Made by a program: the position numbers and the translations under genes
Shown: in pieces, positions 1 through 64,000 of the stretch
Numbering within the stretch: position 1 is the stretch's first letter
Layout: every line of letters begins with the position of its first letter
Notes under the pieces: generated by a model
Databases searched by the model: none
Told to the model about the DNA's origin: nothing
Seen by the model: only the letters and a program-made list of their open reading frames with translations
Source: Cephaloticoccus sp.
GTDB lineage: Bacteria; Verrucomicrobiota; Verrucomicrobiia; Opitutales; Opitutaceae
DNA: 64,000 bases
Reading direction: 5' to 3'
NCBI GenBank assembly: GCA_030833445.1
Contig: JAURHD010000002.1
Coordinates: forward strand, 124,001 to 188,000

Positions 1-343
1 TCACCGCCTGACGGGCGGTTTGAGCGGCGATACGTCCCAGCGTGGAGGGGTCGATTTCCTTCTCGATCATCTCACCCAGCTGCGCACCCGGCTTGATCAC
101 TTGGGCGCGTTCGACGTGGATCTCAGTGCGTGGATCACTAACGGAATCAACGACTTTCAACAAAGCCCAGGCGTGCATCTGCCCGTTTTTCTCGTTGATC
201 TCAATCTTAAGCTCTTGACCGGAGTTAACCCCTTTTTGAGCAGCCGTCTTCAAGGCATTGGTAATCGTGGCGATCATGTCGGCACGGCCAATCCCCTTTT
301 CCTTCTCCATGTATTCTAGAACGGATAGTATTTCGCTGCTCAT
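1..343 (-). CDS. nusA: Transcription factor NusA, N-terminal part (partial at left edge)
   Basis: The minus strand reads from an ATG at 343 without a stop to the left edge, about 114 codons. It begins [17 protein letters not shown] and continues with the pattern of the NusA N-terminal RNA-polymerase-binding domain ([19 protein letters not shown], then KIEINEKNG). NusA binds RNA polymerase and modulates pausing, intrinsic termination and antitermination. The S1 and KH domains would lie outside the window. The ORF track misses the gene because it has no stop here; the 20..319 plus-strand ORF is its shadow. No clear Shine-Dalgarno sequence precedes the ATG. An intrinsic terminator ends only about 17 bases upstream, which raises a question about how the gene is transcribed (see findings). 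Confidence 0.93.
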
Positions 344-360
344 ATGCTTGTTTAAATGGG

Positions 361-390
361 AAAAAAAAAGCGGGCCGGAAGGCCCACTTT
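361..390 (-). terminator. Intrinsic terminator between the DUF2851 gene and nusA
   Basis: Read on the minus strand, AAAGTGGGCC-TTCC-GGCCCGCTTT forms a 10-bp stem (one G-U pair) with a 4-base loop, followed by a run of nine T. It lies about 50 bases after the restored end of the DUF2851 gene and ends about 17 bases before the nusA ATG. It could simply end the upstream transcript or could act as an attenuator for nusA. A competing hairpin CACTTT-TATG-AAAGTG (385-400) shares its left arm. Confidence 0.85.
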
Positions 391-443
391 CATAAAAGTG
401 AGTGTGAGTAAGAAGGGAAAAACTATTTCTACTTCAATCCATG

Positions 444-1669
444 TCAAGAGCCCACGGAGCGGCCTGTAGCCTCTCTCGCAAGTAACCAACCAATGAGACC
501 TTGCACAACTCCATGACAAAATGTCGCTCGTTCCGAGCCGGAACAATCAGTTTGCCTCAAGACCAAATTCAGACTCTGCGGCATATCCCCCGGATACCAA
601 TGATACCAAAATCCCTGCAAATCCGCTCCAATTTGGGCCGATAATAGAGGCAAAATCCATCACAGATCATCGTATCCAGCCGGGTCCCACCAACGGACTC
701 TGCACATAATTGGGCCCCAAAACGCATTCGCCATCCCCGCAGACCCAAATCACGCCGCACTTGTCTGGTCGATCCTGCGGATGAAGCCACCGGGATGTCG
801 GTTCCCAAGTTCAAAAGTCTTTGGGGCCAATCCGGCACGTTGGACACCCAATCCAAGTATTGTTGCAGACGTCGCTTTGGCGCGTTGGCCGGTCGGACCC
901 CAGATCGTGCCCAATGACCACCTTCCTCCCGCATCAATCCATCGGCAGTGAGTCGCCCGTCTGCTCGCCACTCTTTCAACGAATGACGGCCCGCCAGATT
1001 CAACATCGGAACTCGATTATAACGGTAGCCCAGTATCTCCATTGCCGTCTGGTGACATGCCTCGACCCAACCCAATTTGCCGATCCGAATTTCAGCAAAG
1101 CGTCTCTTTTGATGCCAGCGATGAACTGCCGCGGCCAACCATTGCCCGCTCAACTCCTCGGGATCAGTGCCCTGCACCAATTCCAACAGACGTATCTCGG
1201 AATAATTCGCCAAATTCGCCACCGCTTCATCAGCCGCGTATTCCTCCAAATCATGGCGCAGATATGGCAACAACGCCAGAATCGGGATGGGTTGTCCATT
1301 ACTGCCGATCGTAACCGTGCCTGGTTTCGGCGGAAACAATACGACATGCAGTTTTACTCCGTCGTAAGTGCGATCATTCACATGTCCATGGGCATGCCAG
1401 TCTTCCGCCCGCAAATGCAGTTCCACATCGCCGGTCACCACTGGGCCATCGCCCCATCGCCAGCGGGCGTGTCGAAAATCCGGTCCAGCCAGCAGATTCC
1501 ATTTTCCGGGACTGAGTAATTCTATCCTGCCACCCGATTCCGTCCGGATCGCAGCTTGATCAAAGCCACCCAGGGCCCAGATTTTCTGCAGTAATTTTTC
1601 CGAAAAGGTGAATGGCCCATACAACCCTTGAATTTCCGCAACAGCCGGATTGGGTTCAGGCGCACTCAT
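444..1669 (-). pseudogene. DUF2851 family protein, broken by a -1 frameshift near 652-655
   Basis: The first frame (1669 down to 569, 366 codons) matches the DUF2851 family from memory: an N-terminal 'LLAGPDFRHARWRWGD' stretch and a following 'GDVELHLRAEDWHAHGH' stretch. After '...LDTMICDG' this frame turns into unrelated sequence. The other frame (ORF 444..653) then carries what looks like the family's C-terminal end, with 'FWYHWYPGDMPQ' and 'CHGVVQGLIGWLLARE'. Moving one base back at the TTTT run (plus-strand aaaa, 652-655) joins 'DGF' to 'LPLLSAQIG' and restores about 408 residues ending at 444. This fits loss of one T from a T run, either a real mutation or a sequencing error. The function of the family is unknown to me. 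Confidence 0.8.
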
Positions 1670-1741
1670 GCTGGGAGCATGGAGCGACTAAGAAAGCTGG
1701 ACAAGTGCGGGTTTTCGCAAAACTTCTCCCTCTACGAGAAC

Positions 1742-1829
1742 GGAGAGGTGGCAGAGTGGTCTATCGCGATGGTCTTGAAAACCATTGAGCCGCAAGGTTC
1801 CGGGGGTTCGAATCCCTCCCTCTCCGCCA
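1742..1829 (+). tRNA. tRNA-Ser(UGA)
   Basis: The acceptor arm GGAGAGG (1742-1748) pairs with CCTCTCC (1819-1825), followed by discriminator G and an encoded CCA. The anticodon stem ATGGT/ACCAT encloses loop CTTGAAA, with anticodon TGA at 1776-1778, which reads UCA serine codons. A long variable arm (about GAGCCGCAAGGTTC) is typical of class II tRNA-Ser. The T arm contains GGTTCGAATCC. The gene lies 30 bases before the symporter start. Confidence 0.97.
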
Positions 1830-1859
1830 CTTACCCCAACCCCAGAACCCCACTCCCCC

Positions 1860-3527
1860 ATGACTGGACTAGATTGGCTGATCATTGCCGGCTATTTCGC
1901 CTTGCTCGTTGTCATTGTCTGGTGGTCTTCCCGCAAGACCGACACCACGGCGGATTATTTTCTCGCCGGTCGCAACCTGAGCTGGTTCGTCGTCGGCTGT
2001 TCGTTACTTGCCTCGAATATCGGCTCGGAACACATCGTCGGCCTCGCGGGCAATGGAGCCACCAGCGGCATGGCCATGGCGCATTGGGAATTACATGCGT
2101 GGATCATGCTCATGCTCGGCTGGGTCTTTGTGCCCTTCTACTATCGCTCCGGCGTTTTCACCATGCCGGAATTTCTCGAGCTCCGTTTCGATGGTCGCAC
2201 CCGCTGGGTGCTCTCCATCGTCAGTCTGGTCGCCTATGTGTTCACTAAAGTCTCTGTGACCGTCTATGCCGGCGCGATTGTATTTCAGGCCCTGCTGCCC
2301 GATACCTTCGGTTCTCCTGAAAACGCATTCTGGATTGGAGCCCTCACCACCGTAATCCTGACGGGTATCTACACCATTCTAGGCGGTCTGCGCGCGGTGG
2401 TTTACACGGAAGTAGCCCAAACCGCCCTGCTGTTGGCTGGCTCTGTCTTCATCACCCTGTTCGGCCTGAGCCAGCTCGGGGGGTGGGACGAATTGAAGTC
2501 CACCCTCGCAGCCGAATCCACCCGGGTCGCATTGTGGCGACCGCTGTCGGATCCGGATTTTCCGTGGCTTGGTGTCATGATCGCCTCACCCATCATCGGC
2601 ATCTGGTATTGGTGCACTGACCAATACATCGTGCAGCGCACCCTCGCCGCCAAATCCCTGCGCGATGCGCGGCGCGGCGCCATCTTCGGCGGATTCCTCA
2701 AGGTGCTTCCTGTTTTCGTTTTTCTGATCCCCGGCATGATTGGTTTCGCCCTGCACCAAAAAGGACTGCTGCATATTCCCTTGCGCACGGATGGCTCCCT
2801 CAATGGTGACGCGGTCTTCCCCACCATGGTCACCACCTTGCTGCCTTCGGGTCTGCGTGGCATCGTGGTCGCCGGATTATTGTCCGCGCTGATGAGTTCT
2901 CTCGCCTCCTTGTTCAACTCCTGCGCCACCCTCTTCACCGTCGATATCTACAAGCGACTTAAACCAGGACTCACGGAAAGTGCCCTCGTCCGCGTTGGAC
3001 GCTTGGCCACCGGAGTCGTCGTCGTGCTGGGCATCGTCTGGATTCCGGTCATGAAATATATCTCGGGAGGCGGCCTGTATCAATATCTGCAAAGTGTGCA
3101 GGGTTATCTGGCGCCACCCATCACGGCCGTGTTCCTCCTTGGTTTGTTTGTGCCCCGCATCAACGCACGGGGCGCGTTTACCGGTCTGGTGGTCGGCTTT
3201 GTTCTCGGTCTGCTAAAGATCGCCCTGCAGGCCATGGCCGGCGGTGGCGCACTCGATTCCGCGGGAGTGTTGTATGCCTTCGGCCAAATCAATTTTCTGT
3301 ATTACTCCGGTTGGCTCTTCCTCGCCAGCGTGATCATCGTGGTCGTGGCCTCACTCACGGCCCCGGCGCCGACGGCCGCCCAAATCAGCGGTCTGACTTT
3401 TTCATCCATCACGCCGGAGCAAGCGGCCGAGAACCGTGCCAGCTGGGGTGCGGCGGAAGTGCTGGCTTCCGCCGGGGTGCTCGCCCTGGTAATTGGCATC
3501 TACCTCTACTTCAGCTTCTGGCTGTAG
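1860..3527 (+). CDS. Sodium:solute symporter (SSS family, SGLT-like sugar transporter)
   Basis: 555 residues and strongly hydrophobic, with roughly 14 predicted membrane segments. The N-terminus 'MTGLDWLIIAGYFALLVVIVWW' is followed by 'ADYFLAGRNLSW' and 'SNIGSEHIVGLAG', which mark the sugar-type (SGLT/vSGLT-like) branch of the sodium:solute symporters. It should couple Na+ entry to sugar or polyol uptake across the inner membrane; the exact substrate cannot be read from sequence. The ORF track extends upstream into tRNA-Ser, so I use the ATG at 1860, where SSS homology begins. No Shine-Dalgarno sequence is evident. The nearby epimerases, dehydrogenases and AraC regulators support a role in carbohydrate uptake. 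Confidence 0.9.
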   Translation: MTGLDWLIIAGYFALLVVIVWWSSRKTDTTADYFLAGRNLSWFVVGCSLLASNIGSEHIVGLAGNGATSGMAMAHWELHAWIMLMLGWVFVPFYYRSGVFTMPEFLELRFDGRTRWVLSIVSLVAYVFTKVSVTVYAGAIVFQALLPDTFGSPENAFWIGALTTVILTGIYTILGGLRAVVYTEVAQTALLLAGSVFITLFGLSQLGGWDELKSTLAAESTRVALWRPLSDPDFPWLGVMIASPIIGIWYWCTDQYIVQRTLAAKSLRDARRGAIFGGFLKVLPVFVFLIPGMIGFALHQKGLLHIPLRTDGSLNGDAVFPTMVTTLLPSGLRGIVVAGLLSALMSSLASLFNSCATLFTVDIYKRLKPGLTESALVRVGRLATGVVVVLGIVWIPVMKYISGGGLYQYLQSVQGYLAPPITAVFLLGLFVPRINARGAFTGLVVGFVLGLLKIALQAMAGGGALDSAGVLYAFGQINFLYYSGWLFLASVIIVVVASLTAPAPTAAQISGLTFSSITPEQAAENRASWGAAEVLASAGVLALVIGIYLYFSFWL

Positions 3528-3543
3528 ATCCGCACGGTTAATC

Positions 3544-4431
3544 CTACGAGGCCTGCAGGAAATCACGCGCCGCCTTAAAACCACGCCGCTCACCTTCGAG
3601 GGTGCCATTATAATCGGCATCCTCGAGCTCGATGGAGACATAGCCGCGATAATCGACCGCCACCAATTCCTGCAGCAATTCTGTCCAGGAAGAGCGACCC
3701 TTTCCCGGGATCGTATAACGCCAGGTTGCCCCACCCCAGGCAAAATGCTCCGCAAATACCGCCGCTTGCTCGTGCCCAATTTCGTATAACCGGTCGACGT
3801 CGATATACGTATCCTTGCCGTGCACATGCACCACGAGTGGGGCAAATTCCTTCAAGAACTTCAGCGGGGTAATCCCCATGCGAATGAGATGTGACGGATC
3901 AAAGTTGATGCCGAAATGCGGCGAATTCATCTCCTTCAGGAAGGCGCGATAGGACTCCGGATTGCAGCAGTGGGCATTGCAACCGGGCCACCCTTCGATC
4001 GCCAAACGGACACCCGTTTCCGCCAGCACGGGTCGCAACTGACCGTAGCTTTCCACCATGTAACCAAACGTCTCCTTGCGTGACAGTGAAGTATCCTCGG
4101 CCAACATCACGCCAAAGGCGATTTTGACCCCGGCCGAAGCCATGACGCGCAGCGCATCGATCGCCAATTTCACGGTCTGCTTTCGGGTGTCAGTATTGGC
4201 TGAAAGCATTCCAGTCCATTCGCTGCCAAACAAATCCATCGTCCCAACCGACAGTCCCGTAGCCGCCCACTTGGCGGCATCTTCCGCTGGCGCCGCGGGA
4301 ATATCCACACATCCGAAACCTTGTTCCAAGGCCCACTGCGCGGTTTCCGCCAGGGGCTGCTTCATCAGCGTTCCAGTCAGGCGCAATCCGATGGGGTATT
4401 TTCCGGTCAAGGTCTTGGCTGGGGTAGTCAT
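3544..4431 (-). CDS. Sugar phosphate isomerase/epimerase (xylose-isomerase-like TIM barrel)
   Basis: 295 residues of the AP-endonuclease-2/xylose-isomerase-like TIM-barrel family. The expected metal-binding residues appear in order: Glu146 in 'LAIEGW', Asp178/His181 in 'INFDPSHL', His202/His204 in 'VVHVHGKD', and a late Glu in 'SIELEDADY'. Such enzymes isomerise or epimerise keto-sugars or inositol derivatives in the cytoplasm. The substrate is not evident. The gene converges on the SSS symporter with a 16-base gap and lies downstream of an AraC regulator on the same strand (64-base gap), so the two may be co-transcribed. Confidence 0.85.
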   Translation of the reverse strand: MTTPAKTLTGKYPIGLRLTGTLMKQPLAETAQWALEQGFGCVDIPAAPAEDAAKWAATGLSVGTMDLFGSEWTGMLSANTDTRKQTVKLAIDALRVMASAGVKIAFGVMLAEDTSLSRKETFGYMVESYGQLRPVLAETGVRLAIEGWPGCNAHCCNPESYRAFLKEMNSPHFGINFDPSHLIRMGITPLKFLKEFAPLVVHVHGKDTYIDVDRLYEIGHEQAAVFAEHFAWGGATWRYTIPGKGRSSWTELLQELVAVDYRGYVSIELEDADYNGTLEGERRGFKAARDFLQAS

Positions 4432-4495
4432 GGGGATAATTGAAGGATAAGAGTGCGAGGCAGGAATCCATCCACAGGCCGGTTTGCCTTAAACT

Positions 4496-5284
4496 TCAAG
4501 CGCGTTTCGGCGGCACCTTCCTTGGAGTTGGCTTACGGCTGCGGTTTGAGCGGGTGCGCATTTCCCGCGGCGACAATCGGAAGTGGCGCCGAAACAATTT
4601 CGACAACTGATATTCATCGCTGAGCCCCACCGCGGCGGCGATCGCTTTTACCGGCAGACTGGATGACAACATCATGGTGCGCGCCTGATTCAGGCGCATC
4701 CGTTGCAACTCCTGCATCGGAGTGCGGCCACTGAGGCGTTTGAATTTCCGCACAAAGGCAAATTTGCTCATCCGCACCACACGGGCAAGATCGTCCAAGT
4801 AAACCGTCTGAGCCATGCGCTGCTGCATGTGCTCGCGCAATTGCAACAACCAGGGATCCGTGGGGGTGGCCGACAAGCGGATGGCCTCGTTCAAAATCGC
4901 CCTTAACAGGGGAACCTGGGTGGAAAGACGCACCCCCGCTTGGTGATCCCGCATCAACCACGATATCATCTGGCGAACCCGGGCATCCGCATCGCGGATC
5001 CTGAGTGGAAGTCCCTCCAGCACGGCGTCATCCGCCTTAAAGGAGATGAAATAGGTGTTCACAGGATCTCGATATTCTGAAGTCTCCCGATGCGCCACCC
5101 CAGCCCGGTAAAGGAGCAAATCTCCCGGACCGGCCCGCACGGTCTGCCGTTCAGTTTCCAATAACATGCGCCCACTCAATACCACGATGAGTTCGTGCAC
5201 CGGATGGTGATGCATGGGCATGTGCCAATCGCGCTGCGGGGTGACTTCACCCACACTCAGGAATTCAATGACCGGTGCAGACAT
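4496..5284 (-). CDS. AraC-family transcriptional regulator with cupin sensor domain
   Basis: About 262 residues. The N-terminal cupin domain carries the His-rich strand 'MPMHHHPVHELIVVLSG' expected for effector binding. The C-terminal half holds the two helix-turn-helix motifs of the AraC DNA-binding domain ('LDDLARVVRMSKFAFVRKFKRL' region, then 'VKAIAAAVGLSDEYQLSKLFRR'). I place the start at the second Met (MSAPVIEF, ATG at 5284) because cupin homology begins there; the longer ORF would start at 5320. It is divergent from the Gfo/Idh/MocA operon at 5356 across 71 bases, the usual arrangement for a regulator of the neighbouring sugar operon. Confidence 0.87.
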   Translation of the reverse strand: MSAPVIEFLSVGEVTPQRDWHMPMHHHPVHELIVVLSGRMLLETERQTVRAGPGDLLLYRAGVAHRETSEYRDPVNTYFISFKADDAVLEGLPLRIRDADARVRQMISWLMRDHQAGVRLSTQVPLLRAILNEAIRLSATPTDPWLLQLREHMQQRMAQTVYLDDLARVVRMSKFAFVRKFKRLSGRTPMQELQRMRLNQARTMMLSSSLPVKAIAAAVGLSDEYQLSKLFRRHFRLSPREMRTRSNRSRKPTPRKVPPKRA

Positions 5285-5355
5285 GGGCAATTTCTGACAA
5301 GTCTTGGCAATGGTCACCATTCCCGCCAGCCCGGATTCATGCTATCTTAAATTCT

Positions 5356-6417
5356 ATGTCCCAAAAGAAAGTCCGTCTTGCTTTCGCTGGCGTTGGTGGA
5401 ATGGGCCAAGCGGCCCATCTCCGCAATTACGCTACCCTCCCCGACGACTGTGAAGTTGTCGCCCTGGCCGAGCTAAAGCCCAAACTGGCCCAAGCCGTCG
5501 CCCAACGCTACAATATCCCCAAAGTCTATGCCACGATCGAGGAGATGCTGGCCGTGGAAAAGGTCGATGGCATCGTCGCTTCTCAGCCATTCTGGCGGCA
5601 CGGGATCTTGGTGCCCGCGATTGTAAAATCCGGTGTGCCCGTCTTCACGGAAAAACCCATCGCCGCTTCCCTCGCAGTGGGTGAACGCATTGTCGAATCC
5701 GTCGCCAAAAGCGGCACCTGGCACATGGTCGGTTATCACAAGCGCAGCGACCCGGCCTCGGAGTTTGCCAAGAAAACAGTCAATGAACTCAAGGCGTCCG
5801 GCGAACTGGGCAAACTGAAATACATCCGCATCTCCATGCCTCCGGGTGACTGGGTGGCCAATGGGTGGACCCAGAACATCGGTTCGGATGATCCGACGCC
5901 CAATCTCGAGATTGATCCCAAACCGGCGGACATGGACGAGGCCACCGCTAAGGAATACGAAGCCTTTGTGAACTACTACATTCACCAAGTGAACCTCATG
6001 CGGTTTCTCCTCGGCGAATCCTACAAGGTCACGTATGCCGATCCGGCCCAAGTGTTGTTCGTGGCCCACAGTGAAAGCGGTGTGCCCTGCACGTTGGAGA
6101 TGGCCGCCTACTCCACCACCTTGGACTGGCAGGAAACCGCCTTGATCGCCTTCGAACGCGGTTATGTTAAGTTGTCCCTTCCCGCCCCCCTGGCCTTCAA
6201 TCGGGCCGGCACGGTCGAAATCATGAAGGATCCGGGCAATGGCGTAACGCCCGTAATTTCCCAGCCGCAACTGCCGTGGGTGCACGCCATGCGCAATCAA
6301 GCCTTGAACTTCATCAAGGCGATTCGCGGCGAAGCCCCGCCTCCCTGTGTCGCTGCCGAAGCCCTCGAAGATCTGCGCGTCGCCCGCGAATATATCCGCC
6401 TGTTGAAAGGAGTCTGA
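5356..6417 (+). CDS. Gfo/Idh/MocA family oxidoreductase
   Basis: 353 residues. An N-terminal Rossmann fold carries 'FAGVGGMGQAAHL' for NAD(P) binding and the family signature 'FTEKPIAAS' around residue 97. The C-terminal alpha/beta domain contains 'YYIHQVNLMRFLLGE', with a His in the usual substrate-site region. These enzymes oxidise or reduce sugar or inositol carbons; the substrate is unknown. The ATG at 5356 was chosen because the Rossmann strand begins just after it. It is the first gene of a three-gene operon with the FG-GAP protein (3 bases downstream) and a 3-epimerase. An oxidoreductase next to a C3 epimerase suggests keto-sugar or sugar-alcohol catabolism. Confidence 0.9.
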   Translation: MSQKKVRLAFAGVGGMGQAAHLRNYATLPDDCEVVALAELKPKLAQAVAQRYNIPKVYATIEEMLAVEKVDGIVASQPFWRHGILVPAIVKSGVPVFTEKPIAASLAVGERIVESVAKSGTWHMVGYHKRSDPASEFAKKTVNELKASGELGKLKYIRISMPPGDWVANGWTQNIGSDDPTPNLEIDPKPADMDEATAKEYEAFVNYYIHQVNLMRFLLGESYKVTYADPAQVLFVAHSESGVPCTLEMAAYSTTLDWQETALIAFERGYVKLSLPAPLAFNRAGTVEIMKDPGNGVTPVISQPQLPWVHAMRNQALNFIKAIRGEAPPPCVAAEALEDLRVAREYIRLLKGV

Positions 6418-6419
6418 CC

Positions 6420-7523
6420 ATGCCTGTCCAATTTCGCAAAATCACTCTCTCAGCCGAGCGCTACGAATCCGCCGGCGTATTTGACGTCAATGGTGACGGC
6501 GTCCCTGACATCGTCAGCGGCGCTTACTGGTATGAAGGCCCCGACTTCGTAAAGCAGCACAAGATCGGCAGCGTCACGGCGCACGACGAATACTACGACG
6601 ATTTCTCCACCATCCCGATGGATATTAATGGGGACGGTCGCCTGGATTTCGTCACCGGTGGTTGGTGGGGCGAGACCCTGCGCTGGCGCGAAAACACCGG
6701 AAAGGCCGAACAGGATTGGCCAATCCATGACATCGCCAAATGCGGGAGCATAGAATCCACCCGCGCTTGGGATGTGGACGGTGATGGTGAATTGGAAATC
6801 GTGCCCAACACCCCCGGAGCCCCCCTAGTAGTCTATAAGCTGATTCGCAACGCTCAGGGTAAAGGCACCGGAAAATTTGCGGCGCACAAACTGAAATTCT
6901 CAGGCCGCGCCAACGACCATCAGGGTCACGGCCTGGGCTATGGCGACATCACTGGCAATGGCCGTGGCGACTTCATCCTGACCAACGGCTGGCTCGAAGC
7001 GCCGGCTAATCCTTACGAGGACGAATGGATCTGGCATCCAGATTTCAATCTCGGCCGAGCCCCCAGTGTGCCAATCCTCGTTGTCGATCTGAACGGTGAC
7101 GGCGTCAACGAACTCATCCTCGGCGAGGGCCACGGTTACGGCCTGAGTTGGTGGCAACAGTCCATAGATGCCGCCGGCAAGCGCAGTTGGAAGCGCCATG
7201 AGATCGACCCTTACAGCAGTCAGTATCACGACCTGCAGTGGGTGGACATTGATGGCGATGGCCAAAATGAACTCATCACCGGCAAACGCTTTCGCGCCCA
7301 CCCCGTAGGCGACGGCGGGGACAAGGACGCCTACGGCTGGTCCATCTTCAAATGGACCGGTGAATCATTCGTGAAGCACCCCGTCGATTTCGGTCCGCTC
7401 GGTGTAGGCAAGGGCTTGGGTATTCATTTTGCGGTCGCCGATCTGACCGGAAATGGCACCCTCGACGTAGTGGCTCCCGGCAAGGACGGCCTTGCAATTT
7501 ACCTCAATCAAAGGACCCCATGA
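6420..7523 (+). CDS. FG-GAP/VCBS repeat beta-propeller protein, seven Ca-binding repeats, no signal peptide
   Basis: 367 residues beginning MPVQFRKITL. Seven Asp-rich calcium-loop motifs are spaced along the protein: DVNGDGVPD, DINGDGRLD, DVDGDGELE, DITGNGRGD, DLNGDGVNE, DIDGDGQNE and DLTGNGTLD. This pattern matches an FG-GAP/VCBS seven-bladed propeller. AAAGGAG lies 8-9 bases before the ATG at 6420, which supports this start over the long upstream ORF. No signal peptide is visible, unlike most FG-GAP proteins, which are secreted. The stop overlaps the next gene's ATG (ATGA). Its function is unknown to me; being between a dehydrogenase and an epimerase suggests sugar binding or scaffolding. 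Confidence 0.85.
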   Translation: MPVQFRKITLSAERYESAGVFDVNGDGVPDIVSGAYWYEGPDFVKQHKIGSVTAHDEYYDDFSTIPMDINGDGRLDFVTGGWWGETLRWRENTGKAEQDWPIHDIAKCGSIESTRAWDVDGDGELEIVPNTPGAPLVVYKLIRNAQGKGTGKFAAHKLKFSGRANDHQGHGLGYGDITGNGRGDFILTNGWLEAPANPYEDEWIWHPDFNLGRAPSVPILVVDLNGDGVNELILGEGHGYGLSWWQQSIDAAGKRSWKRHEIDPYSSQYHDLQWVDIDGDGQNELITGKRFRAHPVGDGGDKDAYGWSIFKWTGESFVKHPVDFGPLGVGKGLGIHFAVADLTGNGTLDVVAPGKDGLAIYLNQRTP

Positions 7524-8362
7524 AATTCGGCATGAATCTCCTGCTTTGGACCGCCAAGGTAGATGACAGTCACGATCCTCTGCTTTCAGCTCTCAAAACC
7601 ACCGGCTACGACGGCGTCGAAATACCCGTATTTGAAGGCACGTCCAAGGAATACAAAACTCTCGGCACGAAACTGAGCGACCTCGGCCTTGGCTCGACTG
7701 CCGTCACCGTCATGTCACCCGAGACCAGTCCAATCAGTCCCGACGCGATCATTCGCCAAGCGGCTGTCGACCGACTCAAATGGGTGCTCGATCGCAGTGC
7801 GGAATTTGGGGCGGAAGTGCTCTGCGGTCCGTTGCACTCTCCGCTAGGAGTCTTCAGTGGCACAGCCCCTACTCGGGACGAACGGCTACGAGGCATTGAA
7901 ACCTTTCAGCAGGTAGCCGATCACGCCAAGTCCGCCGGAATCACTCTCGCCATCGAATACCTCAATCGCTTCGAAAGTTATTTCCTCACGACTGCCGCCG
8001 ACACGAAAGCATGGGTGGATGAAATCAACCATCCTGCCTGCGGAATGATGTGGGACACGTTCCATGCCCACATCGAAGAGAAGAATTCACCCGTCGCATT
8101 GGCGTCCGTGAGCGACCGTCTCGTGCACGTGCACTTGAGTGAAAATGACCGCGGCACTCCCGGCACTGGTCAGGTGAATTGGGCCGAGACTTTCGCCACC
8201 CTCAAAAAGATCCAATACAACCGTTGGATCGTGATCGAAGCCTTCGGACGCGCCTTGCCCGATCTTGCCGCCGCTACGCGCGTATGGCGCGACCTGTTTG
8301 CCGATCCCAAGGATGTTTACACCCATGGCCTCAAGTTCATCCGTGCGGGCCTCGAAGCCTGA
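7520..8362 (+). CDS. D-tagatose/D-psicose 3-epimerase-like sugar epimerase
   Basis: 280-residue TIM-barrel protein. The four metal ligands of the D-tagatose 3-epimerase family fit by residue and spacing: Glu146 ('LAIEY'), Asp179 ('MMWDTFHAH'), His205 ('VHVHLSEND') and Glu240 ('IVIEAFG'). Spacings of 33, 26 and 35 equal those of the Pseudomonas cichorii enzyme (152/185/211/246, from memory). It should epimerise C3 of ketohexoses or related keto-sugars, with a divalent metal, in the cytoplasm. The ATG overlaps the stop of the FG-GAP gene by 4 bases, indicating translational coupling. It is the last gene of the operon, before a strong terminator. Confidence 0.9.
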   Translation: MKFGMNLLLWTAKVDDSHDPLLSALKTTGYDGVEIPVFEGTSKEYKTLGTKLSDLGLGSTAVTVMSPETSPISPDAIIRQAAVDRLKWVLDRSAEFGAEVLCGPLHSPLGVFSGTAPTRDERLRGIETFQQVADHAKSAGITLAIEYLNRFESYFLTTAADTKAWVDEINHPACGMMWDTFHAHIEEKNSPVALASVSDRLVHVHLSENDRGTPGTGQVNWAETFATLKKIQYNRWIVIEAFGRALPDLAAATRVWRDLFADPKDVYTHGLKFIRAGLEA

Positions 8363-8368
8363 ACAAAT

Positions 8369-8398
8369 AAAAAGCCGACCCCAGTGGGTCGGCTTTTT
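8369..8398. terminator. Bidirectional intrinsic terminator
   Basis: AAAAAGCCGACCC-CAGT-GGGTCGGCTTTTT is a perfect 13-bp hairpin flanked by an A run and a T run, so it can work in both directions. It ends the 5356-8362 operon on the plus strand and the YugP-like gene (8418-9116) on the minus strand. Confidence 0.95.
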
Positions 8399-8417
8399 GT
8401 TGAAGCAATCTCGATGC

Positions 8418-9116
8418 TCAGTCCCGGCGAGCGGCGATCAACCAGAGGAGATTGAGCAATGAGCTGAGGAAGGCCGCGACATAAGTCAGGGCAGCTGCAT
8501 TCAGTGTCTGGGCCACACCGGGCATTTCGTCCCGATCGATGATACCCAAACCAACCAGTTCCTTCTTGGCCCGGCTGCTCGCGTCAAATTCCACCGGCAA
8601 TGTAACGAGGTGGAAAATGGTCAGCACAGCGTAAACCGCGATACCCAGATTGATCATACCGGTCATCCGAAAGAAGAAGCCGCCGATAATGACCAGAGGC
8701 AGAAGCTTGGCACTGATCGTCGTGATCGGCACCAGAGCCATGCGGGTCTTCAGCATCGCATAACCCACCTTGTGCTGAATGGCGTGCCCAGCCTCGTGGG
8801 CGGCCACACCCAGTGCCGCCAGACTCGTGCCGCGATAATTTTCGGAAGAGAGCACCAAGCGTTTGTTCGTAGGATCGTAGTGATCGGTCAAGTGTCCGCC
8901 GATTTCCGTGATCTCGACGTCGCTAATGCCAGCGCGAGACATGACCGCCTCGGCGGCTTCGCGTCCGGTGATCCGGCCGCGCGATGGGATCCGCACATTC
9001 TTTTTATAGGCACTCGAGACCTTGTATTGCGCATACATCGCAAAAATCATCGAGAGGATTAACAGCCCCATGATTAAGGGCTGCGAAAGAAGTCCGACTG
9101 CTAGGATGGATGTCAT
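8418..9116 (-). CDS. YugP-type zinc metallopeptidase (membrane)
   Basis: 232 residues. A hydrophobic N-terminus, the zinc-binding HEAGH motif at residues 107-111 and 'YKVSS' after the first helix match the YugP/neutral zinc metallopeptidase 2 family. Further hydrophobic segments (about residues 130-175 and near the C-terminus) anchor it in the membrane. The length is normal for the family. These are presumed inner-membrane proteases of unknown substrate. It is monocistronic, with its own terminator downstream (8369-8398) and GGAGGGTTGA on the opposite strand only. I do not see regulatory sites. Confidence 0.9.
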   Translation of the reverse strand: MTSILAVGLLSQPLIMGLLILSMIFAMYAQYKVSSAYKKNVRIPSRGRITGREAAEAVMSRAGISDVEITEIGGHLTDHYDPTNKRLVLSSENYRGTSLAALGVAAHEAGHAIQHKVGYAMLKTRMALVPITTISAKLLPLVIIGGFFFRMTGMINLGIAVYAVLTIFHLVTLPVEFDASSRAKKELVGLGIIDRDEMPGVAQTLNAAALTYVAAFLSSLLNLLWLIAARRD

Positions 9117-9164
9117 ATCAGGAGGGTTGAATTAAATTGGGAGTTCCGAGTGATTAACTTAAAC

Positions 9165-9199
9165 AAAAAGCGCGATTTGCCAGTGCAAATCGCGCTTTT
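9165..9199 (-). terminator. Intrinsic terminator after the Gfo/Idh/MocA gene at 9228
   Basis: A perfect 15-bp stem, AAAAGCGCGATTTGC/GCAAATCGCGCTTTT, with a 4-base CAGT loop. On the minus strand it is followed by a T run. It lies about 30 bases past the stop of the dehydrogenase gene and upstream of the YugP start. Confidence 0.93.
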
Positions 9200-9227
9200 G
9201 GAAACGACTCCAATTATTCCAGAAGGC

Positions 9228-10376
9228 TCAGCCGAGCTTCGGGACGTCGACCCACTTGCGCTCAGCCCACGACTGTAGTCCGAGTTCGGCGAGCTGCACG
9301 CCTTTGGCCCCTTCGAAGAGGTTCCACTGGAAAGGCTCGTCCTTCACCACGTGACGGAGGAAGAGCTCCCACTCGATCTTGAATGCATTGTCGTAGATCC
9401 CTTGGTCTGGCACCCGCACCCAGCCATCCTTGTATTTGATCGGGCTGTCGACATCGGGATTCCAAACGCAACGCGGGGTGGCGGCCATGGATTGCGCTTT
9501 GCAGTCGCGCAGACCGGCCACGGCGGTGCCGTGGGTGCCGTCAACGTGGAGCGTAAGCAGATCATCGCGATCAACGCGGGTTGCCCATGAGGAATTGAAA
9601 TGACAGATGACACCATTGGTCAGTTCAAACGTGGCATAGGCTGCATCGTCGGCCGTGCACTTGTATGGCTTGGCGGCTTCGTCCCAACGTTGGGGAATAT
9701 GAGTCGCCCCCAAGCAGGTCAGGCTCTTGATGTCGCCGAAGAGGTTTTGGATGACATACTGCCAGTGGCAGATCATGTCCACGATGATGCCGCCGTCTTC
9801 TTCTTTGCGATAGTTCCACGATGGGCGCTGAAGCTTCTCGTGCTCACCGGTAAATACCCAGTAGCCGAACTCGCCGCGCACGGAGAGCACCTTGCCGAAG
9901 AAACCCTGGTCCATGAGCCACTTGAGCTTCACCAGACCGGGGAGCCAAAGTTTGTCCTGAACGACGCCGTGCTTGAGCCCGGCCGCCTCGACTTCCTTCG
10001 CAAGAGCCAGTGCCTCGGCCGAAGTGGTAGCAGTGGGTTTTTCGCAATAGATGTGCTTGCCGGCGGCAATCGCCTTGCGCACACCGATCGGACGCTGACC
10101 AGTCAATGTCGCATCAAAATAGACGGTGTTGCCCTTGTCCGCGAGCGCGGCATCGAGATCCGTGGTGTAGCGCTTGACCCCGGCGCGAGCCGCCAACGCG
10201 GCGAGCTTGGTCTCGCTGCGACCGACCAAAATAGGATCAGGCATGATGACTTCCGAGTCACTCAGCTTGATACCGCCTTGGTCGATGATCGCCTTGATGG
10301 AACGCAGCAAATGCTGGTTGGTGCCCATGCGTCCGGTGACGCCGTTCATGATAATACCTACTTTATGTGTGGTCAT
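9228..10376 (-). CDS. Gfo/Idh/MocA family oxidoreductase
   Basis: 382 residues from the ATG at 10376 (MTTHKVGIIMNGVTGRMG). The ORF track starts 41 codons earlier, inside the divergent promoter region, without homology. The Rossmann motif 'GIIMNGVTGRMG' is followed by 'IYCEKPTATT', the family EKP signature. The C-terminal domain includes 'DGGIIVDMICHWQYVI', where the Asp/His pair fits the catalytic region. It is likely an NAD(P)-dependent sugar dehydrogenase; the substrate is unknown. It is divergent from an AraC regulator (97-base gap), which probably controls it, and is followed by a strong terminator, so it is probably monocistronic. Confidence 0.88.
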   Translation of the reverse strand: MTTHKVGIIMNGVTGRMGTNQHLLRSIKAIIDQGGIKLSDSEVIMPDPILVGRSETKLAALAARAGVKRYTTDLDAALADKGNTVYFDATLTGQRPIGVRKAIAAGKHIYCEKPTATTSAEALALAKEVEAAGLKHGVVQDKLWLPGLVKLKWLMDQGFFGKVLSVRGEFGYWVFTGEHEKLQRPSWNYRKEEDGGIIVDMICHWQYVIQNLFGDIKSLTCLGATHIPQRWDEAAKPYKCTADDAAYATFELTNGVICHFNSSWATRVDRDDLLTLHVDGTHGTAVAGLRDCKAQSMAATPRCVWNPDVDSPIKYKDGWVRVPDQGIYDNAFKIEWELFLRHVVKDEPFQWNLFEGAKGVQLAELGLQSWAERKWVDVPKLG

Positions 10377-10473
10377 TGGGAAATGATTGGGGGTTGGGAA
10401 AGAGGTTGAGTGTAAGCTGGACGCCCAAGCTTGCGTTAGAACAAATCCGACTTTTGATAGCACATTCCCGACC

Positions 10474-11244
10474 ATGCCTGCCTGGAGTCCCATCCTCATC
10501 CAGAAGATCGAAATTCACGCCCTCGGATTCGTGCTACGCAAATTGCAGCTCAACCGCCATCGTGAAGCTGAGGTCGACTCCCATCGGCACAGCTATGCGC
10601 AGCTCATTCTCTATTTGGCGGGTGAAGGGGCGCAGACGGTCAACCGGCGCAAACGGCACGCGGGAGCCGGGGATTTGTTCATCATTCCGGCCGGGGTCGA
10701 ACACGGTTTCTCGGTGCTGCATGCCAGCCGGCCGGTCTGTCTGGTTCTCGATTATGAAGTGAAGGATTCGCCGCGCATGCGACCGGCCTACCGCCACTTG
10801 CCCACCGAAACCTTGAACGAGCTGCACCGACTCCTCGCCCAAGTGCCGGCCAAGGGACGACTCACTTTGGCGGACTATTCACCTATTCTCGCCGTGGTTG
10901 CCCGACTACTGGGGCAGTCACCGGCAATAGTAGATACGAATGCGACCCCCACCCTCTATAGCAAGGTCCATCCTTTGCTGACGAATCCGGGGTCACTATC
11001 CAATGTCGCTCGTCAGTCTGGTTATCATCCGGATCATCTGACCCGGCGCCTGAAAAAGGAAACCGGTCTGGGGATGCGGGCCATGCGCACGCAGTTGCGT
11101 TTGGCGGCTGCCCAGAAGGCATTACGCGAAAAACCGACCATTGCGGAAGCTGCCGCGTTGGCCGGTTTTGATGACCCTAATTATTTTTCGCGCTGGTTTC
11201 GCCGCCAAAGCGGGCGCAGTCCCAGCGCGTTTCGCGCGAGTTGA
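10474..11244 (+). CDS. AraC-family transcriptional regulator
   Basis: 256 residues from the ATG at 10474 (MPAWSPILIQKIEIHALGF). The N-terminal cupin-like sensor contains 'EVDSHRHSYAQLILYLAG' and 'GDLFIIPAGVEHGF'. The C-terminal AraC DNA-binding domain has two helix-turn-helix units ('LSNVARQSGYHPDHLTRRLKKE' region and 'IAEAAALAGFDDPNYFSRWFRR'), ending with the typical 'SPSAFRAS'. It is divergent from the Gfo/Idh/MocA gene ending at 9228, its likely target. The longer ORF start at 10387 would reach into the shared promoter region, so I do not use it. Confidence 0.88.
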   Translation: MPAWSPILIQKIEIHALGFVLRKLQLNRHREAEVDSHRHSYAQLILYLAGEGAQTVNRRKRHAGAGDLFIIPAGVEHGFSVLHASRPVCLVLDYEVKDSPRMRPAYRHLPTETLNELHRLLAQVPAKGRLTLADYSPILAVVARLLGQSPAIVDTNATPTLYSKVHPLLTNPGSLSNVARQSGYHPDHLTRRLKKETGLGMRAMRTQLRLAAAQKALREKPTIAEAAALAGFDDPNYFSRWFRRQSGRSPSAFRAS

Positions 11245-11251
11245 AGCGGAT

Positions 11252-11713
11252 TTACTCTGCCTTTTTTTCGGGCTCGGTACACTGGGGTTGGGCCCCGGCA
11301 GGTAACGGCGGAATGTCGCCCTCGCCCGCTCGCGGCAGAGTGCCATCCAATTCCTGACGCCAGTGAGCCACATCACCACCCGGCACATAGCAATACATCA
11401 TGTGCAATGGGGTGTCGCCGGTATTGGTAAGCTGGTGAAATTTCGTCGGCGGCATATAGACCATCTGGCCGGCGCTGATTTCGCGACGTTCATTATCCAC
11501 GCACATTTCTCCTCGCCCCTGCAGGATCATGTAAACCTCTTCCTGTTCCTGATTGTGCCAAGGCACTTGGCCGCCATTGGGCTCCAAGACCACATAGCCC
11601 ATGGAGAAGTTTTGCGATTGAATCGGCTGGGGACCAGAACCGACCAAGCCGCGACCAAATCGACGCGCCGGAAAGGTGCGCCCGGGGATGTTTGCAATGT
11701 CTGCGATGATCAT
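11252..11713 (-). CDS. Small cupin domain protein
   Basis: 153 residues with one cupin barrel. The first motif lies around 'GGQVPWHNQEQEEVYMILQGRGEM', where His and Glu replace the usual HxH...E, and the second around 'MVYMPPTKFHQLTN'. Such small cupins may bind a metal and a small ligand, often a sugar or a carboxylate. The specific role is unknown. It converges with the AraC gene (7-base gap) and is divergent from a membrane protein gene. The C-terminus is Glu/Lys/Pro-rich. Confidence 0.8.
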   Translation of the reverse strand: MIIADIANIPGRTFPARRFGRGLVGSGPQPIQSQNFSMGYVVLEPNGGQVPWHNQEQEEVYMILQGRGEMCVDNERREISAGQMVYMPPTKFHQLTNTGDTPLHMMYCYVPGGDVAHWRQELDGTLPRAGEGDIPPLPAGAQPQCTEPEKKAE

Positions 11714-11761
11714 AAATTGGAATGGAAAGGTTCTAAATGCGTCCCCATGGTGGCCGTGTAA

Positions 11762-12232
11762 ATGGCAAATCCCGATTTAAGTTCCGACCTGCACAATTCC
11801 CCGGAGGCTGAGGCAAAGCAATTGCTTGCAGTGCAAGGTGAAGGCGCGCTGAAGGGCGCCACCGCCATCCTGATGCAGCAATTCACCGTCCTGCAAACCC
11901 GGGCGCAGATGATGCTCACGATCACGACGCTGACGCTGACGATTACGGGATTCTCCGGGCCAAAAATTGCCGCATCAGGACTGTTCGCCCAAGGGGCCAT
12001 GGTCGCAGGCATCCTCGCCACTCTCGCCTCCACCCTGTTGATTCTGGGCGGGAGTCTCCGCATCCGCTGGGTCACCCAGTTCAAAGGGACCGACGATTTG
12101 GATTTGGTCACACGCGTGGTGCATTACCGCAATAAGAAGACCAAGCTGTTCTTCGCGGAGATCTGTTTGTTGGTGGCCGGTCTTTCCAGCTACGTCGCCA
12201 GTGTAGTCGCCTACTTTTTATACGGCCAATAA
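11762..12232 (+). CDS. Hypothetical membrane protein
   Basis: 156 residues with three likely membrane helices: about 50-68 ('MLTITTLTLTITGFSG'), about 78-100 ('GAMVAGILATLASTLLILGG') and the C-terminal 'LLVAGLSSYVASVVAYFLYG'. The first 45 residues are hydrophilic. I do not recognise a family. The start is the only ATG near the beginning. It converges with the Omp85-like small gene. Confidence 0.7.
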   Translation: MANPDLSSDLHNSPEAEAKQLLAVQGEGALKGATAILMQQFTVLQTRAQMMLTITTLTLTITGFSGPKIAASGLFAQGAMVAGILATLASTLLILGGSLRIRWVTQFKGTDDLDLVTRVVHYRNKKTKLFFAEICLLVAGLSSYVASVVAYFLYGQ

Positions 12233-12240
12233 CTCTGGAC

Positions 12241-12474
12241 TCAGAAGGGAAAGCCCACGGAGAAATGTAGGGTCCCTGCCGGATCATTGATCCGCGGATT
12301 TAGATTGCGGCCATACTCCAGACGCACCGGGCCAATCAACGTTTGGTAACGCAGCCCAAGTCCGGCGCGGGGTCCGCCGAAACGCAACGCCGCCCCCCAC
12401 CACCAAGGCAAGCTCACCCCGGCCACCGCAATAATTGCGATGACGATCAACAGGCTGATGATTATGCGGCGCAT
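12241..12474 (-). CDS. Small protein: membrane helix followed by an Omp85 (BamA/TamA)-like C-terminal strand segment
   Basis: 77 residues from the ATG at 12474; the ORF track uses a TTG four codons earlier. Residues 1-30 form one hydrophobic helix ('IIISLLIVIAIIAVAGVSLPWWW'-like stretch). The last 40 residues resemble the final strands of BamA/TamA-type Omp85 barrels ('GLGLRYQTLIGPVRLEYG' ... 'GTLHFSVGFPF'), including the terminal Phe of the beta-signal. A complete Omp85 protein is several hundred residues, so this is either a fragment or a small protein using only the end segment. It lies downstream of the oligopeptidase gene, in the same reading frame, 12 codons after that stop. Confidence 0.6.
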   Translation of the reverse strand: MRRIIISLLIVIAIIAVAGVSLPWWWGAALRFGGPRAGLGLRYQTLIGPVRLEYGRNLNPRINDPAGTLHFSVGFPF

Positions 12475-12510
12475 GGGTGAGTCCAACGCCGGGCCTAATT
12501 CGCCGACACC

Positions 12511-14583
12511 TTAGGCTGCCGGTTGCAGCCCGCAGCGGCGTAGCAAGGCATCCGGGTCAGGATCACGACCCATAAAACCACGGAACAGTTCCGCCGGATC
12601 GGCGGAATTCCCTCGGCTGAGGATTTTATCCACAAAATCCCGGCCGGTTTCACGGTTGAAGATGCCTTCCTGCTTGAACCGCGTGAAAGCATCGGCGTCC
12701 AGGACCTCAGCCCATTTATATGAATAGTAACCGGCGGCATAACCCACGGGATCAGAGAAGATGTGGTTGAAGCGTCGCATGATGGTCGGAGCCGGCGGCT
12801 CCGTCGGCGTAATGCAGGCATCCAGTTCAGCCCGCATTAACTTCTCAATTTCTGGCGCGGAAATAAATTTCTCAGTTTCGAGGTGAAAAAGCAGATCCAT
12901 CTTGGCGAATGCAACCTGCCTCATGGTCGCAGTGGCGGATCGGTAATTTTTGGCCGCGATCAATTTCGCGAACAAATCATCTGGAATCACCGCCCCAGTT
13001 TCATGGTGGCGCGCAAACAGATCCAAGCTTTCACGCTCCCAGCACCAGTTCTCCATGATCTGCGAAGGTAACTCGACGAAGTCCCAAGCCACATTGGTGC
13101 CGTTGAGCGATTTGATTTTCACCTCACCCAGCAGGTGGTGCAACAAATGTCCGAATTCATGGAAAACCGTTTCAACCTCGCGATGGGTGAGCAAGGCGGG
13201 CCGATCGTCGGCCGGGGGTGTCATGTTGCCACAAATCAAGCCCAAATGCGGTTCGCGGGTGCCATCAGCCTGCGGTCCTCCCGTATGCAGGGAGTTCATC
13301 CAAGCTCCGCCTCGTTTTGACTCGCGCGGATACCAGTCGGAATAAAACGAACCCAAGTGAACCCCGGCGGCATCTTTCAGGTCGTAGAATAGGACATCCG
13401 GATTCCATACTTCGGCTGAACCATCGGTCCGTGGCACCACCGTCAAACCGAATACCCGGTTCGCGACTTCAAACATGCCACCGATCACCCGGTTCATCGG
13501 GAAATACGGCCGCAGCTCCTCTTCATCGAACGCGTATTTGGACTGCCGGAGTTTTTCCGACCAATAGCCCATTTCCCAAGGCGCCAAGTGCGCAACCGGC
13601 TGTCCGGTGTGGGACGCCTTGAATTCCTCCAACTCGCGAGCGTCCTCTGCAAACGCGGGAGCCGCGCGCTTTTCCAAATCCTCGATAAACGCCAAGGCAC
13701 GCGCCCCGGTCCTGGCCATACGCCGGTCGAGTTCGATGTCTGCGAAATTGGCCTTGCCGAGCAAGGCTGCCTTCTCGGCCCGTAGGATCAGAATCTTCCG
13801 TATCAAGTCGGTGTTATCGTGGGGCACCTTCGAACCGATGGTTGATGACGCCTCCCACATCTGGCGGCGCAGTTCCGCGTCCTCCAGATATACCATGAAA
13901 GGTTCCTGCGATGGCATATGCAGGGTAAAGCGCCATGCGGGTTGGTCAGCGGTTGCCTTGCCTTTGGCGATGGCACCTTTGAGTGCGGCCGCCTTGGCAT
14001 GGGCCGGGAGCCCCTTCAACTTTGCCTCCTCAGTCACGATCAATTCCCACGCATTGGTCGCATCCAGCACGTTTTCCGAATACTTCTGGGTGATCTCGGC
14101 CAGTTCACCTTGCAGTGTTTCCAACCGCAGTCGTTTTTTCGCCGGTAGATCAGCACCCGCTTTGGTGAAATCCGCCATGGTCTCGGTCATGAAGCGACGC
14201 TCGACCCCTACTATGGCAGTGGCCGCAGGGCTCTCCGCAAATGCCTTCAAGCGACTCCACAGTTCCACGTTGAGCGGAATGCCGGCAAAAAAGGAAGTGA
14301 CCTTGGGCAGCATCTTATTGTGGGCTTCACGCAAGGCGGGTGCATCGGCCACGGATTGCAAGTGGGTCACCCGCCCCCAAGTCGTGCCCACTTCCTCAGT
14401 GGCAGCTTCCAAGGCATGGAACGTGTTCTCAAAAGTAACTTTCGTCGCGTCCTGTTGCGCAATGGCCTGCACCCTCGCTGCCGCTTTGGCCAAGGCGGAT
14501 TCAATAGCCGGTTCAATATGCTCCGGCGTAAGTTGTGACCACTTGATTTCGAAACTCTTTTCGAGAAACGGGTTGTTTTGCAT
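12511..14583 (-). CDS. M3 family oligopeptidase (oligopeptidase A/Dcp type)
   Basis: 690 residues from the ATG at 14583 (MQNNPFLEKSFEIKW). The ORF-track start (TTG at 14625) would run almost up to the stop of the preceding gene. The N-terminal helical region carries 'LTPEHIEPAIESAL', usual in M3 oligopeptidase A. The zinc motif HEFGH lies around residue 475, followed by 'WDFVELPSQIMENW', where the third zinc ligand Glu is expected. The protein should degrade short peptides in the cytoplasm. Full length is normal for the family. Upstream by 45 bases is a TonB-dependent receptor gene on the same strand. Confidence 0.93.
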   Translation of the reverse strand: MQNNPFLEKSFEIKWSQLTPEHIEPAIESALAKAAARVQAIAQQDATKVTFENTFHALEAATEEVGTTWGRVTHLQSVADAPALREAHNKMLPKVTSFFAGIPLNVELWSRLKAFAESPAATAIVGVERRFMTETMADFTKAGADLPAKKRLRLETLQGELAEITQKYSENVLDATNAWELIVTEEAKLKGLPAHAKAAALKGAIAKGKATADQPAWRFTLHMPSQEPFMVYLEDAELRRQMWEASSTIGSKVPHDNTDLIRKILILRAEKAALLGKANFADIELDRRMARTGARALAFIEDLEKRAAPAFAEDARELEEFKASHTGQPVAHLAPWEMGYWSEKLRQSKYAFDEEELRPYFPMNRVIGGMFEVANRVFGLTVVPRTDGSAEVWNPDVLFYDLKDAAGVHLGSFYSDWYPRESKRGGAWMNSLHTGGPQADGTREPHLGLICGNMTPPADDRPALLTHREVETVFHEFGHLLHHLLGEVKIKSLNGTNVAWDFVELPSQIMENWCWERESLDLFARHHETGAVIPDDLFAKLIAAKNYRSATATMRQVAFAKMDLLFHLETEKFISAPEIEKLMRAELDACITPTEPPAPTIMRRFNHIFSDPVGYAAGYYSYKWAEVLDADAFTRFKQEGIFNRETGRDFVDKILSRGNSADPAELFRGFMGRDPDPDALLRRCGLQPAA

Positions 14584-14628
14584 GCCAGCAAAAACCCGCG
14601 CCCGAGCTGACTTGTCAAACCGCAAGCA

Positions 14629-16455
14629 TCACCAGCGGTAAGCGACACTGGCCGCCAATTGCCGACGCGCCGCTGGGACCGCCGGAACCTCCTGGTAATC
14701 AGAATCCCACAGATTGTCCGCTTCCACGGCAAATTCCAAACCGCGCCACACCTTCGGCCGCCATAGTATCGCCAATGAGCTGAGCAAGGCTTGATCCCCA
14801 CCCGATGTGCGCAAGGCGTTCTCGCACTGCAGTCTGGCTTCATTATCCATACGTAATTCCCAATCCGCCGATAGCTTCACTGTCACCGCGGCCGTCAAAC
14901 GGTGTCGGGCATAATTGAGTGCATAGAAACTGGCATCCACGGTTGCGGCCCCGTAATCCGCCTCTTTCGTCAGGTAGGTGTAGCCCAGTGTGAGGCTTCC
15001 CCAGGCAAAATCACGCCGCCCGACGATCTCGAGACCAGTCGTCGCGATATCCACGGCATTCGCGCTGCGAGCGGTCACACCATTGCGATAGGTCCAATCG
15101 ACCAAGTCGTCATCTTGACGGTGGAAGATTCCCACCACGGTTCGCCAATTTGCAAAATCACCCGCGACCGAGAGATCAAGATTTCGGCTGGTCTCGCGAC
15201 CAAGATTCGCATTCCCCCGAAACAAACCGGAACCCGGCGAGGAGTTTAGAGCGGTGTAGCTCGGAACCTGGGTCGTTTCCGCATAGCCAAGGGTCACTTG
15301 GTTTACCGCACCACCCGCCGCAAATTCACGTGAGAGTTCGGCAACTGGGGATAGTGCGCCTCCATCCCGATTCGTATCGTCGTAGGTAAGTCCGGCGAGT
15401 GCATGCCATTTTCCATCCGTCGCCCCCGACCATGAATGCTCGCCTGCCAGTGAGAGTTTCGTGAATTGCCGAGACTGATAAGTTCCGGATGTAAGCGAGG
15501 TGGACTCGATTTTATCTCCCGCGATTTCCGCGCGATAGCGCAGTGCCCAGTCCCCCATGATTTCCCGGCCGTCAATCGCCACACCTGTCATCCAAGTGGT
15601 GTGTTGATAGGGATTAAACTGACCCGGAATCAGCCGGTTATATTCATAATCATCCTTGTTGCGGCGATGATAAGCTCCGGCCTCGATGTAACCTCCTTCG
15701 GGTCGATTCTGGCGGTGATTGAGCGCGATTAACATCGTCTGAAGATTTTCGGTCTCGTTGACGCCATAGGGGGTGTAAAGATTGGGCCACCCAAAAAACT
15801 TGGCCTGATAGCCGGTGAACAAATCGGTCTGTGCAGACGCCGTCCGCACCTGGACCCGACCACCTACGCGTTGGAAACGATGATCACCGTAGTTGATCGA
15901 CCCATCGCCCGAGGAATGCGCATAATCCACATCCGCACCCACTACCGCGCCACTATCCAAATTCGTGGCCAAACCCTGATAGATCTCCTGGCGGTTGAGA
16001 TCGTATTGTCCATAACCCACCGCCAACCTCCCTGCAGTCCACACCGGTTGCCAGTCATAGGCAATCGAACCCACGTTGACATTCGTGCTCCCCAGCGCGT
16101 TGGTGACACCTGTTTGGATTTCGGGCGCACCCAACATAGTGGGCGGAACCGGTATCTCTGCGAAATAATGCCCGGTTTGTGGATCGAGCAGTGTAACCGC
16201 CCCAATGCGAAATCCGGTGTTTTCAAACGTGCTGCCTCGAATCGTAACGTCCGCCTGACTTTCCGCCATGTTGCGACCCTGCACATCGACCAGAGGCTCA
16301 TAGCGCAACGCCGATACGGGCATGGCAAAGGTCGCCACCGGTGCCTGATTCGCAATCCGAGGCGAATTTACCACCAGTTCAGGCAAATCCACCATGGATT
16401 GGGCGGTTAATCCGCTGGTTAGCAGCACGAAAATTATGGGGGTCGCACGTAACAT
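14629..16455 (-). CDS. TonB-dependent outer-membrane receptor
   Basis: 608 residues. A cleavable signal peptide ('MLRATPIIFVLLTSGLTAQS') is followed by a plug domain ('VTIRGSTFENTGFRIGAV') and a long beta-barrel region with repeated short amphipathic strands, ending in 'AASVAYRW' with the terminal aromatic residue of outer-membrane barrels. Barrel layout and size resemble BtuB-like receptors, but the ligand cannot be told from sequence. It should import a scarce ligand through the outer membrane using TonB energy. A sigma-70-like promoter precedes it (16500-16528). The ferredoxin terminator just upstream makes this a separate transcript, likely including the peptidase gene downstream. Confidence 0.88.
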   Translation of the reverse strand: MLRATPIIFVLLTSGLTAQSMVDLPELVVNSPRIANQAPVATFAMPVSALRYEPLVDVQGRNMAESQADVTIRGSTFENTGFRIGAVTLLDPQTGHYFAEIPVPPTMLGAPEIQTGVTNALGSTNVNVGSIAYDWQPVWTAGRLAVGYGQYDLNRQEIYQGLATNLDSGAVVGADVDYAHSSGDGSINYGDHRFQRVGGRVQVRTASAQTDLFTGYQAKFFGWPNLYTPYGVNETENLQTMLIALNHRQNRPEGGYIEAGAYHRRNKDDYEYNRLIPGQFNPYQHTTWMTGVAIDGREIMGDWALRYRAEIAGDKIESTSLTSGTYQSRQFTKLSLAGEHSWSGATDGKWHALAGLTYDDTNRDGGALSPVAELSREFAAGGAVNQVTLGYAETTQVPSYTALNSSPGSGLFRGNANLGRETSRNLDLSVAGDFANWRTVVGIFHRQDDDLVDWTYRNGVTARSANAVDIATTGLEIVGRRDFAWGSLTLGYTYLTKEADYGAATVDASFYALNYARHRLTAAVTVKLSADWELRMDNEARLQCENALRTSGGDQALLSSLAILWRPKVWRGLEFAVEADNLWDSDYQEVPAVPAARRQLAASVAYRW

Positions 16456-16499
16456 CTTACCTAATGCGTAGCACTGCCGATCGGGAAAACAAGGTCAGT

Positions 16500-16528
16500 T
16501 ATCTAGTTTTTACAAATAGGTTAACCAA
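16500..16528 (-). promoter_or_regulatory. Putative sigma-70 promoter of the TonB receptor gene
   Basis: On the minus strand, a -35-like TTGGTT (16523-16528) and a -10-like TAGATA (16500-16505) are separated by 17 bases, followed by a short leader of about 38 bases to the ATG at 16455. An AGG lies 6-8 bases before the ATG. This is a sequence match only. Confidence 0.45.
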
Positions 16529-16544
16529 GGGCCAAATCGGACCA

Positions 16545-16574
16545 CAAAAAAGCCCGCCATCTAGGATGCCGGGC
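16545..16574 (-). terminator. Intrinsic terminator after the ferredoxin gene
   Basis: On the minus strand, GCCCGGCATC-CTA-GATGGCGGGC folds into a stem with one internal mismatch, followed by TTTTTT. It lies about 23 bases past the ferredoxin stop codon. Confidence 0.88.
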
Positions 16575-16596
16575 CTGGGGAAAGAATCTGCTAAGA

Positions 16597-16833
16597 TCAG
16601 GCTTCGCCGTCGTTGCCGATTGCCTCAACAGGGCAACCTTCAAGGGCTTCCATGCACAAACCGATGTCTTCTTCCGTAGTCGGCTGTTTATGCACAAACG
16701 AATAACCGCCTTCATCGTGACGGGTGAAGAAAGATGGAGCTGTTTCACGGCAAAGGTCGCAATCGATACATTGCTGATCGACGTAGAACTTACCTGCTAC
16801 GTTTTCCTCCCATTTGTCTGTTTTGTTGGCCAT
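16597..16833 (-). CDS. Ferredoxin, single [4Fe-4S] cluster type
   Basis: 78 residues. Cluster ligands are Cys22, Cys25 and Cys28 ('QQCIDCDLCRE') and the distant Cys in 'LEGCPVEAIG', giving CxxCxxC...CP. An extra Cys ('GLCMEALEGCP') precedes the last ligand, as in many ferredoxins of this size. It carries electrons in the cytoplasm; the partner enzyme is not encoded nearby. It is monocistronic, with a clear terminator, and divergent from the rhomboid gene. Confidence 0.92.
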   Translation of the reverse strand: MANKTDKWEENVAGKFYVDQQCIDCDLCRETAPSFFTRHDEGGYSFVHKQPTTEEDIGLCMEALEGCPVEAIGNDGEA

Positions 16834-16889
16834 AAGTTGCGCGATTGAGAAAGGGAACGGTCCACTCTGTCAAGCGGTGTTCTCCCTAA

Positions 16890-16919
16890 TTTACGACATA
16901 TTGCTCAAGGGGCTATAAA
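16890..16919 (+). promoter_or_regulatory. Putative sigma-70 promoter of the rhomboid gene
   Basis: TTTACG (16890-16895) and TATAAA (16914-16919), with an 18-base spacer. Transcription would start near 16926, giving a leader of about 60 bases to the chosen start at 16986. Confidence 0.5.
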
Positions 16920-16985
16920 TCGCAACCCCAAGAATCCATGGAGCTGACTTGTATTCACCTCTACGGAGCATTTACTGAAACCCAC

Positions 16986-17873
16986 ATGCTATGTGATCGA
17001 GCTTACATGCGGGATGACTACCACCAGCCCAAAACGTCGGTGCTGGTGTGGCTAATGGTCGCTATTGGAGCGGGCTTTATTCTGCAGACCATCTTCCTGC
17101 GCTGGTTCGGGGTCGGAGGCGAATTCGCCAATCTGTTTGCCCTCAGTATCAGCGGATTGCAGTCGGGCAAAGTCTGGACGCTGGTCACCTACTCATTCCT
17201 GCATAGTCCGGCGAACCTGATGCACATTGTCGGCAACCTGCTTGGCTTGTATTTTCTGGGCCGGGAATTGCTGCCTGTCATGGGTGAAAGGCGATTCCTC
17301 GGATTTTATACCACCGCAGTCGTTACCGGAGGGTTGCTCTGGGCCGCGACCAACTGGCACTCGGGCGGCATGGTGCTAGGCGCCTCCGCGGGAGTTTCCG
17401 GACTCCTGATAATCTTCGCCTGTTTTTATCCGAATCGCCAGGTCACCTTCCTGCTGTTCTTCATCCTGCCGGTTACCCTGAAGCCCAAATACGTGGCATG
17501 GGCCCTGCTCGGATTGGATCTTTGTGGCTACATGTTTTATGAAGTGATGGGCGCCGTATCGCCCTTTGGATTTGCCCATTCCGCCCACTTGGGGGGGATG
17601 TTTGCCGGCTGGATCTATTTTCGCTACGTCCACGAGGGTCAGTGGCGACTGCTCCCCAGCCATGCAAGTTTTGAGCTGCCGAAATGGGCCCGGCGCAAGT
17701 CGAAACAGTCGCTGGAATCTCCACGCTATCAGGTCAACATCGGCAATCGGAGTGATCTGAAAGCTGAAGTCGACCGCATCCTCGACAAGATCAACAGTCA
17801 GGGATTCGGTTCATTGACCGACGAGGAAAAACGCGTGCTGGATAGCGCCAAGGACATGTTAAGCCGTCGGTAA
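16986..17873 (+). CDS. Rhomboid family intramembrane serine protease
   Basis: 295 residues from the ATG at 16986 (MLCDRAYMRDDYHQP). The catalytic Ser is in 'GASAGVSG' and the catalytic His in 'FAHSAHLGGMFAGW', within six or so membrane helices; 'HIVGNLLGLYFLGRELL' matches the conserved early helix. The protein cleaves substrates inside the inner membrane. A cytoplasmic C-terminal tail of about 70 charged residues ends 'LTDEEKRVLDSAKDMLSRR', a motif seen at the end of many rhomboids. The ORF could also start at 16938 or 17007; I prefer 16986 because it keeps 'DRAYMR', which I recall as conserved. Start uncertainty is moderate. Confidence 0.9.
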   Translation: MLCDRAYMRDDYHQPKTSVLVWLMVAIGAGFILQTIFLRWFGVGGEFANLFALSISGLQSGKVWTLVTYSFLHSPANLMHIVGNLLGLYFLGRELLPVMGERRFLGFYTTAVVTGGLLWAATNWHSGGMVLGASAGVSGLLIIFACFYPNRQVTFLLFFILPVTLKPKYVAWALLGLDLCGYMFYEVMGAVSPFGFAHSAHLGGMFAGWIYFRYVHEGQWRLLPSHASFELPKWARRKSKQSLESPRYQVNIGNRSDLKAEVDRILDKINSQGFGSLTDEEKRVLDSAKDMLSRR

Positions 17874-17947
17874 TCCAATCCCCCAACCTGCGAACTATTT
17901 AGAGCCGGTCCGAAACAATTCTCCATCAAACCAATCTAAGTTTGCTC

Positions 17948-20161
17948 ATGATATCACCTTCCCGACTGGCCCGGCAAAGTATCCTCCTGCTACTCTTAGC
18001 CCTCGTTGCCGGACCGGCCTTTGCGATCACCGACCGCAAATTCTCGACCTCCCCCACCCTGGCCGCGGAAGCCCGCACCATGGTGCAGCTGCTGTCGCAG
18101 GCGCATTACAACCGGGATGCCGTGCGCAGCAGCAACTATGCGGAAGTGGTTGCTGACTACATGGGGTTTCTCGATGGCCAGCGGATGTTCTTCCTCAAAA
18201 GCGATCGGGAAGAATTCGAAAAGCGCTACAGCAACAGCCTCTACTGGAACATCCTGCGATTGGGCAACATCGACGCCGCTTATGAAATATTTGACGTTTA
18301 TGAACAGCACGTCGAATCCCGGGTGAATTGGATTTTCGATAATCTCGATACCGTCAGCCAAGACCTTGAAACCGAGGATCTCTATCGGATCGACCGGAGC
18401 AAAGTGCAATGGCCCATCAACGCCCTCGAGTCGGATGATCTGTGGCGTAATCGGTTGAAATACGAGCTGATCGGCGAACTCTTGAACAAGAAAACACCTG
18501 AGGAAGCCAAGCAGGCGGTCCACAAGCGTTACGAGCGACTCCTCAAAAATATCGGTGATATGGAGGGATCAGATCTGGCCGAATATTTCCTTTCGTCTGT
18601 CGCTCACCTGTATGATCCGCACTCCACCTATTTCTCCGCGGAGACTTTCGAGGACTTCGGCATCCAAATGAAACTCGAACTGGTGGGCATTGGGGCAATG
18701 CTCGGCTTGGAAGACGATTATTGCGTGGTGCGGGAAATCGTGCCCGGCGGTCCCGCTGATCTAAGCAAGCAGCTCAAACCGAATGACAAGATCATTTCGG
18801 TTTCACAGGACAGTGGTGAGCCCACCGAGATTATCGGAATGAAATTGCGCAAAATAGTGGACATGATCCGCGGCGAGAAGGGCACGAACGTGCATCTGCT
18901 GGTGCAACCCGGCGATGCCCTCGATCCAGCCACACGCAAGGAAATCGTGATCACGCGGGATGTGGTCAAATTAAACTCCGCCCGGGCCCACGCAGGAATT
19001 TTCCAAGTGCCAGGCAAAGACGGCACTACGGTGCCCATTGGCGTGATTGCCCTGCCTTCATTTTACGGACCCGCTGACGACGGAGATACTGACGCGGAAA
19101 AATCCAGCGCTTCAAACGACGTCGCTACTTTGATTGATCAACTCAAGGAAGCCGGGGTGTCTGGTCTGGTGCTTGATCTGCGCCGCAATGGCGGCGGCTT
19201 CTTGTCGGAGGCCATCGATCTAACGGGTCTGTTCATCAAGCAAGGGCCGGTCGTGCAGGTCAAAAATTACGCCGGGGAAATCCAAGTCGATGCTGATGAA
19301 TCCAACAAAATCGCCTACGACGGACCCCTGGCGGTATTGGTTGATCGTTTCAGTGCCTCCGCCTCCGAGATCGTCACTGGTGCACTGCAAAACTATGGTC
19401 GCGCCATCGTGGTAGGCGACAGTTCCACCCACGGCAAAGGTTCGGTGCAAACCATCTTGGAGATGAAGAACTTTGTCCCGCAACTGGCTCGCTCCCCGCT
19501 CAAAACCGGTGCGACCAAGCTGACCATTCAGAAATACTATTTGCCCAACGGAAATTCCACCCAGCTCAAGGGAGTGGTGCCCGATATTGTGCTCCCCTCA
19601 CGCGAGGACTATCTGCCCATCGGCGAGAGTGATCTGCCACATGCCTTGGTCTGGGACGAAGTCCCAACTACGTTTTTCGAAGGCAAGCCCCTGAATGCGG
19701 ATTTGGTCGGTTTTCTTAAAACCGCGAGTTTGTTGCGCCAGGAAGAATTACCCGAATTCGCTTACCTGCGCAAAGGGGTCAATTGGTTCAAGGAGCGCCA
19801 ACAGGATAAATTGGTTTCCCTGAATCTGGATCGGCGGCGCGAACAACAAACCGAAGACAAAGCCTTCCTCAAGGAACTGAAGCAGGAAAAGAAACAACTG
19901 GCTGACCTGGATTTCCCTTATCAGGAATTCCGCCTCGGTCCTCCGCCGCCTCCCCCAATCAAAGCCGAACCCAAGGCTGATGACCTTGACGACGAGGATG
20001 AGGACTTGGCGGATGCCGACGAGAACGCAGCATTCTCTAAAGTAGATGTGCACTTAAAGGAATGTCTGCGCGTGGTCGGTGACGCGATCGCCTTGGCCCA
20101 AAACAAACAATATTGGGTCAGCAATCGACCGCCATTGACCGCACCCGCGGACAAAGGTTAG
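17948..20161 (+). CDS. Tail-specific/carboxy-terminal processing protease (Tsp/Prc, S41)
   Basis: 737 residues from the ATG at 17948; the track starts at a TTG two codons earlier. An N-terminal signal peptide ('ILLLLLALVAGPAFA') sends it to the periplasm. A helical N-terminal domain ('MVQLLSQAHYN') is followed by a PDZ domain (about residues 235-330, 'IGAMLGLEDDYCVVREI') and the S41 catalytic domain, with Ser in 'DRFSASASEIV' and Lys in 'STHGKGSVQ'. The C-terminal part is of the DUF3340 kind. A short run of prolines ('LGPPPPPP') and an acidic stretch lie near the end. It degrades or trims periplasmic proteins. The stop overlaps the convergent prmC stop by 4 bases. Confidence 0.93.
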   Translation: MISPSRLARQSILLLLLALVAGPAFAITDRKFSTSPTLAAEARTMVQLLSQAHYNRDAVRSSNYAEVVADYMGFLDGQRMFFLKSDREEFEKRYSNSLYWNILRLGNIDAAYEIFDVYEQHVESRVNWIFDNLDTVSQDLETEDLYRIDRSKVQWPINALESDDLWRNRLKYELIGELLNKKTPEEAKQAVHKRYERLLKNIGDMEGSDLAEYFLSSVAHLYDPHSTYFSAETFEDFGIQMKLELVGIGAMLGLEDDYCVVREIVPGGPADLSKQLKPNDKIISVSQDSGEPTEIIGMKLRKIVDMIRGEKGTNVHLLVQPGDALDPATRKEIVITRDVVKLNSARAHAGIFQVPGKDGTTVPIGVIALPSFYGPADDGDTDAEKSSASNDVATLIDQLKEAGVSGLVLDLRRNGGGFLSEAIDLTGLFIKQGPVVQVKNYAGEIQVDADESNKIAYDGPLAVLVDRFSASASEIVTGALQNYGRAIVVGDSSTHGKGSVQTILEMKNFVPQLARSPLKTGATKLTIQKYYLPNGNSTQLKGVVPDIVLPSREDYLPIGESDLPHALVWDEVPTTFFEGKPLNADLVGFLKTASLLRQEELPEFAYLRKGVNWFKERQQDKLVSLNLDRRREQQTEDKAFLKELKQEKKQLADLDFPYQEFRLGPPPPPPIKAEPKADDLDDEDEDLADADENAAFSKVDVHLKECLRVVGDAIALAQNKQYWVSNRPPLTAPADKG

Positions 20162-21006
20162 TCCACCCAGGCGAAGGCATAGCGCGGCCGGCCCGTCAAA
20201 TCGGCCGCGAACTCGAAACGCGCATAACCTGCCGTGGTGAACAAACGCGCAAGTTCCTCGTGCTGGGCAATTCCGGTTTCCATGGCAATCAATCCACTAT
20301 GTTCCAGATGGGCCAAGGCATGGCCAATAATGTGACGATAGGCCTCCAAACCGGTTATGCCCGGGGTTAGGGCTACTCGGGGTTCATAATTGCGGACTTC
20401 GGCCAATGAATCCGCGGTTTCCTCGGCCGACAAATATGGAGGATTCGCCACTATCAGCTGAAATTTCGCGTCGCCAGAAAGCTGCCCAAACCAATCGGAC
20501 TGTAGAACCGAGACGCGATCACCCAAAGACAGAGATTTAGTATTTTCCGTGGCCAGCGCTATGGCTTCAGAACTGATATCAAGGGCCGCTACCTGCGTTT
20601 TGGGATAATGGGCAGCCAAGGCCAGAGCGATTGCTCCACTACCCGTGCCCAGATCCAGAATCGTCGTCGGCGGCTGGGGCAATTTCGCCACCACTAGCGA
20701 CAGCAAGTATTCGGTCTCCGGTCGCGGAATCAGCGCCCGTCGGTCAACCTTCAGTGTTATCCCAAAGAAATCCGTTTCACCGACAATATATTGCAGAGGT
20801 TCGCGTTGCCCGCGACGACGGACCATACCCCGAATCTGCTCTAATTCGGATTCAATCAGCGGCCGTTCAAACTGCAGATAGAGCTGCATCCGCGGCAGAC
20901 CCATGGCATGGCCAACCAAGTGCTCGGCATTCAGTCGGGCATTCTCAACGCCTTTGCCGGTCAGATATTCCGTCGTCTTCTTGATGATATCGAGAACCGT
21001 ATGCAT
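20158..21006 (-). CDS. prmC: Peptide chain release factor N5-glutamine methyltransferase PrmC (HemK)
   Basis: 282 residues. The N-terminal helical domain ('YLTGKGVENARLNAEHLVGHAM') is followed by 'QYIVGETDFFGITL' and the SAM-binding motif 'ILDLGTGSGAIALALA'. The catalytic NPPY appears in 'LIVANPPYLSAEE'. The enzyme methylates the Gln of the GGQ motif in release factors RF1 and RF2. It lies 8 bases downstream of prfA on the same strand, so enzyme and substrate are encoded together, a common pairing. Confidence 0.97.
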   Translation of the reverse strand: MHTVLDIIKKTTEYLTGKGVENARLNAEHLVGHAMGLPRMQLYLQFERPLIESELEQIRGMVRRRGQREPLQYIVGETDFFGITLKVDRRALIPRPETEYLLSLVVAKLPQPPTTILDLGTGSGAIALALAAHYPKTQVAALDISSEAIALATENTKSLSLGDRVSVLQSDWFGQLSGDAKFQLIVANPPYLSAEETADSLAEVRNYEPRVALTPGITGLEAYRHIIGHALAHLEHSGLIAMETGIAQHEELARLFTTAGYARFEFAADLTGRPRYAFAWVD

Positions 21007-21014
21007 GAGCCAAC

Positions 21015-22112
21015 TTAGTATCCGGTGCCGATTCCACGGTTAAGGGCCGCAAGTTTCTCCGCATGGACCGCGCGTTGCAGTGCGGTCAGGAGGGTGCCAA
21101 TATCGCCTTCCATCACCTCGGGTAGATTTTGCAAGGTGAGGCCGATGCGGTGATCAGTCACCCGGTTCTGGGGGAAATTATAAGTCCGAATACGTTCGCT
21201 GCGATCACCCGAGCCAACCTGACTTTTCCGTTCGCTGGCATACTTGGCCTTTTCCTCATCCTCACGCAATTTGAGCAGACGTGAACGCAGCACCGTCATG
21301 GCCTTCGCTTTGTTCTTCAGTTGCGAACGCTCATCCGCGCACTGCACGATCAACCCGCTGGGCTTGTGTTGGATTTGAACGGCGGAGTCGGTGGTATTTA
21401 CGCCCTGCCCACCCGGACCACTCGCCCGGCAAACGGAAATCTCCAGATCCTGCGGGTCTATTTGGATATCCACTTCCTGCGCTTCCGGCAGCACGGCCAC
21501 AGTCACAGTTGAGGTATGAATGCGGCCATTGGCTTCGGTCACGGGCACGCGTTGCACGCGCTGCACACCACTTTCGTATTTCAGTTGTTTGTAAACATCG
21601 GTGCCGACGATCAGGAATATTACCTCTTTGAGACCGCCACGCTCCGAAGGACTGCTGCTCATGGGTTGAATCTTCCAACCCTGATCCTCGGCGTAACGGG
21701 TGTAGAGCCGGTAAAGTTCTGCCGCGAAGAGACTGGCTTCATCCCCACCAGTGCCCGCGCGGATTTCAAACACCGTGTTCCGCGAATCGGTGGGATCGGG
21801 AGGAATCATCGCCAACAGGATCGTGGCATACAAATCCGACAATTCCTGTTGCATGGCTGGCACTTCTGACTGGGCCAACTCACGCAATTCGGCGTCTGCC
21901 GCCGTATCCTTGCCGAGTGCCACCGCCTCCACCAGGTTGACCTCCAACTTGGCATATTTGGTGTGATCCGCGATCAGTTCACCCAAGCGCTGATGTTCAC
22001 GGGTCACATCGGCCGCGCGGCGCGAATTATTATAAAAGGTCGGATCCGCCATCTGGGCGGCCAGTTCTTCAAAGCGTTGTCTAAAGGGAGTTATGTCGGG
22101 CAGGGCATCCAT
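21015..22112 (-). CDS. prfA: Peptide chain release factor 1 (RF1)
   Basis: 365 residues. The catalytic GGQ lies in 'ASGPGGQGVNTTDSAVQI'. The codon-recognition loop region reads 'QRVPVTEANGRIHTST', where PVT corresponds to the PxT tripeptide of RF1 (UAA/UAG) rather than the SPF of RF2. Length fits RF1. It releases the finished peptide at UAA and UAG codons. It is the first gene of a prfA-prmC operon; prmC follows by 8 bases. Confidence 0.97.
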   Translation of the reverse strand: MDALPDITPFRQRFEELAAQMADPTFYNNSRRAADVTREHQRLGELIADHTKYAKLEVNLVEAVALGKDTAADAELRELAQSEVPAMQQELSDLYATILLAMIPPDPTDSRNTVFEIRAGTGGDEASLFAAELYRLYTRYAEDQGWKIQPMSSSPSERGGLKEVIFLIVGTDVYKQLKYESGVQRVQRVPVTEANGRIHTSTVTVAVLPEAQEVDIQIDPQDLEISVCRASGPGGQGVNTTDSAVQIQHKPSGLIVQCADERSQLKNKAKAMTVLRSRLLKLREDEEKAKYASERKSQVGSGDRSERIRTYNFPQNRVTDHRIGLTLQNLPEVMEGDIGTLLTALQRAVHAEKLAALNRGIGTGY

Positions 22113-22215
22113 AGCAGGAATGGGAAGGAGATTTGCGAATTGCGTGAACCGCTACTTTGCGGCTTCTAACTAGGCACAGGTATCCGGTGGATTTCCCTAC
22201 CGGTGCTGATTCGCA

Positions 22216-23241
22216 ATGCCGACTACACTTTTCACACAGAACACCATCGCCTGTATTTGGGATTTCGACAAGACCCTAATACCGGGTTACATGCAGGCTC
22301 CCCTCTTTCGTCGGCACGGCGTGGATGAGAGCGTCTTTTGGGCCGAGACCAATGCCATGCTTGAGCAATATCGCAAGCGCGGCTACCACCTCTCGGGCGA
22401 AATCAGCTATCTGAATCATATTCTGACCTACGTTCTGGCGGGTAAGTTTGGCCGTCTCAACAATCAGTTGCTGCGGGAATACGGCGCGGACATCGAATTC
22501 TATCCGGGTCTACCGGGCTTTTTCGATCTTTCCAAATCCTACGCGGAGGAGAAACCCGAATATCGCAAACACGAGATTCAACTGGAGCATTATATCGTCA
22601 GCACTGGCTTGGCTGAAATGATCCGGGGTAGTGCCATCGCGCCGCATGTCGATGGTATCTGGGGTTGCGAGTTCATTGAGAGCCCCCTGCAACCCGGCTT
22701 CCTGAAGCAGCGGGAAATGGAGCTGTCAGCCGATGCGGTGATCGCCCAGATCGGCATGGTCATCGACAACACCACCAAGACCAAGGCGCTCTTTGAAATC
22801 AACAAAGGCACCAACAAGAATCCGGCCATCGACGTAAACTCCAATGTGAAACCGGAGGACCGGCGCATCCCGTTTCAGAACATGATCTATATCGCCGATG
22901 GTCCAAGCGACATCCCCAGTTTCTCCGTTGTCAAAGGTGGCGGTGGCCGCACCTACGGCGTCTACAATCCCGACCACGGCGGTGAATTTGAACAAAATGA
23001 CCGCCTGCTCCAGGCCGGGCGTATCCACGGTTATGGCCCGGCCGATTACACCAAGGGCAGCAGCACGTCTCGCTGGTTGCGGATGCATGTGCACGCGATC
23101 TGTGACCGCATTGTCTCAGACCGCGAACAAGCGGTGACCAAACAAACCAGCAAACCTCCGCGCCATCTCAATCTGACACCTGAGGAAGAAGAAGCTTTGC
23201 GGGTAGCCAAGCAACCCAAGCAAAGTTCCTTTCTCGAGTAA
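22216..23241 (+). CDS. HAD family hydrolase
   Basis: 341 residues. The nucleophile motif DxDxT is at residues 17-21 ('WDFDKTLIPGYMQ'), followed by a long cap. Conserved motif II lies in 'YIVSTG' (Ser/Thr) and motif IV in 'IYIADGPSDIPSF', with the acidic pair ending the active site. The family contains phosphatases and phosphotransferases; the substrate cannot be inferred. The start at 22216 has no strong SD. It is divergent from prfA and is followed by a strong bidirectional terminator. The C-terminal 40 residues are hydrophilic and of low complexity. Confidence 0.88.
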   Translation: MPTTLFTQNTIACIWDFDKTLIPGYMQAPLFRRHGVDESVFWAETNAMLEQYRKRGYHLSGEISYLNHILTYVLAGKFGRLNNQLLREYGADIEFYPGLPGFFDLSKSYAEEKPEYRKHEIQLEHYIVSTGLAEMIRGSAIAPHVDGIWGCEFIESPLQPGFLKQREMELSADAVIAQIGMVIDNTTKTKALFEINKGTNKNPAIDVNSNVKPEDRRIPFQNMIYIADGPSDIPSFSVVKGGGGRTYGVYNPDHGGEFEQNDRLLQAGRIHGYGPADYTKGSSTSRWLRMHVHAICDRIVSDREQAVTKQTSKPPRHLNLTPEEEEALRVAKQPKQSSFLE

Positions 23242-23263
23242 GGTCCCGCGTTTCTCCCAACAA

Positions 23264-23291
23264 AAAAGGCGCACCCTAAGGTGCGCCTTTT
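23264..23291. terminator. Bidirectional intrinsic terminator
   Basis: AAAAGGCGCACC-CTAA-GGTGCGCCTTTT: an 8-bp GC-rich core extended by A/T pairs. It ends the HAD gene on the plus strand and serves the minus-strand remnant (23312-23880) from the other side. Confidence 0.92.
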
Positions 23292-23311
23292 GAATTTATT
23301 GGCCGACCAAC

Positions 23312-23880
23312 TTAACGACCACCCGATGGACTCACAGGAGTTACCACACTCGGATCAACCGGAGTGATTGGCGTCGTGATGGTCGGAGTCGCTGTGGTAT
23401 TTGTAGTAGTCGTGGTGGTCGTTGTTTGACCAGCGGCATTGGTAGTCGTCGTGCTGGTTGTCTGCTGGACCGTAGGGGCCGTAGCTGTCACTCCGGAAGT
23501 ATTTGCCGCATTACCTTGAGTGGTCCCGGTGGTTGCACCGGCGGCAGCTGCACTGGAAATACTAGTGGCAGAGGCCGTGGCCCCACCCCGTGCCGCCGAG
23601 GTCGCGGCCGCATTACTGGCCGCGTTGGTAATCGCTTGAGCGACCGTTGCCGCATTGCTCGTGGCAGTTCCGCTCGAAGTGGCGGTGGCCACGGTTGTTT
23701 TAACCGCACCTTGCACGGCTGCTTCAGTAACGGCAGCGGCAGCAGTCGAAGCTGCTGCGGAGGCATTCGTTGCTGCACAAGGTCCCCCGCATCGGCCTGA
23801 TTACGGGCCAAACTGAGGGCAAATCGGTAGAGCGGCGCGTAATGCACATCCACCAATTGGGTAAAAGCCTTGTTGCTCAT
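23312..23880 (-). pseudogene. ECF sigma factor 5' end joined out of frame to an Ala/Thr-rich tail
   Basis: Reading from the ATG at 23880, the first 37 codons (MSNKAFTQLVDVHYAPLYR..., 'SLARNQADAGDLVQQ') match ECF sigma-70 region 2. The expected continuation ('TFxxWxxK') is absent. After 'LVQQ' this frame is a low-quality shadow ending at 23488. From there another frame (23716 onward, ending at 23312) is very rich in Ala, Thr, Ser and Gln ('TTTTTTTTN', 'VTPVSPSGG' at the end). That tail resembles the C-terminal end of FecR-type proteins from related organisms, but I am not sure. I read it as a deletion joining the 5' end of a sigma gene to the 3' end of a following gene. Confidence 0.6.
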
Positions 23881-23937
23881 CGTAGATCTGAGATACTCGA
23901 AGGTTCTTTATTCCCGGAAACTCGATTAACTGCAACT

Positions 23938-26304
23938 ATGCTTCTGTTTCACCTGCCACCCAATTTGCCCGCCGCCATTGCACGCGGCGCGATTCCGCTT
24001 AGGGTGGAGCTTGAACTCGATACCGCCCTTGATCCGGCACTTTTGCCTCCGTTGGCCCTGCTCCAACGTTGGTGCGGCGCGGCGGAGCCCCCCAAATTCA
24101 TCCAACTTTCGCGCCAGCAACTCACCGAACTCGTTCACGCTGCATCCGATCTGCCCATCTTCTGTGATAAGGGCCGGGATACCAGCTGGCCCTACCCTGA
24201 CCTCTTGACCGCCAAAGCCATCCAACCTGAAGCGCCTGACGCCGCCCCCACTGAAATCCAACGCCGGCCACGCGAACGGGACATCACACCTGCAGTTATC
24301 GACGGCAGTGAGCATTACCTTGCGATCACGCTGCCGTCACGCGAACACCACGGTTATCGTTCGATGTTGGAGTTCTTGAAATCCAACGGCTTCACCCTTG
24401 AACCATCAAATCGCAAGTGGTGGCTGCGTGACCGCCACAAGGTGCTCAACTTGCTCGCGGAACATGGGCATCGCCTCCGTGAGAATTTCGATGCCGATTT
24501 CACGGACAATTTCCTCGAGCGCACGGCCAATTTGCACGACGCCAATATCACCGCGGATGTAGCGGAAAACGGGGACGAGTTCGTTTTGAATCTCGACTTG
24601 CATGCGGGTAACGCCCCGGAAGCGGAAGTGCGCGCGGCCCTTGCCACGGGGCGTAACTATATCGAGCACGACGGACGGATTTACCTGCTCGACCAGGCCC
24701 GCTTGGAAAAACTGGGCGCGGCCCAGAAGGCCCTGAACAGTTCAGCTCAGAGCACGGCCGCCGCTCATACATCACTCCGCATCACCCGCGCCCGGGTGCC
24801 GGAGGCCCAGTCCATTATCGACGAACTCTCGCCCAACTTCCAGCCCTCCACGGCTTGGAGTGAACGCAGTCGGGCCTTGCGCGAACTCACCGCTCTCCCC
24901 CGGGCTCCGATCCCGACGGAATATGAGACCTTGTTGCGTCCCTATCAGCGGCTCGGCGCAGCCTGGCTCTGGTATCTGCACAATCAAGGCCTGGGCGGAG
25001 TGCTCGCCGACGAAATGGGTCTCGGCAAAACCCTGCAGGCGCTCGCCCTTTTGGTCGCATTGCCGATCGACGCCAACACCACCCGCCTGGTCGTCGCCCC
25101 CGCTTCCCTGCTGGAAAACTGGCGCCGCGAAACTGCCAAGTTCACCCCGCAACTCCGCGTTTTTGTCCATCACGGCAACCAGCGGTTGAAGAGCGCCACC
25201 CAATTCGCGGGACACGATTTGGTCATCACCAGTTACGGCACGCTCACCCGCGATAAAAAGGTTTTCGCGAGCGTCGAGTTCGCCTGTGCCATGGCCGACG
25301 AAGCCCAGCACATCAAGAACCGGCACTCACAGAACGCCACCGCCCTACGCGCCCTACGCGCCAAGACCCGCTTCGTGCTGACCGGCACCCCGCTCGAAAA
25401 CTCATTCGATGATCTGCGTTCATTGTTCACCTTCTTGATGCCGGGTCTGCTTGAGATCATGCCGACCGGCACTCGTGGTGACGAACGTGCCTGGCACGAT
25501 GAACGCCTGCGCCAACGCACCGCTCCCTATATTCTCCGTCGCACCAAATTGGCCGTGGCCCCGGAACTGCCCGAGAAGATCGAGCAAATCCTTTGGTGCG
25601 AACCAACACCGGCGCAGCAGACTCTCTACCGCCAATTCCAAGAGAAGTCAGAACGCGAAATGCTCGATCTGGCCGCCGGTGGCGCCACCGAAGGCCGCTT
25701 GCGCATGGCCACACTCACGCAACTCCTGCGCTTGCGTCAAATTTGCTGCGACCCCCGCTTGGTCGACCCTGATTCCGTCGCCAAACACTCCTCAAAACTG
25801 GAGGCACTCCGCGAGTTATTGGCCGAAGCCATCGATGATGGTCACCGGGTGCTGGTGTTTTCGCAATTCACCTCCCTGCTCGCCCTCCTGCGCCCTGATC
25901 TTGAATCTCAGGATATCGATTATTGTTATCTCGACGGATCGATGTCGGCGAAGCAGCGGCAGACCGAGGTCGACCGCTTCCAGAATAATTCCGACATCCC
26001 GCTGTTCCTGCTTTCACTCAAGGCCGGCGGCACGGGTCTCAATTTGACCGGCGCAGATATTGTGGTGCATCTCGATCCGTGGTGGAATCCGGCGGTCGAA
26101 GCCCAGGCCACCGACCGGGCGCACCGCATCGGCCAAACTCGCACCGTCACCAGCTACAAGTTGATTTGCAGCGGCACGGTGGAGGAAAAGGTGCTCGCTT
26201 TGCAGGACGAAAAACGCGCGCTTCTCGCCGGCGTCTTCGAAGCCAGCGACGCAACTACGGCCAAACTCTCCCTCAACGATCTGCAATCCTTGTTGAAAGA
26301 TTAA
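23938..26304 (+). CDS. SNF2-family DEAD/DEAH-type ATPase
   Basis: 788 residues from the ATG at 23938 (MLLFHLPPNLP); the longer ORF starts at 23770 inside the sigma remnant. An N-terminal region of about 350 residues is followed by the SNF2 ATPase core: Walker A 'LADEMGLGKTLQAL', Walker B 'MADEAQHIKN', 'LTGTPLENSFDDL', then the C-terminal helicase half with 'VFSQFTSLLALLRP', 'LDGSMSAKQR' and 'ATDRAHRIGQTR'. SNF2 proteins translocate on double-stranded DNA and act in repair or transcription. No partner genes of restriction or defence systems lie nearby. It is likely monocistronic. Confidence 0.9.
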   Translation: MLLFHLPPNLPAAIARGAIPLRVELELDTALDPALLPPLALLQRWCGAAEPPKFIQLSRQQLTELVHAASDLPIFCDKGRDTSWPYPDLLTAKAIQPEAPDAAPTEIQRRPRERDITPAVIDGSEHYLAITLPSREHHGYRSMLEFLKSNGFTLEPSNRKWWLRDRHKVLNLLAEHGHRLRENFDADFTDNFLERTANLHDANITADVAENGDEFVLNLDLHAGNAPEAEVRAALATGRNYIEHDGRIYLLDQARLEKLGAAQKALNSSAQSTAAAHTSLRITRARVPEAQSIIDELSPNFQPSTAWSERSRALRELTALPRAPIPTEYETLLRPYQRLGAAWLWYLHNQGLGGVLADEMGLGKTLQALALLVALPIDANTTRLVVAPASLLENWRRETAKFTPQLRVFVHHGNQRLKSATQFAGHDLVITSYGTLTRDKKVFASVEFACAMADEAQHIKNRHSQNATALRALRAKTRFVLTGTPLENSFDDLRSLFTFLMPGLLEIMPTGTRGDERAWHDERLRQRTAPYILRRTKLAVAPELPEKIEQILWCEPTPAQQTLYRQFQEKSEREMLDLAAGGATEGRLRMATLTQLLRLRQICCDPRLVDPDSVAKHSSKLEALRELLAEAIDDGHRVLVFSQFTSLLALLRPDLESQDIDYCYLDGSMSAKQRQTEVDRFQNNSDIPLFLLSLKAGGTGLNLTGADIVVHLDPWWNPAVEAQATDRAHRIGQTRTVTSYKLICSGTVEEKVLALQDEKRALLAGVFEASDATTAKLSLNDLQSLLKD

Positions 26305-26363
26305 AGTCTTAACGCCGGAACAACCTCGCCACAAGAGTGGGTGGTGTTTTCACATTCTATCCC

Positions 26364-27179
26364 ATGCGCCCTTCCCTCATTCGCTCCCGCCTCAAACAAA
26401 ACCAGGCCGTTCGCATTGCCTGCATGTATTATCCGGTCGCGATGATGCCGGCCCATGCCGCCCAAGCTGGCTTCGACGCCATCTGGCTGGATGCAGAGCA
26501 CAACACTTGGGATCGACGCGAGCTGCAGCGCATGATTGGGCTGCACCATCTGGCCAACATTGATTGCATCGTTCGCACCGGCAGTCGCAATGCGACCGAT
26601 CTGTATCATCTGCTCGAGGATGGTGCTACCGGCCTGATGATCCCGCTGGTCAATACCGCCACCGATGCCAAGGCCCTCGCGCAGGCCGTCAAATTCTTCC
26701 CCCTCGGCGAACGCGGTCTCGATGGCGCCAGTCTCGACAACAATTATTATCTGCAAGGCACAACGACCTACACAGCGGACGCCAACCGGGAAACCTTTCT
26801 CATCTTGCAGATCGAAACCCCCGAAGCCTTGTCCAATGTCGAGGCCATTGCCGCGACTCCCGGCGTCGACGGTCTCTTTATCGGACCTGGTGATCTCTCA
26901 CTCCGTCTGGGTTGTCCCCTCGATTGGAGTCATCCCAAGATGGCCGCGGCTCAGGATGCGGTGGCCGCGGCTGCCGCCAAAAACAAGCTGGCATGGGGCC
27001 ACCCCGCCGGGACCGTTGAGCAAATGCAATCCATGATGGCCAAAGGCGCCCGACTGATCGCGCACGGCAGTGACTTTGGCGCGGTAATGGTGGGATTGGC
27101 GAATGCCGGTAAAACCTTGGCCGCAGCCATGGAAAACAAACCGACCGACGCCTCAGCGGGTGCCGCTTTCAATCCCTGA
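26364..27179 (+). CDS. HpcH/HpaI family aldolase (2-keto-3-deoxy sugar acid type)
   Basis: 271 residues from the ATG at 26364 (MRPSLIRSRLKQNQAV). The barrel carries 'FDAIWLDAEHNTWD' and a metal-binding 'LILQIETPEAL' (Glu), followed by 'VDGLFIGPGDLSLRLG' (Asp), the conserved pair of class II HpcH/HpaI aldolases. The enzyme should cleave a 2-keto-3-deoxy acid into pyruvate and an aldehyde. The track's longer start uses GTG at 26337, without homology. It converges with the glycosidase-like gene, with a gap of 9 bases. Confidence 0.88.
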   Translation: MRPSLIRSRLKQNQAVRIACMYYPVAMMPAHAAQAGFDAIWLDAEHNTWDRRELQRMIGLHHLANIDCIVRTGSRNATDLYHLLEDGATGLMIPLVNTATDAKALAQAVKFFPLGERGLDGASLDNNYYLQGTTTYTADANRETFLILQIETPEALSNVEAIAATPGVDGLFIGPGDLSLRLGCPLDWSHPKMAAAQDAVAAAAAKNKLAWGHPAGTVEQMQSMMAKGARLIAHGSDFGAVMVGLANAGKTLAAAMENKPTDASAGAAFNP

Positions 27180-27188
27180 CCGGATGCT

Positions 27189-28712
27189 TTATTTGGCGGC
27201 GATCTTGAGTTCCAGCCGGACGACGGTGGGTTTACCGCTACACTCGAATTCAATCACCTGCGCCTCATCTTCCAACAGTTTCGCCGGGACCGTGTAAGTC
27301 CAGACCGCCTCAGCAGCAGAAAACCGGCTAAGAGCATGGCCATTGAGATATGCGCGAACCGTATCAGCAGACGGCTCTGACTTGCCCCATTCGACGATCA
27401 GTTGCACCGCCCGGTTAGTCTCCGGTTTTGGCCCGGTCTGGATGCGAAAGGCAAATCCACCTGGTGAAGGCTGATCCCATTTGTCATCAGTGGCTGGCAA
27501 CGCATTGCCCATCGGTTCACCGGGCGCCCGGACATCATGATAGGTGATCGCATGCACGCGTTCCCGGGCGGCGACATCCGGCAGGGCACTCAATGAGCGC
27601 AGCACTGCATTGAAATTCTCGGCCCCCCAAAGTTTATCCAAACCATGTCCGGTGGGAAAAATGTTAAACAGATAAACCGAATCGGCTCCGCCATGCAGAA
27701 TCGTCGCACCCAATCCTGACAGAAGCGCCGTCGATAGCATTTGAGCCGGACCTTCCGGCGCCGGTTGATAGCGCACTTCCACACTGACGGAAAAGTGCAC
27801 CTTCGTGCCTGCCAGCAGCCGCATCCATTCATCAACCGGAACGTCGAAATCCGCCGTCGCCCAGAATGGCGTGGCGACCAACAGATCAATCAATCCGGAG
27901 CGGGCCCACGCCACGCCATCCAACCCGATCCGCCGCGCAGATTCCGGACGGGTCGGCACCCGGGCGCCAAGCAATACGGGATGCCCCAATCTCTTCGCGG
28001 CCCGATCACACTCGGCACGCACCCGATGCATCCAGGCGGTAATGACTTTCCCGCCCACAAGTTCGCGCCCCGGTCGGAAATGCACCACAAACCGCATCCA
28101 ATCCAGCTCGATGCCATCCAGATCATATCGAGACAGCACTTCGCAGATGTATTTTAAATAGTGCTCCTGCACTTCGGGCAGTTCCCAATCCAGTGCCCGG
28201 TCCATCCAAAAACGGTCGCGATGCATCGCCCGCAGCTTTCTGGCTGCGCGTTGCTCCTTGAAGAACGCACTCAGCAAGGGACTGTCGGGATCCATGCACC
28301 CATGCACGTCATTCATGCGAATCGTCATCCACGCTCCCATGCCGTGATGACGACACCGGGCCAACGCTTCGGCATGAAAATTTATGCCTTGGTCAGCCAA
28401 TCGTTTCGCTGCGTCCAACCGGTTGCGCGTGCCCGGAATCGAAGACGAAGGGAGATGACGCAACGCCGGTTGATCATCCGGACCGGCCGGATCATAGCCG
28501 GACCATTCGGGCTCCCAGACCTCGGTGGCAACATTTGCCTTCATTGCATTGCCACAGGAAATAAATGTGCCCACTCCCGCCCCGGCCAGCCGGTCGATGT
28601 AGTCGTGAATCGATTGCACCGTCATGTCCGCGGGGGTGCGGGCATAGAAAAAATCCGTGCTATCTTGGTTAAATAATGGACCTCTGAGTTTGGTCTGATG
28701 AATAGTGCTCAT
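27189..28712 (-). CDS. Glycoside-hydrolase-like TIM-barrel protein
   Basis: 507 residues, no signal peptide. The middle shows a TIM barrel with 'GVGTFISCGNAM', 'HHGMGAWMTIRMNDVHG', 'LDGIELDWMRFVVHF' and 'IDLLVATPFWATADFD', resembling family-10-like or uncharacterised glycosidases. The Glu and Asp of 'GIELDWMR' sit at a strand end, as in catalytic centres. The last 110 residues look like a beta-sandwich ('VQLIVEWGKSE', 'AYLNGHAL'). The exact family is unclear. It is the last gene of a translationally coupled operon: its ATG overlaps the preceding stop (ATGA at 28709-28712). Confidence 0.65.
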   Translation of the reverse strand: MSTIHQTKLRGPLFNQDSTDFFYARTPADMTVQSIHDYIDRLAGAGVGTFISCGNAMKANVATEVWEPEWSGYDPAGPDDQPALRHLPSSSIPGTRNRLDAAKRLADQGINFHAEALARCRHHGMGAWMTIRMNDVHGCMDPDSPLLSAFFKEQRAARKLRAMHRDRFWMDRALDWELPEVQEHYLKYICEVLSRYDLDGIELDWMRFVVHFRPGRELVGGKVITAWMHRVRAECDRAAKRLGHPVLLGARVPTRPESARRIGLDGVAWARSGLIDLLVATPFWATADFDVPVDEWMRLLAGTKVHFSVSVEVRYQPAPEGPAQMLSTALLSGLGATILHGGADSVYLFNIFPTGHGLDKLWGAENFNAVLRSLSALPDVAARERVHAITYHDVRAPGEPMGNALPATDDKWDQPSPGGFAFRIQTGPKPETNRAVQLIVEWGKSEPSADTVRAYLNGHALSRFSAAEAVWTYTVPAKLLEDEAQVIEFECSGKPTVVRLELKIAAK

Positions 28713-29281
28713 GTCGGGGAAATTGTTGTTTTATCGTCGGGATCGTTGGCTTTCTCGTAACGGTCCAATTTGGAAAAATCGTCAGGCCAGTCGGGCCGCA
28801 AGCGCACATCCTTGTCGCCCGCAACCGAACCGGGTGCCGCATGACCGCCTTGGGCAGTCGCAGGGCGCATCTCCCACCAGCACTGGCCCTGGTGATTGTG
28901 CTCATGGTCGATCACATACCCCGCTTCCTGCAGCATGGGTCCGGTCCATCCCATGCAGTGATCGCAATAGTCGCGGTAGTTGTTTAGACCGTTGCGCAGT
29001 AAAAAACCGCGGGACGGACAGGCATGGAAATCGATGCGAAACACCTCCGCGCGATGCGTGATGTTGAAACCCAGATCCGGCGATTCCTCCAGCAACGTGT
29101 GCCCCCAATATTTCAACATGCCGGGAATTCCCTCGTTGCGGATCAGGTCCCGCGCGTGGCGCTGGCTGTCGTGGTTGATCGCCTCGTTCCAGTATTCACG
29201 CACCAGGTCATGGCCCCCGGCCCGCTCCAGCCAACCGAAGGTCCACTCGTAGTGCCCGCAAAAATCGTAACAACCAATCAT
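28709..29281 (-). CDS. Cys-rich protein, homologous to the preceding gene product
   Basis: 190 residues from the ATG at 29281 (MIGCYDFCGHYEW). The ORF track extends 70 codons upstream into the neighbouring gene. A core motif CP-x16-YCDHC, with a later Gly, Glu and Cys, matches the same pattern and spacing in the 29278-29790 product; both proteins also align over their N-terminal halves ('GIPGMLKYW' and 'GMPAVAGYW'). The fold may be related to the L-2-amino-thiazoline-4-carboxylic acid hydrolase-like family, from memory and with low certainty. Four or five Cys may bind a metal or cluster. The ATG overlaps the upstream stop (ATGA), as does its own stop with the downstream gene. Confidence 0.75.
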   Translation of the reverse strand: MIGCYDFCGHYEWTFGWLERAGGHDLVREYWNEAINHDSQRHARDLIRNEGIPGMLKYWGHTLLEESPDLGFNITHRAEVFRIDFHACPSRGFLLRNGLNNYRDYCDHCMGWTGPMLQEAGYVIDHEHNHQGQCWWEMRPATAQGGHAAPGSVAGDKDVRLRPDWPDDFSKLDRYEKANDPDDKTTISPT

Positions 29282-29790
29282 GACCGCGCCTCCTTGATCT
29301 GGCCCAAGTCCTGGGCGGGCAGTTTCACCTCCGCGCTGCGGTAGATGTGTCGGCAGCACCCGTTGCCCCCCTCCAATCGCATGGTCATCCCGGCTGCTTC
29401 CGCCCGAGCTGATCCGAGGAAATAGCAATGCTGACAATACTCCTTTACCAATTCCCGCCCACCTGCCCGCAAATGTTTGATGGCCGGGCATTCCTGCACG
29501 TTGAGCACAATCTGATCAGGGGCTTCCTCAATCTTCACCCGGGCACCCGGTTCAGCCGCAAAAAAGGCCCGCCAATACCCGGCCACCGCGGGCATGCCAC
29601 CGGTGCGCCATCGCTCATTCACCGGCGCAAAATAACCCCGCCCAAGCTCCCCCAGATAGCTGATCCATGCCGCCCGACCCAACCGGTTGAGCATGAAACG
29701 AAAGGTGGCATTGACCGCATAGTAGAAATCCGGCGACCCCTGAGGTTTCGTGTCCGTATAAGTAAGCTCGCTGCCCGCTGGAGTGCTCAT
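29278..29790 (-). CDS. Cys-rich protein, first gene of a coupled operon
   Basis: 170 residues. The motif 'ECP...' (16 residues) '...EYCQHC' and a later 'GNGCCRHIYR' matches the downstream gene with equal spacing between Cys residues (18 from the first Cys to the YC Cys, then C-x2-C). The N-terminal half is helical ('FYYAVNATFRFMLNRLGR'). No signal peptide or membrane segment. It is the first gene of a three-gene operon in which every gene overlaps the next by 4 bases. The function is unknown; see findings. It starts 53 bases downstream of tRNA-Phe on the same strand. Confidence 0.75.
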   Translation of the reverse strand: MSTPAGSELTYTDTKPQGSPDFYYAVNATFRFMLNRLGRAAWISYLGELGRGYFAPVNERWRTGGMPAVAGYWRAFFAAEPGARVKIEEAPDQIVLNVQECPAIKHLRAGGRELVKEYCQHCYFLGSARAEAAGMTMRLEGGNGCCRHIYRSAEVKLPAQDLGQIKEARS

Positions 29791-29843
29791 TCCGCTGATG
29801 GGTTTTTACCCGTATGTTGCCTCTGCCCTGCCGGTTGTGAAGG

Positions 29844-29919
29844 TGGTGGCGAGTCCCGGAATCGAACCGGGGACACAAAGATTTTCAGTCTTCTGCTCTA
29901 CCAACTGAGCTAACTCGCC
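29844..29919 (-). tRNA. tRNA-Phe(GAA)
   Basis: Read on the minus strand: acceptor GGCGAGT pairs with ACTCGCC, discriminator A and encoded CCA. D arm TAGCTCAGTTGGTAGAGCA. Anticodon stem GAAGA/TCTTT with loop CTGAAAA, anticodon GAA. T arm CCCCGGTTCGATTCCGGGG-like. It is 76 bases long. Confidence 0.97.
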
Positions 29920-29988
29920 GTGCCTAAGGAGGCGGAGATAAAGGGAGCGATTACGGTGGCGTCAACGGGATTTTCGCCAAAACACCGC

Positions 29989-31041
29989 TCACAGCACTTC
30001 CGGCGGCAATTGTGGCATCAGTTTCTTAATGTTCTGCACCGCATCGCGATGGCAAACCAACACGGCATCAGGAGTTTCCACTACCACCAAGTCCTGCACC
30101 CCGCACAAGGCAATCAGCCGCCCACTTCCAAACGCGATGTTGTTTTTTGAATCGAGGGACACGACTGATCCCTTGATCGTGTTGCCCGCCGTATCATTCG
30201 GCAAATGCGCTGGCAGGGCCGTCCAAGTGCCGACATCGTCCCAGTCAAATTCAGCCAGTTGAGTCGCGACGGCGGATGCCTTCTCCATGATGGCATAGTC
30301 CACCGAGATTTTGGGCAGAGTTGCGAAGTTCTCAGCGAGATAGTTCGTGGGATCACCCGTCGGAAATTCACGCACAAATTTGGCCAGTTCTGGCGCACTC
30401 TTTTCCGCTTCTGCCAGAAATGCTGAGGCCCGCCAGATGAACATCCCCGCATTCCAGGCATGGTTGCCACCCGCCAGATAGGATTCCGCTGTCGGCAGAT
30501 CCGGCTTTTCCACGAATTGGGCCACGCGGCGATAGCCACCGGTCAATTCCTCAGCCATCTCTAAATAACCAAACCCAATGGACGGATAGGTCGGTTTGAT
30601 CGCAAAGGTCAGCAGAGTATCATCACCGGAGGCGCGGGTCAGGCCCGCCGCCAACTGCCGCGCAAAACTGGCCGTATCCTTGATCAAGGCATCGGCCGGT
30701 AAAAGCGCCAGCACCCCATCGGGGTCGCGCGCGCGCGCCAAGCCCGTGGCCAAAGCCGCCGCCGGTGCCGTGTCCCGTTTGGCCGGTTCAGCAATGATTT
30801 GCTCCGCGGGTAGAAACGAGAGGGCGGCCCGGGTGCCGGCCAACTGGGCTTCATTGGTCAGAACATAAATATTCCCCAAGGGCACCACCCCATCCAAACG
30901 ACGCACCGTTTCCTCAACCAAGGTGCGGTCGGAAAATAATTTCAAAAGGTGCTTGGGTGTCGCCTGACGGCTCATGGGCCAAAAACGTTCACCGCTGCCA
31001 CCCGCCATAATGCACACGTATGCTTTGCTGTTTTCTGCCAT
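29989..31041 (-). CDS. manC: Mannose-1-phosphate guanylyltransferase
   Basis: 350 residues. The N-terminal signature 'CIMAGGSGERFWPMSRQATPKHLL' is that of GDP-mannose pyrophosphorylases. 'VEKPDLPTAESYL' and 'WNAGMFIWRASAFLAE' follow in the usual order, then 'FDWDDVGTWTAL'. The enzyme makes GDP-mannose from mannose-1-phosphate and GTP. The C-terminal isomerase domain of the bifunctional ManC/AlgA type is absent, so this is the short, monofunctional form. An epimerase gene lies 42 bases upstream on the same strand; together they supply nucleotide sugars for surface polysaccharide. Confidence 0.93.
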   Translation of the reverse strand: MAENSKAYVCIMAGGSGERFWPMSRQATPKHLLKLFSDRTLVEETVRRLDGVVPLGNIYVLTNEAQLAGTRAALSFLPAEQIIAEPAKRDTAPAAALATGLARARDPDGVLALLPADALIKDTASFARQLAAGLTRASGDDTLLTFAIKPTYPSIGFGYLEMAEELTGGYRRVAQFVEKPDLPTAESYLAGGNHAWNAGMFIWRASAFLAEAEKSAPELAKFVREFPTGDPTNYLAENFATLPKISVDYAIMEKASAVATQLAEFDWDDVGTWTALPAHLPNDTAGNTIKGSVVSLDSKNNIAFGSGRLIALCGVQDLVVVETPDAVLVCHRDAVQNIKKLMPQLPPEVL

Positions 31042-31083
31042 GCCTTACCTTCCCATTTGAGTGGAGTCAGGCCAAGAGGAAAC

Positions 31084-32016
31084 TCAACCCAACCGGATCA
31101 ACTCGCCCAAAGCGTCCACCACTGAGACCTTTGCCTCAAAGCCCAATTCCTTTCGGGCGCGTTCTGGCCGACCGAGTGAATGCACAATATCACCTTTGCG
31201 CGCTTCGCCCATGGTGGGTGCGGCTACGGCGGGATAATGTTGAGCAAAGATTCCAACCACATCCAACAACGAGGTTGCCCGGCCCGTGCAGATGTTTGCG
31301 GCCCCAGATGGCAAACCCGAGACGGTTGCGGCGATCAGGTTCGCTCGGGCCACATCATGCACCGAAATGAAATCGCGCGTCTGTGAACCGTCGCCGTAGA
31401 TCGTAACCGATTTCCCCTCCCGGTAACGTCGGTCGAAAATAGAAATCACACCGGAATAAGGTGACGCCGGATCTTGGCGGGGACCGAAGACATTGAAATA
31501 ACGGTGGCAACGAACCGACGTTTCCGGTCCGGCGCAGGCCAACAAGATCCCTTCCGAGGCCAATTTCGCCTCACCATAGGGACTGATTGGCTGCTTAGCA
31601 GTCTCCTCTTTGATCGGCAGGTCCGTCGTGTCGCCGTAAATGGCCGCCGAGGAGGCAAACACCAGTCGTTTGACCCCATGGGTCTTAGCCGCCGCGGCCA
31701 CTTGCTCCGTGGCAGTTACGTTAAGCCGATAATTCAACGCCGGATCTTGAATACTTTCCTGCACACTGACGAGGGCGGCCAAGTGGATGATCCCATCGGG
31801 AGAAAACTCTGCTGCGAGTCGTTCCATAACGCCGTGATCTGACACATCCGCCTCCACCAAACGAAAACGGTCATTTTCCAAGGCCGTGGTCAAATTATGG
31901 CGGTGCCCGGTGCGAAAATTATCCACGCCGAGGACTGTGTGTCCTTCCGCCAGCAACCGGTCGGTCGTATGACTGCCGATAAAGCCCGCCGCGCCTGTTA
32001 CGATAATCTTCGCCAT
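31084..32016 (-). CDS. NAD-dependent sugar epimerase/dehydratase (extended SDR)
   Basis: 310 residues. Rossmann motif 'VTGAAGFIGSHTTDRLLAEG', then 'SSAAIYGDTTDLPIKEE' and the catalytic YxxxK in 'ISPYGEAKLASE'. It resembles UDP-glucose 4-epimerase-like and GDP-mannose-related extended SDRs; the exact nucleotide sugar is not readable. It is the first gene of an operon with manC. It is divergent from the rhamnosidase gene by 108 bases. Confidence 0.88.
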   Translation of the reverse strand: MAKIIVTGAAGFIGSHTTDRLLAEGHTVLGVDNFRTGHRHNLTTALENDRFRLVEADVSDHGVMERLAAEFSPDGIIHLAALVSVQESIQDPALNYRLNVTATEQVAAAAKTHGVKRLVFASSAAIYGDTTDLPIKEETAKQPISPYGEAKLASEGILLACAGPETSVRCHRYFNVFGPRQDPASPYSGVISIFDRRYREGKSVTIYGDGSQTRDFISVHDVARANLIAATVSGLPSGAANICTGRATSLLDVVGIFAQHYPAVAAPTMGEARKGDIVHSLGRPERARKELGFEAKVSVVDALGELIRLG

Positions 32017-32124
32017 GCCGGCAAGTTAGGGTCACTCGAACCGATGACAAGCGCGCGCATGAATGTTCGCTCAGCGAAACCTTGCCTTCACGACCCTGCC
32101 TCCATTTGGCTCCCTCTTCCTTTC

Positions 32125-34815
32125 ATGGCCTCCTCTAGCCGCCCCGTCCAGTTGCGTTGCAACCACCTGACCAACCCCTTGGGTCAGCACGATTCCGCCC
32201 CGCGTCTCAGTTGGCGACTCGCCAGTGATGGCCGGCGTGGCGCGCGTCAGATCGCCTATCGCATCCTCGTGTCGACCAAGCGCAATGGATCGGCCGATCT
32301 TTGGGATTCGGGGCGGGTCAATTCCGACGCGACCACGGAAATCATTTACGGCGGCAAGCCGCTCGTTTCACGCCAACGCGCCTGGTGGCGCGTCGAGATT
32401 TGGGACGAGCGCAAACAATCAGCGACCAGTGCCCCGTCGTTTTGGGAAATGGGCTTATTGCAGACCGCGGAATGGACCGGATCGTGGATTGGTTCTGATT
32501 TGGTTGGGGGACCCGAATCGACCGTCCCGAGCCCGTATCTGCGCACCATATTCAATGTGGGTAAACCCATCGCGCAGGCCCGCTTGTTTGTGACCGCCTT
32601 GGGTCTCTACGAATTCCAGATCAACGGCCAACGTGTCAGCACGGATCAGTTCGCTCCCGGTTGGACCGACTACGCCAAGCGCGTGCAATATCAGGCCCAT
32701 GATGTCACCACCCTACTCGCCGCTGGAGCCAATGCGGCCGGGGCCATTCTCGGGGATGGTTGGTATTGCGGCCGGATCGGCTGGCGTTCCCGGGGTTATT
32801 ATGGCGAACGTCCAAAACTGCTCGCCCAGATCGTGGTTACCTATCGGGATGGCACCGAGGAGATCATCGCCACCGACGGTTCGTGGAAGACCGAGCACGG
32901 CGCCATCCTCGAAAACGATATCATGCATGGCGAAGCGTATGATGCCCGGCGCGAGCTGATCGGTTGGAGCGAACCCAAATACGACGATCGCACCTGGCCG
33001 CCCGTCACGACTTTCACCGCCCCCGCGATCGAAATCTCACCGACCATTGGGCCGATGGTTCAGGCCACCCAGGAAATCAAACCCATCGCGGCACCGGTCA
33101 AAAAAGACGGCTGGCCCGAGCCAACCTGGATTTTCGATTTGGGCCAGAACATCGCCGGGCGGATTCGCCTCAAGATTACCGGTAAAGCCGGCCAGACCAT
33201 CAAGCTGCGCTATGCCGAGGTATTGAATACCGATGGGTCCATTTACACTGACAATCTGCGCGCCGCCCGCGTCACCGACTTCTATATCCTGCGCGGTGAC
33301 TCCGGGGGCGAAGTCTGGGAGCCCAAGTTCACCTTTCATGGTTTTCGTTACGTCGAAATCGGCGGATATCTTGGCGATCTGACGGCGGATGCCGTTACCG
33401 GGATCGTCTTGCACAATGATACCCCGCGCACGGGTGATTTCACCTGCAGCGACCCCCTCATCAATCAACTGCAACGCAACATCGATTGGGGTCAACGCGG
33501 CAACTTCCTCGAAGTGCCGACCGATTGCCCGCAACGCAACGAACGACTGGGTTGGATGGGCGACGCGCAAGTGTTCGCGCGCACCGCGGCGTGGAATCGC
33601 GACGTGCAGGGCTTTTTCAACAAATGGCAACGCGACATCAGTGATGCCCAGCAACCCGATGGGGCCATGCCCGCCGTGGTGCCACACGTTGAGGGCGTCC
33701 CCCCCGACGGTGGACCAGCTTGGGCGGATGCCGCGGTGATCTGTCCATGGACAATTTATCAATGCTATGGCGACAAGGCCCTGCTCGCTCAACATTTCGC
33801 TTCGTTGGAAAAGTTCATCGGCTACATGGAAACGCACGCCAAGGAACTGATTCGCGCCCATCCCGACACCAAGGTCTGGCACGGCTTCGGTGATTGGCTG
33901 GCCTTGGATGGCAGCGGTAATGTCTTCGGCAACACGCCCAAGGATCTTATCGGCACGGCGTTGTTCTGCTATAGCACAGATCTGGTGGCCAAGATGGCCC
34001 GTGCGCTCGGACGTGATCCGGCGGCTGTTCGCTATGAAAAATTAGCCACCCGAATCCGGCGCGCTTATCAGAAACGCTACGTCACGGCCGATGGGGTCGT
34101 CAGCGGACTCACGCAGACCAGCTACGTGCTGACATTGCAATTCGATCTCGCGCCGGAAGCATTGCGGCCGAAATTGCTGAATGAGCTTGTGCGCGATATC
34201 GAGGCCCGCGGCAACAAACTGACCACAGGTTTTGTTGGGGCCTCTTACCTCCCGCATGTGCTAACCCGTTTTGGTCGCATGGATGTCGCCTACAAATTGC
34301 TCCACCAAAAGGCTTGGCCTTCATGGCTCTACGCCGTGACCCAAGGCGCCACCACCATCTGGGAACGCTGGGATGGCTGGACCAAGGAAAACGGTTTTCA
34401 GGACAAAGGCATGAACTCGTTCAACCATTATGCCTATGGGGCGATCGGTTGCTGGCTCTACCAAGTTGTGGCGGGCATCGAAATCGATCCGGAACAACCG
34501 GCCTACAAGCACATCCTGCTGTCACCCCAACCCGGCGGCGAACTCACTTCCGCCAAAGGCAGCCTGCAATCCATTCACGGCGAAATCCTCAGTTCATGGA
34601 AACTCGGGACCAATCGCTTCGATTGGGAAGTGGTCGTGCCGCCGAACACCACCGCGACCGCATCCTTTCCGGTGCCGTCATCCGCCAAAATCTCCGAAGG
34701 CGGCAAATCACTCGCCAAAACCTCCGGTGTCACCAAGACCAAATCGTCGGGGACTGCCCCCCGCTACACCCTCGCCGCCGGTCGCTACAAATTCAGCGCC
34801 AGCTGGACCAAATAA
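32125..34815 (+). CDS. Alpha-L-rhamnosidase (GH78)
   Basis: 896 residues from the ATG at 32125 (MASSSRPVQLRCNHL). No signal peptide is clear. The N-terminal beta-domains ('LRCNHLTNPLG', 'DLGQNIAGRIRLKI', 'YAEVLNTDGSIYTDNLR') are those of GH78. The catalytic (alpha/alpha)6 barrel includes 'DCPQRNERLGWMGDAQVF', with the acidic residues used by GH78, then 'WPSWLYAVTQGATTIWERW'. A C-terminal beta-domain ends the protein. It should remove L-rhamnose from plant or algal polysaccharides or glycosides. It begins a three-gene operon with two Gfo/Idh/MocA genes; the Gfo/Idh/MocA start is 3 bases past the stop. Confidence 0.93.
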   Translation: MASSSRPVQLRCNHLTNPLGQHDSAPRLSWRLASDGRRGARQIAYRILVSTKRNGSADLWDSGRVNSDATTEIIYGGKPLVSRQRAWWRVEIWDERKQSATSAPSFWEMGLLQTAEWTGSWIGSDLVGGPESTVPSPYLRTIFNVGKPIAQARLFVTALGLYEFQINGQRVSTDQFAPGWTDYAKRVQYQAHDVTTLLAAGANAAGAILGDGWYCGRIGWRSRGYYGERPKLLAQIVVTYRDGTEEIIATDGSWKTEHGAILENDIMHGEAYDARRELIGWSEPKYDDRTWPPVTTFTAPAIEISPTIGPMVQATQEIKPIAAPVKKDGWPEPTWIFDLGQNIAGRIRLKITGKAGQTIKLRYAEVLNTDGSIYTDNLRAARVTDFYILRGDSGGEVWEPKFTFHGFRYVEIGGYLGDLTADAVTGIVLHNDTPRTGDFTCSDPLINQLQRNIDWGQRGNFLEVPTDCPQRNERLGWMGDAQVFARTAAWNRDVQGFFNKWQRDISDAQQPDGAMPAVVPHVEGVPPDGGPAWADAAVICPWTIYQCYGDKALLAQHFASLEKFIGYMETHAKELIRAHPDTKVWHGFGDWLALDGSGNVFGNTPKDLIGTALFCYSTDLVAKMARALGRDPAAVRYEKLATRIRRAYQKRYVTADGVVSGLTQTSYVLTLQFDLAPEALRPKLLNELVRDIEARGNKLTTGFVGASYLPHVLTRFGRMDVAYKLLHQKAWPSWLYAVTQGATTIWERWDGWTKENGFQDKGMNSFNHYAYGAIGCWLYQVVAGIEIDPEQPAYKHILLSPQPGGELTSAKGSLQSIHGEILSSWKLGTNRFDWEVVVPPNTTATASFPVPSSAKISEGGKSLAKTSGVTKTKSSGTAPRYTLAAGRYKFSASWTK

Positions 34816-34818
34816 ATT

Positions 34819-35895
34819 ATGCCTGTTCGCAAAAAATGGCGCGTGGCCGGAATCAACTTTGATTTCCGCCACATGGATCATCTGCTCAGTTATGTGCACG
34901 GTCACCCCGGAGCCGAGATTGTTGGCATCAGCCACACCGATTTGGTCGAGATGCAGACCTCGATTCGGGAATACAAGCTGCCCCCGGAAAAAGTCTTTAC
35001 GGATTGGCAGGCTTGTATTGAGCAAACCAAACCCGACCTGGTGATTCTCTGCCCCGCCAGCGGCGCCCATGCCGATTGGGTTGAACGGGTGGCCCCTTAT
35101 GGTGTGCATGTGCTGATCGAAAAGCCCTTTGCGGCCAATCTCGCCCAGGCCGACCGCATGATCGCGGCGATGAAAAAATCCCGTCGGCGCCTCGCCATCA
35201 ATTGGCCGCTCGCGTGGTATCCGCCGCACCTCACCGCCTACCGCCTCCTGCACGAAGGCAAGATCGGTGACCTGCAGGAAGTGCACTTTTACGATGGCAA
35301 CCGCGGCCCCATCCAGGACCACGGCAATCTCGCCGCCCCTGAACCTTCCCTCGTCACGAAAAAGGCCAGTTGGTTCTACGAGGCCAATGGTGGCGGCTCT
35401 CTGATCGATTATCTGGGTTACGGTGTCACCCTCGCCACGTGGTTTTTTGATGGTCGCAAACCAACCGAGATCACAGCGGTAACGGGCGGGGCCAAGGGTG
35501 TCCCGGTCGATGAACAAAGTGTCACCATCGCGCGCTACGGCGAATGGTTGTCCACTTTCCATACTCGCTGGAGCACCTTCACCAGTCCGTGGCTCAATCA
35601 ACCGCAACCGAAATGTGGTTTCATACTCAAGGGCACTGACGGAACGATAGCCAATTACGATTACGAAACCACCATCCGGCTACAGACCCGTAACCATCCC
35701 GAAGGTAAAATCATTCCGGTGGACAAACTGAAGAAACCCCTCTGCAACCCCGTGCAGTATTTCCTGCATTGCTTGGAAACCGGTGCACCCATCGAAGGTC
35801 CCATCTCCGTCAAAACCGGACGCATCGGCCAGCAGATCGTCGATACCGCCGCCCTCAGCGCCAAAACCAAGCGCCCGCAAAAGCTCCTGAAATAA
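34819..35895 (+). CDS. Gfo/Idh/MocA family oxidoreductase with a degenerate nucleotide-binding loop
   Basis: 358 residues. The family signature 'VLIEKPFAANL' and the two-domain layout are present, with 'GGGSLIDYLGYGV' near the catalytic region. The N-terminal strand reads 'VAGINFDFRHM', so the GxGxxG of the Rossmann loop is missing. It is in an operon between the rhamnosidase and a second Gfo/Idh/MocA gene (17-base gap), so it likely acts on a sugar released by that enzyme. Cofactor binding may be altered. Confidence 0.85.
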   Translation: MPVRKKWRVAGINFDFRHMDHLLSYVHGHPGAEIVGISHTDLVEMQTSIREYKLPPEKVFTDWQACIEQTKPDLVILCPASGAHADWVERVAPYGVHVLIEKPFAANLAQADRMIAAMKKSRRRLAINWPLAWYPPHLTAYRLLHEGKIGDLQEVHFYDGNRGPIQDHGNLAAPEPSLVTKKASWFYEANGGGSLIDYLGYGVTLATWFFDGRKPTEITAVTGGAKGVPVDEQSVTIARYGEWLSTFHTRWSTFTSPWLNQPQPKCGFILKGTDGTIANYDYETTIRLQTRNHPEGKIIPVDKLKKPLCNPVQYFLHCLETGAPIEGPISVKTGRIGQQIVDTAALSAKTKRPQKLLK

Positions 35896-35912
35896 TTGCA
35901 AAACCTAGCAGC

Positions 35913-36974
35913 ATGCGTCCCCCAAAACTAGATTATCAGCCGCGTGGTCCCCGCCGCCCCAAAGCCCACAAGCTCGCGCTGATCGGTTGCGGCGGTATCT
36001 CGCAATATCATCTGCAGGCAGCCAAGCATTGGAATGTGGAGGTTGTCGCTCTCGCGGACATCAATCTCAAGGCAGCCCAGAGTCGGCGCGATGAATTTTA
36101 TCCTCAGGCCGAGGTCTATGCCGACCATCGAGAGCTACTGGCTCGCTCCGACATTACCGCGGTAGAGATCGCCACCCATACTGCTATCCGCCCGGCTCAG
36201 ATTCGCGATGCTCTCCTCGCCGGCAAACACGTGCTCAGTCAAAAGCCATTCGTCGCCGATATTCGCGAAGGTCGCAAACTCATCGCCTTGGCGAAGCGCA
36301 AAAAACTCGTGCTTGCCGTCAACCAGAACGGCCGTTGGGCACCCCAGTTTGCCAGTTTACTCGCGGCCCAACGCCAAGGCTTCCTCGGCGATATCCACTC
36401 GCTCGATATGGTGATGGCGTGGGATCATACGTGGTGCCGTGGCATGCCCTACGCAGAGCAACGCCATCTTATCCTCTTCGACTTCGCGATTCATTGGTTT
36501 GATATTGCCGCAACCGTATTTGGCGAACGCCGGGCAAGCAGTGTATTCGCCAACGCAGTAAAGGCACCCAAGCAGGACATGAAAATTCCCATGCTGGCCA
36601 ATACCATCGTCAATTATGGTGACGGCCTCGCCACGCTGGGTTTCAGCGCCTATGAATCGATCGAGCCGCGCGAATACATTTGTTGCGTCGGTTCGAAAGG
36701 CACCTTCCGCGGGACGGGTAATGTAAATAAGATCACGGCAGTGGAACTGAGCACTCGGAAAGGCACCGCCAAATACGATTTGCAGGGCAATTGGTTTCCC
36801 GACGGTTTTTACGGCACGCTCGGCGAATTCCTGCGGGCCATTGAAGCAGGCCGCGAAGCGAGCATCAATGCGACCAACAACCTGCGCAGTCTCGAACTCT
36901 GTTATGCCGCCCTCGCCAGCGCCGATTCCGGTCAACCCGTGAAACCCGGGAAAGTGCTTAACTGTCGAAACTAG
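35913..36974 (+). CDS. Gfo/Idh/MocA family oxidoreductase
   Basis: 353 residues from the ATG at 35913; the track starts 48 codons earlier in the preceding gene. The Rossmann motif 'LIGCGGISQYHLQAA' is canonical, and the signature region reads 'VLSQKPFVADI', where Gln replaces the Glu of EKP (a frequent variant of this family). The C-terminal domain includes 'FDFAIHWFDIAATVFGE'. It is the third gene of the rhamnosidase operon. Its stop overlaps that of the convergent alcohol dehydrogenase by 4 bases. Confidence 0.88.
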   Translation: MRPPKLDYQPRGPRRPKAHKLALIGCGGISQYHLQAAKHWNVEVVALADINLKAAQSRRDEFYPQAEVYADHRELLARSDITAVEIATHTAIRPAQIRDALLAGKHVLSQKPFVADIREGRKLIALAKRKKLVLAVNQNGRWAPQFASLLAAQRQGFLGDIHSLDMVMAWDHTWCRGMPYAEQRHLILFDFAIHWFDIAATVFGERRASSVFANAVKAPKQDMKIPMLANTIVNYGDGLATLGFSAYESIEPREYICCVGSKGTFRGTGNVNKITAVELSTRKGTAKYDLQGNWFPDGFYGTLGEFLRAIEAGREASINATNNLRSLELCYAALASADSGQPVKPGKVLNCRN

Positions 36975-37957
36975 TCGGAGATTCGCAGCACGATCTTTCC
37001 GAACTGGCCGCCACGTTCCATCAGATCAAATGCGGCCCCAGCCTCTACCAGTGGGAAAACATCACTCACCACCGGCTTGATTTTGTGCTCGGCTACAAAG
37101 GTGATCATGGCGGACCAGTCTTGTGGACTGCCCATGGTCGTGCCCAATAAACTGAGCTGCCGCCAAAACACTTTCCTCATGGCCAATCCACTGGGATTCC
37201 CCCGGGTTGCACCATAAAACACAATTCGTCCACCCGGCGCGGCGACGTTGAGGAGATGGTCGAATCCATCGCCACCGGCGCTGTCGACAATTACATCGAA
37301 CAGGCCGGCGGATTTCGTCCAATCGCCACTCGTATAATCAAAGCCCCCCTTGGCCCCGAGCTGCCCGGACCGGGCAATCTTTTCGGCCGAACTCGACGTC
37401 ACCCAGACTTCGGCGCCGGCGGCCACGGCGTATTGCAGCGCAAACAACGCCACGCCCCCGCCGATGCCATTGACCAGCACTCGCTCCCCCGATTGCAGCC
37501 CGGCCCGCGCAAACAACGCGCGGTAGGCGGTCAGGCCGGCCAACGGCAGTGCAGCTGCTTCCTCCCAGCTCAGGTGTGACGGTTTGGCGGACACCTGCGT
37601 GACCGGCACGGCAATCTGTTCCGCCAACGTGCCCTCGCGTGGCAGCCCCAGAATTGAGAAGTCACGCCCCTGCGAGTGCTCATGGTCGCCCCAATGGAAA
37701 CTCGGATTGATGATCACCTCACGCCCGACCCACTCAGCCGAGACGCCTTCGCCGACAACGGTCACGATTCCAGCCCCATCGGAACCAGGAATACAGGGCC
37801 ACTTGAGACCGGCGTATTGCCCGAGCTTGATCCAGACATCCCGGTGATTGAGCGCCGAGGTTTTGATTTCAATCAACAGCTCGCCCGGTGAAGGCGCGGG
37901 GTTGGATACCTCGGCGACGCCGAGTTCGTTGATTCCGGTCAATTGTAAAGCACGCAT
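36971..37957 (-). CDS. Zinc-type/quinone-oxidoreductase-like alcohol dehydrogenase (MDR family)
   Basis: 328 residues. The GroES-like N-terminal part carries 'IKTSALNHRDVWIKLG' and 'IPGSDGAGIVTVVGEG'. The Rossmann domain follows with 'GERVLVNGIGGGVALFALQ'. There is no Cys/His set of structural zinc ligands, so it is closer to the quinone oxidoreductase branch. It reduces or oxidises small carbonyls with NAD(P)H; the substrate is unknown. Confidence 0.88.
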   Translation of the reverse strand: MRALQLTGINELGVAEVSNPAPSPGELLIEIKTSALNHRDVWIKLGQYAGLKWPCIPGSDGAGIVTVVGEGVSAEWVGREVIINPSFHWGDHEHSQGRDFSILGLPREGTLAEQIAVPVTQVSAKPSHLSWEEAAALPLAGLTAYRALFARAGLQSGERVLVNGIGGGVALFALQYAVAAGAEVWVTSSSAEKIARSGQLGAKGGFDYTSGDWTKSAGLFDVIVDSAGGDGFDHLLNVAAPGGRIVFYGATRGNPSGLAMRKVFWRQLSLLGTTMGSPQDWSAMITFVAEHKIKPVVSDVFPLVEAGAAFDLMERGGQFGKIVLRISD

Positions 37958-38010
37958 TATGCCGGCAACGTATCAGCGGCCGCTCTGTTGGCAAACCACG
38001 CGTTAACTAT

Positions 38011-39396
38011 TCACGCGTGGAGGCGACGCTCCCAAGGTCCGGTCATCGCCACCGTGTAGCCCGGGTTCTGCACATTGAAAAACAGGGTCGAAGCATCGGG
38101 CGAAAAACAAACGCCAGCCAGTTCGCGCTTGGGGATCGGATTTTCCGCGATGTGATAAAACTCGCCCTGCGGCGTCACACCGACCAGGCGGCAATTTTCC
38201 GCACTGTCCTCGCAAATGAGCAGATCGCCCCAAGGCGTCATCGCGAGATTGTCGCAGTTGCGCAGCAACGCGGAATCGTTCGGTTCGGCAAACAACTCCA
38301 GTTTCCCCGGCTGCTCCAGCTCGCGTGGCGTGCCTTCGTAAGGGCTGGGCACATAACGGAATATCTGCCCCAAAGCCTTGGGTCCACCGATCGTCATCGC
38401 GAAATAAATGCCATCTTCCGCCGTCCAAGCGCCTTCGCCCCGGGCAAACGGCACCGCCCCGGCGGCCGCACCTCGGAGACGGAGATCGTCGTTCGGGCTT
38501 TCCGGCTCATCGAGATCAATCCAACGCACCGCGAGCGGACGCCCCACCGGGAATTGGGCTCCCGTCAAGTTTCGCGTGTCGGTGATTACTGCATCGACCA
38601 AACCCAAGGCCTGCAGTTTTCCTCCCGCGGCCAGATCGCCCTTTACTGTCGGCAGAAAACGATAGAGCAGTCCGTCGGCGAGATCCTCGGTTTCATAAAC
38701 CGCACCCGAAACGGGGTCGACCGCGATCGCCTCATGTCGGAAGCGGCCCATTGCCTTCAAAGGCACGGGGTCTACCAGCCCAGGCTCCACCGCAGGTCTG
38801 ACCTCAAAATTGTAGCCATGCGGTTGCTCGGCGTTAGGTTCAGGCACCGCATTTACTTCCTCACAGGTCACCCATGTGCCCCAAGGCGTAGGACCACCTG
38901 CGCAATTACGCACCGTGCCGGCCAGACTGAGATAATGCGTTTGGAGTTGTTGGGTGCGGGTATCGAAAACCAAAGTCGTGGTCCCGCCAATGTTCGGCAG
39001 GATGCCATGGCCACGATCGTAGATTTTTTCGCGGGGCATCAAATCAAGCCGTTCGTTCATTGCGCCAAAGGGTCCTCGCGCGGTGAGGTGGCTTTCATTT
39101 TCGTGATTACGCACCAATAGAGTCAGGCCATCGGGTCCGGCAAATGCGCCCATGCCATCATGCATCGCTGGCACCTTGAATCCATCGGGCATCTCTTCGC
39201 CGGTCCGGGAAAATACGGTGTAGCTAAACCCTTGCGGCAACTTGAGCAGCCCTTGGGCATCGTCGATCAAGGGACCGTAACCCGCCTTGTTTGAAACCGA
39301 ATTTGCAAAGACGGGTTGGTTTACGAGCGTCCGTAAGCCGGCAAAGCCAAACGCCGTCAGGCCGGCATTACGGATAAAGGTGCGCCTTGTGAGCAT
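38011..39396 (-). CDS. PhoX/DUF839 family protein, Tat-exported
   Basis: 461 residues. The N-terminus 'LTRRTFIRNAGLTAFGFAG' is a twin-arginine signal. Motifs typical of PhoX-like DUF839 proteins follow: 'TPWGTWVTCEEVN', 'FRHEAIAVDPVSG', 'YETED' and 'NCDNLAMTPWGDLLICEDS'. PhoX enzymes are Ca/Fe-dependent phosphatases of the periplasm; whether this one is a phosphatase is not proven by sequence. It appears monocistronic. Confidence 0.85.
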   Translation of the reverse strand: MLTRRTFIRNAGLTAFGFAGLRTLVNQPVFANSVSNKAGYGPLIDDAQGLLKLPQGFSYTVFSRTGEEMPDGFKVPAMHDGMGAFAGPDGLTLLVRNHENESHLTARGPFGAMNERLDLMPREKIYDRGHGILPNIGGTTTLVFDTRTQQLQTHYLSLAGTVRNCAGGPTPWGTWVTCEEVNAVPEPNAEQPHGYNFEVRPAVEPGLVDPVPLKAMGRFRHEAIAVDPVSGAVYETEDLADGLLYRFLPTVKGDLAAGGKLQALGLVDAVITDTRNLTGAQFPVGRPLAVRWIDLDEPESPNDDLRLRGAAAGAVPFARGEGAWTAEDGIYFAMTIGGPKALGQIFRYVPSPYEGTPRELEQPGKLELFAEPNDSALLRNCDNLAMTPWGDLLICEDSAENCRLVGVTPQGEFYHIAENPIPKRELAGVCFSPDASTLFFNVQNPGYTVAMTGPWERRLHA

Positions 39397-39465
39397 GCTG
39401 CTATCACGGTCAATTATCCCTTACTGTCAAAACCACACCACACCGTAACCGAATAGTCACGCAGC

Positions 39466-40116
39466 TTAAATATGTGTGACAAGCGCAGCCTTGGGAAAGC
39501 GCACTTTGGGCGTGGTGGCATACTTGTCATCAACCGCGCGGTAACCGGCGGCACAACAGACCACCGCGCCATAAGAAGTGCCGGTCAGTTCAAGAATCTC
39601 ATCAAACTTGGTTGGTTGAAATCCTTCCATCGGGCACGTGTCCACCCCGAGCAACGCAGCGGCAGTCATGAAGTTGCCCAGAGCGATGTAAATTTGATGC
39701 GTTTGCCAAGTATCGAGACGTTGTTCCGCACGTGCCCGGTCCAAGTTTCCGGTGATCATCGCGCGAAATTTGGCCAAGGACTCGACCGGAATGCCGCGCA
39801 CTTCACTAATCCGGGCGATGTGCTGGTCCACGTGATCCTCTCCCAGATCGCGGCGCACTGCCATGATCAGAAAATGGGAACAGTTCGTTACCTGCGGTTG
39901 ATTCCAAGCCGCCGGTTGCAACTTCGCTTTCATGGCTGGATCGGTCACCACGATGAATCGCCATGGCTGCAGCCCGGTTGAGGAAGGCGTCAGCACCAAG
40001 GCATCTTCCAGTGCCGTCCACGTTTCATCCGGAATCTTGCGGGTGGGATCGAAATGTTTTACGGCATAGCGCCAATTGAGCGCCGTGAGCAGAGTCTCGG
40101 TTGAAATTGTGGCCAT
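39466..40116 (-). CDS. NAD(P)H-dependent nitroreductase family oxidoreductase
   Basis: 216 residues from the ATG at 40116 (MATISTETLLTALNWRYAVKHFD). FMN-binding 'RYAVKHFDP' and 'PSSTGLQPWRFIVV' are hallmarks of the NfsB-like nitroreductases. It reduces nitro or quinone compounds or acts as a flavin reductase. It is divergent from the ABC permease pair (145-base gap). Confidence 0.9.
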   Translation of the reverse strand: MATISTETLLTALNWRYAVKHFDPTRKIPDETWTALEDALVLTPSSTGLQPWRFIVVTDPAMKAKLQPAAWNQPQVTNCSHFLIMAVRRDLGEDHVDQHIARISEVRGIPVESLAKFRAMITGNLDRARAEQRLDTWQTHQIYIALGNFMTAAALLGVDTCPMEGFQPTKFDEILELTGTSYGAVVCCAAGYRAVDDKYATTPKVRFPKAALVTHI

Positions 40117-40261
40117 GGATGGGAAAAACAGCAACCAAGCACCGCAATTGGCAAGGCCGGGTTGAATTTTCGGCCAATGTCACACTTCCGGCTTGGCATG
40201 CCGGACGCCTTCGCCTCACTGATAAAGCGCACTACCCCTGCGTGCTTAGTAGTTACACAAA

Positions 40262-41209
40262 ATGGCATCCACTTTATCCCGGCAAAAAGTCCTCCGCGAA
40301 TGGAAACTCTATCTGTTCGTGGTTCCGTCGCTGGTCATGGTGCTGATTTTTTCGTATTTTCCGGCCGGCAGTGCGATCTATCACAGTTTTTTCGATTGGT
40401 CGGGCGGTGAAGCCAAACAGTTCATCAATTGGGATAACTACATCCGGGCGTTTCACGACAGCACATTGCTCAGTTCGTTTGTTACCGTCGGTGCCTTGCT
40501 GATTTTCAATCTGTTCAAGATGATTCCCTCGATCCTGATCGCGGTCTTGATTCACCGGGTGACGAGTGACAAGTGGCAATACGCCTACCGAGCCCTGCTG
40601 GTGGTGCCCATGATTGTGCCGCACTTGGTGACCTTGTTCATTTGGAAATTCATCCTCGATCCAAACCTCGGTGCACTGAATCGCGTCATCGAGGCCACGG
40701 GATTCAAGAGTATCCTAGTTTGGATCAATGACTTCTTTGGCTGGAGTGTATTCTTCAAGGACGTTCCTATTGGCTGGCTATCCCAACCCGAACTGATTCT
40801 CCCGGCCCTTTTCATCTGGGGCTTTCCGTGGATCGGCACGGTCGGCGTGCTCATCTACCTCGCCGGCCTGCAATCCATCGGTCAGGAAGTTTACGAGGCC
40901 GCCGAACTCGACGGCATCGGTCCTTTCAAGAAGTTTCTCTACATCGAATTGCCGCTGATCCTGACACAGGTTCGCTTGAGCCTCGTGCTCCTCATCGTCG
41001 GCACGCTCGGTCAATACGGCCTGCAACTCCTGTTGCTCAACGAATACGGTGGTCCCGGTGGCCGGGGCATGGTGCCCGGACTGTGGATGTATAATCGCGC
41101 CTTCGTTGCCGGTGAATTTGGTTATGCCTGCGCCATCGGTGTGATCCTAGCTTTCGTGATTCTCGGTCTGACCATCATTAACAACCGTTACGTGAGGGTG
41201 GACAAATGA
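40262..41209 (+). CDS. Carbohydrate ABC transporter permease (MalF type)
   Basis: 315 residues with about six membrane helices. The EAA loop 'EAAELDGIGPFKKFLYIELPLI', which contacts the ATPase, lies near residue 215-236. The first helix is 'LYLFVVPSLVMVLIFSYFPA'. It should form a heterodimer with the next gene's product for sugar uptake. The stop overlaps the next ATG (ATGA). Confidence 0.92.
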   Translation: MASTLSRQKVLREWKLYLFVVPSLVMVLIFSYFPAGSAIYHSFFDWSGGEAKQFINWDNYIRAFHDSTLLSSFVTVGALLIFNLFKMIPSILIAVLIHRVTSDKWQYAYRALLVVPMIVPHLVTLFIWKFILDPNLGALNRVIEATGFKSILVWINDFFGWSVFFKDVPIGWLSQPELILPALFIWGFPWIGTVGVLIYLAGLQSIGQEVYEAAELDGIGPFKKFLYIELPLILTQVRLSLVLLIVGTLGQYGLQLLLLNEYGGPGGRGMVPGLWMYNRAFVAGEFGYACAIGVILAFVILGLTIINNRYVRVDK

Positions 41210-42057
41210 GCGCAGCCGAAAACACCATCGCCAAACTTCACCGCAAGGTCGACTGGCCGAAGCATCTGATCATCTGGTTCTTCATCCTGATTGAGCTTTT
41301 CCCGCTCTACATGATGTTTCAGGTCAGCTTCAAGGACAACGCGTCCTTCATCCAGCAACCTTGGCTGCCGTTGCCTCCCACTGAATGGCAATGGGGCAAC
41401 TGGCTCTTCGCCATCAAGCTCGTCGGGCCCTACCTCGCCAACACCCTCTTCGTCGCCGTCACCGCCACGATCTCATCGCTCTTCCTCGCAATTCTCGGCG
41501 CCTATTTCTTTTCCCGGCATAAAATGCCTTTCAGTGGTCTGCTCTGGGCGCTCTTCCTGTTCCTGATGCTGCTGCCCACGGTGACCAATATCGTGCCGCT
41601 CTTCATGCTGCTGAAGTCGATGAGCCTCTTGAACACGCTGCTCGCGCTGATTCTCGTCGGGGTCGCCGGTGGGCAAGTCTTCAATATCTTCGTGCTGCGC
41701 CACTTCTTGGAAGATTTGCCCAAGGATTTGTTCGAGGCCGCCGAAATGGATGGCGCGTCCCACTTTCAGCAGATCATCAACATCGTGATTCCGATGTCCG
41801 GTCCGATCATCGGCACGCTCGCGATTCTTTCCTTCCTGAATGCTTGGAATGACTTCCTGCTGCCACTGATCATCCTGCGCGACAAGGAGCTGTTCACCCT
41901 CGGCGTCGGCCTGATCTATCTCGATGGCGAATACGTCAAGCCATGGGGCAAGATCATGGCCTCCTACTTCCTCGCGGCCATTCCGCTGATCCTCATCTTC
42001 CTGTTTACGATGCGTCTGTTCGTCCGCGGTCTTTCCGCCGGCGCCATCAAGGGTTGA
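41206..42057 (+). CDS. Carbohydrate ABC transporter permease (MalG type)
   Basis: 283 residues with six membrane helices, coupled by a 4-base overlap to the MalF-type gene. The EAA loop 'FEAAEMDGASHFQQIINIVIP' and the end 'QLSAGAIKG'-like 'RGLSAGAIKG' are typical of MalG. No substrate-binding protein or ATPase gene is adjacent; they must be encoded elsewhere, or the ATPase is shared. Confidence 0.92.
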   Translation: MSAAENTIAKLHRKVDWPKHLIIWFFILIELFPLYMMFQVSFKDNASFIQQPWLPLPPTEWQWGNWLFAIKLVGPYLANTLFVAVTATISSLFLAILGAYFFSRHKMPFSGLLWALFLFLMLLPTVTNIVPLFMLLKSMSLLNTLLALILVGVAGGQVFNIFVLRHFLEDLPKDLFEAAEMDGASHFQQIINIVIPMSGPIIGTLAILSFLNAWNDFLLPLIILRDKELFTLGVGLIYLDGEYVKPWGKIMASYFLAAIPLILIFLFTMRLFVRGLSAGAIKG

Positions 42058-42065
42058 TCGTCGGT

Positions 42066-44153
<2,088 letters not shown>

Positions 44154-44157
<4 letters not shown>

Positions 44158-45761
44158 GTTGTGCGGGATCCCGAGGTCAATTTGGCGCGCAGCTTTCCGA
44201 GCATCTCACCAAGTTCGGCCCGGCCTTCAATTTTCAACATCCAGATCAACCCGGCGTAAACGCCGATACCCAGGCCAATCATGAGGGTGAGACCTACGGC
44301 ATCCCAGATGTGCGAAACCCGCACCGTCAGATTCCAGGCAGCCAAGCCGATCGATACCATCACACCCATGACCAAACTCGCACCCACTACTTTAATCAGG
44401 TCACGCCAGAGGTGCTTGAAATGCAGACCCTCATGGCCGCGGGAGAGCATGCGTTGCAGATACCATGCTTGCACGACTATCGCCACATTACCGGCCACCG
44501 CCAAGCCCACGGTCCCCAAGAAACGCATCAGGACGAGGCTCAACACCAAGTTGACCACAAAACTGATCAAGGCAGCCCGCACCGGGGTCTTGGTATCCTT
44601 CTGCGCATAAAATGCCCGCAGGATCATACTGACAAAGGACAAAAACGGCAGGCCCAGCGCATAGGTGGCGACCACTGGCTCCATCAAGGCGGTATCGGCT
44701 GCAGAAAATTCACCACGTTGGAAAAGCAGTTTGATGATTGGCGTGGCCAGGACGACCAAGCCGACCGCAGCCGGTATATTGACCACCAAGATGAGTCGCA
44801 TGCCCTTGCGATAGGCAGAGGACAAATTGTGGTAGTCACCCGCCGCGGCATATTTAGAGATCAGCGGAAACACGACGGTTGAGACCGCCACCGCAAATAC
44901 ACCGATCGGCAATTCCATCAGCCGGGTGGCCAGGTTGAGCACCGTAACTGCTGAGTCGTTGAGCGAAAGTCCCACAATTCGCGCCACCGCCATGTTGATC
45001 AGATAAATTGCGGACCCAAATACCGTCGGTCCCATCAGTTTTACGATCTGGCGCACGGCCGGACTTGCAGCCGGGTCGAATTGAGGACGCCAACCTTCTC
45101 GCATCAACGCGAGCGCCGGCACCACCATTTGCAGAAAACCACCCAACAGTGCACCGGCACACAGCCACAACATCCGTCCGTCCAATGTGGTAGCCCAGCC
45201 GCCATAGACCGCCCCGCCAAGCAGACCAATCATCGCCAGGTTCAGCCAGATGGGTGACAGCGCCGGTTCGACAAAACGATGAAGGGTCTGCAAGGCCGCA
45301 CTGAATGCAGCGGCCATACACACGAGCACGAGATAGGGAAACAGCACGATGGCCAAACGCGCGGCTTCATTGAGCCGTCCAATCGTATCCGCATCAGCCC
45401 CCAAGTGTTCGAATAATCCGGCCAGATGCTCCACCTGCCACAGCATGCCAATCGCCAGCAGCACCAACCCACTCGTAATCATGAGTAGCCAGCTCGCCAC
45501 TTGGTTTACCAAGGCAAAGGCCCGTGCGCGCTCTCCAGCACGTAGTTCTTCACTGAGGATCGGCACCAAGGCCGACGTCAATGCACCTTCACCCAACAAA
45601 CGACGAAACAAGTTAGGCAGGGTAAACGCAGTGTAGAATGAAGAGGCTAGGGCCGACGTGCCAAACACCGCAGTGACCAACATGTCGCGTCCCAGCCCGA
45701 GCACGCGCGATACCATCGTCAATCCCGCGACAACTCCGATATTTTTCAGGTTCTTCGACAC
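44154..45761 (-). CDS. murJ: Lipid II flippase MurJ
   Basis: 535 residues with about fourteen membrane helices and a GTG start at 45761 (SKNLKNIGVVAGLTMVSRVLGLGRD). This N-terminus and 'LGEGALTSALVPILSEE' are typical of MurJ/MviN. It flips lipid II across the inner membrane for peptidoglycan synthesis. The downstream symporter-like gene overlaps by 4 bases. Confidence 0.95.
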
Positions 45762-45819
45762 GCGCGCAGTTCTCGTGGCCGCAGGAGGGCTGGCATGAGC
45801 GCAGTCCTACCGATGCCGT

Positions 45820-46500
45820 TTAAGGCATCACCAACTGCAGTTGTGAACCCTCGATGGTAACATCAGACAATTTGCCCCATGCCGTGGTAAATTCCTCCGG
45901 CAGGGCCGCGGCGGCCAATAGCTTGCTCAGGATCAAACCACCAATGATCGGCAATTTGTCCACCCGGCAGGAGCCGACATAAAATTTGGATGGGGTGAAG
46001 GCGAATTTATCACCGGAACGCTCGAAGGTGCCTTGGGCAACCACCTGGACTTTGGCTTGAATCAGTCCATAAACATTTAAATCCACGGGTGCGGCCATCT
46101 GTAGTTCGCTTTCATCGATCCGAAAGTTCAAAGCGCCAGGTGTGATCATACCCGGGGAGGCCGCCTCGGCCTTGTTGTCCTTCGCCGCTTTGGCGGTCTC
46201 GGCCGCCAGCGTCTTTACCACAGTATTCAATTCCTGCTCGTTCACCGTCACGGTTTCACCTGCAATGAACGATTGCTGCTTACGTGGCCCCAATCGCCCT
46301 TGGGTGCTATTGGTCGAACCTTCAATGTAATAGACCGTGCCTTTGACCGGCTCTTTGGGCAACTCGCGCACTGTCTCAACGGGTTTCACAACCAGCCAGG
46401 CGGCAGCAAGCACCGCCCCCAGAATTACACTGAAAAGTGCACCGAGGGTGACTTCCAACCAACTGGGTCCCTGTAAGGCACGATCAATTTTAGAGCTCAT
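45820..46500 (-). CDS. Hypothetical membrane-anchored protein
   Basis: 226 residues from the ATG at 46500 (MSSKIDRALQGPSWLEV). One helix near residues 15-38 ('LGALFSVILGAVLAAAWLVV') anchors a periplasmic domain of about 185 residues rich in beta-strands. I do not recognise a family. It lies 7 bases downstream of the FmdB gene on the same strand, and upstream of murJ on the same strand, so it might take part in envelope biogenesis. That is an inference. Confidence 0.7.
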   Translation of the reverse strand: MSSKIDRALQGPSWLEVTLGALFSVILGAVLAAAWLVVKPVETVRELPKEPVKGTVYYIEGSTNSTQGRLGPRKQQSFIAGETVTVNEQELNTVVKTLAAETAKAAKDNKAEAASPGMITPGALNFRIDESELQMAAPVDLNVYGLIQAKVQVVAQGTFERSGDKFAFTPSKFYVGSCRVDKLPIIGGLILSKLLAAAALPEEFTTAWGKLSDVTIEGSQLQLVMP

Positions 46501-46507
46501 AATGAAG

Positions 46508-46780
46508 TTATTTGGCGGCCACCTTGGCCTTGGTTTCGGTTTTGGATTCAGAGCTGGAGGATTTCTCCCCGCCTCCGCTGTCCGGGGTGCCTGATTTCTT
46601 TTTGTAGTCGGTGATATAGAATCCCGTGCCTTTGAAAATAAGTCCGGCCCCACCACCCATCAGACGATTCAGGCCAAGCTTTTTACACTTTGGACATTTC
46701 TTCAGCCGGGAGTCGTTCATTGACTGAAAGACCTCCATTTCATGGCCGCATTTGGTGCAAACGTAGTCGTAAGTAGGCAT
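46508..46780 (-). CDS. FmdB family zinc-ribbon regulatory protein
   Basis: 90 residues. The zinc ribbon is 'YDYVCTKCGHEMEVFQSM...KCPKCKK', with four Cys at residues 8, 11 and 29, 32 or so, and the conserved 'GTGFYITDYKKK' follows. The C-terminus is Ser/Lys-rich. Proteins of this family occur widely; their function is poorly known. Confidence 0.92.
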   Translation of the reverse strand: MPTYDYVCTKCGHEMEVFQSMNDSRLKKCPKCKKLGLNRLMGGGAGLIFKGTGFYITDYKKKSGTPDSGGGEKSSSSESKTETKAKVAAK

Positions 46781-46889
46781 AAACTTTCGAGTTCATTTCT
46801 GGCCGATGGCCGCGGAGATGGCGAGATTGTTCTCAACCGGGTCACGCAGGGTTGCGCCGGGGACATTTTTAACCCACTTGCTAGGCGGT

Positions 46890-47774
46890 ATGACCTTTAT
46901 CGAGCAATTTGCGGATTACGTCAGTCGGGTTGAAAAAGGGATCGATCGATTTCTACAGCCAGCAGATGAACACCCCCCGCGCCTGCACGAGGCCATGCGC
47001 TATGCGATCCAAGGAGGTGGGAAGCGGTTGCGACCGGTCCTTGCCCTCGCGACCGCCGAAAGCTTTGGCGCCTCAGAAGAGTCCGCCTTGTCTGCGGCCG
47101 TGGCGCTGGAATGCGTCCACACCTACTCGCTCGTGCACGATGACCTGCCGTGCATGGACAACGATGACCTCCGACGCGGCCGCCCCACAACCCACAAGGC
47201 TTTTGACGAGGCCACCGCTTTGCTAGCAGGAGATGCCCTGCTGACCCACAGTTTTGTCATTCTGACGATCAACTATGCCACGCAACCCGCCCTTGCTCAC
47301 GCGCTCTGTCTTGAATTGGCCGCCGCCGCCGGCAGTCGCCGTTTGATAGGGGGCCAAATGTCAGACCTCTTGGCCGAGCATCGGTCCAATGTCACCGCGG
47401 CCGAGTTGGATTTGATTCACTTCAACAAAACCGCGGCCATGATCGAATCCTCGCTGGTCATGGGCGCGCTCGTAGGCGGTGCCAGCGTGAGTGATATCGA
47501 CCTCCTGCGTCGCGTTGGCCGGCACATCGGACTAACCTTTCAGATCGTCGATGACATCCTCGATGCCACGGCAGACACCGCCACGCTCGGCAAGACCGCG
47601 GGCAAGGATGCCAAGGCGGACAAGACCACCTACGTCAAATTGCACGGCATCGACAAGGCTCGTCAAATCGCGGCAAAAAACACCGCCAAAGCCGTAGCCG
47701 CGATCGCCACCCTACCCGGTGATACCACTTTTCTGCAGACCTTGATCTCCGAAATGGGCAGCCGGGCAAAGTAA
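46890..47774 (+). CDS. Polyprenyl diphosphate synthase (farnesyl/geranylgeranyl type)
   Basis: 294 residues from the ATG at 46890 (MTFIEQFADYVSRVEKG). The first aspartate-rich motif is 'HDDLPCMDNDDLRRG' and the second is 'IVDDILDATAD'; 'GGGKRLRPVL' precedes them. It makes a C15-C20 prenyl diphosphate for quinones, lipid carriers or carotenoids. The longer ORF start at 46806 has no homology. It converges with tpiA at a gap of 3 bases. Confidence 0.93.
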   Translation: MTFIEQFADYVSRVEKGIDRFLQPADEHPPRLHEAMRYAIQGGGKRLRPVLALATAESFGASEESALSAAVALECVHTYSLVHDDLPCMDNDDLRRGRPTTHKAFDEATALLAGDALLTHSFVILTINYATQPALAHALCLELAAAAGSRRLIGGQMSDLLAEHRSNVTAAELDLIHFNKTAAMIESSLVMGALVGGASVSDIDLLRRVGRHIGLTFQIVDDILDATADTATLGKTAGKDAKADKTTYVKLHGIDKARQIAAKNTAKAVAAIATLPGDTTFLQTLISEMGSRAK

Positions 47775-47777
47775 CAT

Positions 47778-48548
47778 TTACTTTGCTTCGGCCGCGGCCT
47801 TGACGAGATCGACAAAGCTGCGGCTTTCGAGGCTAGCGCCCCCAATGAGGCCTCCGTCGATGTCCTTTTGCGCCAGCAGTTCAGGCGCATTGGAAGGCTT
47901 CATGGAGCCACCGTATAGGATCCGGACTTTTTGCGCGATGGTTTCGCCGAAGAGTTTGGTTAATAGTCCACGGATGTAAGCGTGCACTTCCTGGGCCTGG
48001 TCAGAAGTCGCCACCTTGCCGGTGCCGATCGCCCAGACCGGTTCATAAGCAATAATCACGCTGGGGGCATGTTCCTTGCCGACACCTTCGAGACCGGCCT
48101 CGAGTTGAGTCTGCACGACCTTGAGGGTATCCCCCGCTTCGCGCTCAGCCAGGGTTTCACCCACACAGAGGATCGGCCTCAACTGGTTCTTGATCGCGGT
48201 CAGCACCTTTTGATTGATGAAGCCATCGTTATCGCCAAAGAGGGCCCGCCGCTCGCTGTGACCGAGAATGACGTGGGTCACGAACAAATCCCGCAGCATC
48301 GGCGCGGACACTTCTCCGGTGAAGGCACCGTTGGTCTCAAAGTGCATGTTTTGGGCCCCAATCTTGATATTGGATCCCTCCAATTTGCGTCCGACCGATT
48401 CCAAGGCGGTGAAAGGCGGGCAAACCAGCACGTCCACCTCGGTTTGCCGGCCGATCTCGATGATAATTTCACCGACCAGAGCCTCCGCGTCCGCAGGGGT
48501 CTTGTTCATTTTCCAGTTACCAGCGATAAATTTTTTACGTAGGATCAT
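47778..48548 (-). CDS. tpiA: Triosephosphate isomerase
   Basis: 256 residues. Catalytic residues are visible: Lys in 'GNWKMNKT', His in 'ILGHSERR' and Glu in 'IAYEPVWAIGTGK'. It interconverts dihydroxyacetone phosphate and glyceraldehyde-3-phosphate. It is the last gene of a gap-pgk-tpiA cluster, all on the minus strand. Confidence 0.97.
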   Translation of the reverse strand: MILRKKFIAGNWKMNKTPADAEALVGEIIIEIGRQTEVDVLVCPPFTALESVGRKLEGSNIKIGAQNMHFETNGAFTGEVSAPMLRDLFVTHVILGHSERRALFGDNDGFINQKVLTAIKNQLRPILCVGETLAEREAGDTLKVVQTQLEAGLEGVGKEHAPSVIIAYEPVWAIGTGKVATSDQAQEVHAYIRGLLTKLFGETIAQKVRILYGGSMKPSNAPELLAQKDIDGGLIGGASLESRSFVDLVKAAAEAK

Positions 48549-48634
48549 GTTAGAAATTCAAATCTACCGGGAGAAAACCACGAATCTCCCGATGGGTCGA
48601 TGCTTGGTTTCCCGGATTCAGACAATTTTGTAAT

Positions 48635-49879
48635 TTAGCTCTCGAGAAAAACGACTCCGGGCAAGGCCTTGCCTTCAAGAAACTCGAGGCTGGCACCGCC
48701 CCCGGTGGAACAGTGCGTCACCTTGTCGGCGACGCCGAATTTCTTGGCCGCGGTGGCCGTGTCGCCGCCGCCCACCACCGTGATGGCACCACCCGTAGTC
48801 GCTTCGGCCACAGCCGCAGCCATGGCCTTGGTGGCCCCGGCAAATTTATCGAATTCAAACACTCCGGCCGGACCGTTCCAGATAATGGTCTTCGCACCAA
48901 GTATGGCTTCGCGGTAAAGCGCGATCGATTTCTCACCCGCATCGAGGCCCTGCCAACCGGCCGGAATCCCCGTGCTATCATCAGCGGGTTGCGTGTTGGC
49001 CGCGGGGTCGAATTTGTCGGCGCAGACATAATCGACCGGGAATATCAGCTTCACGCCCTTCGCCGCCGCTTGTGCGGATAATTCAGCAACGATCTTGGCG
49101 CCCTCGGCATCAAAAAGACTGTCACCGATTTCCATGCCGTTGATGACCTTTTTGAAAGTATAGGCCATGCCACCACCGATGATGATCGCATCAGCCTTCT
49201 CCAACAGGTTTTTGATCAGGGGAATCTTATCCGCTATTTTGGCCCCACCGAGGATGGCGAGCAAGGGACGTTGGGGATGATCTAGCACGGCCGCAAACGC
49301 CTTGAGCTCAGCGGCCATCAGGAAACCAGCCGCTTTGATCGGCAAATTAACCCCGACCATCGATGAGTGAGCGCGATGGGCGGTCCCAAAGGCATCGTTC
49401 ACGAACACATCACCCAGTTTGGACAGGCTGGCCCGGAAAGCCGCGACCGCCGCTTTATCGGCCTTGGTGGAGGTGCCGTCTTCGTTCTTCGACTTGCCTT
49501 CCTCCTCAATATGGAAGCGCAGATTCTCCAACAGGAGGACCTGGCCTGGTTGCAAGGCACTGGAGGCGGCCTCCGCCATCGGTCCCACGCAATCACTGAC
49601 AAAATGCATGTCACGCCCCAACAGTTTCTGTAGCTCTGTCGCCACCGGTTGGAGGGAATACTTGGCCAGGACCTGACCATTGGGTCGGCCCAGATGACTC
49701 ATCAGGATCACCGCGGCACCCTGTTCGAGTGCATGTTTGATGGTCGGCAGCGCCGCTACGATCCGCTGGTTGTTGGTGATGGCGCCGGTCTGCTTGTCTT
49801 GGGGCACATTGAAATCAACGCGCATAAGCACGCGTTTACCCCCCAAGTTCAGGTCGCTGATGGATTTGAATTTTGCCAT
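48635..49879 (-). CDS. pgk: Phosphoglycerate kinase
   Basis: 414 residues, slightly longer than usual because of an insertion after '[13 protein letters not shown]' in the N-terminal domain. The N-terminus '[13 protein letters not shown]', 'MSHLGRPNG' and '[12 protein letters not shown]' are conserved substrate- and nucleotide-binding parts. It transfers phosphate from 1,3-bisphosphoglycerate to ADP. It follows gap on the same strand and precedes tpiA by 86 bases. Confidence 0.97.
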
Positions 49880-49889
49880 AAAATGAAAT

Positions 49890-49962
49890 CACCACGAAGA
49901 GCACCAAGGACACGAAGGGGAAACCATCGTTCCGACTTCGCTGATTGGGGCCCTTCGTGGTG
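49890..49962. repeat. Inverted repeat with CACGAAG units in the gap-pgk intergenic region
   Basis: CACCACGAAG (49890-49899) and CTTCGTGGTG (49953-49962) form a perfect 10-bp inverted repeat. A second, overlapping pairing is CACGAAGGG (49911-49919) with CCCTTCGTG (49951-49959). The left part also contains several copies of a CACGAAG-like unit. The two pairings exclude one another. It sits between gap (ends 49983) and pgk (starts 49879) and lacks the T run of a terminator. Confidence 0.7.
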
Positions 49963-49982
49963 AAGGTTTTTAAATTATCCTT

Positions 49983-51044
<1,062 letters not shown>

Positions 51045-51152
51045 TTATATGGGTTGTTTACTAGTTTAGTGAAAAGGGACCACGCGGGCGCGGAAAGGGG
51101 ATGAATGAACATCAGGTCTTGGCGGTGGCAAGGGTTTTGCTGAAAAGTAGTG

Positions 51153-53579
51153 TCATGTCTCCCCCACCCAGAGCCCGCAGCCAAGGGCAGGCAGGAATAA
51201 TTCTGACTCAACTGGTTGGCGCACACCATGTCCGCTAAAGAACCGCTCATGGTCTGCAATTTGTCGCCAATCCGCCGTAGTCGGGATGGTTTCACCCAAT
51301 GGAATGGTAAGATCAGCCAAGGTCGGATTGACGGCAAACAGTAGCCGCTCTCGCCCCTGTGACCCATCGAAATTGTAAATTACGGCACTGGCCGTGCTCC
51401 CTGGAGCGTTTACGATCTTGAAATATCCTTCGCTGGGCCGTTGCCACAGTCGGAGCAATCGACCGGCATCGCTGCGGCGAAACGCAATCCAATCGGCAAA
51501 ATAGGCGTGAGTGCCGGGAAACCGGAATAAACGGCGGTAATCGAGCGCGTTGAGGTCGCCACGTTGATAGGTGTTGTTCACCCCACCCTTGGAATGCAGG
51601 AAATCCTGTCCGGCCGCGATCATGGGAATGCCGATTGAGGCAAATAGCACTGCCGCCATCAACTGAGTGCGTCGCCGGTCGTTGGCGGTGGGCGACATGC
51701 CATTGTTGTGTGGATTTTCTGTGATTACGTCGATCCACGCACGATCGTCGTGGGATTCGGTGTAATTTACCGTCTGCGCCGGCCATTTGGCCCAATACCA
51801 CGGCGAACCCTTGATGTAATACTCAAAGGTCTCGGCGGTGCCGCCCCCGCGGACGAAATCGCGCACAAAATCGCGGTAGCCATCATTCCACGAGGACCAG
51901 CCGGTATCACGCAAGGCCCCGGCAATGTGTCCGCGATAGCTCCACGGCTCCGCGATCAAGATCACATCGCGTTTCACCTTCTTCAAGGCTACTTCAATCT
52001 CACAAAGCACGTCTGATCCGAGCAGCTCGGCCAGGTCGAATCGGAATCCATCCACTCCGAAGGTCTCAATCAGATGTTTGCATGAATCAATGATCAGGCG
52101 CTTGGCCATGGCGGCATGCGCCCGTAGATCATTGCCGCAACCGCTCCAGTTGGAAAGTTGTCCGTCGGCGTCCTGTTCAAAATAGTAGAGCTTGTCGATG
52201 AAGAGCAGATGCCCGGGTTCGCCCTGGTGATTGTAAACCACATCCAGCACCACTGCCATACCGCGACGGTGAAACGCAGCCACCAAGGCCTGTAACTCCC
52301 CAATCCCCGAGGCTTTGGCCGGATCCATCGCATAACCACTGGCCGGGGCAAACCAGTTCACCGTCATGTAACCCCAATGATATTCCTCTCGGACGCGATT
52401 ATCGAATTCCTGCACCGGCTGCAGTTCCACGCAGTTGATGCCGAGGTCATGCAAATAAAAGTCCGGGCTCTCCACCCATTTGCGCAGGCCGGTGAAGCCC
52501 AAGCGTTCCTGCGGGGTGGCATCGACGGGCGCGTGCGCGGCCAAATCGCGCACATGCACCTCGGCCATGACCAAGTCCTGCCATTGAGGGGTGACAAATC
52601 CACGATCGGCGGGATCCAGTCCAGCGCGTTCGATGACAATGCCCGGACCCGTGTGGTTTACGGTGGCAAGGGCATAGGGATCCAAAACCTTGACGTCCGG
52701 ATCAAATCGCCCCGTGGCATCCCGCACCCCGTCGAGTTGATACCAGTAATACGAGCCATGCCGGTTACCTTTCAGTGTCGTTTCCCACACATAAGGTTCG
52801 TCCGCATTGCGTTCGAGTTCCACGATCTCCACCGGCGCCGTGTCTCCGAGTTGGGCGGTGATAAACAATTTCACTTCATTGGCCCTGGGGGCGAACAAAC
52901 GGAATTGGGTGTTACCGCGGCGCACCACCGCCCCCATCGGCAGGTCGGTGCGAAGTGAAAAGAAAAATTCTCCCGGTTGCAGCACCACCCCATCCACCCC
53001 TTTAGCCACCGGAGTGATCCGCCATGCGTGGGACAGATCCAACGGCTTCTTCAGCTTGAAGTGGAAAAACTGCCGACCGGTGCGTTCGGGATCCAACTCA
53101 TGGTTTACGTTGCCAGCCGCACCACGAACCGCATTGGGGGCGTTTTCCGGCACAATCAACCATTGGTGTTCGGCCGTCACAAATTTGAATCGCAGGTGCG
53201 GCTCAGCCCAAAACTGCTCGGCCGATCCCGTCCATAGGAGCATCGGTTCACCATCGAGCTCACCGGGCTGCATCTGCCAGTCGGGGTTGCCGACGGCCTG
53301 CTCCCATCCATTAAAATCACCCGCGACATAGACGATCTCCTCCGCCGTGGCCTCGCGGGGCAGGGCAAATACCATCTGACCGTCTTCCTGCACAAAATAA
53401 CGGTATCGCCGGGCCGCTGCATGTCGTGGCGACCGTTCAAAGTCGGTAAACACCCGTTTTACGCCGGAACCCATTAAGCGCACTGCAGGCACCTCGGTAT
53501 CGCGCCAATCATGGGTGTATTCAATACACCCCGCGGTCAGCGATTCGAGCCAGGCTCTGATGAGTGGATTAGCCTTCAT
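51153..53579 (-). CDS. GH13 alpha-glucan hydrolase, pullulanase type
   Basis: 808 residues, no clear signal peptide, so probably cytoplasmic. The N-terminal 220 residues hold an AMPK/CBM48-like glycogen-binding motif ('[15 protein letters not shown]'), followed by a second CBM48-like domain ('[15 protein letters not shown]'). The catalytic GH13 barrel has '[12 protein letters not shown]', the nucleophile Asp in '[11 protein letters not shown]', the acid Glu in '[11 protein letters not shown]' and the third Asp in 'YTESHDDRA'. It should debranch or hydrolyse glycogen-like glucan. It is next to the lower glycolysis genes, and divergent from mnmA. Confidence 0.88.
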
Positions 53580-53706
53580 TGTTAGGAAAAATGCGCGGGA
53601 GGTCAGTCACCTGCAAGCGTGCAACCGCGCCTCTTTGTGCAGATTCCATGCCGACATCATGCGACGTTCGTTTGACAAAATCGTGCCACCCCGCGTCGTT
53701 TTGCGC

Positions 53707-54789
53707 ATGGCCTCCCGCGAAAAAATCCTCGTCGCCCTGTCCGGCGGCGTGGACAGCTCTGTCGCCGCCCTGCTGCTGAAGCAACAGGGCCACGACATCG
53801 TGGGTGCCTACATGAAAAATTGGATCAACGAAGACAACATTATCGGCGATTGCCCATGGATGCAGGACATTGAGGACGCGCGGGCCGTCGCCGATAAACT
53901 CGGCATCGAGTTTCGGGTCGTCAACTTGATGCAGGATTATCGCCGGCTGGTGGTTGACTACCTGCTCGATGGCTATCAACGCGGCCTGACGCCCAATCCG
54001 GATGTCATGTGTAACCGAGAAATGAAATTTGGCGTGTTCCTAAAATACGCCCAGACAGAAGGATTTGCAGCCGTAGCGACCGGTCACTACGCACAACGTC
54101 GCGCCATAGCTCCAAACCAATTCGGCCTCTTTGAAGGCGCCGATAAAAACAAGGATCAGAGTTACTTTCTCGCCCTGCTTTCGCAGGAACAGTTGCAAGC
54201 CGCGCGCTTCCCCATCGGCCATCTGCCCAAGCCCGAGCTGCGCCGGCTCGCCGCAGAGGCCGGCCTTCCCACCGCGCAGAAAAAAGACAGCCAAGGCATC
54301 TGCTTCATCGGTGAAGTAAAAATGCAGGACTTTTTAAGAGCCTACGTGCCGGAACATCCCGGCCCGATCGTTCGTGCCGCAGACAATCAAATCATCGGAG
54401 AGCATCGCGGCTTGCATTACTACACCATCGGGCAGCGCAAAGGCATCGGCATTCCTTCCAACACGGACAACAAGGCCTATTGTGTCGTGGGCAAACGCAC
54501 CGAAGACCATGCCTTGCTGGTGGCCTTCGATGAACCCACTGCCCCGGGTCTATGGACCAGCGAGTGCCGGGTGCACAGCTTGAGCTTTGTCAACGCGCCG
54601 ATCATCGAAGCGACCACCCTTGAGTGCCGCGTGCGCTATCGTGATCCGCGCGTGGCCATCGACTTCATCCCGACCGGTAACGGCACGGCGGAAATTAAGT
54701 TTTGCACCCCGCAACGTGCACTGGCCGCCGGACAAATTATGGCCCTGTATCGAGGTGAACAACTCATCGGCGGCGGCGTGTTTGCGTAA
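53707..54789 (+). CDS. mnmA: tRNA-specific 2-thiouridylase MnmA
   Basis: 360 residues from the ATG at 53707 ([21 protein letters not shown]). The PP-loop is 'SGGVDSS'; the catalytic Cys pair is in '[13 protein letters not shown]' and 'QGICFIGEV'. It makes 2-thiouridine at the wobble base of Lys, Glu and Gln tRNAs. Upstream starts at 53515 or 53659 are possible but lack homology. Confidence 0.96.
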
Positions 54790-54814
54790 CGCAACCGATC
54801 ATTCCAATCCATCC

Positions 54815-55261
54815 ATGGCCCAAAAACCTCCTACACGAAGCGATTGGGAAAGATTGATCGTGAAAATAGCCGGTGCCTTCGATGAGGCATCCATCCCCTA
54901 TCATCTGGACGCGTCGACCGCTCTCTATGTGCAAGGGATCGATTTCGAAATGGACGATCTGGACATCACCGTAAAGTGGGGCTGCCTTGACTGCGCTCGA
55001 AAGCTTTTCATCAAGCGGGCGCCCTCTCCGATTTCATCAACCCCCTCACCTTCTTTTCACTTCGACGTCGACGGCTTGAAAGTCGACGTGCTGGCCTATG
55101 AAAGTCCGACGGGACTGGGAGATCCCGCGGATCGCGTGCAAATATCGGTAGCAGGTGTTCGGGTTTGGACCAAGACGGTCGATTTCTACCGACGACACAT
55201 GCGTGCGGACCATCCCTTGGCCAACTTGGTTTCCGAACATTTCAGGAATCAGCAATCCTGA
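54815..55261 (+). CDS. Small protein with nucleotidyltransferase-like fold (hypothetical)
   Basis: 148 residues from the ATG at 54815. A strand-turn pattern 'MDDLDITVKWG' with a later 'LKVDVLAYES' resembles the acidic residues of small nucleotidyltransferase-like proteins. The name of the family is not clear. It lies 25 bases after mnmA on the same strand and is probably co-transcribed. Confidence 0.65.
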   Translation: MAQKPPTRSDWERLIVKIAGAFDEASIPYHLDASTALYVQGIDFEMDDLDITVKWGCLDCARKLFIKRAPSPISSTPSPSFHFDVDGLKVDVLAYESPTGLGDPADRVQISVAGVRVWTKTVDFYRRHMRADHPLANLVSEHFRNQQS

Positions 55262-55344
55262 ACCAACGAGGTTTATGGTCACAGCACGGCCTGCAGACCA
55301 AGCGAGGTTTGCTTAAACCTGAGATTCCTGCGCTAATTAGGTTC

Positions 55345-55767
55345 ATGGCCAAAGCCACCTCACATACACTAACTCTGCTCGCCTTGGGCGGATTGGTCCT
55401 ACTGCTCCTCATACCAAGTTACGCGCTTTACCGGTTCGACACTTGGATCGATTGGCGGATATCCGCGTGTGGTGCATTGCTCATCTCACTTTGCACCTTT
55501 TACATTTATCGGCGTGACAAACGTCGGGCTGAACTCGGCGCCCAACGCACCCCAGAATCGACTTTGCATCTGCTCGAGCTGTTCGGTGGTTGGCCTGGCG
55601 CTTTTCTTGCGCAGCGGGTGTATCACCACAAGTCGTCCAAGGTATCCTACCAGATGGTGTTTTGGCTGATTGTCACCCTGCACGAGTTGGTTACGTTGGA
55701 CTACCTGATCAGCTGGAAGATCAGTCATGCCGCCATACGGCTGATGAGCGATGCGATCATTCCATGA
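55345..55767 (+). CDS. DUF1294 family membrane protein
   Basis: 140 residues from the ATG at 55345. Membrane helices near residues 8-30 and 40-55 precede a conserved 'TPESTLHLLELFGGWPGAFLAQRVYHHKSSK', typical of DUF1294. Its role is unknown. The stop overlaps the GNAT start by 4 bases (ATGA at 55764-55767). Confidence 0.88.
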   Translation: MAKATSHTLTLLALGGLVLLLLIPSYALYRFDTWIDWRISACGALLISLCTFYIYRRDKRRAELGAQRTPESTLHLLELFGGWPGAFLAQRVYHHKSSKVSYQMVFWLIVTLHELVTLDYLISWKISHAAIRLMSDAIIP

Positions 55768-56324
55768 GCCAATCCCGGTTTATTATTTTGACCACGCCTC
55801 GCCTGCAACTGCGACGTTTGGAAGCAACGGATGTTGCGGCGCTGTGTGCATATCGTGAACGACCCGAAGTAGCCCGCTATCAAAGCTGGGAATCATTTTC
55901 TTCCGGTGATGCCATAGGGCTGATAAATACCTCTACCAACGGCGAACCCGGCCAGCCCCGTTCGTGGTTTCAGGTAGGGATTGTAGATTCCGCCACTGGC
56001 AAATTGGTGGGTGATTGCGGCTTACATTGTCCGGGCGATGACACCCGGTTGATGGAACTCGGCATTACCCTTTCACCCACAGCACAGGGCAAGGGCTACG
56101 CCGCCGAGGCGCTTGGTGCGGTGATCACGTATTGTTTCCGCACTCTAAGGACGCATCGCATCACTGCGGTCACGGACGCGGAAAATACTCGTGCCAAAGC
56201 TTTGTTTTTGCGGCTGGGTTTTCGGCAAGAAGCCCGGTTTATCGAAAACATTTTCTTCAAGGGCGCATGGGGCAGTGAATGCTTGTTTGCCTTGCTGCAA
56301 CGGGAATCGCAGTCGAATAACTGA
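55764..56324 (+). CDS. GNAT family N-acetyltransferase
   Basis: 186 residues from the ATG at 55764 (MSQSRFIILTTPRLQLRRLE). The acetyl-CoA loop is 'PTAQGKGYAAEALGAVITYCF'; 'DAENTRAKALFLRLGFR' follows, as in RimJ/RimL-like GNATs. It might acetylate an amino group of a protein or small molecule. Coupled to DUF1294 by a 4-base overlap. Confidence 0.92.
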   Translation: MSQSRFIILTTPRLQLRRLEATDVAALCAYRERPEVARYQSWESFSSGDAIGLINTSTNGEPGQPRSWFQVGIVDSATGKLVGDCGLHCPGDDTRLMELGITLSPTAQGKGYAAEALGAVITYCFRTLRTHRITAVTDAENTRAKALFLRLGFRQEARFIENIFFKGAWGSECLFALLQRESQSNN

Positions 56325-56341
56325 AGGCCGCCGACTGTGTT

Positions 56342-56974
56342 TCAGCCGAGTGAAAGCATAACGAGCCGGACGGCAAAAAGCAAAAAAAGCACACCGGTTA
56401 CCCGGTCAAACCAGTGCCCGCTGCGCAGGAATGCATGGCGCACCTTGGGTTGAGTGAATGCCACCGCCACGAGCGAAAACCAAGCCATCGTGGCGAATGC
56501 CATCCACAATCCATAGCTGGTCTTGACCAAAAGCGGCGTGGCCGGACTTACCACGACAGAAAACAAGGCGATAAAAAGTAACATGGCTTTGGGATTAAGC
56601 ATGTTGACCAACCAGCCCGTCAGAAACGCCCCACGTCGGGCCGGGGGTGCAGCCGTCAAGTCGATGCCCATGACCTTTCGAGGAGGCGTTCGCAGCGCGT
56701 TGAGTCCAACCCAAGTCAAATAGATCGCTCCGGCATATTTCACCGCGTCGAACCAGAATCCGGACCCTCTGATCAACAAGGCCAAACCAAGCAGCGAATA
56801 GGTCACGTGAAACAATATTCCCGTCCCGATTCCCAAGCTGGTCCAGATCGCCGTCGCCCGGCCGTGGTTGATACTCTGGCGCAGCACCAAGGCAAAATCC
56901 GGTCCGGGACTCACCACTGCCACCAAGTGTGCCGCGGCTACCAATAGGAACTCGGACCAGTAGTCCGCGATCAT
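56342..56974 (-). CDS. LysE/RhtB family amino acid exporter
   Basis: About 210 residues with five to six membrane helices. 'VVSPGPDFALVLRQSINHGR' and 'LGIGTGILFHVTYSLLGL' are LysE/RhtB motifs. The start is ATG at 56974 (or GTG at 56977, which touches the stop of the preceding gene). It exports amino acids or homoserine-like compounds. Confidence 0.9.
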   Translation of the reverse strand: MIADYWSEFLLVAAAHLVAVVSPGPDFALVLRQSINHGRATAIWTSLGIGTGILFHVTYSLLGLALLIRGSGFWFDAVKYAGAIYLTWVGLNALRTPPRKVMGIDLTAAPPARRGAFLTGWLVNMLNPKAMLLFIALFSVVVSPATPLLVKTSYGLWMAFATMAWFSLVAVAFTQPKVRHAFLRSGHWFDRVTGVLFLLFAVRLVMLSLG

Positions 56975-56977
56975 CAC

Positions 56978-57478
56978 TCAGAGGGCCATTGCCTTGAAAC
57001 CGGGATCCGCGAGCATTTGCTCGAGCGCGTTTTCACTAAAACCACTCACCTCTGAATTTTTGGGATGTTTGTCCTTGGCTTTGCGGAGCAATTTGCGTGC
57101 TTCATCCCCTTGACCCAACAGGGCCTGGACATACATCTGCCGCATCAACAAGGAACCATCGGTCGGGTCCGCCTTGTAGGCGGCTTGGTAGGCCTGCAAC
57201 GCAGAGCTGAAGACCTTTTTCGCCTCGGGCTTTTTCCCGGTCTTGACCAAAATATTGCCCAAGCTGAGGGCATAACTGCCATTGTCCGGACAAAGTTTGA
57301 CCGCCTGCTGCATCAAGGTTTCCGCCCGGGGGAAATCCCGAATGGTGATGGCAAACTCGGCTTCACTGACCAACGCGGCGGCTTCCTTGCGCTGCAATGA
57401 TGTGACCTCTATTTTTTTGGTGCAGCCAGATACCAGCACCAGCAGGAAAGACAAATGAAAGAGGACGGCACGTTTCAT
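56978..57478 (-). CDS. TPR-repeat lipoprotein
   Basis: 166 residues from the ATG at 57478 (MKRAVLFHLSFLLVLVSGC). The lipobox LVSGC places the mature Cys at 19, so it is a membrane lipoprotein. Two to three TPR-like helix pairs follow ('ALSLGNILVKTGKKPEAKKVF', 'LLMRQMYVQALLGQGDEARKLL'). It lies downstream of the GspE/PilB-type gene and abuts the LysE gene; it may act in the same envelope apparatus. The track's longer ORF start is not supported. Confidence 0.82.
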   Translation of the reverse strand: MKRAVLFHLSFLLVLVSGCTKKIEVTSLQRKEAAALVSEAEFAITIRDFPRAETLMQQAVKLCPDNGSYALSLGNILVKTGKKPEAKKVFSSALQAYQAAYKADPTDGSLLMRQMYVQALLGQGDEARKLLRKAKDKHPKNSEVSGFSENALEQMLADPGFKAMAL

Positions 57479-57549
57479 GAAGGCGTAGACCCTAGCAGAC
57501 CGTGACCGGTAATCAATCCCACAGGAAAAGATCCGCTCAACCGTGGTAA

Positions 57550-59259
57550 TCACATATCTGGCGGCACGTTGGCAATGGCTTCCTCCAACGTGGTCAGACC
57601 TTCCTTGACCTTCAGCACGCTGTCTTGGTGCAGGGTTTTCATCCCGCCACGCATGGCGATTTTCTTCAATTCGGCCGACTCCAATTCCTTGTTGATACCA
57701 TCAATCAACTCATCGTTGGTGATCATCAATTCATGAATGCCGACGCGGCCCTTGTAGCCACTGCCGCCGCATTTGGGACATCCCTTCGGGTTGGCTTTGA
57801 AAATTTGGCCACTCCACCCGATCGCTTTCTCCAACACCGCCTTTTCCCGACCCTCGGGCTCGTAGGCCACGCGACAGGTCTTGCAAACCCGGCGCATCAA
57901 ACGTTGGGCGCAAACGCAGAGCAGCGAGGAGGAAATCATGAAAGGCTCGACGCCCATATCACACAGACGAGCAACCGTGCCCGGAGCATCGTTGGTGTGT
58001 AGCGTAGAGATCAGCAAGTGACCCGTGAGCGCCGCCTCAACCGCGATATTCGCGGTTTCCTTGTCGCGGATTTCACCCACCAGAATGATATCCGGATCCT
58101 GACGAAGAAAGGCCCGCAGGGCGGAAGCAAAGGTCAGTCCGATCTGCCGGTGCATCTGCATCTGGTTCAGTCCGGGCAAAGTGTATTCAATGGGGTCTTC
58201 CGCGGTGCGCACCACTATGTCCGGGGTATTGATTTCGTTGAGCGCCGAATAGAGCGTCATCGACTTGCCGGAGCCAGTCGGTCCGCAGTGCAGGATCATG
58301 CCATAGGGTTGGCGGATCACCTCGCGGTAACGGGCCAGATTTTCCTCACTGAATCCAAGCGCGGGCAAAGGCAGGGTGGTCTTTTGCTTGTCCAGAATAC
58401 GCATCACCACCCCTTCCCCGTAATTCAAAGGCGCGGTGGATACGCGAAGGTCGAGGTCGATGTTTTTCTTGGTATACTGCTTGAAAACAATGCGACCGTC
58501 CTGCGGCAAACGCCGCTCGGCGATGTCGAGGTTGCACATGATTTTCAAGCGGGCGACCAAGGCCGGCCCGACTTTGGTCGGCAGGCGCAATTTTTCATGG
58601 CACACGCCGTCGATCCGGTAACGAATCACCATGTCGTGTTCCTGCGGTTCGATGTGGATGTCACTCGTCCCGGAAAAATAAGCTTCCTCGATCACGCGAT
58701 TTGCGAGTTCGATGATCGGACCCGACTCCTCATCAGATTCTTCCTCATCAATCGCCTCCACGATGGCGCCGAATTGCATGCCGATCTGGTCCACGACATC
58801 CCCAAACCCCTCTCCCTGCGTTTGCTGCGGCTTGGAGAACTTCGCCTGTAGATCCGCCGCCGGAGCGAGCAGCCGGATAATTTTTCGACCGGTAATTTCA
58901 TGAATCTTTCCCGAGAGGGATTCATCAAAAGGATTGGCAAAGGCGACCAAGGTCAGCTCGCCAATGTCACCCACCGGCAGCACCTTATTCTGTTCACAAA
59001 AATCCTGAGGCAGTCGCTCAAAAGACGCCGGCGTCACCTTGCAGCGTGCAACATTGCAGGGGGCGAAACCGAGCACCCGGCTCTTGGCCACGAGCAACGC
59101 GAAAGGCGCCACGCCGTGATCATCCCGCAGGTGTTTGTCGAGCGTATCACCGGTGGGTTCCTCAGTAATGTTGGCGATGGCCGTGTGTTGTTCCGCCGTC
59201 AGGCGACCCATGGCCGCCAACTCCTCTACAATCTGAGTCTGAACTTTTCCAAGTGGCAT
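57550..59259 (-). CDS. Type II secretion/type IV pilus ATPase (GspE/PilB family)
   Basis: 569 residues. An N-terminal MshEN-like domain is followed by the ATPase core with Walker A '[16 protein letters not shown]', Asp box '[12 protein letters not shown]' (Walker B) and His box '[13 protein letters not shown]'. A tetra-Cys zinc motif ('CKTC...[14 protein letters not shown]') and a C-terminal '[11 protein letters not shown]' are typical. It should power pilus extension or secretion from the inner membrane. It follows an MshEN-like gene (2-base gap), and no pilin or PilC/GspF gene is in the window. Confidence 0.93.
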
Positions 59260-59261
59260 GT

Positions 59262-59759
59262 TCAGGTCTTTGCCGGGGCGGCGGTTTCAATTTTTTCGAG
59301 GAAATCAGCGATTCCCTCAAGGGTTGATCCGAACCATAGGATGGGGCCGATGAGTTGCTTTTCCCAGTGGCTGCGAACCGCGGCACTCAGGTAGTAGGCC
59401 GAGGCCACAAAATGAAAACCATCCACCTCATCAAACGGCACCGACCAGGTCGCCCAACAGGAACCAATATCCAGACTCTTGCTGACGGACTCGGGCACAT
59501 CGTAGAAATTCAAGTCTATGGCCCCGGTGTGTTCGTTTTCCACGAGAAATTGAACGATCTCCTCCTCCTTAACCACCTTCAATTCGTAGGCCAGAATACC
59601 GAGGATCGTGCACTGCCGCAATGGACTGGTGGTCACCATCTGTAACAGACGTTCATTGGCCTGCTCCAGGTCTTCAATTTTAACTAGATTGCGCTCCACC
59701 AACGCGGCACCCATCAGGCGATTGGCGCGCATCAGAAGCGAACGTTGCTGCTGGGACAT
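59262..59759 (-). CDS. MshEN-like (GspE N-terminal domain) protein
   Basis: 165 residues. '[29 protein letters not shown]' resembles the N-terminal domain of GspE/PilB-like ATPases (MshEN), which in relatives binds cyclic di-GMP. The ATPase domain is absent. It precedes the ATPase gene by 2 bases and is surely co-transcribed with it, so it may regulate or replace that domain. I do not see a clear cyclic di-GMP motif. Confidence 0.75.
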
Positions 59760-59772
59760 GGCGGAAAACTAT

Positions 59773-60810
59773 TCAGGCTGCCGTCACGGGCGACCTTTTT
59801 TCGCTCCGGCGCAGGGATCCAACCCGTTTTAACAACTCTTTCTTAAGTTCTTCAAGGCCATCACCGTTCAGGCACGAAACCTCGACAAAATCGACTTTGT
59901 GCCGGCGCTTGAACTTTGTGAGCTCCGCCTTGGCTTCCGGCAGGTCCATTTTGTTTGCCGCCACTAGACGTGGCTTCTTCAGCAGTGCCTTGTCGTAGAG
60001 TTTCAACTCATCGAGCAGATGTTTGTAATCCTCCCGGGGATCGCGCCCGTCTGTCCCGGCCATATCGACCATAAACACCAAGAGGGCACAGCGCTCAATG
60101 TGGCGCAAAAACCGATGCCCCAACCCACGGTTTTCATTGGCACCTTCAATCAAACCAGGCACGTCGGCCAGCAGCAGACGTCGGGTTCCCTTGGCATCAT
60201 CGGGATATTCAATCACCCCAATTTGCGGATGGAGCGTGGTAAATGGATACGCGGCGGTCTTGGGCCTTGCCCGGGTAATGCGATTGGTCAGCGAGGACTT
60301 GCCGGCATTGGGGAAGCCAACGAGGCCCACATCGGCAATACTCTTGAGCACCAGCCGATAGACCCCGGTTTCACCCTGCTGACCGGGATTGGCGCGCTTG
60401 GGCGCCCGGTTGACGGATGTTTTGAAGTGGGTGTTACCCCACCCGCCATTGCCGCCCTTACAAAGAATCACCTGCTGACCGTCCTCAATGATCTCAGCCA
60501 CGACCTTGCCGGTATTTTCATCGGTTACCACGGTGCCCAAGGGCATGCGCAGCACGCAGGCTTTGCCGTCGCGCCCATGCTGATCGGAACCAAGGCCATG
60601 TTCACCGCGTTCACCTTTGCGGTGCGGCGTGTATTTATAATCGACGAGATTGTTGGTATCGTCATCCCCCACGAGCATGACATCACCGCCGGCGCCACCA
60701 TCGCCGCCATTGGGTCCGCCCCACGGCTCATATTTTTCACGACGGAAGCTGATACAGCCCCGCCCGCCGTCGCCGGCCGCCACCTTGATTACACACTCGT
60801 CGATAAACAT
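59773..60810 (-). CDS. obgE: Obg GTPase
   Basis: 345 residues. The Obg fold has Gly-rich 'AGDGGRGCISFRREKYEPWGGP' and 'GGNGGWGN'. The GTPase domain carries G1 'GFPNAGKSSL', G3 'DVPGLIEGA' and G4 'NKMDL'. It links ribosome assembly and stress to growth. It lies 74 bases downstream of ftsZ on the same strand. Confidence 0.96.
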   Translation of the reverse strand: MFIDECVIKVAAGDGGRGCISFRREKYEPWGGPNGGDGGAGGDVMLVGDDDTNNLVDYKYTPHRKGERGEHGLGSDQHGRDGKACVLRMPLGTVVTDENTGKVVAEIIEDGQQVILCKGGNGGWGNTHFKTSVNRAPKRANPGQQGETGVYRLVLKSIADVGLVGFPNAGKSSLTNRITRARPKTAAYPFTTLHPQIGVIEYPDDAKGTRRLLLADVPGLIEGANENRGLGHRFLRHIERCALLVFMVDMAGTDGRDPREDYKHLLDELKLYDKALLKKPRLVAANKMDLPEAKAELTKFKRRHKVDFVEVSCLNGDGLEELKKELLKRVGSLRRSEKRSPVTAA

Positions 60811-60884
60811 GGGAGCAAGGATGCAGAACGCCTTCGGTTTGCCAAGGGGGGTGTTTTAAGCCGCCCCAGGCAGGGAACATTCGC

Positions 60885-62171
60885 TCAGATTGCGATTTTG
60901 ATCCCTTTGCGCAGATAGGTCGGCACATCGAGGTCCTGCCCATCAAAGAGATTGCGATCGGTTTTCTCAAAGTGACCACGGCTTTCCAATTCACCGAAGC
61001 CAAATTCGTCCTGATCGATCTTGAGCTGGTCACGCCGCATCTGGGCAGTGACGGCCGCCCGGATGGTGGGTTCCGTCACTGGCGCCGCTGAAGGTAGTTC
61101 TTCACCGATGGGGGCTTGGTCTCCCACATCATTTGGCAATGGCGATCGGCTGCGCATCGGGGGCAAAGGCCGGCGCACGCTCACACCCCGGCCCCCCATA
61201 TCGCTGGTGCCGATCACGCAAATTTCCACCCGGTCCCGCAAATCCTCGTCAATGACCGCCCCCATGATGACGTGTGAGTTGCGACCGAACTGTTCGGTGA
61301 TGTCGCCCATCAACTCGTTCACCTTGGGCAAAGTCAGGTCCGCTCCACCGGTAATATTGACCAGCAGGCGATCGGCCTTGCGGGCAAACTCCGGGGTATG
61401 CAACAAGGGGCACATCTTGAGGCTGGCAATGGCATCCGCCACCGCGTTCTCACCGGCACCCTCGCCAAGTCCGAAAAGTGTCTTGCAGCCCCGGTTTTGA
61501 AAGGCCTGCCGGAGGGCGGAAAAGTCGAGATTGATGAGGCCGGTTTTGAACAACATCATCCAAATGGACTTCACACCCCGGCCAATCCAGGCATCTGCCT
61601 GCGCGAAAGCATCCAACACGGTCGCATCGTCTGCTCCTTCTTGGAGCAAAATGTCATTGGGCAGTGGAATCACTGCGTCACAAACCCGGCGCAGGGCCTG
61701 CAACCCCTCTTCGGCCTGTTTAAGACGACGCCCCCCCTCAAAGCTGAACGGCATGGTAACGAATGCGATGACCAGCGCGCCGGATTCCGTGGCAATCTCC
61801 GCGACGGTTGGCATGGCCCCACTCCCTGTGCCGCCACCCATCCCACCAATCAAAAACACCAGATCACAATCGGCGACCACCTTGGCAATTTTATCGCGGT
61901 CGGCCTCGGCCGCTTCACGGCCCAATTCGGGATCACCTCCGGCGCCCAAGCCCCGGGTCACACTCATGCCCAACAACACTTTGTCCTGCACCGGTGAGCT
62001 GGCGAGGGCTTGGGCATCGGTGTTGAGCACGGTCATTTGCAACCGCTCCAGATTTTCCATCTTCAGCCGGTCGACGGCATTCGAGCCCGCTCCACCCACC
62101 CCGATCAGTTTGATGGTGATGTTGGGATCACCCGGGTTGACGGTTTCCAAGGGAAGTTCGTTGAGATTCAT
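60885..62171 (-). CDS. ftsZ: Cell division protein FtsZ, with a changed T7 loop
   Basis: 428 residues from the ATG at 62171 (MNLNELPLETVNPGD); the ORF track begins 88 codons earlier, inside ftsA. The tubulin-type GTP-binding motif is 'GGMGGGTGSGAMP', with 'GVGGAGSNAVDRL' before it. The C-terminal conserved peptide is 'DVPTYLRKGIKI'. The T7 loop reads 'GLINLDFSALRQAF' where E. coli reads 'GLMNVDFADVRTVM'; Asp212 is Ala here. FtsZ forms the division ring, and this loop completes the GTPase site of the next subunit. It is 5 bases past the ftsA stop. Confidence 0.96.
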   Translation of the reverse strand: MNLNELPLETVNPGDPNITIKLIGVGGAGSNAVDRLKMENLERLQMTVLNTDAQALASSPVQDKVLLGMSVTRGLGAGGDPELGREAAEADRDKIAKVVADCDLVFLIGGMGGGTGSGAMPTVAEIATESGALVIAFVTMPFSFEGGRRLKQAEEGLQALRRVCDAVIPLPNDILLQEGADDATVLDAFAQADAWIGRGVKSIWMMLFKTGLINLDFSALRQAFQNRGCKTLFGLGEGAGENAVADAIASLKMCPLLHTPEFARKADRLLVNITGGADLTLPKVNELMGDITEQFGRNSHVIMGAVIDEDLRDRVEICVIGTSDMGGRGVSVRRPLPPMRSRSPLPNDVGDQAPIGEELPSAAPVTEPTIRAAVTAQMRRDQLKIDQDEFGFGELESRGHFEKTDRNLFDGQDLDVPTYLRKGIKIAI

Positions 62172-62176
62172 GGCGC

Positions 62177-63391
62177 TCAGGAATTGGCGAACAGTTTGGT
62201 AATGCCGCGGAGGAATCCGGTTCGGCGACGACTCGATCCGAGGCGTTGCGTATGGGATTGCACCCCGTAGTAGAGTAAGCCCAAGGCGGTGTTGTAACCC
62301 GGGTCCCGGAGGTTCTCGGCCACCCACGCGGGGGTTTCGCCCAGATGAACCGGCACGTTGTAGATCTTGGCGGCGGCTTCGGCGATTCCGGTCAACTTGG
62401 CGGTTCCGCCCGTCAACACGACCCCGCCGCTGCAATTGTCCACCGTGAAGGCGCCGCCTAATTTCTTCTTCACTACCTCAAGGATTTCCCAAGCCCGGGC
62501 CGAGGTGATTTGCTCGATCGCATGCCGGGAGAATTGCCGGTCACCAATGGCGAAATTGCCATCCAGCCAGACTTTTTCCGTCTTGTCGCGAGTTTGCACA
62601 ATCGCCCGTCCGTAACGCAATTTGAGTTTCTCCGCCTGCCCTTCCGTCAAACGCAGTCCGATACTCAAGTCATTAGTCAAATGGGTTCCGCCTACGGGTA
62701 GCACCCCGGTGGTGTGCGGCACGCCATCGCGATAGAGGACGTAATCGGTCGTGCCGGCCCCGATATCAATGGCCAGCACGCCATGCTGACGCTCTTCCGG
62801 CGTGGTCACCATGTGGCCGGAAGCCAGGCTGGAAAGGACGAGTTCGCTGACTTCCAGGTTGAATCCGCGGATCACGTGGATCGTATCGGCCAAGCGCTGT
62901 TCCTGGCCATGCACCGTCCAATACCCGACATCTAAACGCTGCCCCACCAAGTGTTCGGGCGAGGTTGGCACCAACCGGCCATCCACCCGGAACGGGCGCC
63001 GGATGTGATGCACCACCATGCGACCTTTCGGCAATTCCTTGGCTCGGGCCAGTTCACAGACGGTGCGGATATCCTCGGACCCAATCATGTTGTCCGCCGC
63101 TTTCACACTGACGGAGGATTCATTGTAGAAGCCCTCCAAGTGGCCACCAGTCTGGGCGAGAAATACCGTATCCGTGCGTTCACCCGCCTCGCGTTCCGCC
63201 TGCTCGAGCGCGCTGTGGGTGCATTCGCTGGCGGCCTTGTAGTCGACGACCGTGCCCTTGATCACGCCGCGCGACTGACACTCACCCCGGCCGATGATGG
63301 CGAGTTCGCGACCGGTGTATTCACCGATCAGCACTGTTACTTTGGAGGTGCCGATTTCGACGGCACCGATAAAATGGGGACTAGAGCTCAA
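62177..63391 (-). CDS. ftsA: Cell division protein FtsA
   Basis: 404 residues. The actin-like ATPase has 'GAVEIGTSKVTVLIGE', 'LAIDIGAGTTDYVLY' and 'GGVVLTGGTAKLTGI'. The C-terminus 'GFLRGITKLFANS' is an amphipathic helix that tethers it to the membrane. It anchors FtsZ filaments. The only plausible start is TTG at 63391, overlapping the ftsQ stop; no in-frame ATG or GTG lies near it. Confidence 0.96.
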   Translation of the reverse strand: MSSSPHFIGAVEIGTSKVTVLIGEYTGRELAIIGRGECQSRGVIKGTVVDYKAASECTHSALEQAEREAGERTDTVFLAQTGGHLEGFYNESSVSVKAADNMIGSEDIRTVCELARAKELPKGRMVVHHIRRPFRVDGRLVPTSPEHLVGQRLDVGYWTVHGQEQRLADTIHVIRGFNLEVSELVLSSLASGHMVTTPEERQHGVLAIDIGAGTTDYVLYRDGVPHTTGVLPVGGTHLTNDLSIGLRLTEGQAEKLKLRYGRAIVQTRDKTEKVWLDGNFAIGDRQFSRHAIEQITSARAWEILEVVKKKLGGAFTVDNCSGGVVLTGGTAKLTGIAEAAAKIYNVPVHLGETPAWVAENLRDPGYNTALGLLYYGVQSHTQRLGSSRRRTGFLRGITKLFANS

Positions 63392-64000
63392 TGGTCTTGG
63401 GACGGGTTGGCTTGAATAGTGATTTTGCGGGAGCGTTCTGCTTTGGCGCCAGATTCTGCCCGGGCCGCGGTTCGCTGAAGGTTACCGGCACTTGGATACG
63501 TCCGTCGGTCATGCGTCCCACCGCGAGATTGATCTCGGTTACGGGTTGGTCGGCCTGAGCCCGCACGGAATCGATCAATACGTCCAGTTGAGCAATCTGG
63601 CGCAGAAAATCCGCGGAATTATTGGCGAGGAAAATGATGCGTTCGATGTTGGACGCGCGCACCTCAATTACTCGGTCGGCTTCGAGCCGGGCCAATGAGA
63701 CAACCTTCCATGTTTGATAGAGGTGGGGTGCTTCATTGCGAGCCGTAGCCAGCAGATCAGCCACCACGCTCATGTCGGCAATCGGCTGCAATTTGTCACC
63801 TACCTTGGCCAGCCGGATACCGTCCAAAAAGGGCAACGTGCCCATGAGCGATCGATCGTAACCACGGCCATCATAAACCACGCCGTCCCGCGCCACCAGT
63901 AACGGCCGCGGAGCGCCTCCGCCCAATTGGGCATTCACGAGGGCGACAGGGGAACGTTCGGCCAAGGTGATTTCCAAAGTGCTGGGGAATTTACGAGCCA
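63381..64000 (-). CDS. ftsQ: Cell division protein FtsQ, C-terminal part (partial at right edge)
   Basis: The minus frame stays open to the right edge and reads 'ARKFPSTLEITLAERSPVALVNA', as expected for the end of the POTRA domain and the start of the FtsQ beta domain; the ORF track takes a TTG at 63977 as start, but the gene continues upstream. 'YDRSLMGTLPFLDGIRL' and 'IIFLANNSADFLRQIAQL' follow. The N-terminal membrane helix lies outside the window. FtsQ links the FtsBL subcomplex to the divisome. The stop overlaps ftsA by 11 bases. Confidence 0.9.
   Translation of the reverse strand, partial: ARKFPSTLEITLAERSPVALVNAQLGGGAPRPLLVARDGVVYDGRGYDRSLMGTLPFLDGIRLAKVGDKLQPIADMSVVADLLATARNEAPHLYQTWKVVSLARLEADRVIEVRASNIERIIFLANNSADFLRQIAQLDVLIDSVRAQADQPVTEINLAVGRMTDGRIQVPVTFSEPRPGQNLAPKQNAPAKSLFKPTRPKTIEL

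Follow-up and report, generated by a model that had tools for sequence, protein, structure and literature searches.

GTP-hydrolysis-driven treadmilling of FtsZ is central to models of division, and the pair of aspartates in its T7 loop is treated as universal. In filament structures of Staphylococcus aureus FtsZ, Asp210 (Asp209 in Escherichia coli) swings and places the attacking water; Asp213 (Asp212 in E. coli) stays put and, together with Arg143 and bridging waters, gives the chemical environment (PMC8936486). The D210N and D213N substitutions both block assembly in S. aureus, and the same source describes the two aspartates as conserved from species to species (PMC8936486). According to the figure cited for it in PMC8142252, E. 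coli FtsZ D212A has 7% of wild-type GTPase activity, and Arabidopsis FtsZ1 D275A has about 15% (PMC8142252). The GTPase activity of E. coli FtsZ D212G is below 1% of wild type, and the rings that form are static (PMC7320174). Overexpression of FtsZ(D212A) together with FtsA in E. coli, over wild-type FtsZ, produced extra septa at which division was completed (PMC4383033).

Within the phylum considered here, the FtsZ of Verrucomicrobium spinosum has been counted among the most divergent FtsZs, and the papers on it deal with the tubulin signature and the C-terminal extension of the protein (PMC1845146, PMC12283558). Verrucomicrobiota FtsZs have been described as the most divergent group in a tree of the FtsZ family (PMC9871819). 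A term search found no statement on missing T7 aspartates in these three papers or in the open-access literature, to which most subscription journals do not belong. We thus found no published description of a natural loss of Asp212 in Opitutales FtsZ, which does not prove novelty.

The ftsZ gene and its T7 loop

The window, that is the whole stretch of DNA that was analysed, comprises 64,000 nucleotides from Cephaloticoccus sp. and carries the following features.

60885..62171, minus strand: ftsZ, 428 amino acids plus stop, ATG start (open reading frame; TIGR00065 equivalog, PF00091, PF12327)
60894..60935, minus strand: C-terminal conserved peptide DLDVPTYLRKGIKI, residues 413-426, expected to bind FtsA (sequence)
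61500..61541, minus strand: T7 (synergy) loop and start of helix H8, GLINLDFSALRQAF, residues 211-224 (alignments)
61515..61517, minus strand: Ala219, codon GCC, equivalent to E. coli Asp212 and S. aureus Asp213 (alignments)
61524..61526, minus strand: Asp216, equivalent to E. coli Asp209 and S. aureus Asp210, the T7 catalytic aspartate, kept (alignment; Asp in 115/115 of the family)
61530..61532, minus strand: Asn214, equivalent to E. coli Asn207 and S. aureus Asn208, kept (alignment; Asn in 113/115 of the family)
61725..61727, minus strand: Arg149, equivalent to E. coli Arg142 and S. aureus Arg143, the active-site arginine, kept (alignment; Arg in 115/115 of the family)
61815..61847, minus strand: tubulin signature or G-box GGMGGGTGSGA, residues 109-119 (sequence, alignment)
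62177..63391, minus strand: ftsA, directly upstream of ftsZ (TIGR01174 equivalog, 288.6 bits)
63381..63977, minus strand: open reading frame upstream of ftsA, ftsQ-like by position only (no profile match)

The ftsZ product scored 312.2 bits against NCBIfam TIGR00065, above the curated cut-off of 295.2 and hence at equivalog level, and it matched both PF00091 and PF12327. The FtsZ motifs GGGTG[S/A/T]G and GxxNxD (T7) are present as GGMGGGTGSGA and GLINLD. The gene also shows the linkage expected of ftsZ, with ftsA as its neighbour in a dcw cluster and a C-terminal FtsA-binding peptide, in which LDVPTYLRKG aligns with LDIPAFLRK of E. coli and DLDVPT is identical in eleven Opitutales members. Downstream lies obg, and the open reading frame in the place of ftsQ had no match in Pfam or NCBIfam. 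An AlphaFold model (pLDDT 80.6; the two best of five models agreed in confidence and the other three were poorer) has the FtsZ fold. Its top PDB matches were all FtsZ, with a TM score of about 0.8 to the S. aureus, B. subtilis and M. tuberculosis proteins. Because the C-terminal subdomain around T7 was modelled at lower confidence, the model was used for the fold only.

The genome is a draft of 2.9 Mb in 72 contigs and is 97.75% complete. A PF00091 search of it returned a single match, this ftsZ, which is the sole tubulin-family gene found; genus and family searches showed a single FtsZ locus in nearly all Opitutaceae members. The closest named relative is a Cephaloticoccus MAG with 85% identity across the FtsZ protein. 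Between the window gene and its nearest relative dN was 0.084 and dS 1.60, which indicates purifying selection. The preliminary description had taken the gene to be intact and not decayed outside the T7 loop, and these values, the equivalog match, the G-box, the C-terminal peptide and the adjacent ftsA bear this out.

The central claim of that description was that the T7 loop keeps Asn207 and Asp209 and has Ala, codon GCC, in place of Asp212. It held in the alignments. With MAFFT, GLINLDFSALRQAF aligned with GLMNVDFADVRTVM of E. coli K-12 FtsZ (b0095) without gaps and set Ala219 on Asp212. With phmmer, the loop was likewise ungapped against the FtsZs of B. subtilis (2vam), Pseudomonas aeruginosa (2vaw) and S. 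aureus, with the same placement of Ala219. Entry 3wgj, used as the S. aureus reference, is a chimeric protein carrying the T7 loop of B. subtilis; S. aureus 5xdv also has Asp at this site. Of the canonical pair of acidic residues the window FtsZ therefore has the one at 209 (Asp216) and lacks the one at 212 (Ala219).

Position 212 in Opitutales and the wider phylum

FtsZ sequences were collected by protein searches of the genus, family, order and phylum and from 80 named Opitutaceae/Verrucomicrobia genomes, in which the gene was located by the patterns AVIPLPND and DLDVPTY, both outside the T7 loop. Removal of duplicates left 115 distinct Opitutaceae cores. Each count gives a number of species sampled and should not be read as a number of independent events; the control outside the phylum consisted of four model FtsZs and published statements. 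Neither Asp nor Glu was found at 212 in any of the 115 cores, where the residue was Thr (86), Ala (14), Gln (7), Ser (6), Gly (1) or Lys (1). The named assemblies likewise had no acid at this position (0/80; 71 Thr, 9 Ala), and their T7 loop was otherwise invariant (GLINLDF). Asp209, Asp45, Thr108, Glu138, Arg142 and Asn165 were each present in 115/115 cores, Asn207 in 113/115 and Gln47 in 107/115.

The check proposed in the preliminary description, whether relatives share the loss, came out in its favour: an acid at 212 is lacking in the whole of Opitutaceae and in most of Opitutales. Among order sequences with the ten other active-site residues intact, 116 of 118 had no acid there, as did all sequences from 20 of the 23 sampled Opitutales families with readable FtsZ. 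The three remaining families have Asp at 212 (f24, 2/2; f9, 1/1; f2, 1/3), so that the residue was kept or regained there and is not always disfavoured. The preliminary description had also envisaged that another acidic residue might substitute, and had named an Asp elsewhere in the loop aligned to 212 as a refuting result. The loop offered neither: when sequences with and without Asp212 were compared, no acid that could replace it emerged within the loop or close to it, and acids other than Asp209 occurred at positions 203-221 in at most 5 of the 115 cores. These results confirm that the loss of Asp212 in the window FtsZ is real, beyond chance or sequencing error. Throughout an entire order, the division motor has apparently done without a residue that it was thought to need.

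A tree of 131 FtsZ cores was built with column 212 left out. Opitutales FtsZ formed one clade (SH-aLRT 100) in which 66 of 70 rows lacked an acid at 212, and the fewest changes at 212 over the phylum tree were 13. In the first tree f24 was nested among Opitutaceae; we do not claim a regain of Asp212 from this, since a tree that places f24 outside all other Opitutales was not rejected (p-AU 0.79). Among 59 sequences from outside Opitutales, an acid was present at 212 in 33 and at 209 in 40, and at both positions in only 15. The reverse loss occurs in six sequences from four families of the same class (f29, f31, f32 and f33), which have an acid at 212 and Gly or Thr in place of Asp209; Asn207 is replaced by Arg or Gln in 4 of these 6. 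In some lineages of the phylum the T7 loop is far more eroded, with both Asn207 and Asp209 among the residues lost. Sequences of the most divergent families (L158-L164) were left out because their loop alignment was unreliable.

Two sequences of family f30, L162 and L163, come from genomes of 2.3-2.5 Mb; their T7 motif is unrecognisable and their tubulin GTPase domain still scores above the Pfam cut-off.

A search for the MinC C-terminal domain, which does find E. coli and B. subtilis MinC, gave no match in 29 relatives or in 111 phylum genomes including that of the window. A tie between the loss of Asp212 and the loss of MinC was therefore uninformative, MinC being absent from all 111.

Six small Opitutales genomes, of 0.8-1.0 Mb and 90-95% completeness, belong to five families (f7, f25, f26, f27 and f28). 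A tubulin-family search of them found nothing even at E = 1; FtsA reached the cut-off in none, and that search picked up MreB-type proteins only. FtsW/RodA is kept in all six and MreB in 5 of 6. Four FtsZ-bearing Opitutales genomes and that of the window, tested alongside, all had FtsA. The six are apparently FtsZ-less Verrucomicrobiota, a phylum said to carry the complete set of dcw genes, ftsZ among them (PMC12283558). Two larger genomes of the order (4.1 and 2.7 Mb) also had neither FtsZ nor FtsA above the cut-off; other members of their families have FtsZ, and the absences may stem from gaps in the assemblies at the dcw cluster.

How an FtsZ without Asp212 may work

The preliminary description suggested that this FtsZ may hydrolyse GTP slowly. 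We regard the following form of that suggestion as probable, though with considerable room for doubt: an ordinary FtsZ, the only one of its genome and under selection, in which Asp212 was replaced at an early stage of Opitutales evolution, would be a real GTPase, but one much slower than the FtsZ of E. coli or B. subtilis, and its filaments would turn over slowly. The sequences themselves show that the second T7 aspartate has given way to a residue that is small or polar, in most cases Thr and here Ala, and that all other residues of the composite GTPase site have been kept. Asp209 would still position the catalytic water, so that filaments would go on hydrolysing GTP, only more slowly, and division would run on a more stable, slowly treadmilling FtsZ. 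That hydrolysis should persist is suggested by the absolute conservation of Asp209, the water-placing residue; the invariance of Asp209 together with Arg142 argues that hydrolysis still matters in Opitutaceae. The low rate is probable by analogy with the engineered mutants of model FtsZs.

The same mutants also point to the main rival. Because S. aureus D213N fails to assemble, a family without this acid must differ somewhere else in the protein, and that difference may restore the rate too. Another change, for example in a residue of the nucleotide-side subunit, a Thr hydroxyl or the cation site, could stand in for Asp212, with hydrolysis and treadmilling normal, which we consider possible but rather unlikely. 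Compensation of this kind would suit a loss that is old and stable in a family whose active site is otherwise strictly conserved, and Thr or Ser is the most frequent replacement at 212; the window residue Ala, however, offers no hydroxyl. Several acids are commoner in sequences without Asp212, among them window Glu178 after the PND motif (63% versus 5%). Yet simple enrichment between related groups is no evidence for compensation, Glu178 is found in only 53 of the 84 sequences without Asp212 and it is still there in a sequence that has Asp212 (L054). No acid has been gained in or near the T7 loop, and no candidate residue stands out.

Hydrolysis could also have become dispensable, with GTP used for assembly only and other factors dismantling the filaments. 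Lineages of the phylum without Asn207 and Asp209 suggest that strong hydrolysis is not needed everywhere, and E. coli D212G still makes rings, if static ones (PMC7320174). Asp209 and Arg142 should then vary freely, however, and both are present in 115/115 cores, which makes this improbable. It is very improbable that the acid is contributed at mixed interfaces by another FtsZ or a tubulin, as in chloroplast FtsZ1/FtsZ2 or BtubA/B: two-component FtsZ/tubulin filaments are known elsewhere (PMC8142252), but the single PF00091 match in the genome, in a family with nearly always one locus, largely refutes it here. An artefact of sequencing, pseudogene formation or misalignment, for which one might cite the draft state of the genome in 72 contigs, is refuted by the agreement of 80/80 named genomes, the ungapped alignment and a complete, constrained gene.

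Beyond the slow GTPase that we favour for Opitutales, a broader scenario is conceivable, although we think it doubtful. Verrucomicrobiota FtsZ might be losing its GTPase-activating loop stepwise: one aspartate in Opitutales, the other elsewhere, then most of the motif and finally ftsZ and ftsA together in small-genome Opitutales. If this were true, the phylum would show living intermediates toward the FtsZ-less division of its relatives, the Chlamydiae and Planctomycetes.

Comparison with known FtsZ and tubulin systems

In a free-living order that lacks one aspartate of the pair, nature has in effect tested how much hydrolysis division needs and which carboxylate is essential, and neighbouring lineages without the other aspartate provide a matched comparison. 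The window protein resembles the canonical FtsZs of E. coli, B. subtilis and S. aureus in its equivalog level, GTP-binding residues, Asn207, Asp209, Arg142, fold, ftsA neighbour and C-terminal peptide. It differs in that those proteins have Asp at 212, whereas the window FtsZ and its relatives have Ala or Thr.

The engineered E. coli proteins D212A and D212G (ftsZ2) have lost the carboxylate at the same position, and D212A carries the very residue of the window. They are laboratory mutants, however, whereas the change in Opitutaceae is natural, old and fixed in the family. The E. coli ftsZ2 (D212G) mutant is reportedly viable.

The T7 loop of beta-tubulin has no counterpart of Glu254, the acid of the alpha-tubulin loop, and it forms a non-hydrolysing interface. 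The likeness lies in a T7 loop without the acid; tubulin, however, alternates two subunits, so that one interface keeps the acid, whereas here all interfaces would lack it.

The FtsZ of V. spinosum (VerFtsZ) belongs to the same phylum and is recognised as a very divergent FtsZ and as essential (PMC1845146, PMC12283558). Sampled relatives of the class show the opposite pattern to the window FtsZ, with Asp209 lost (Gly or Thr) and an acid at 212.
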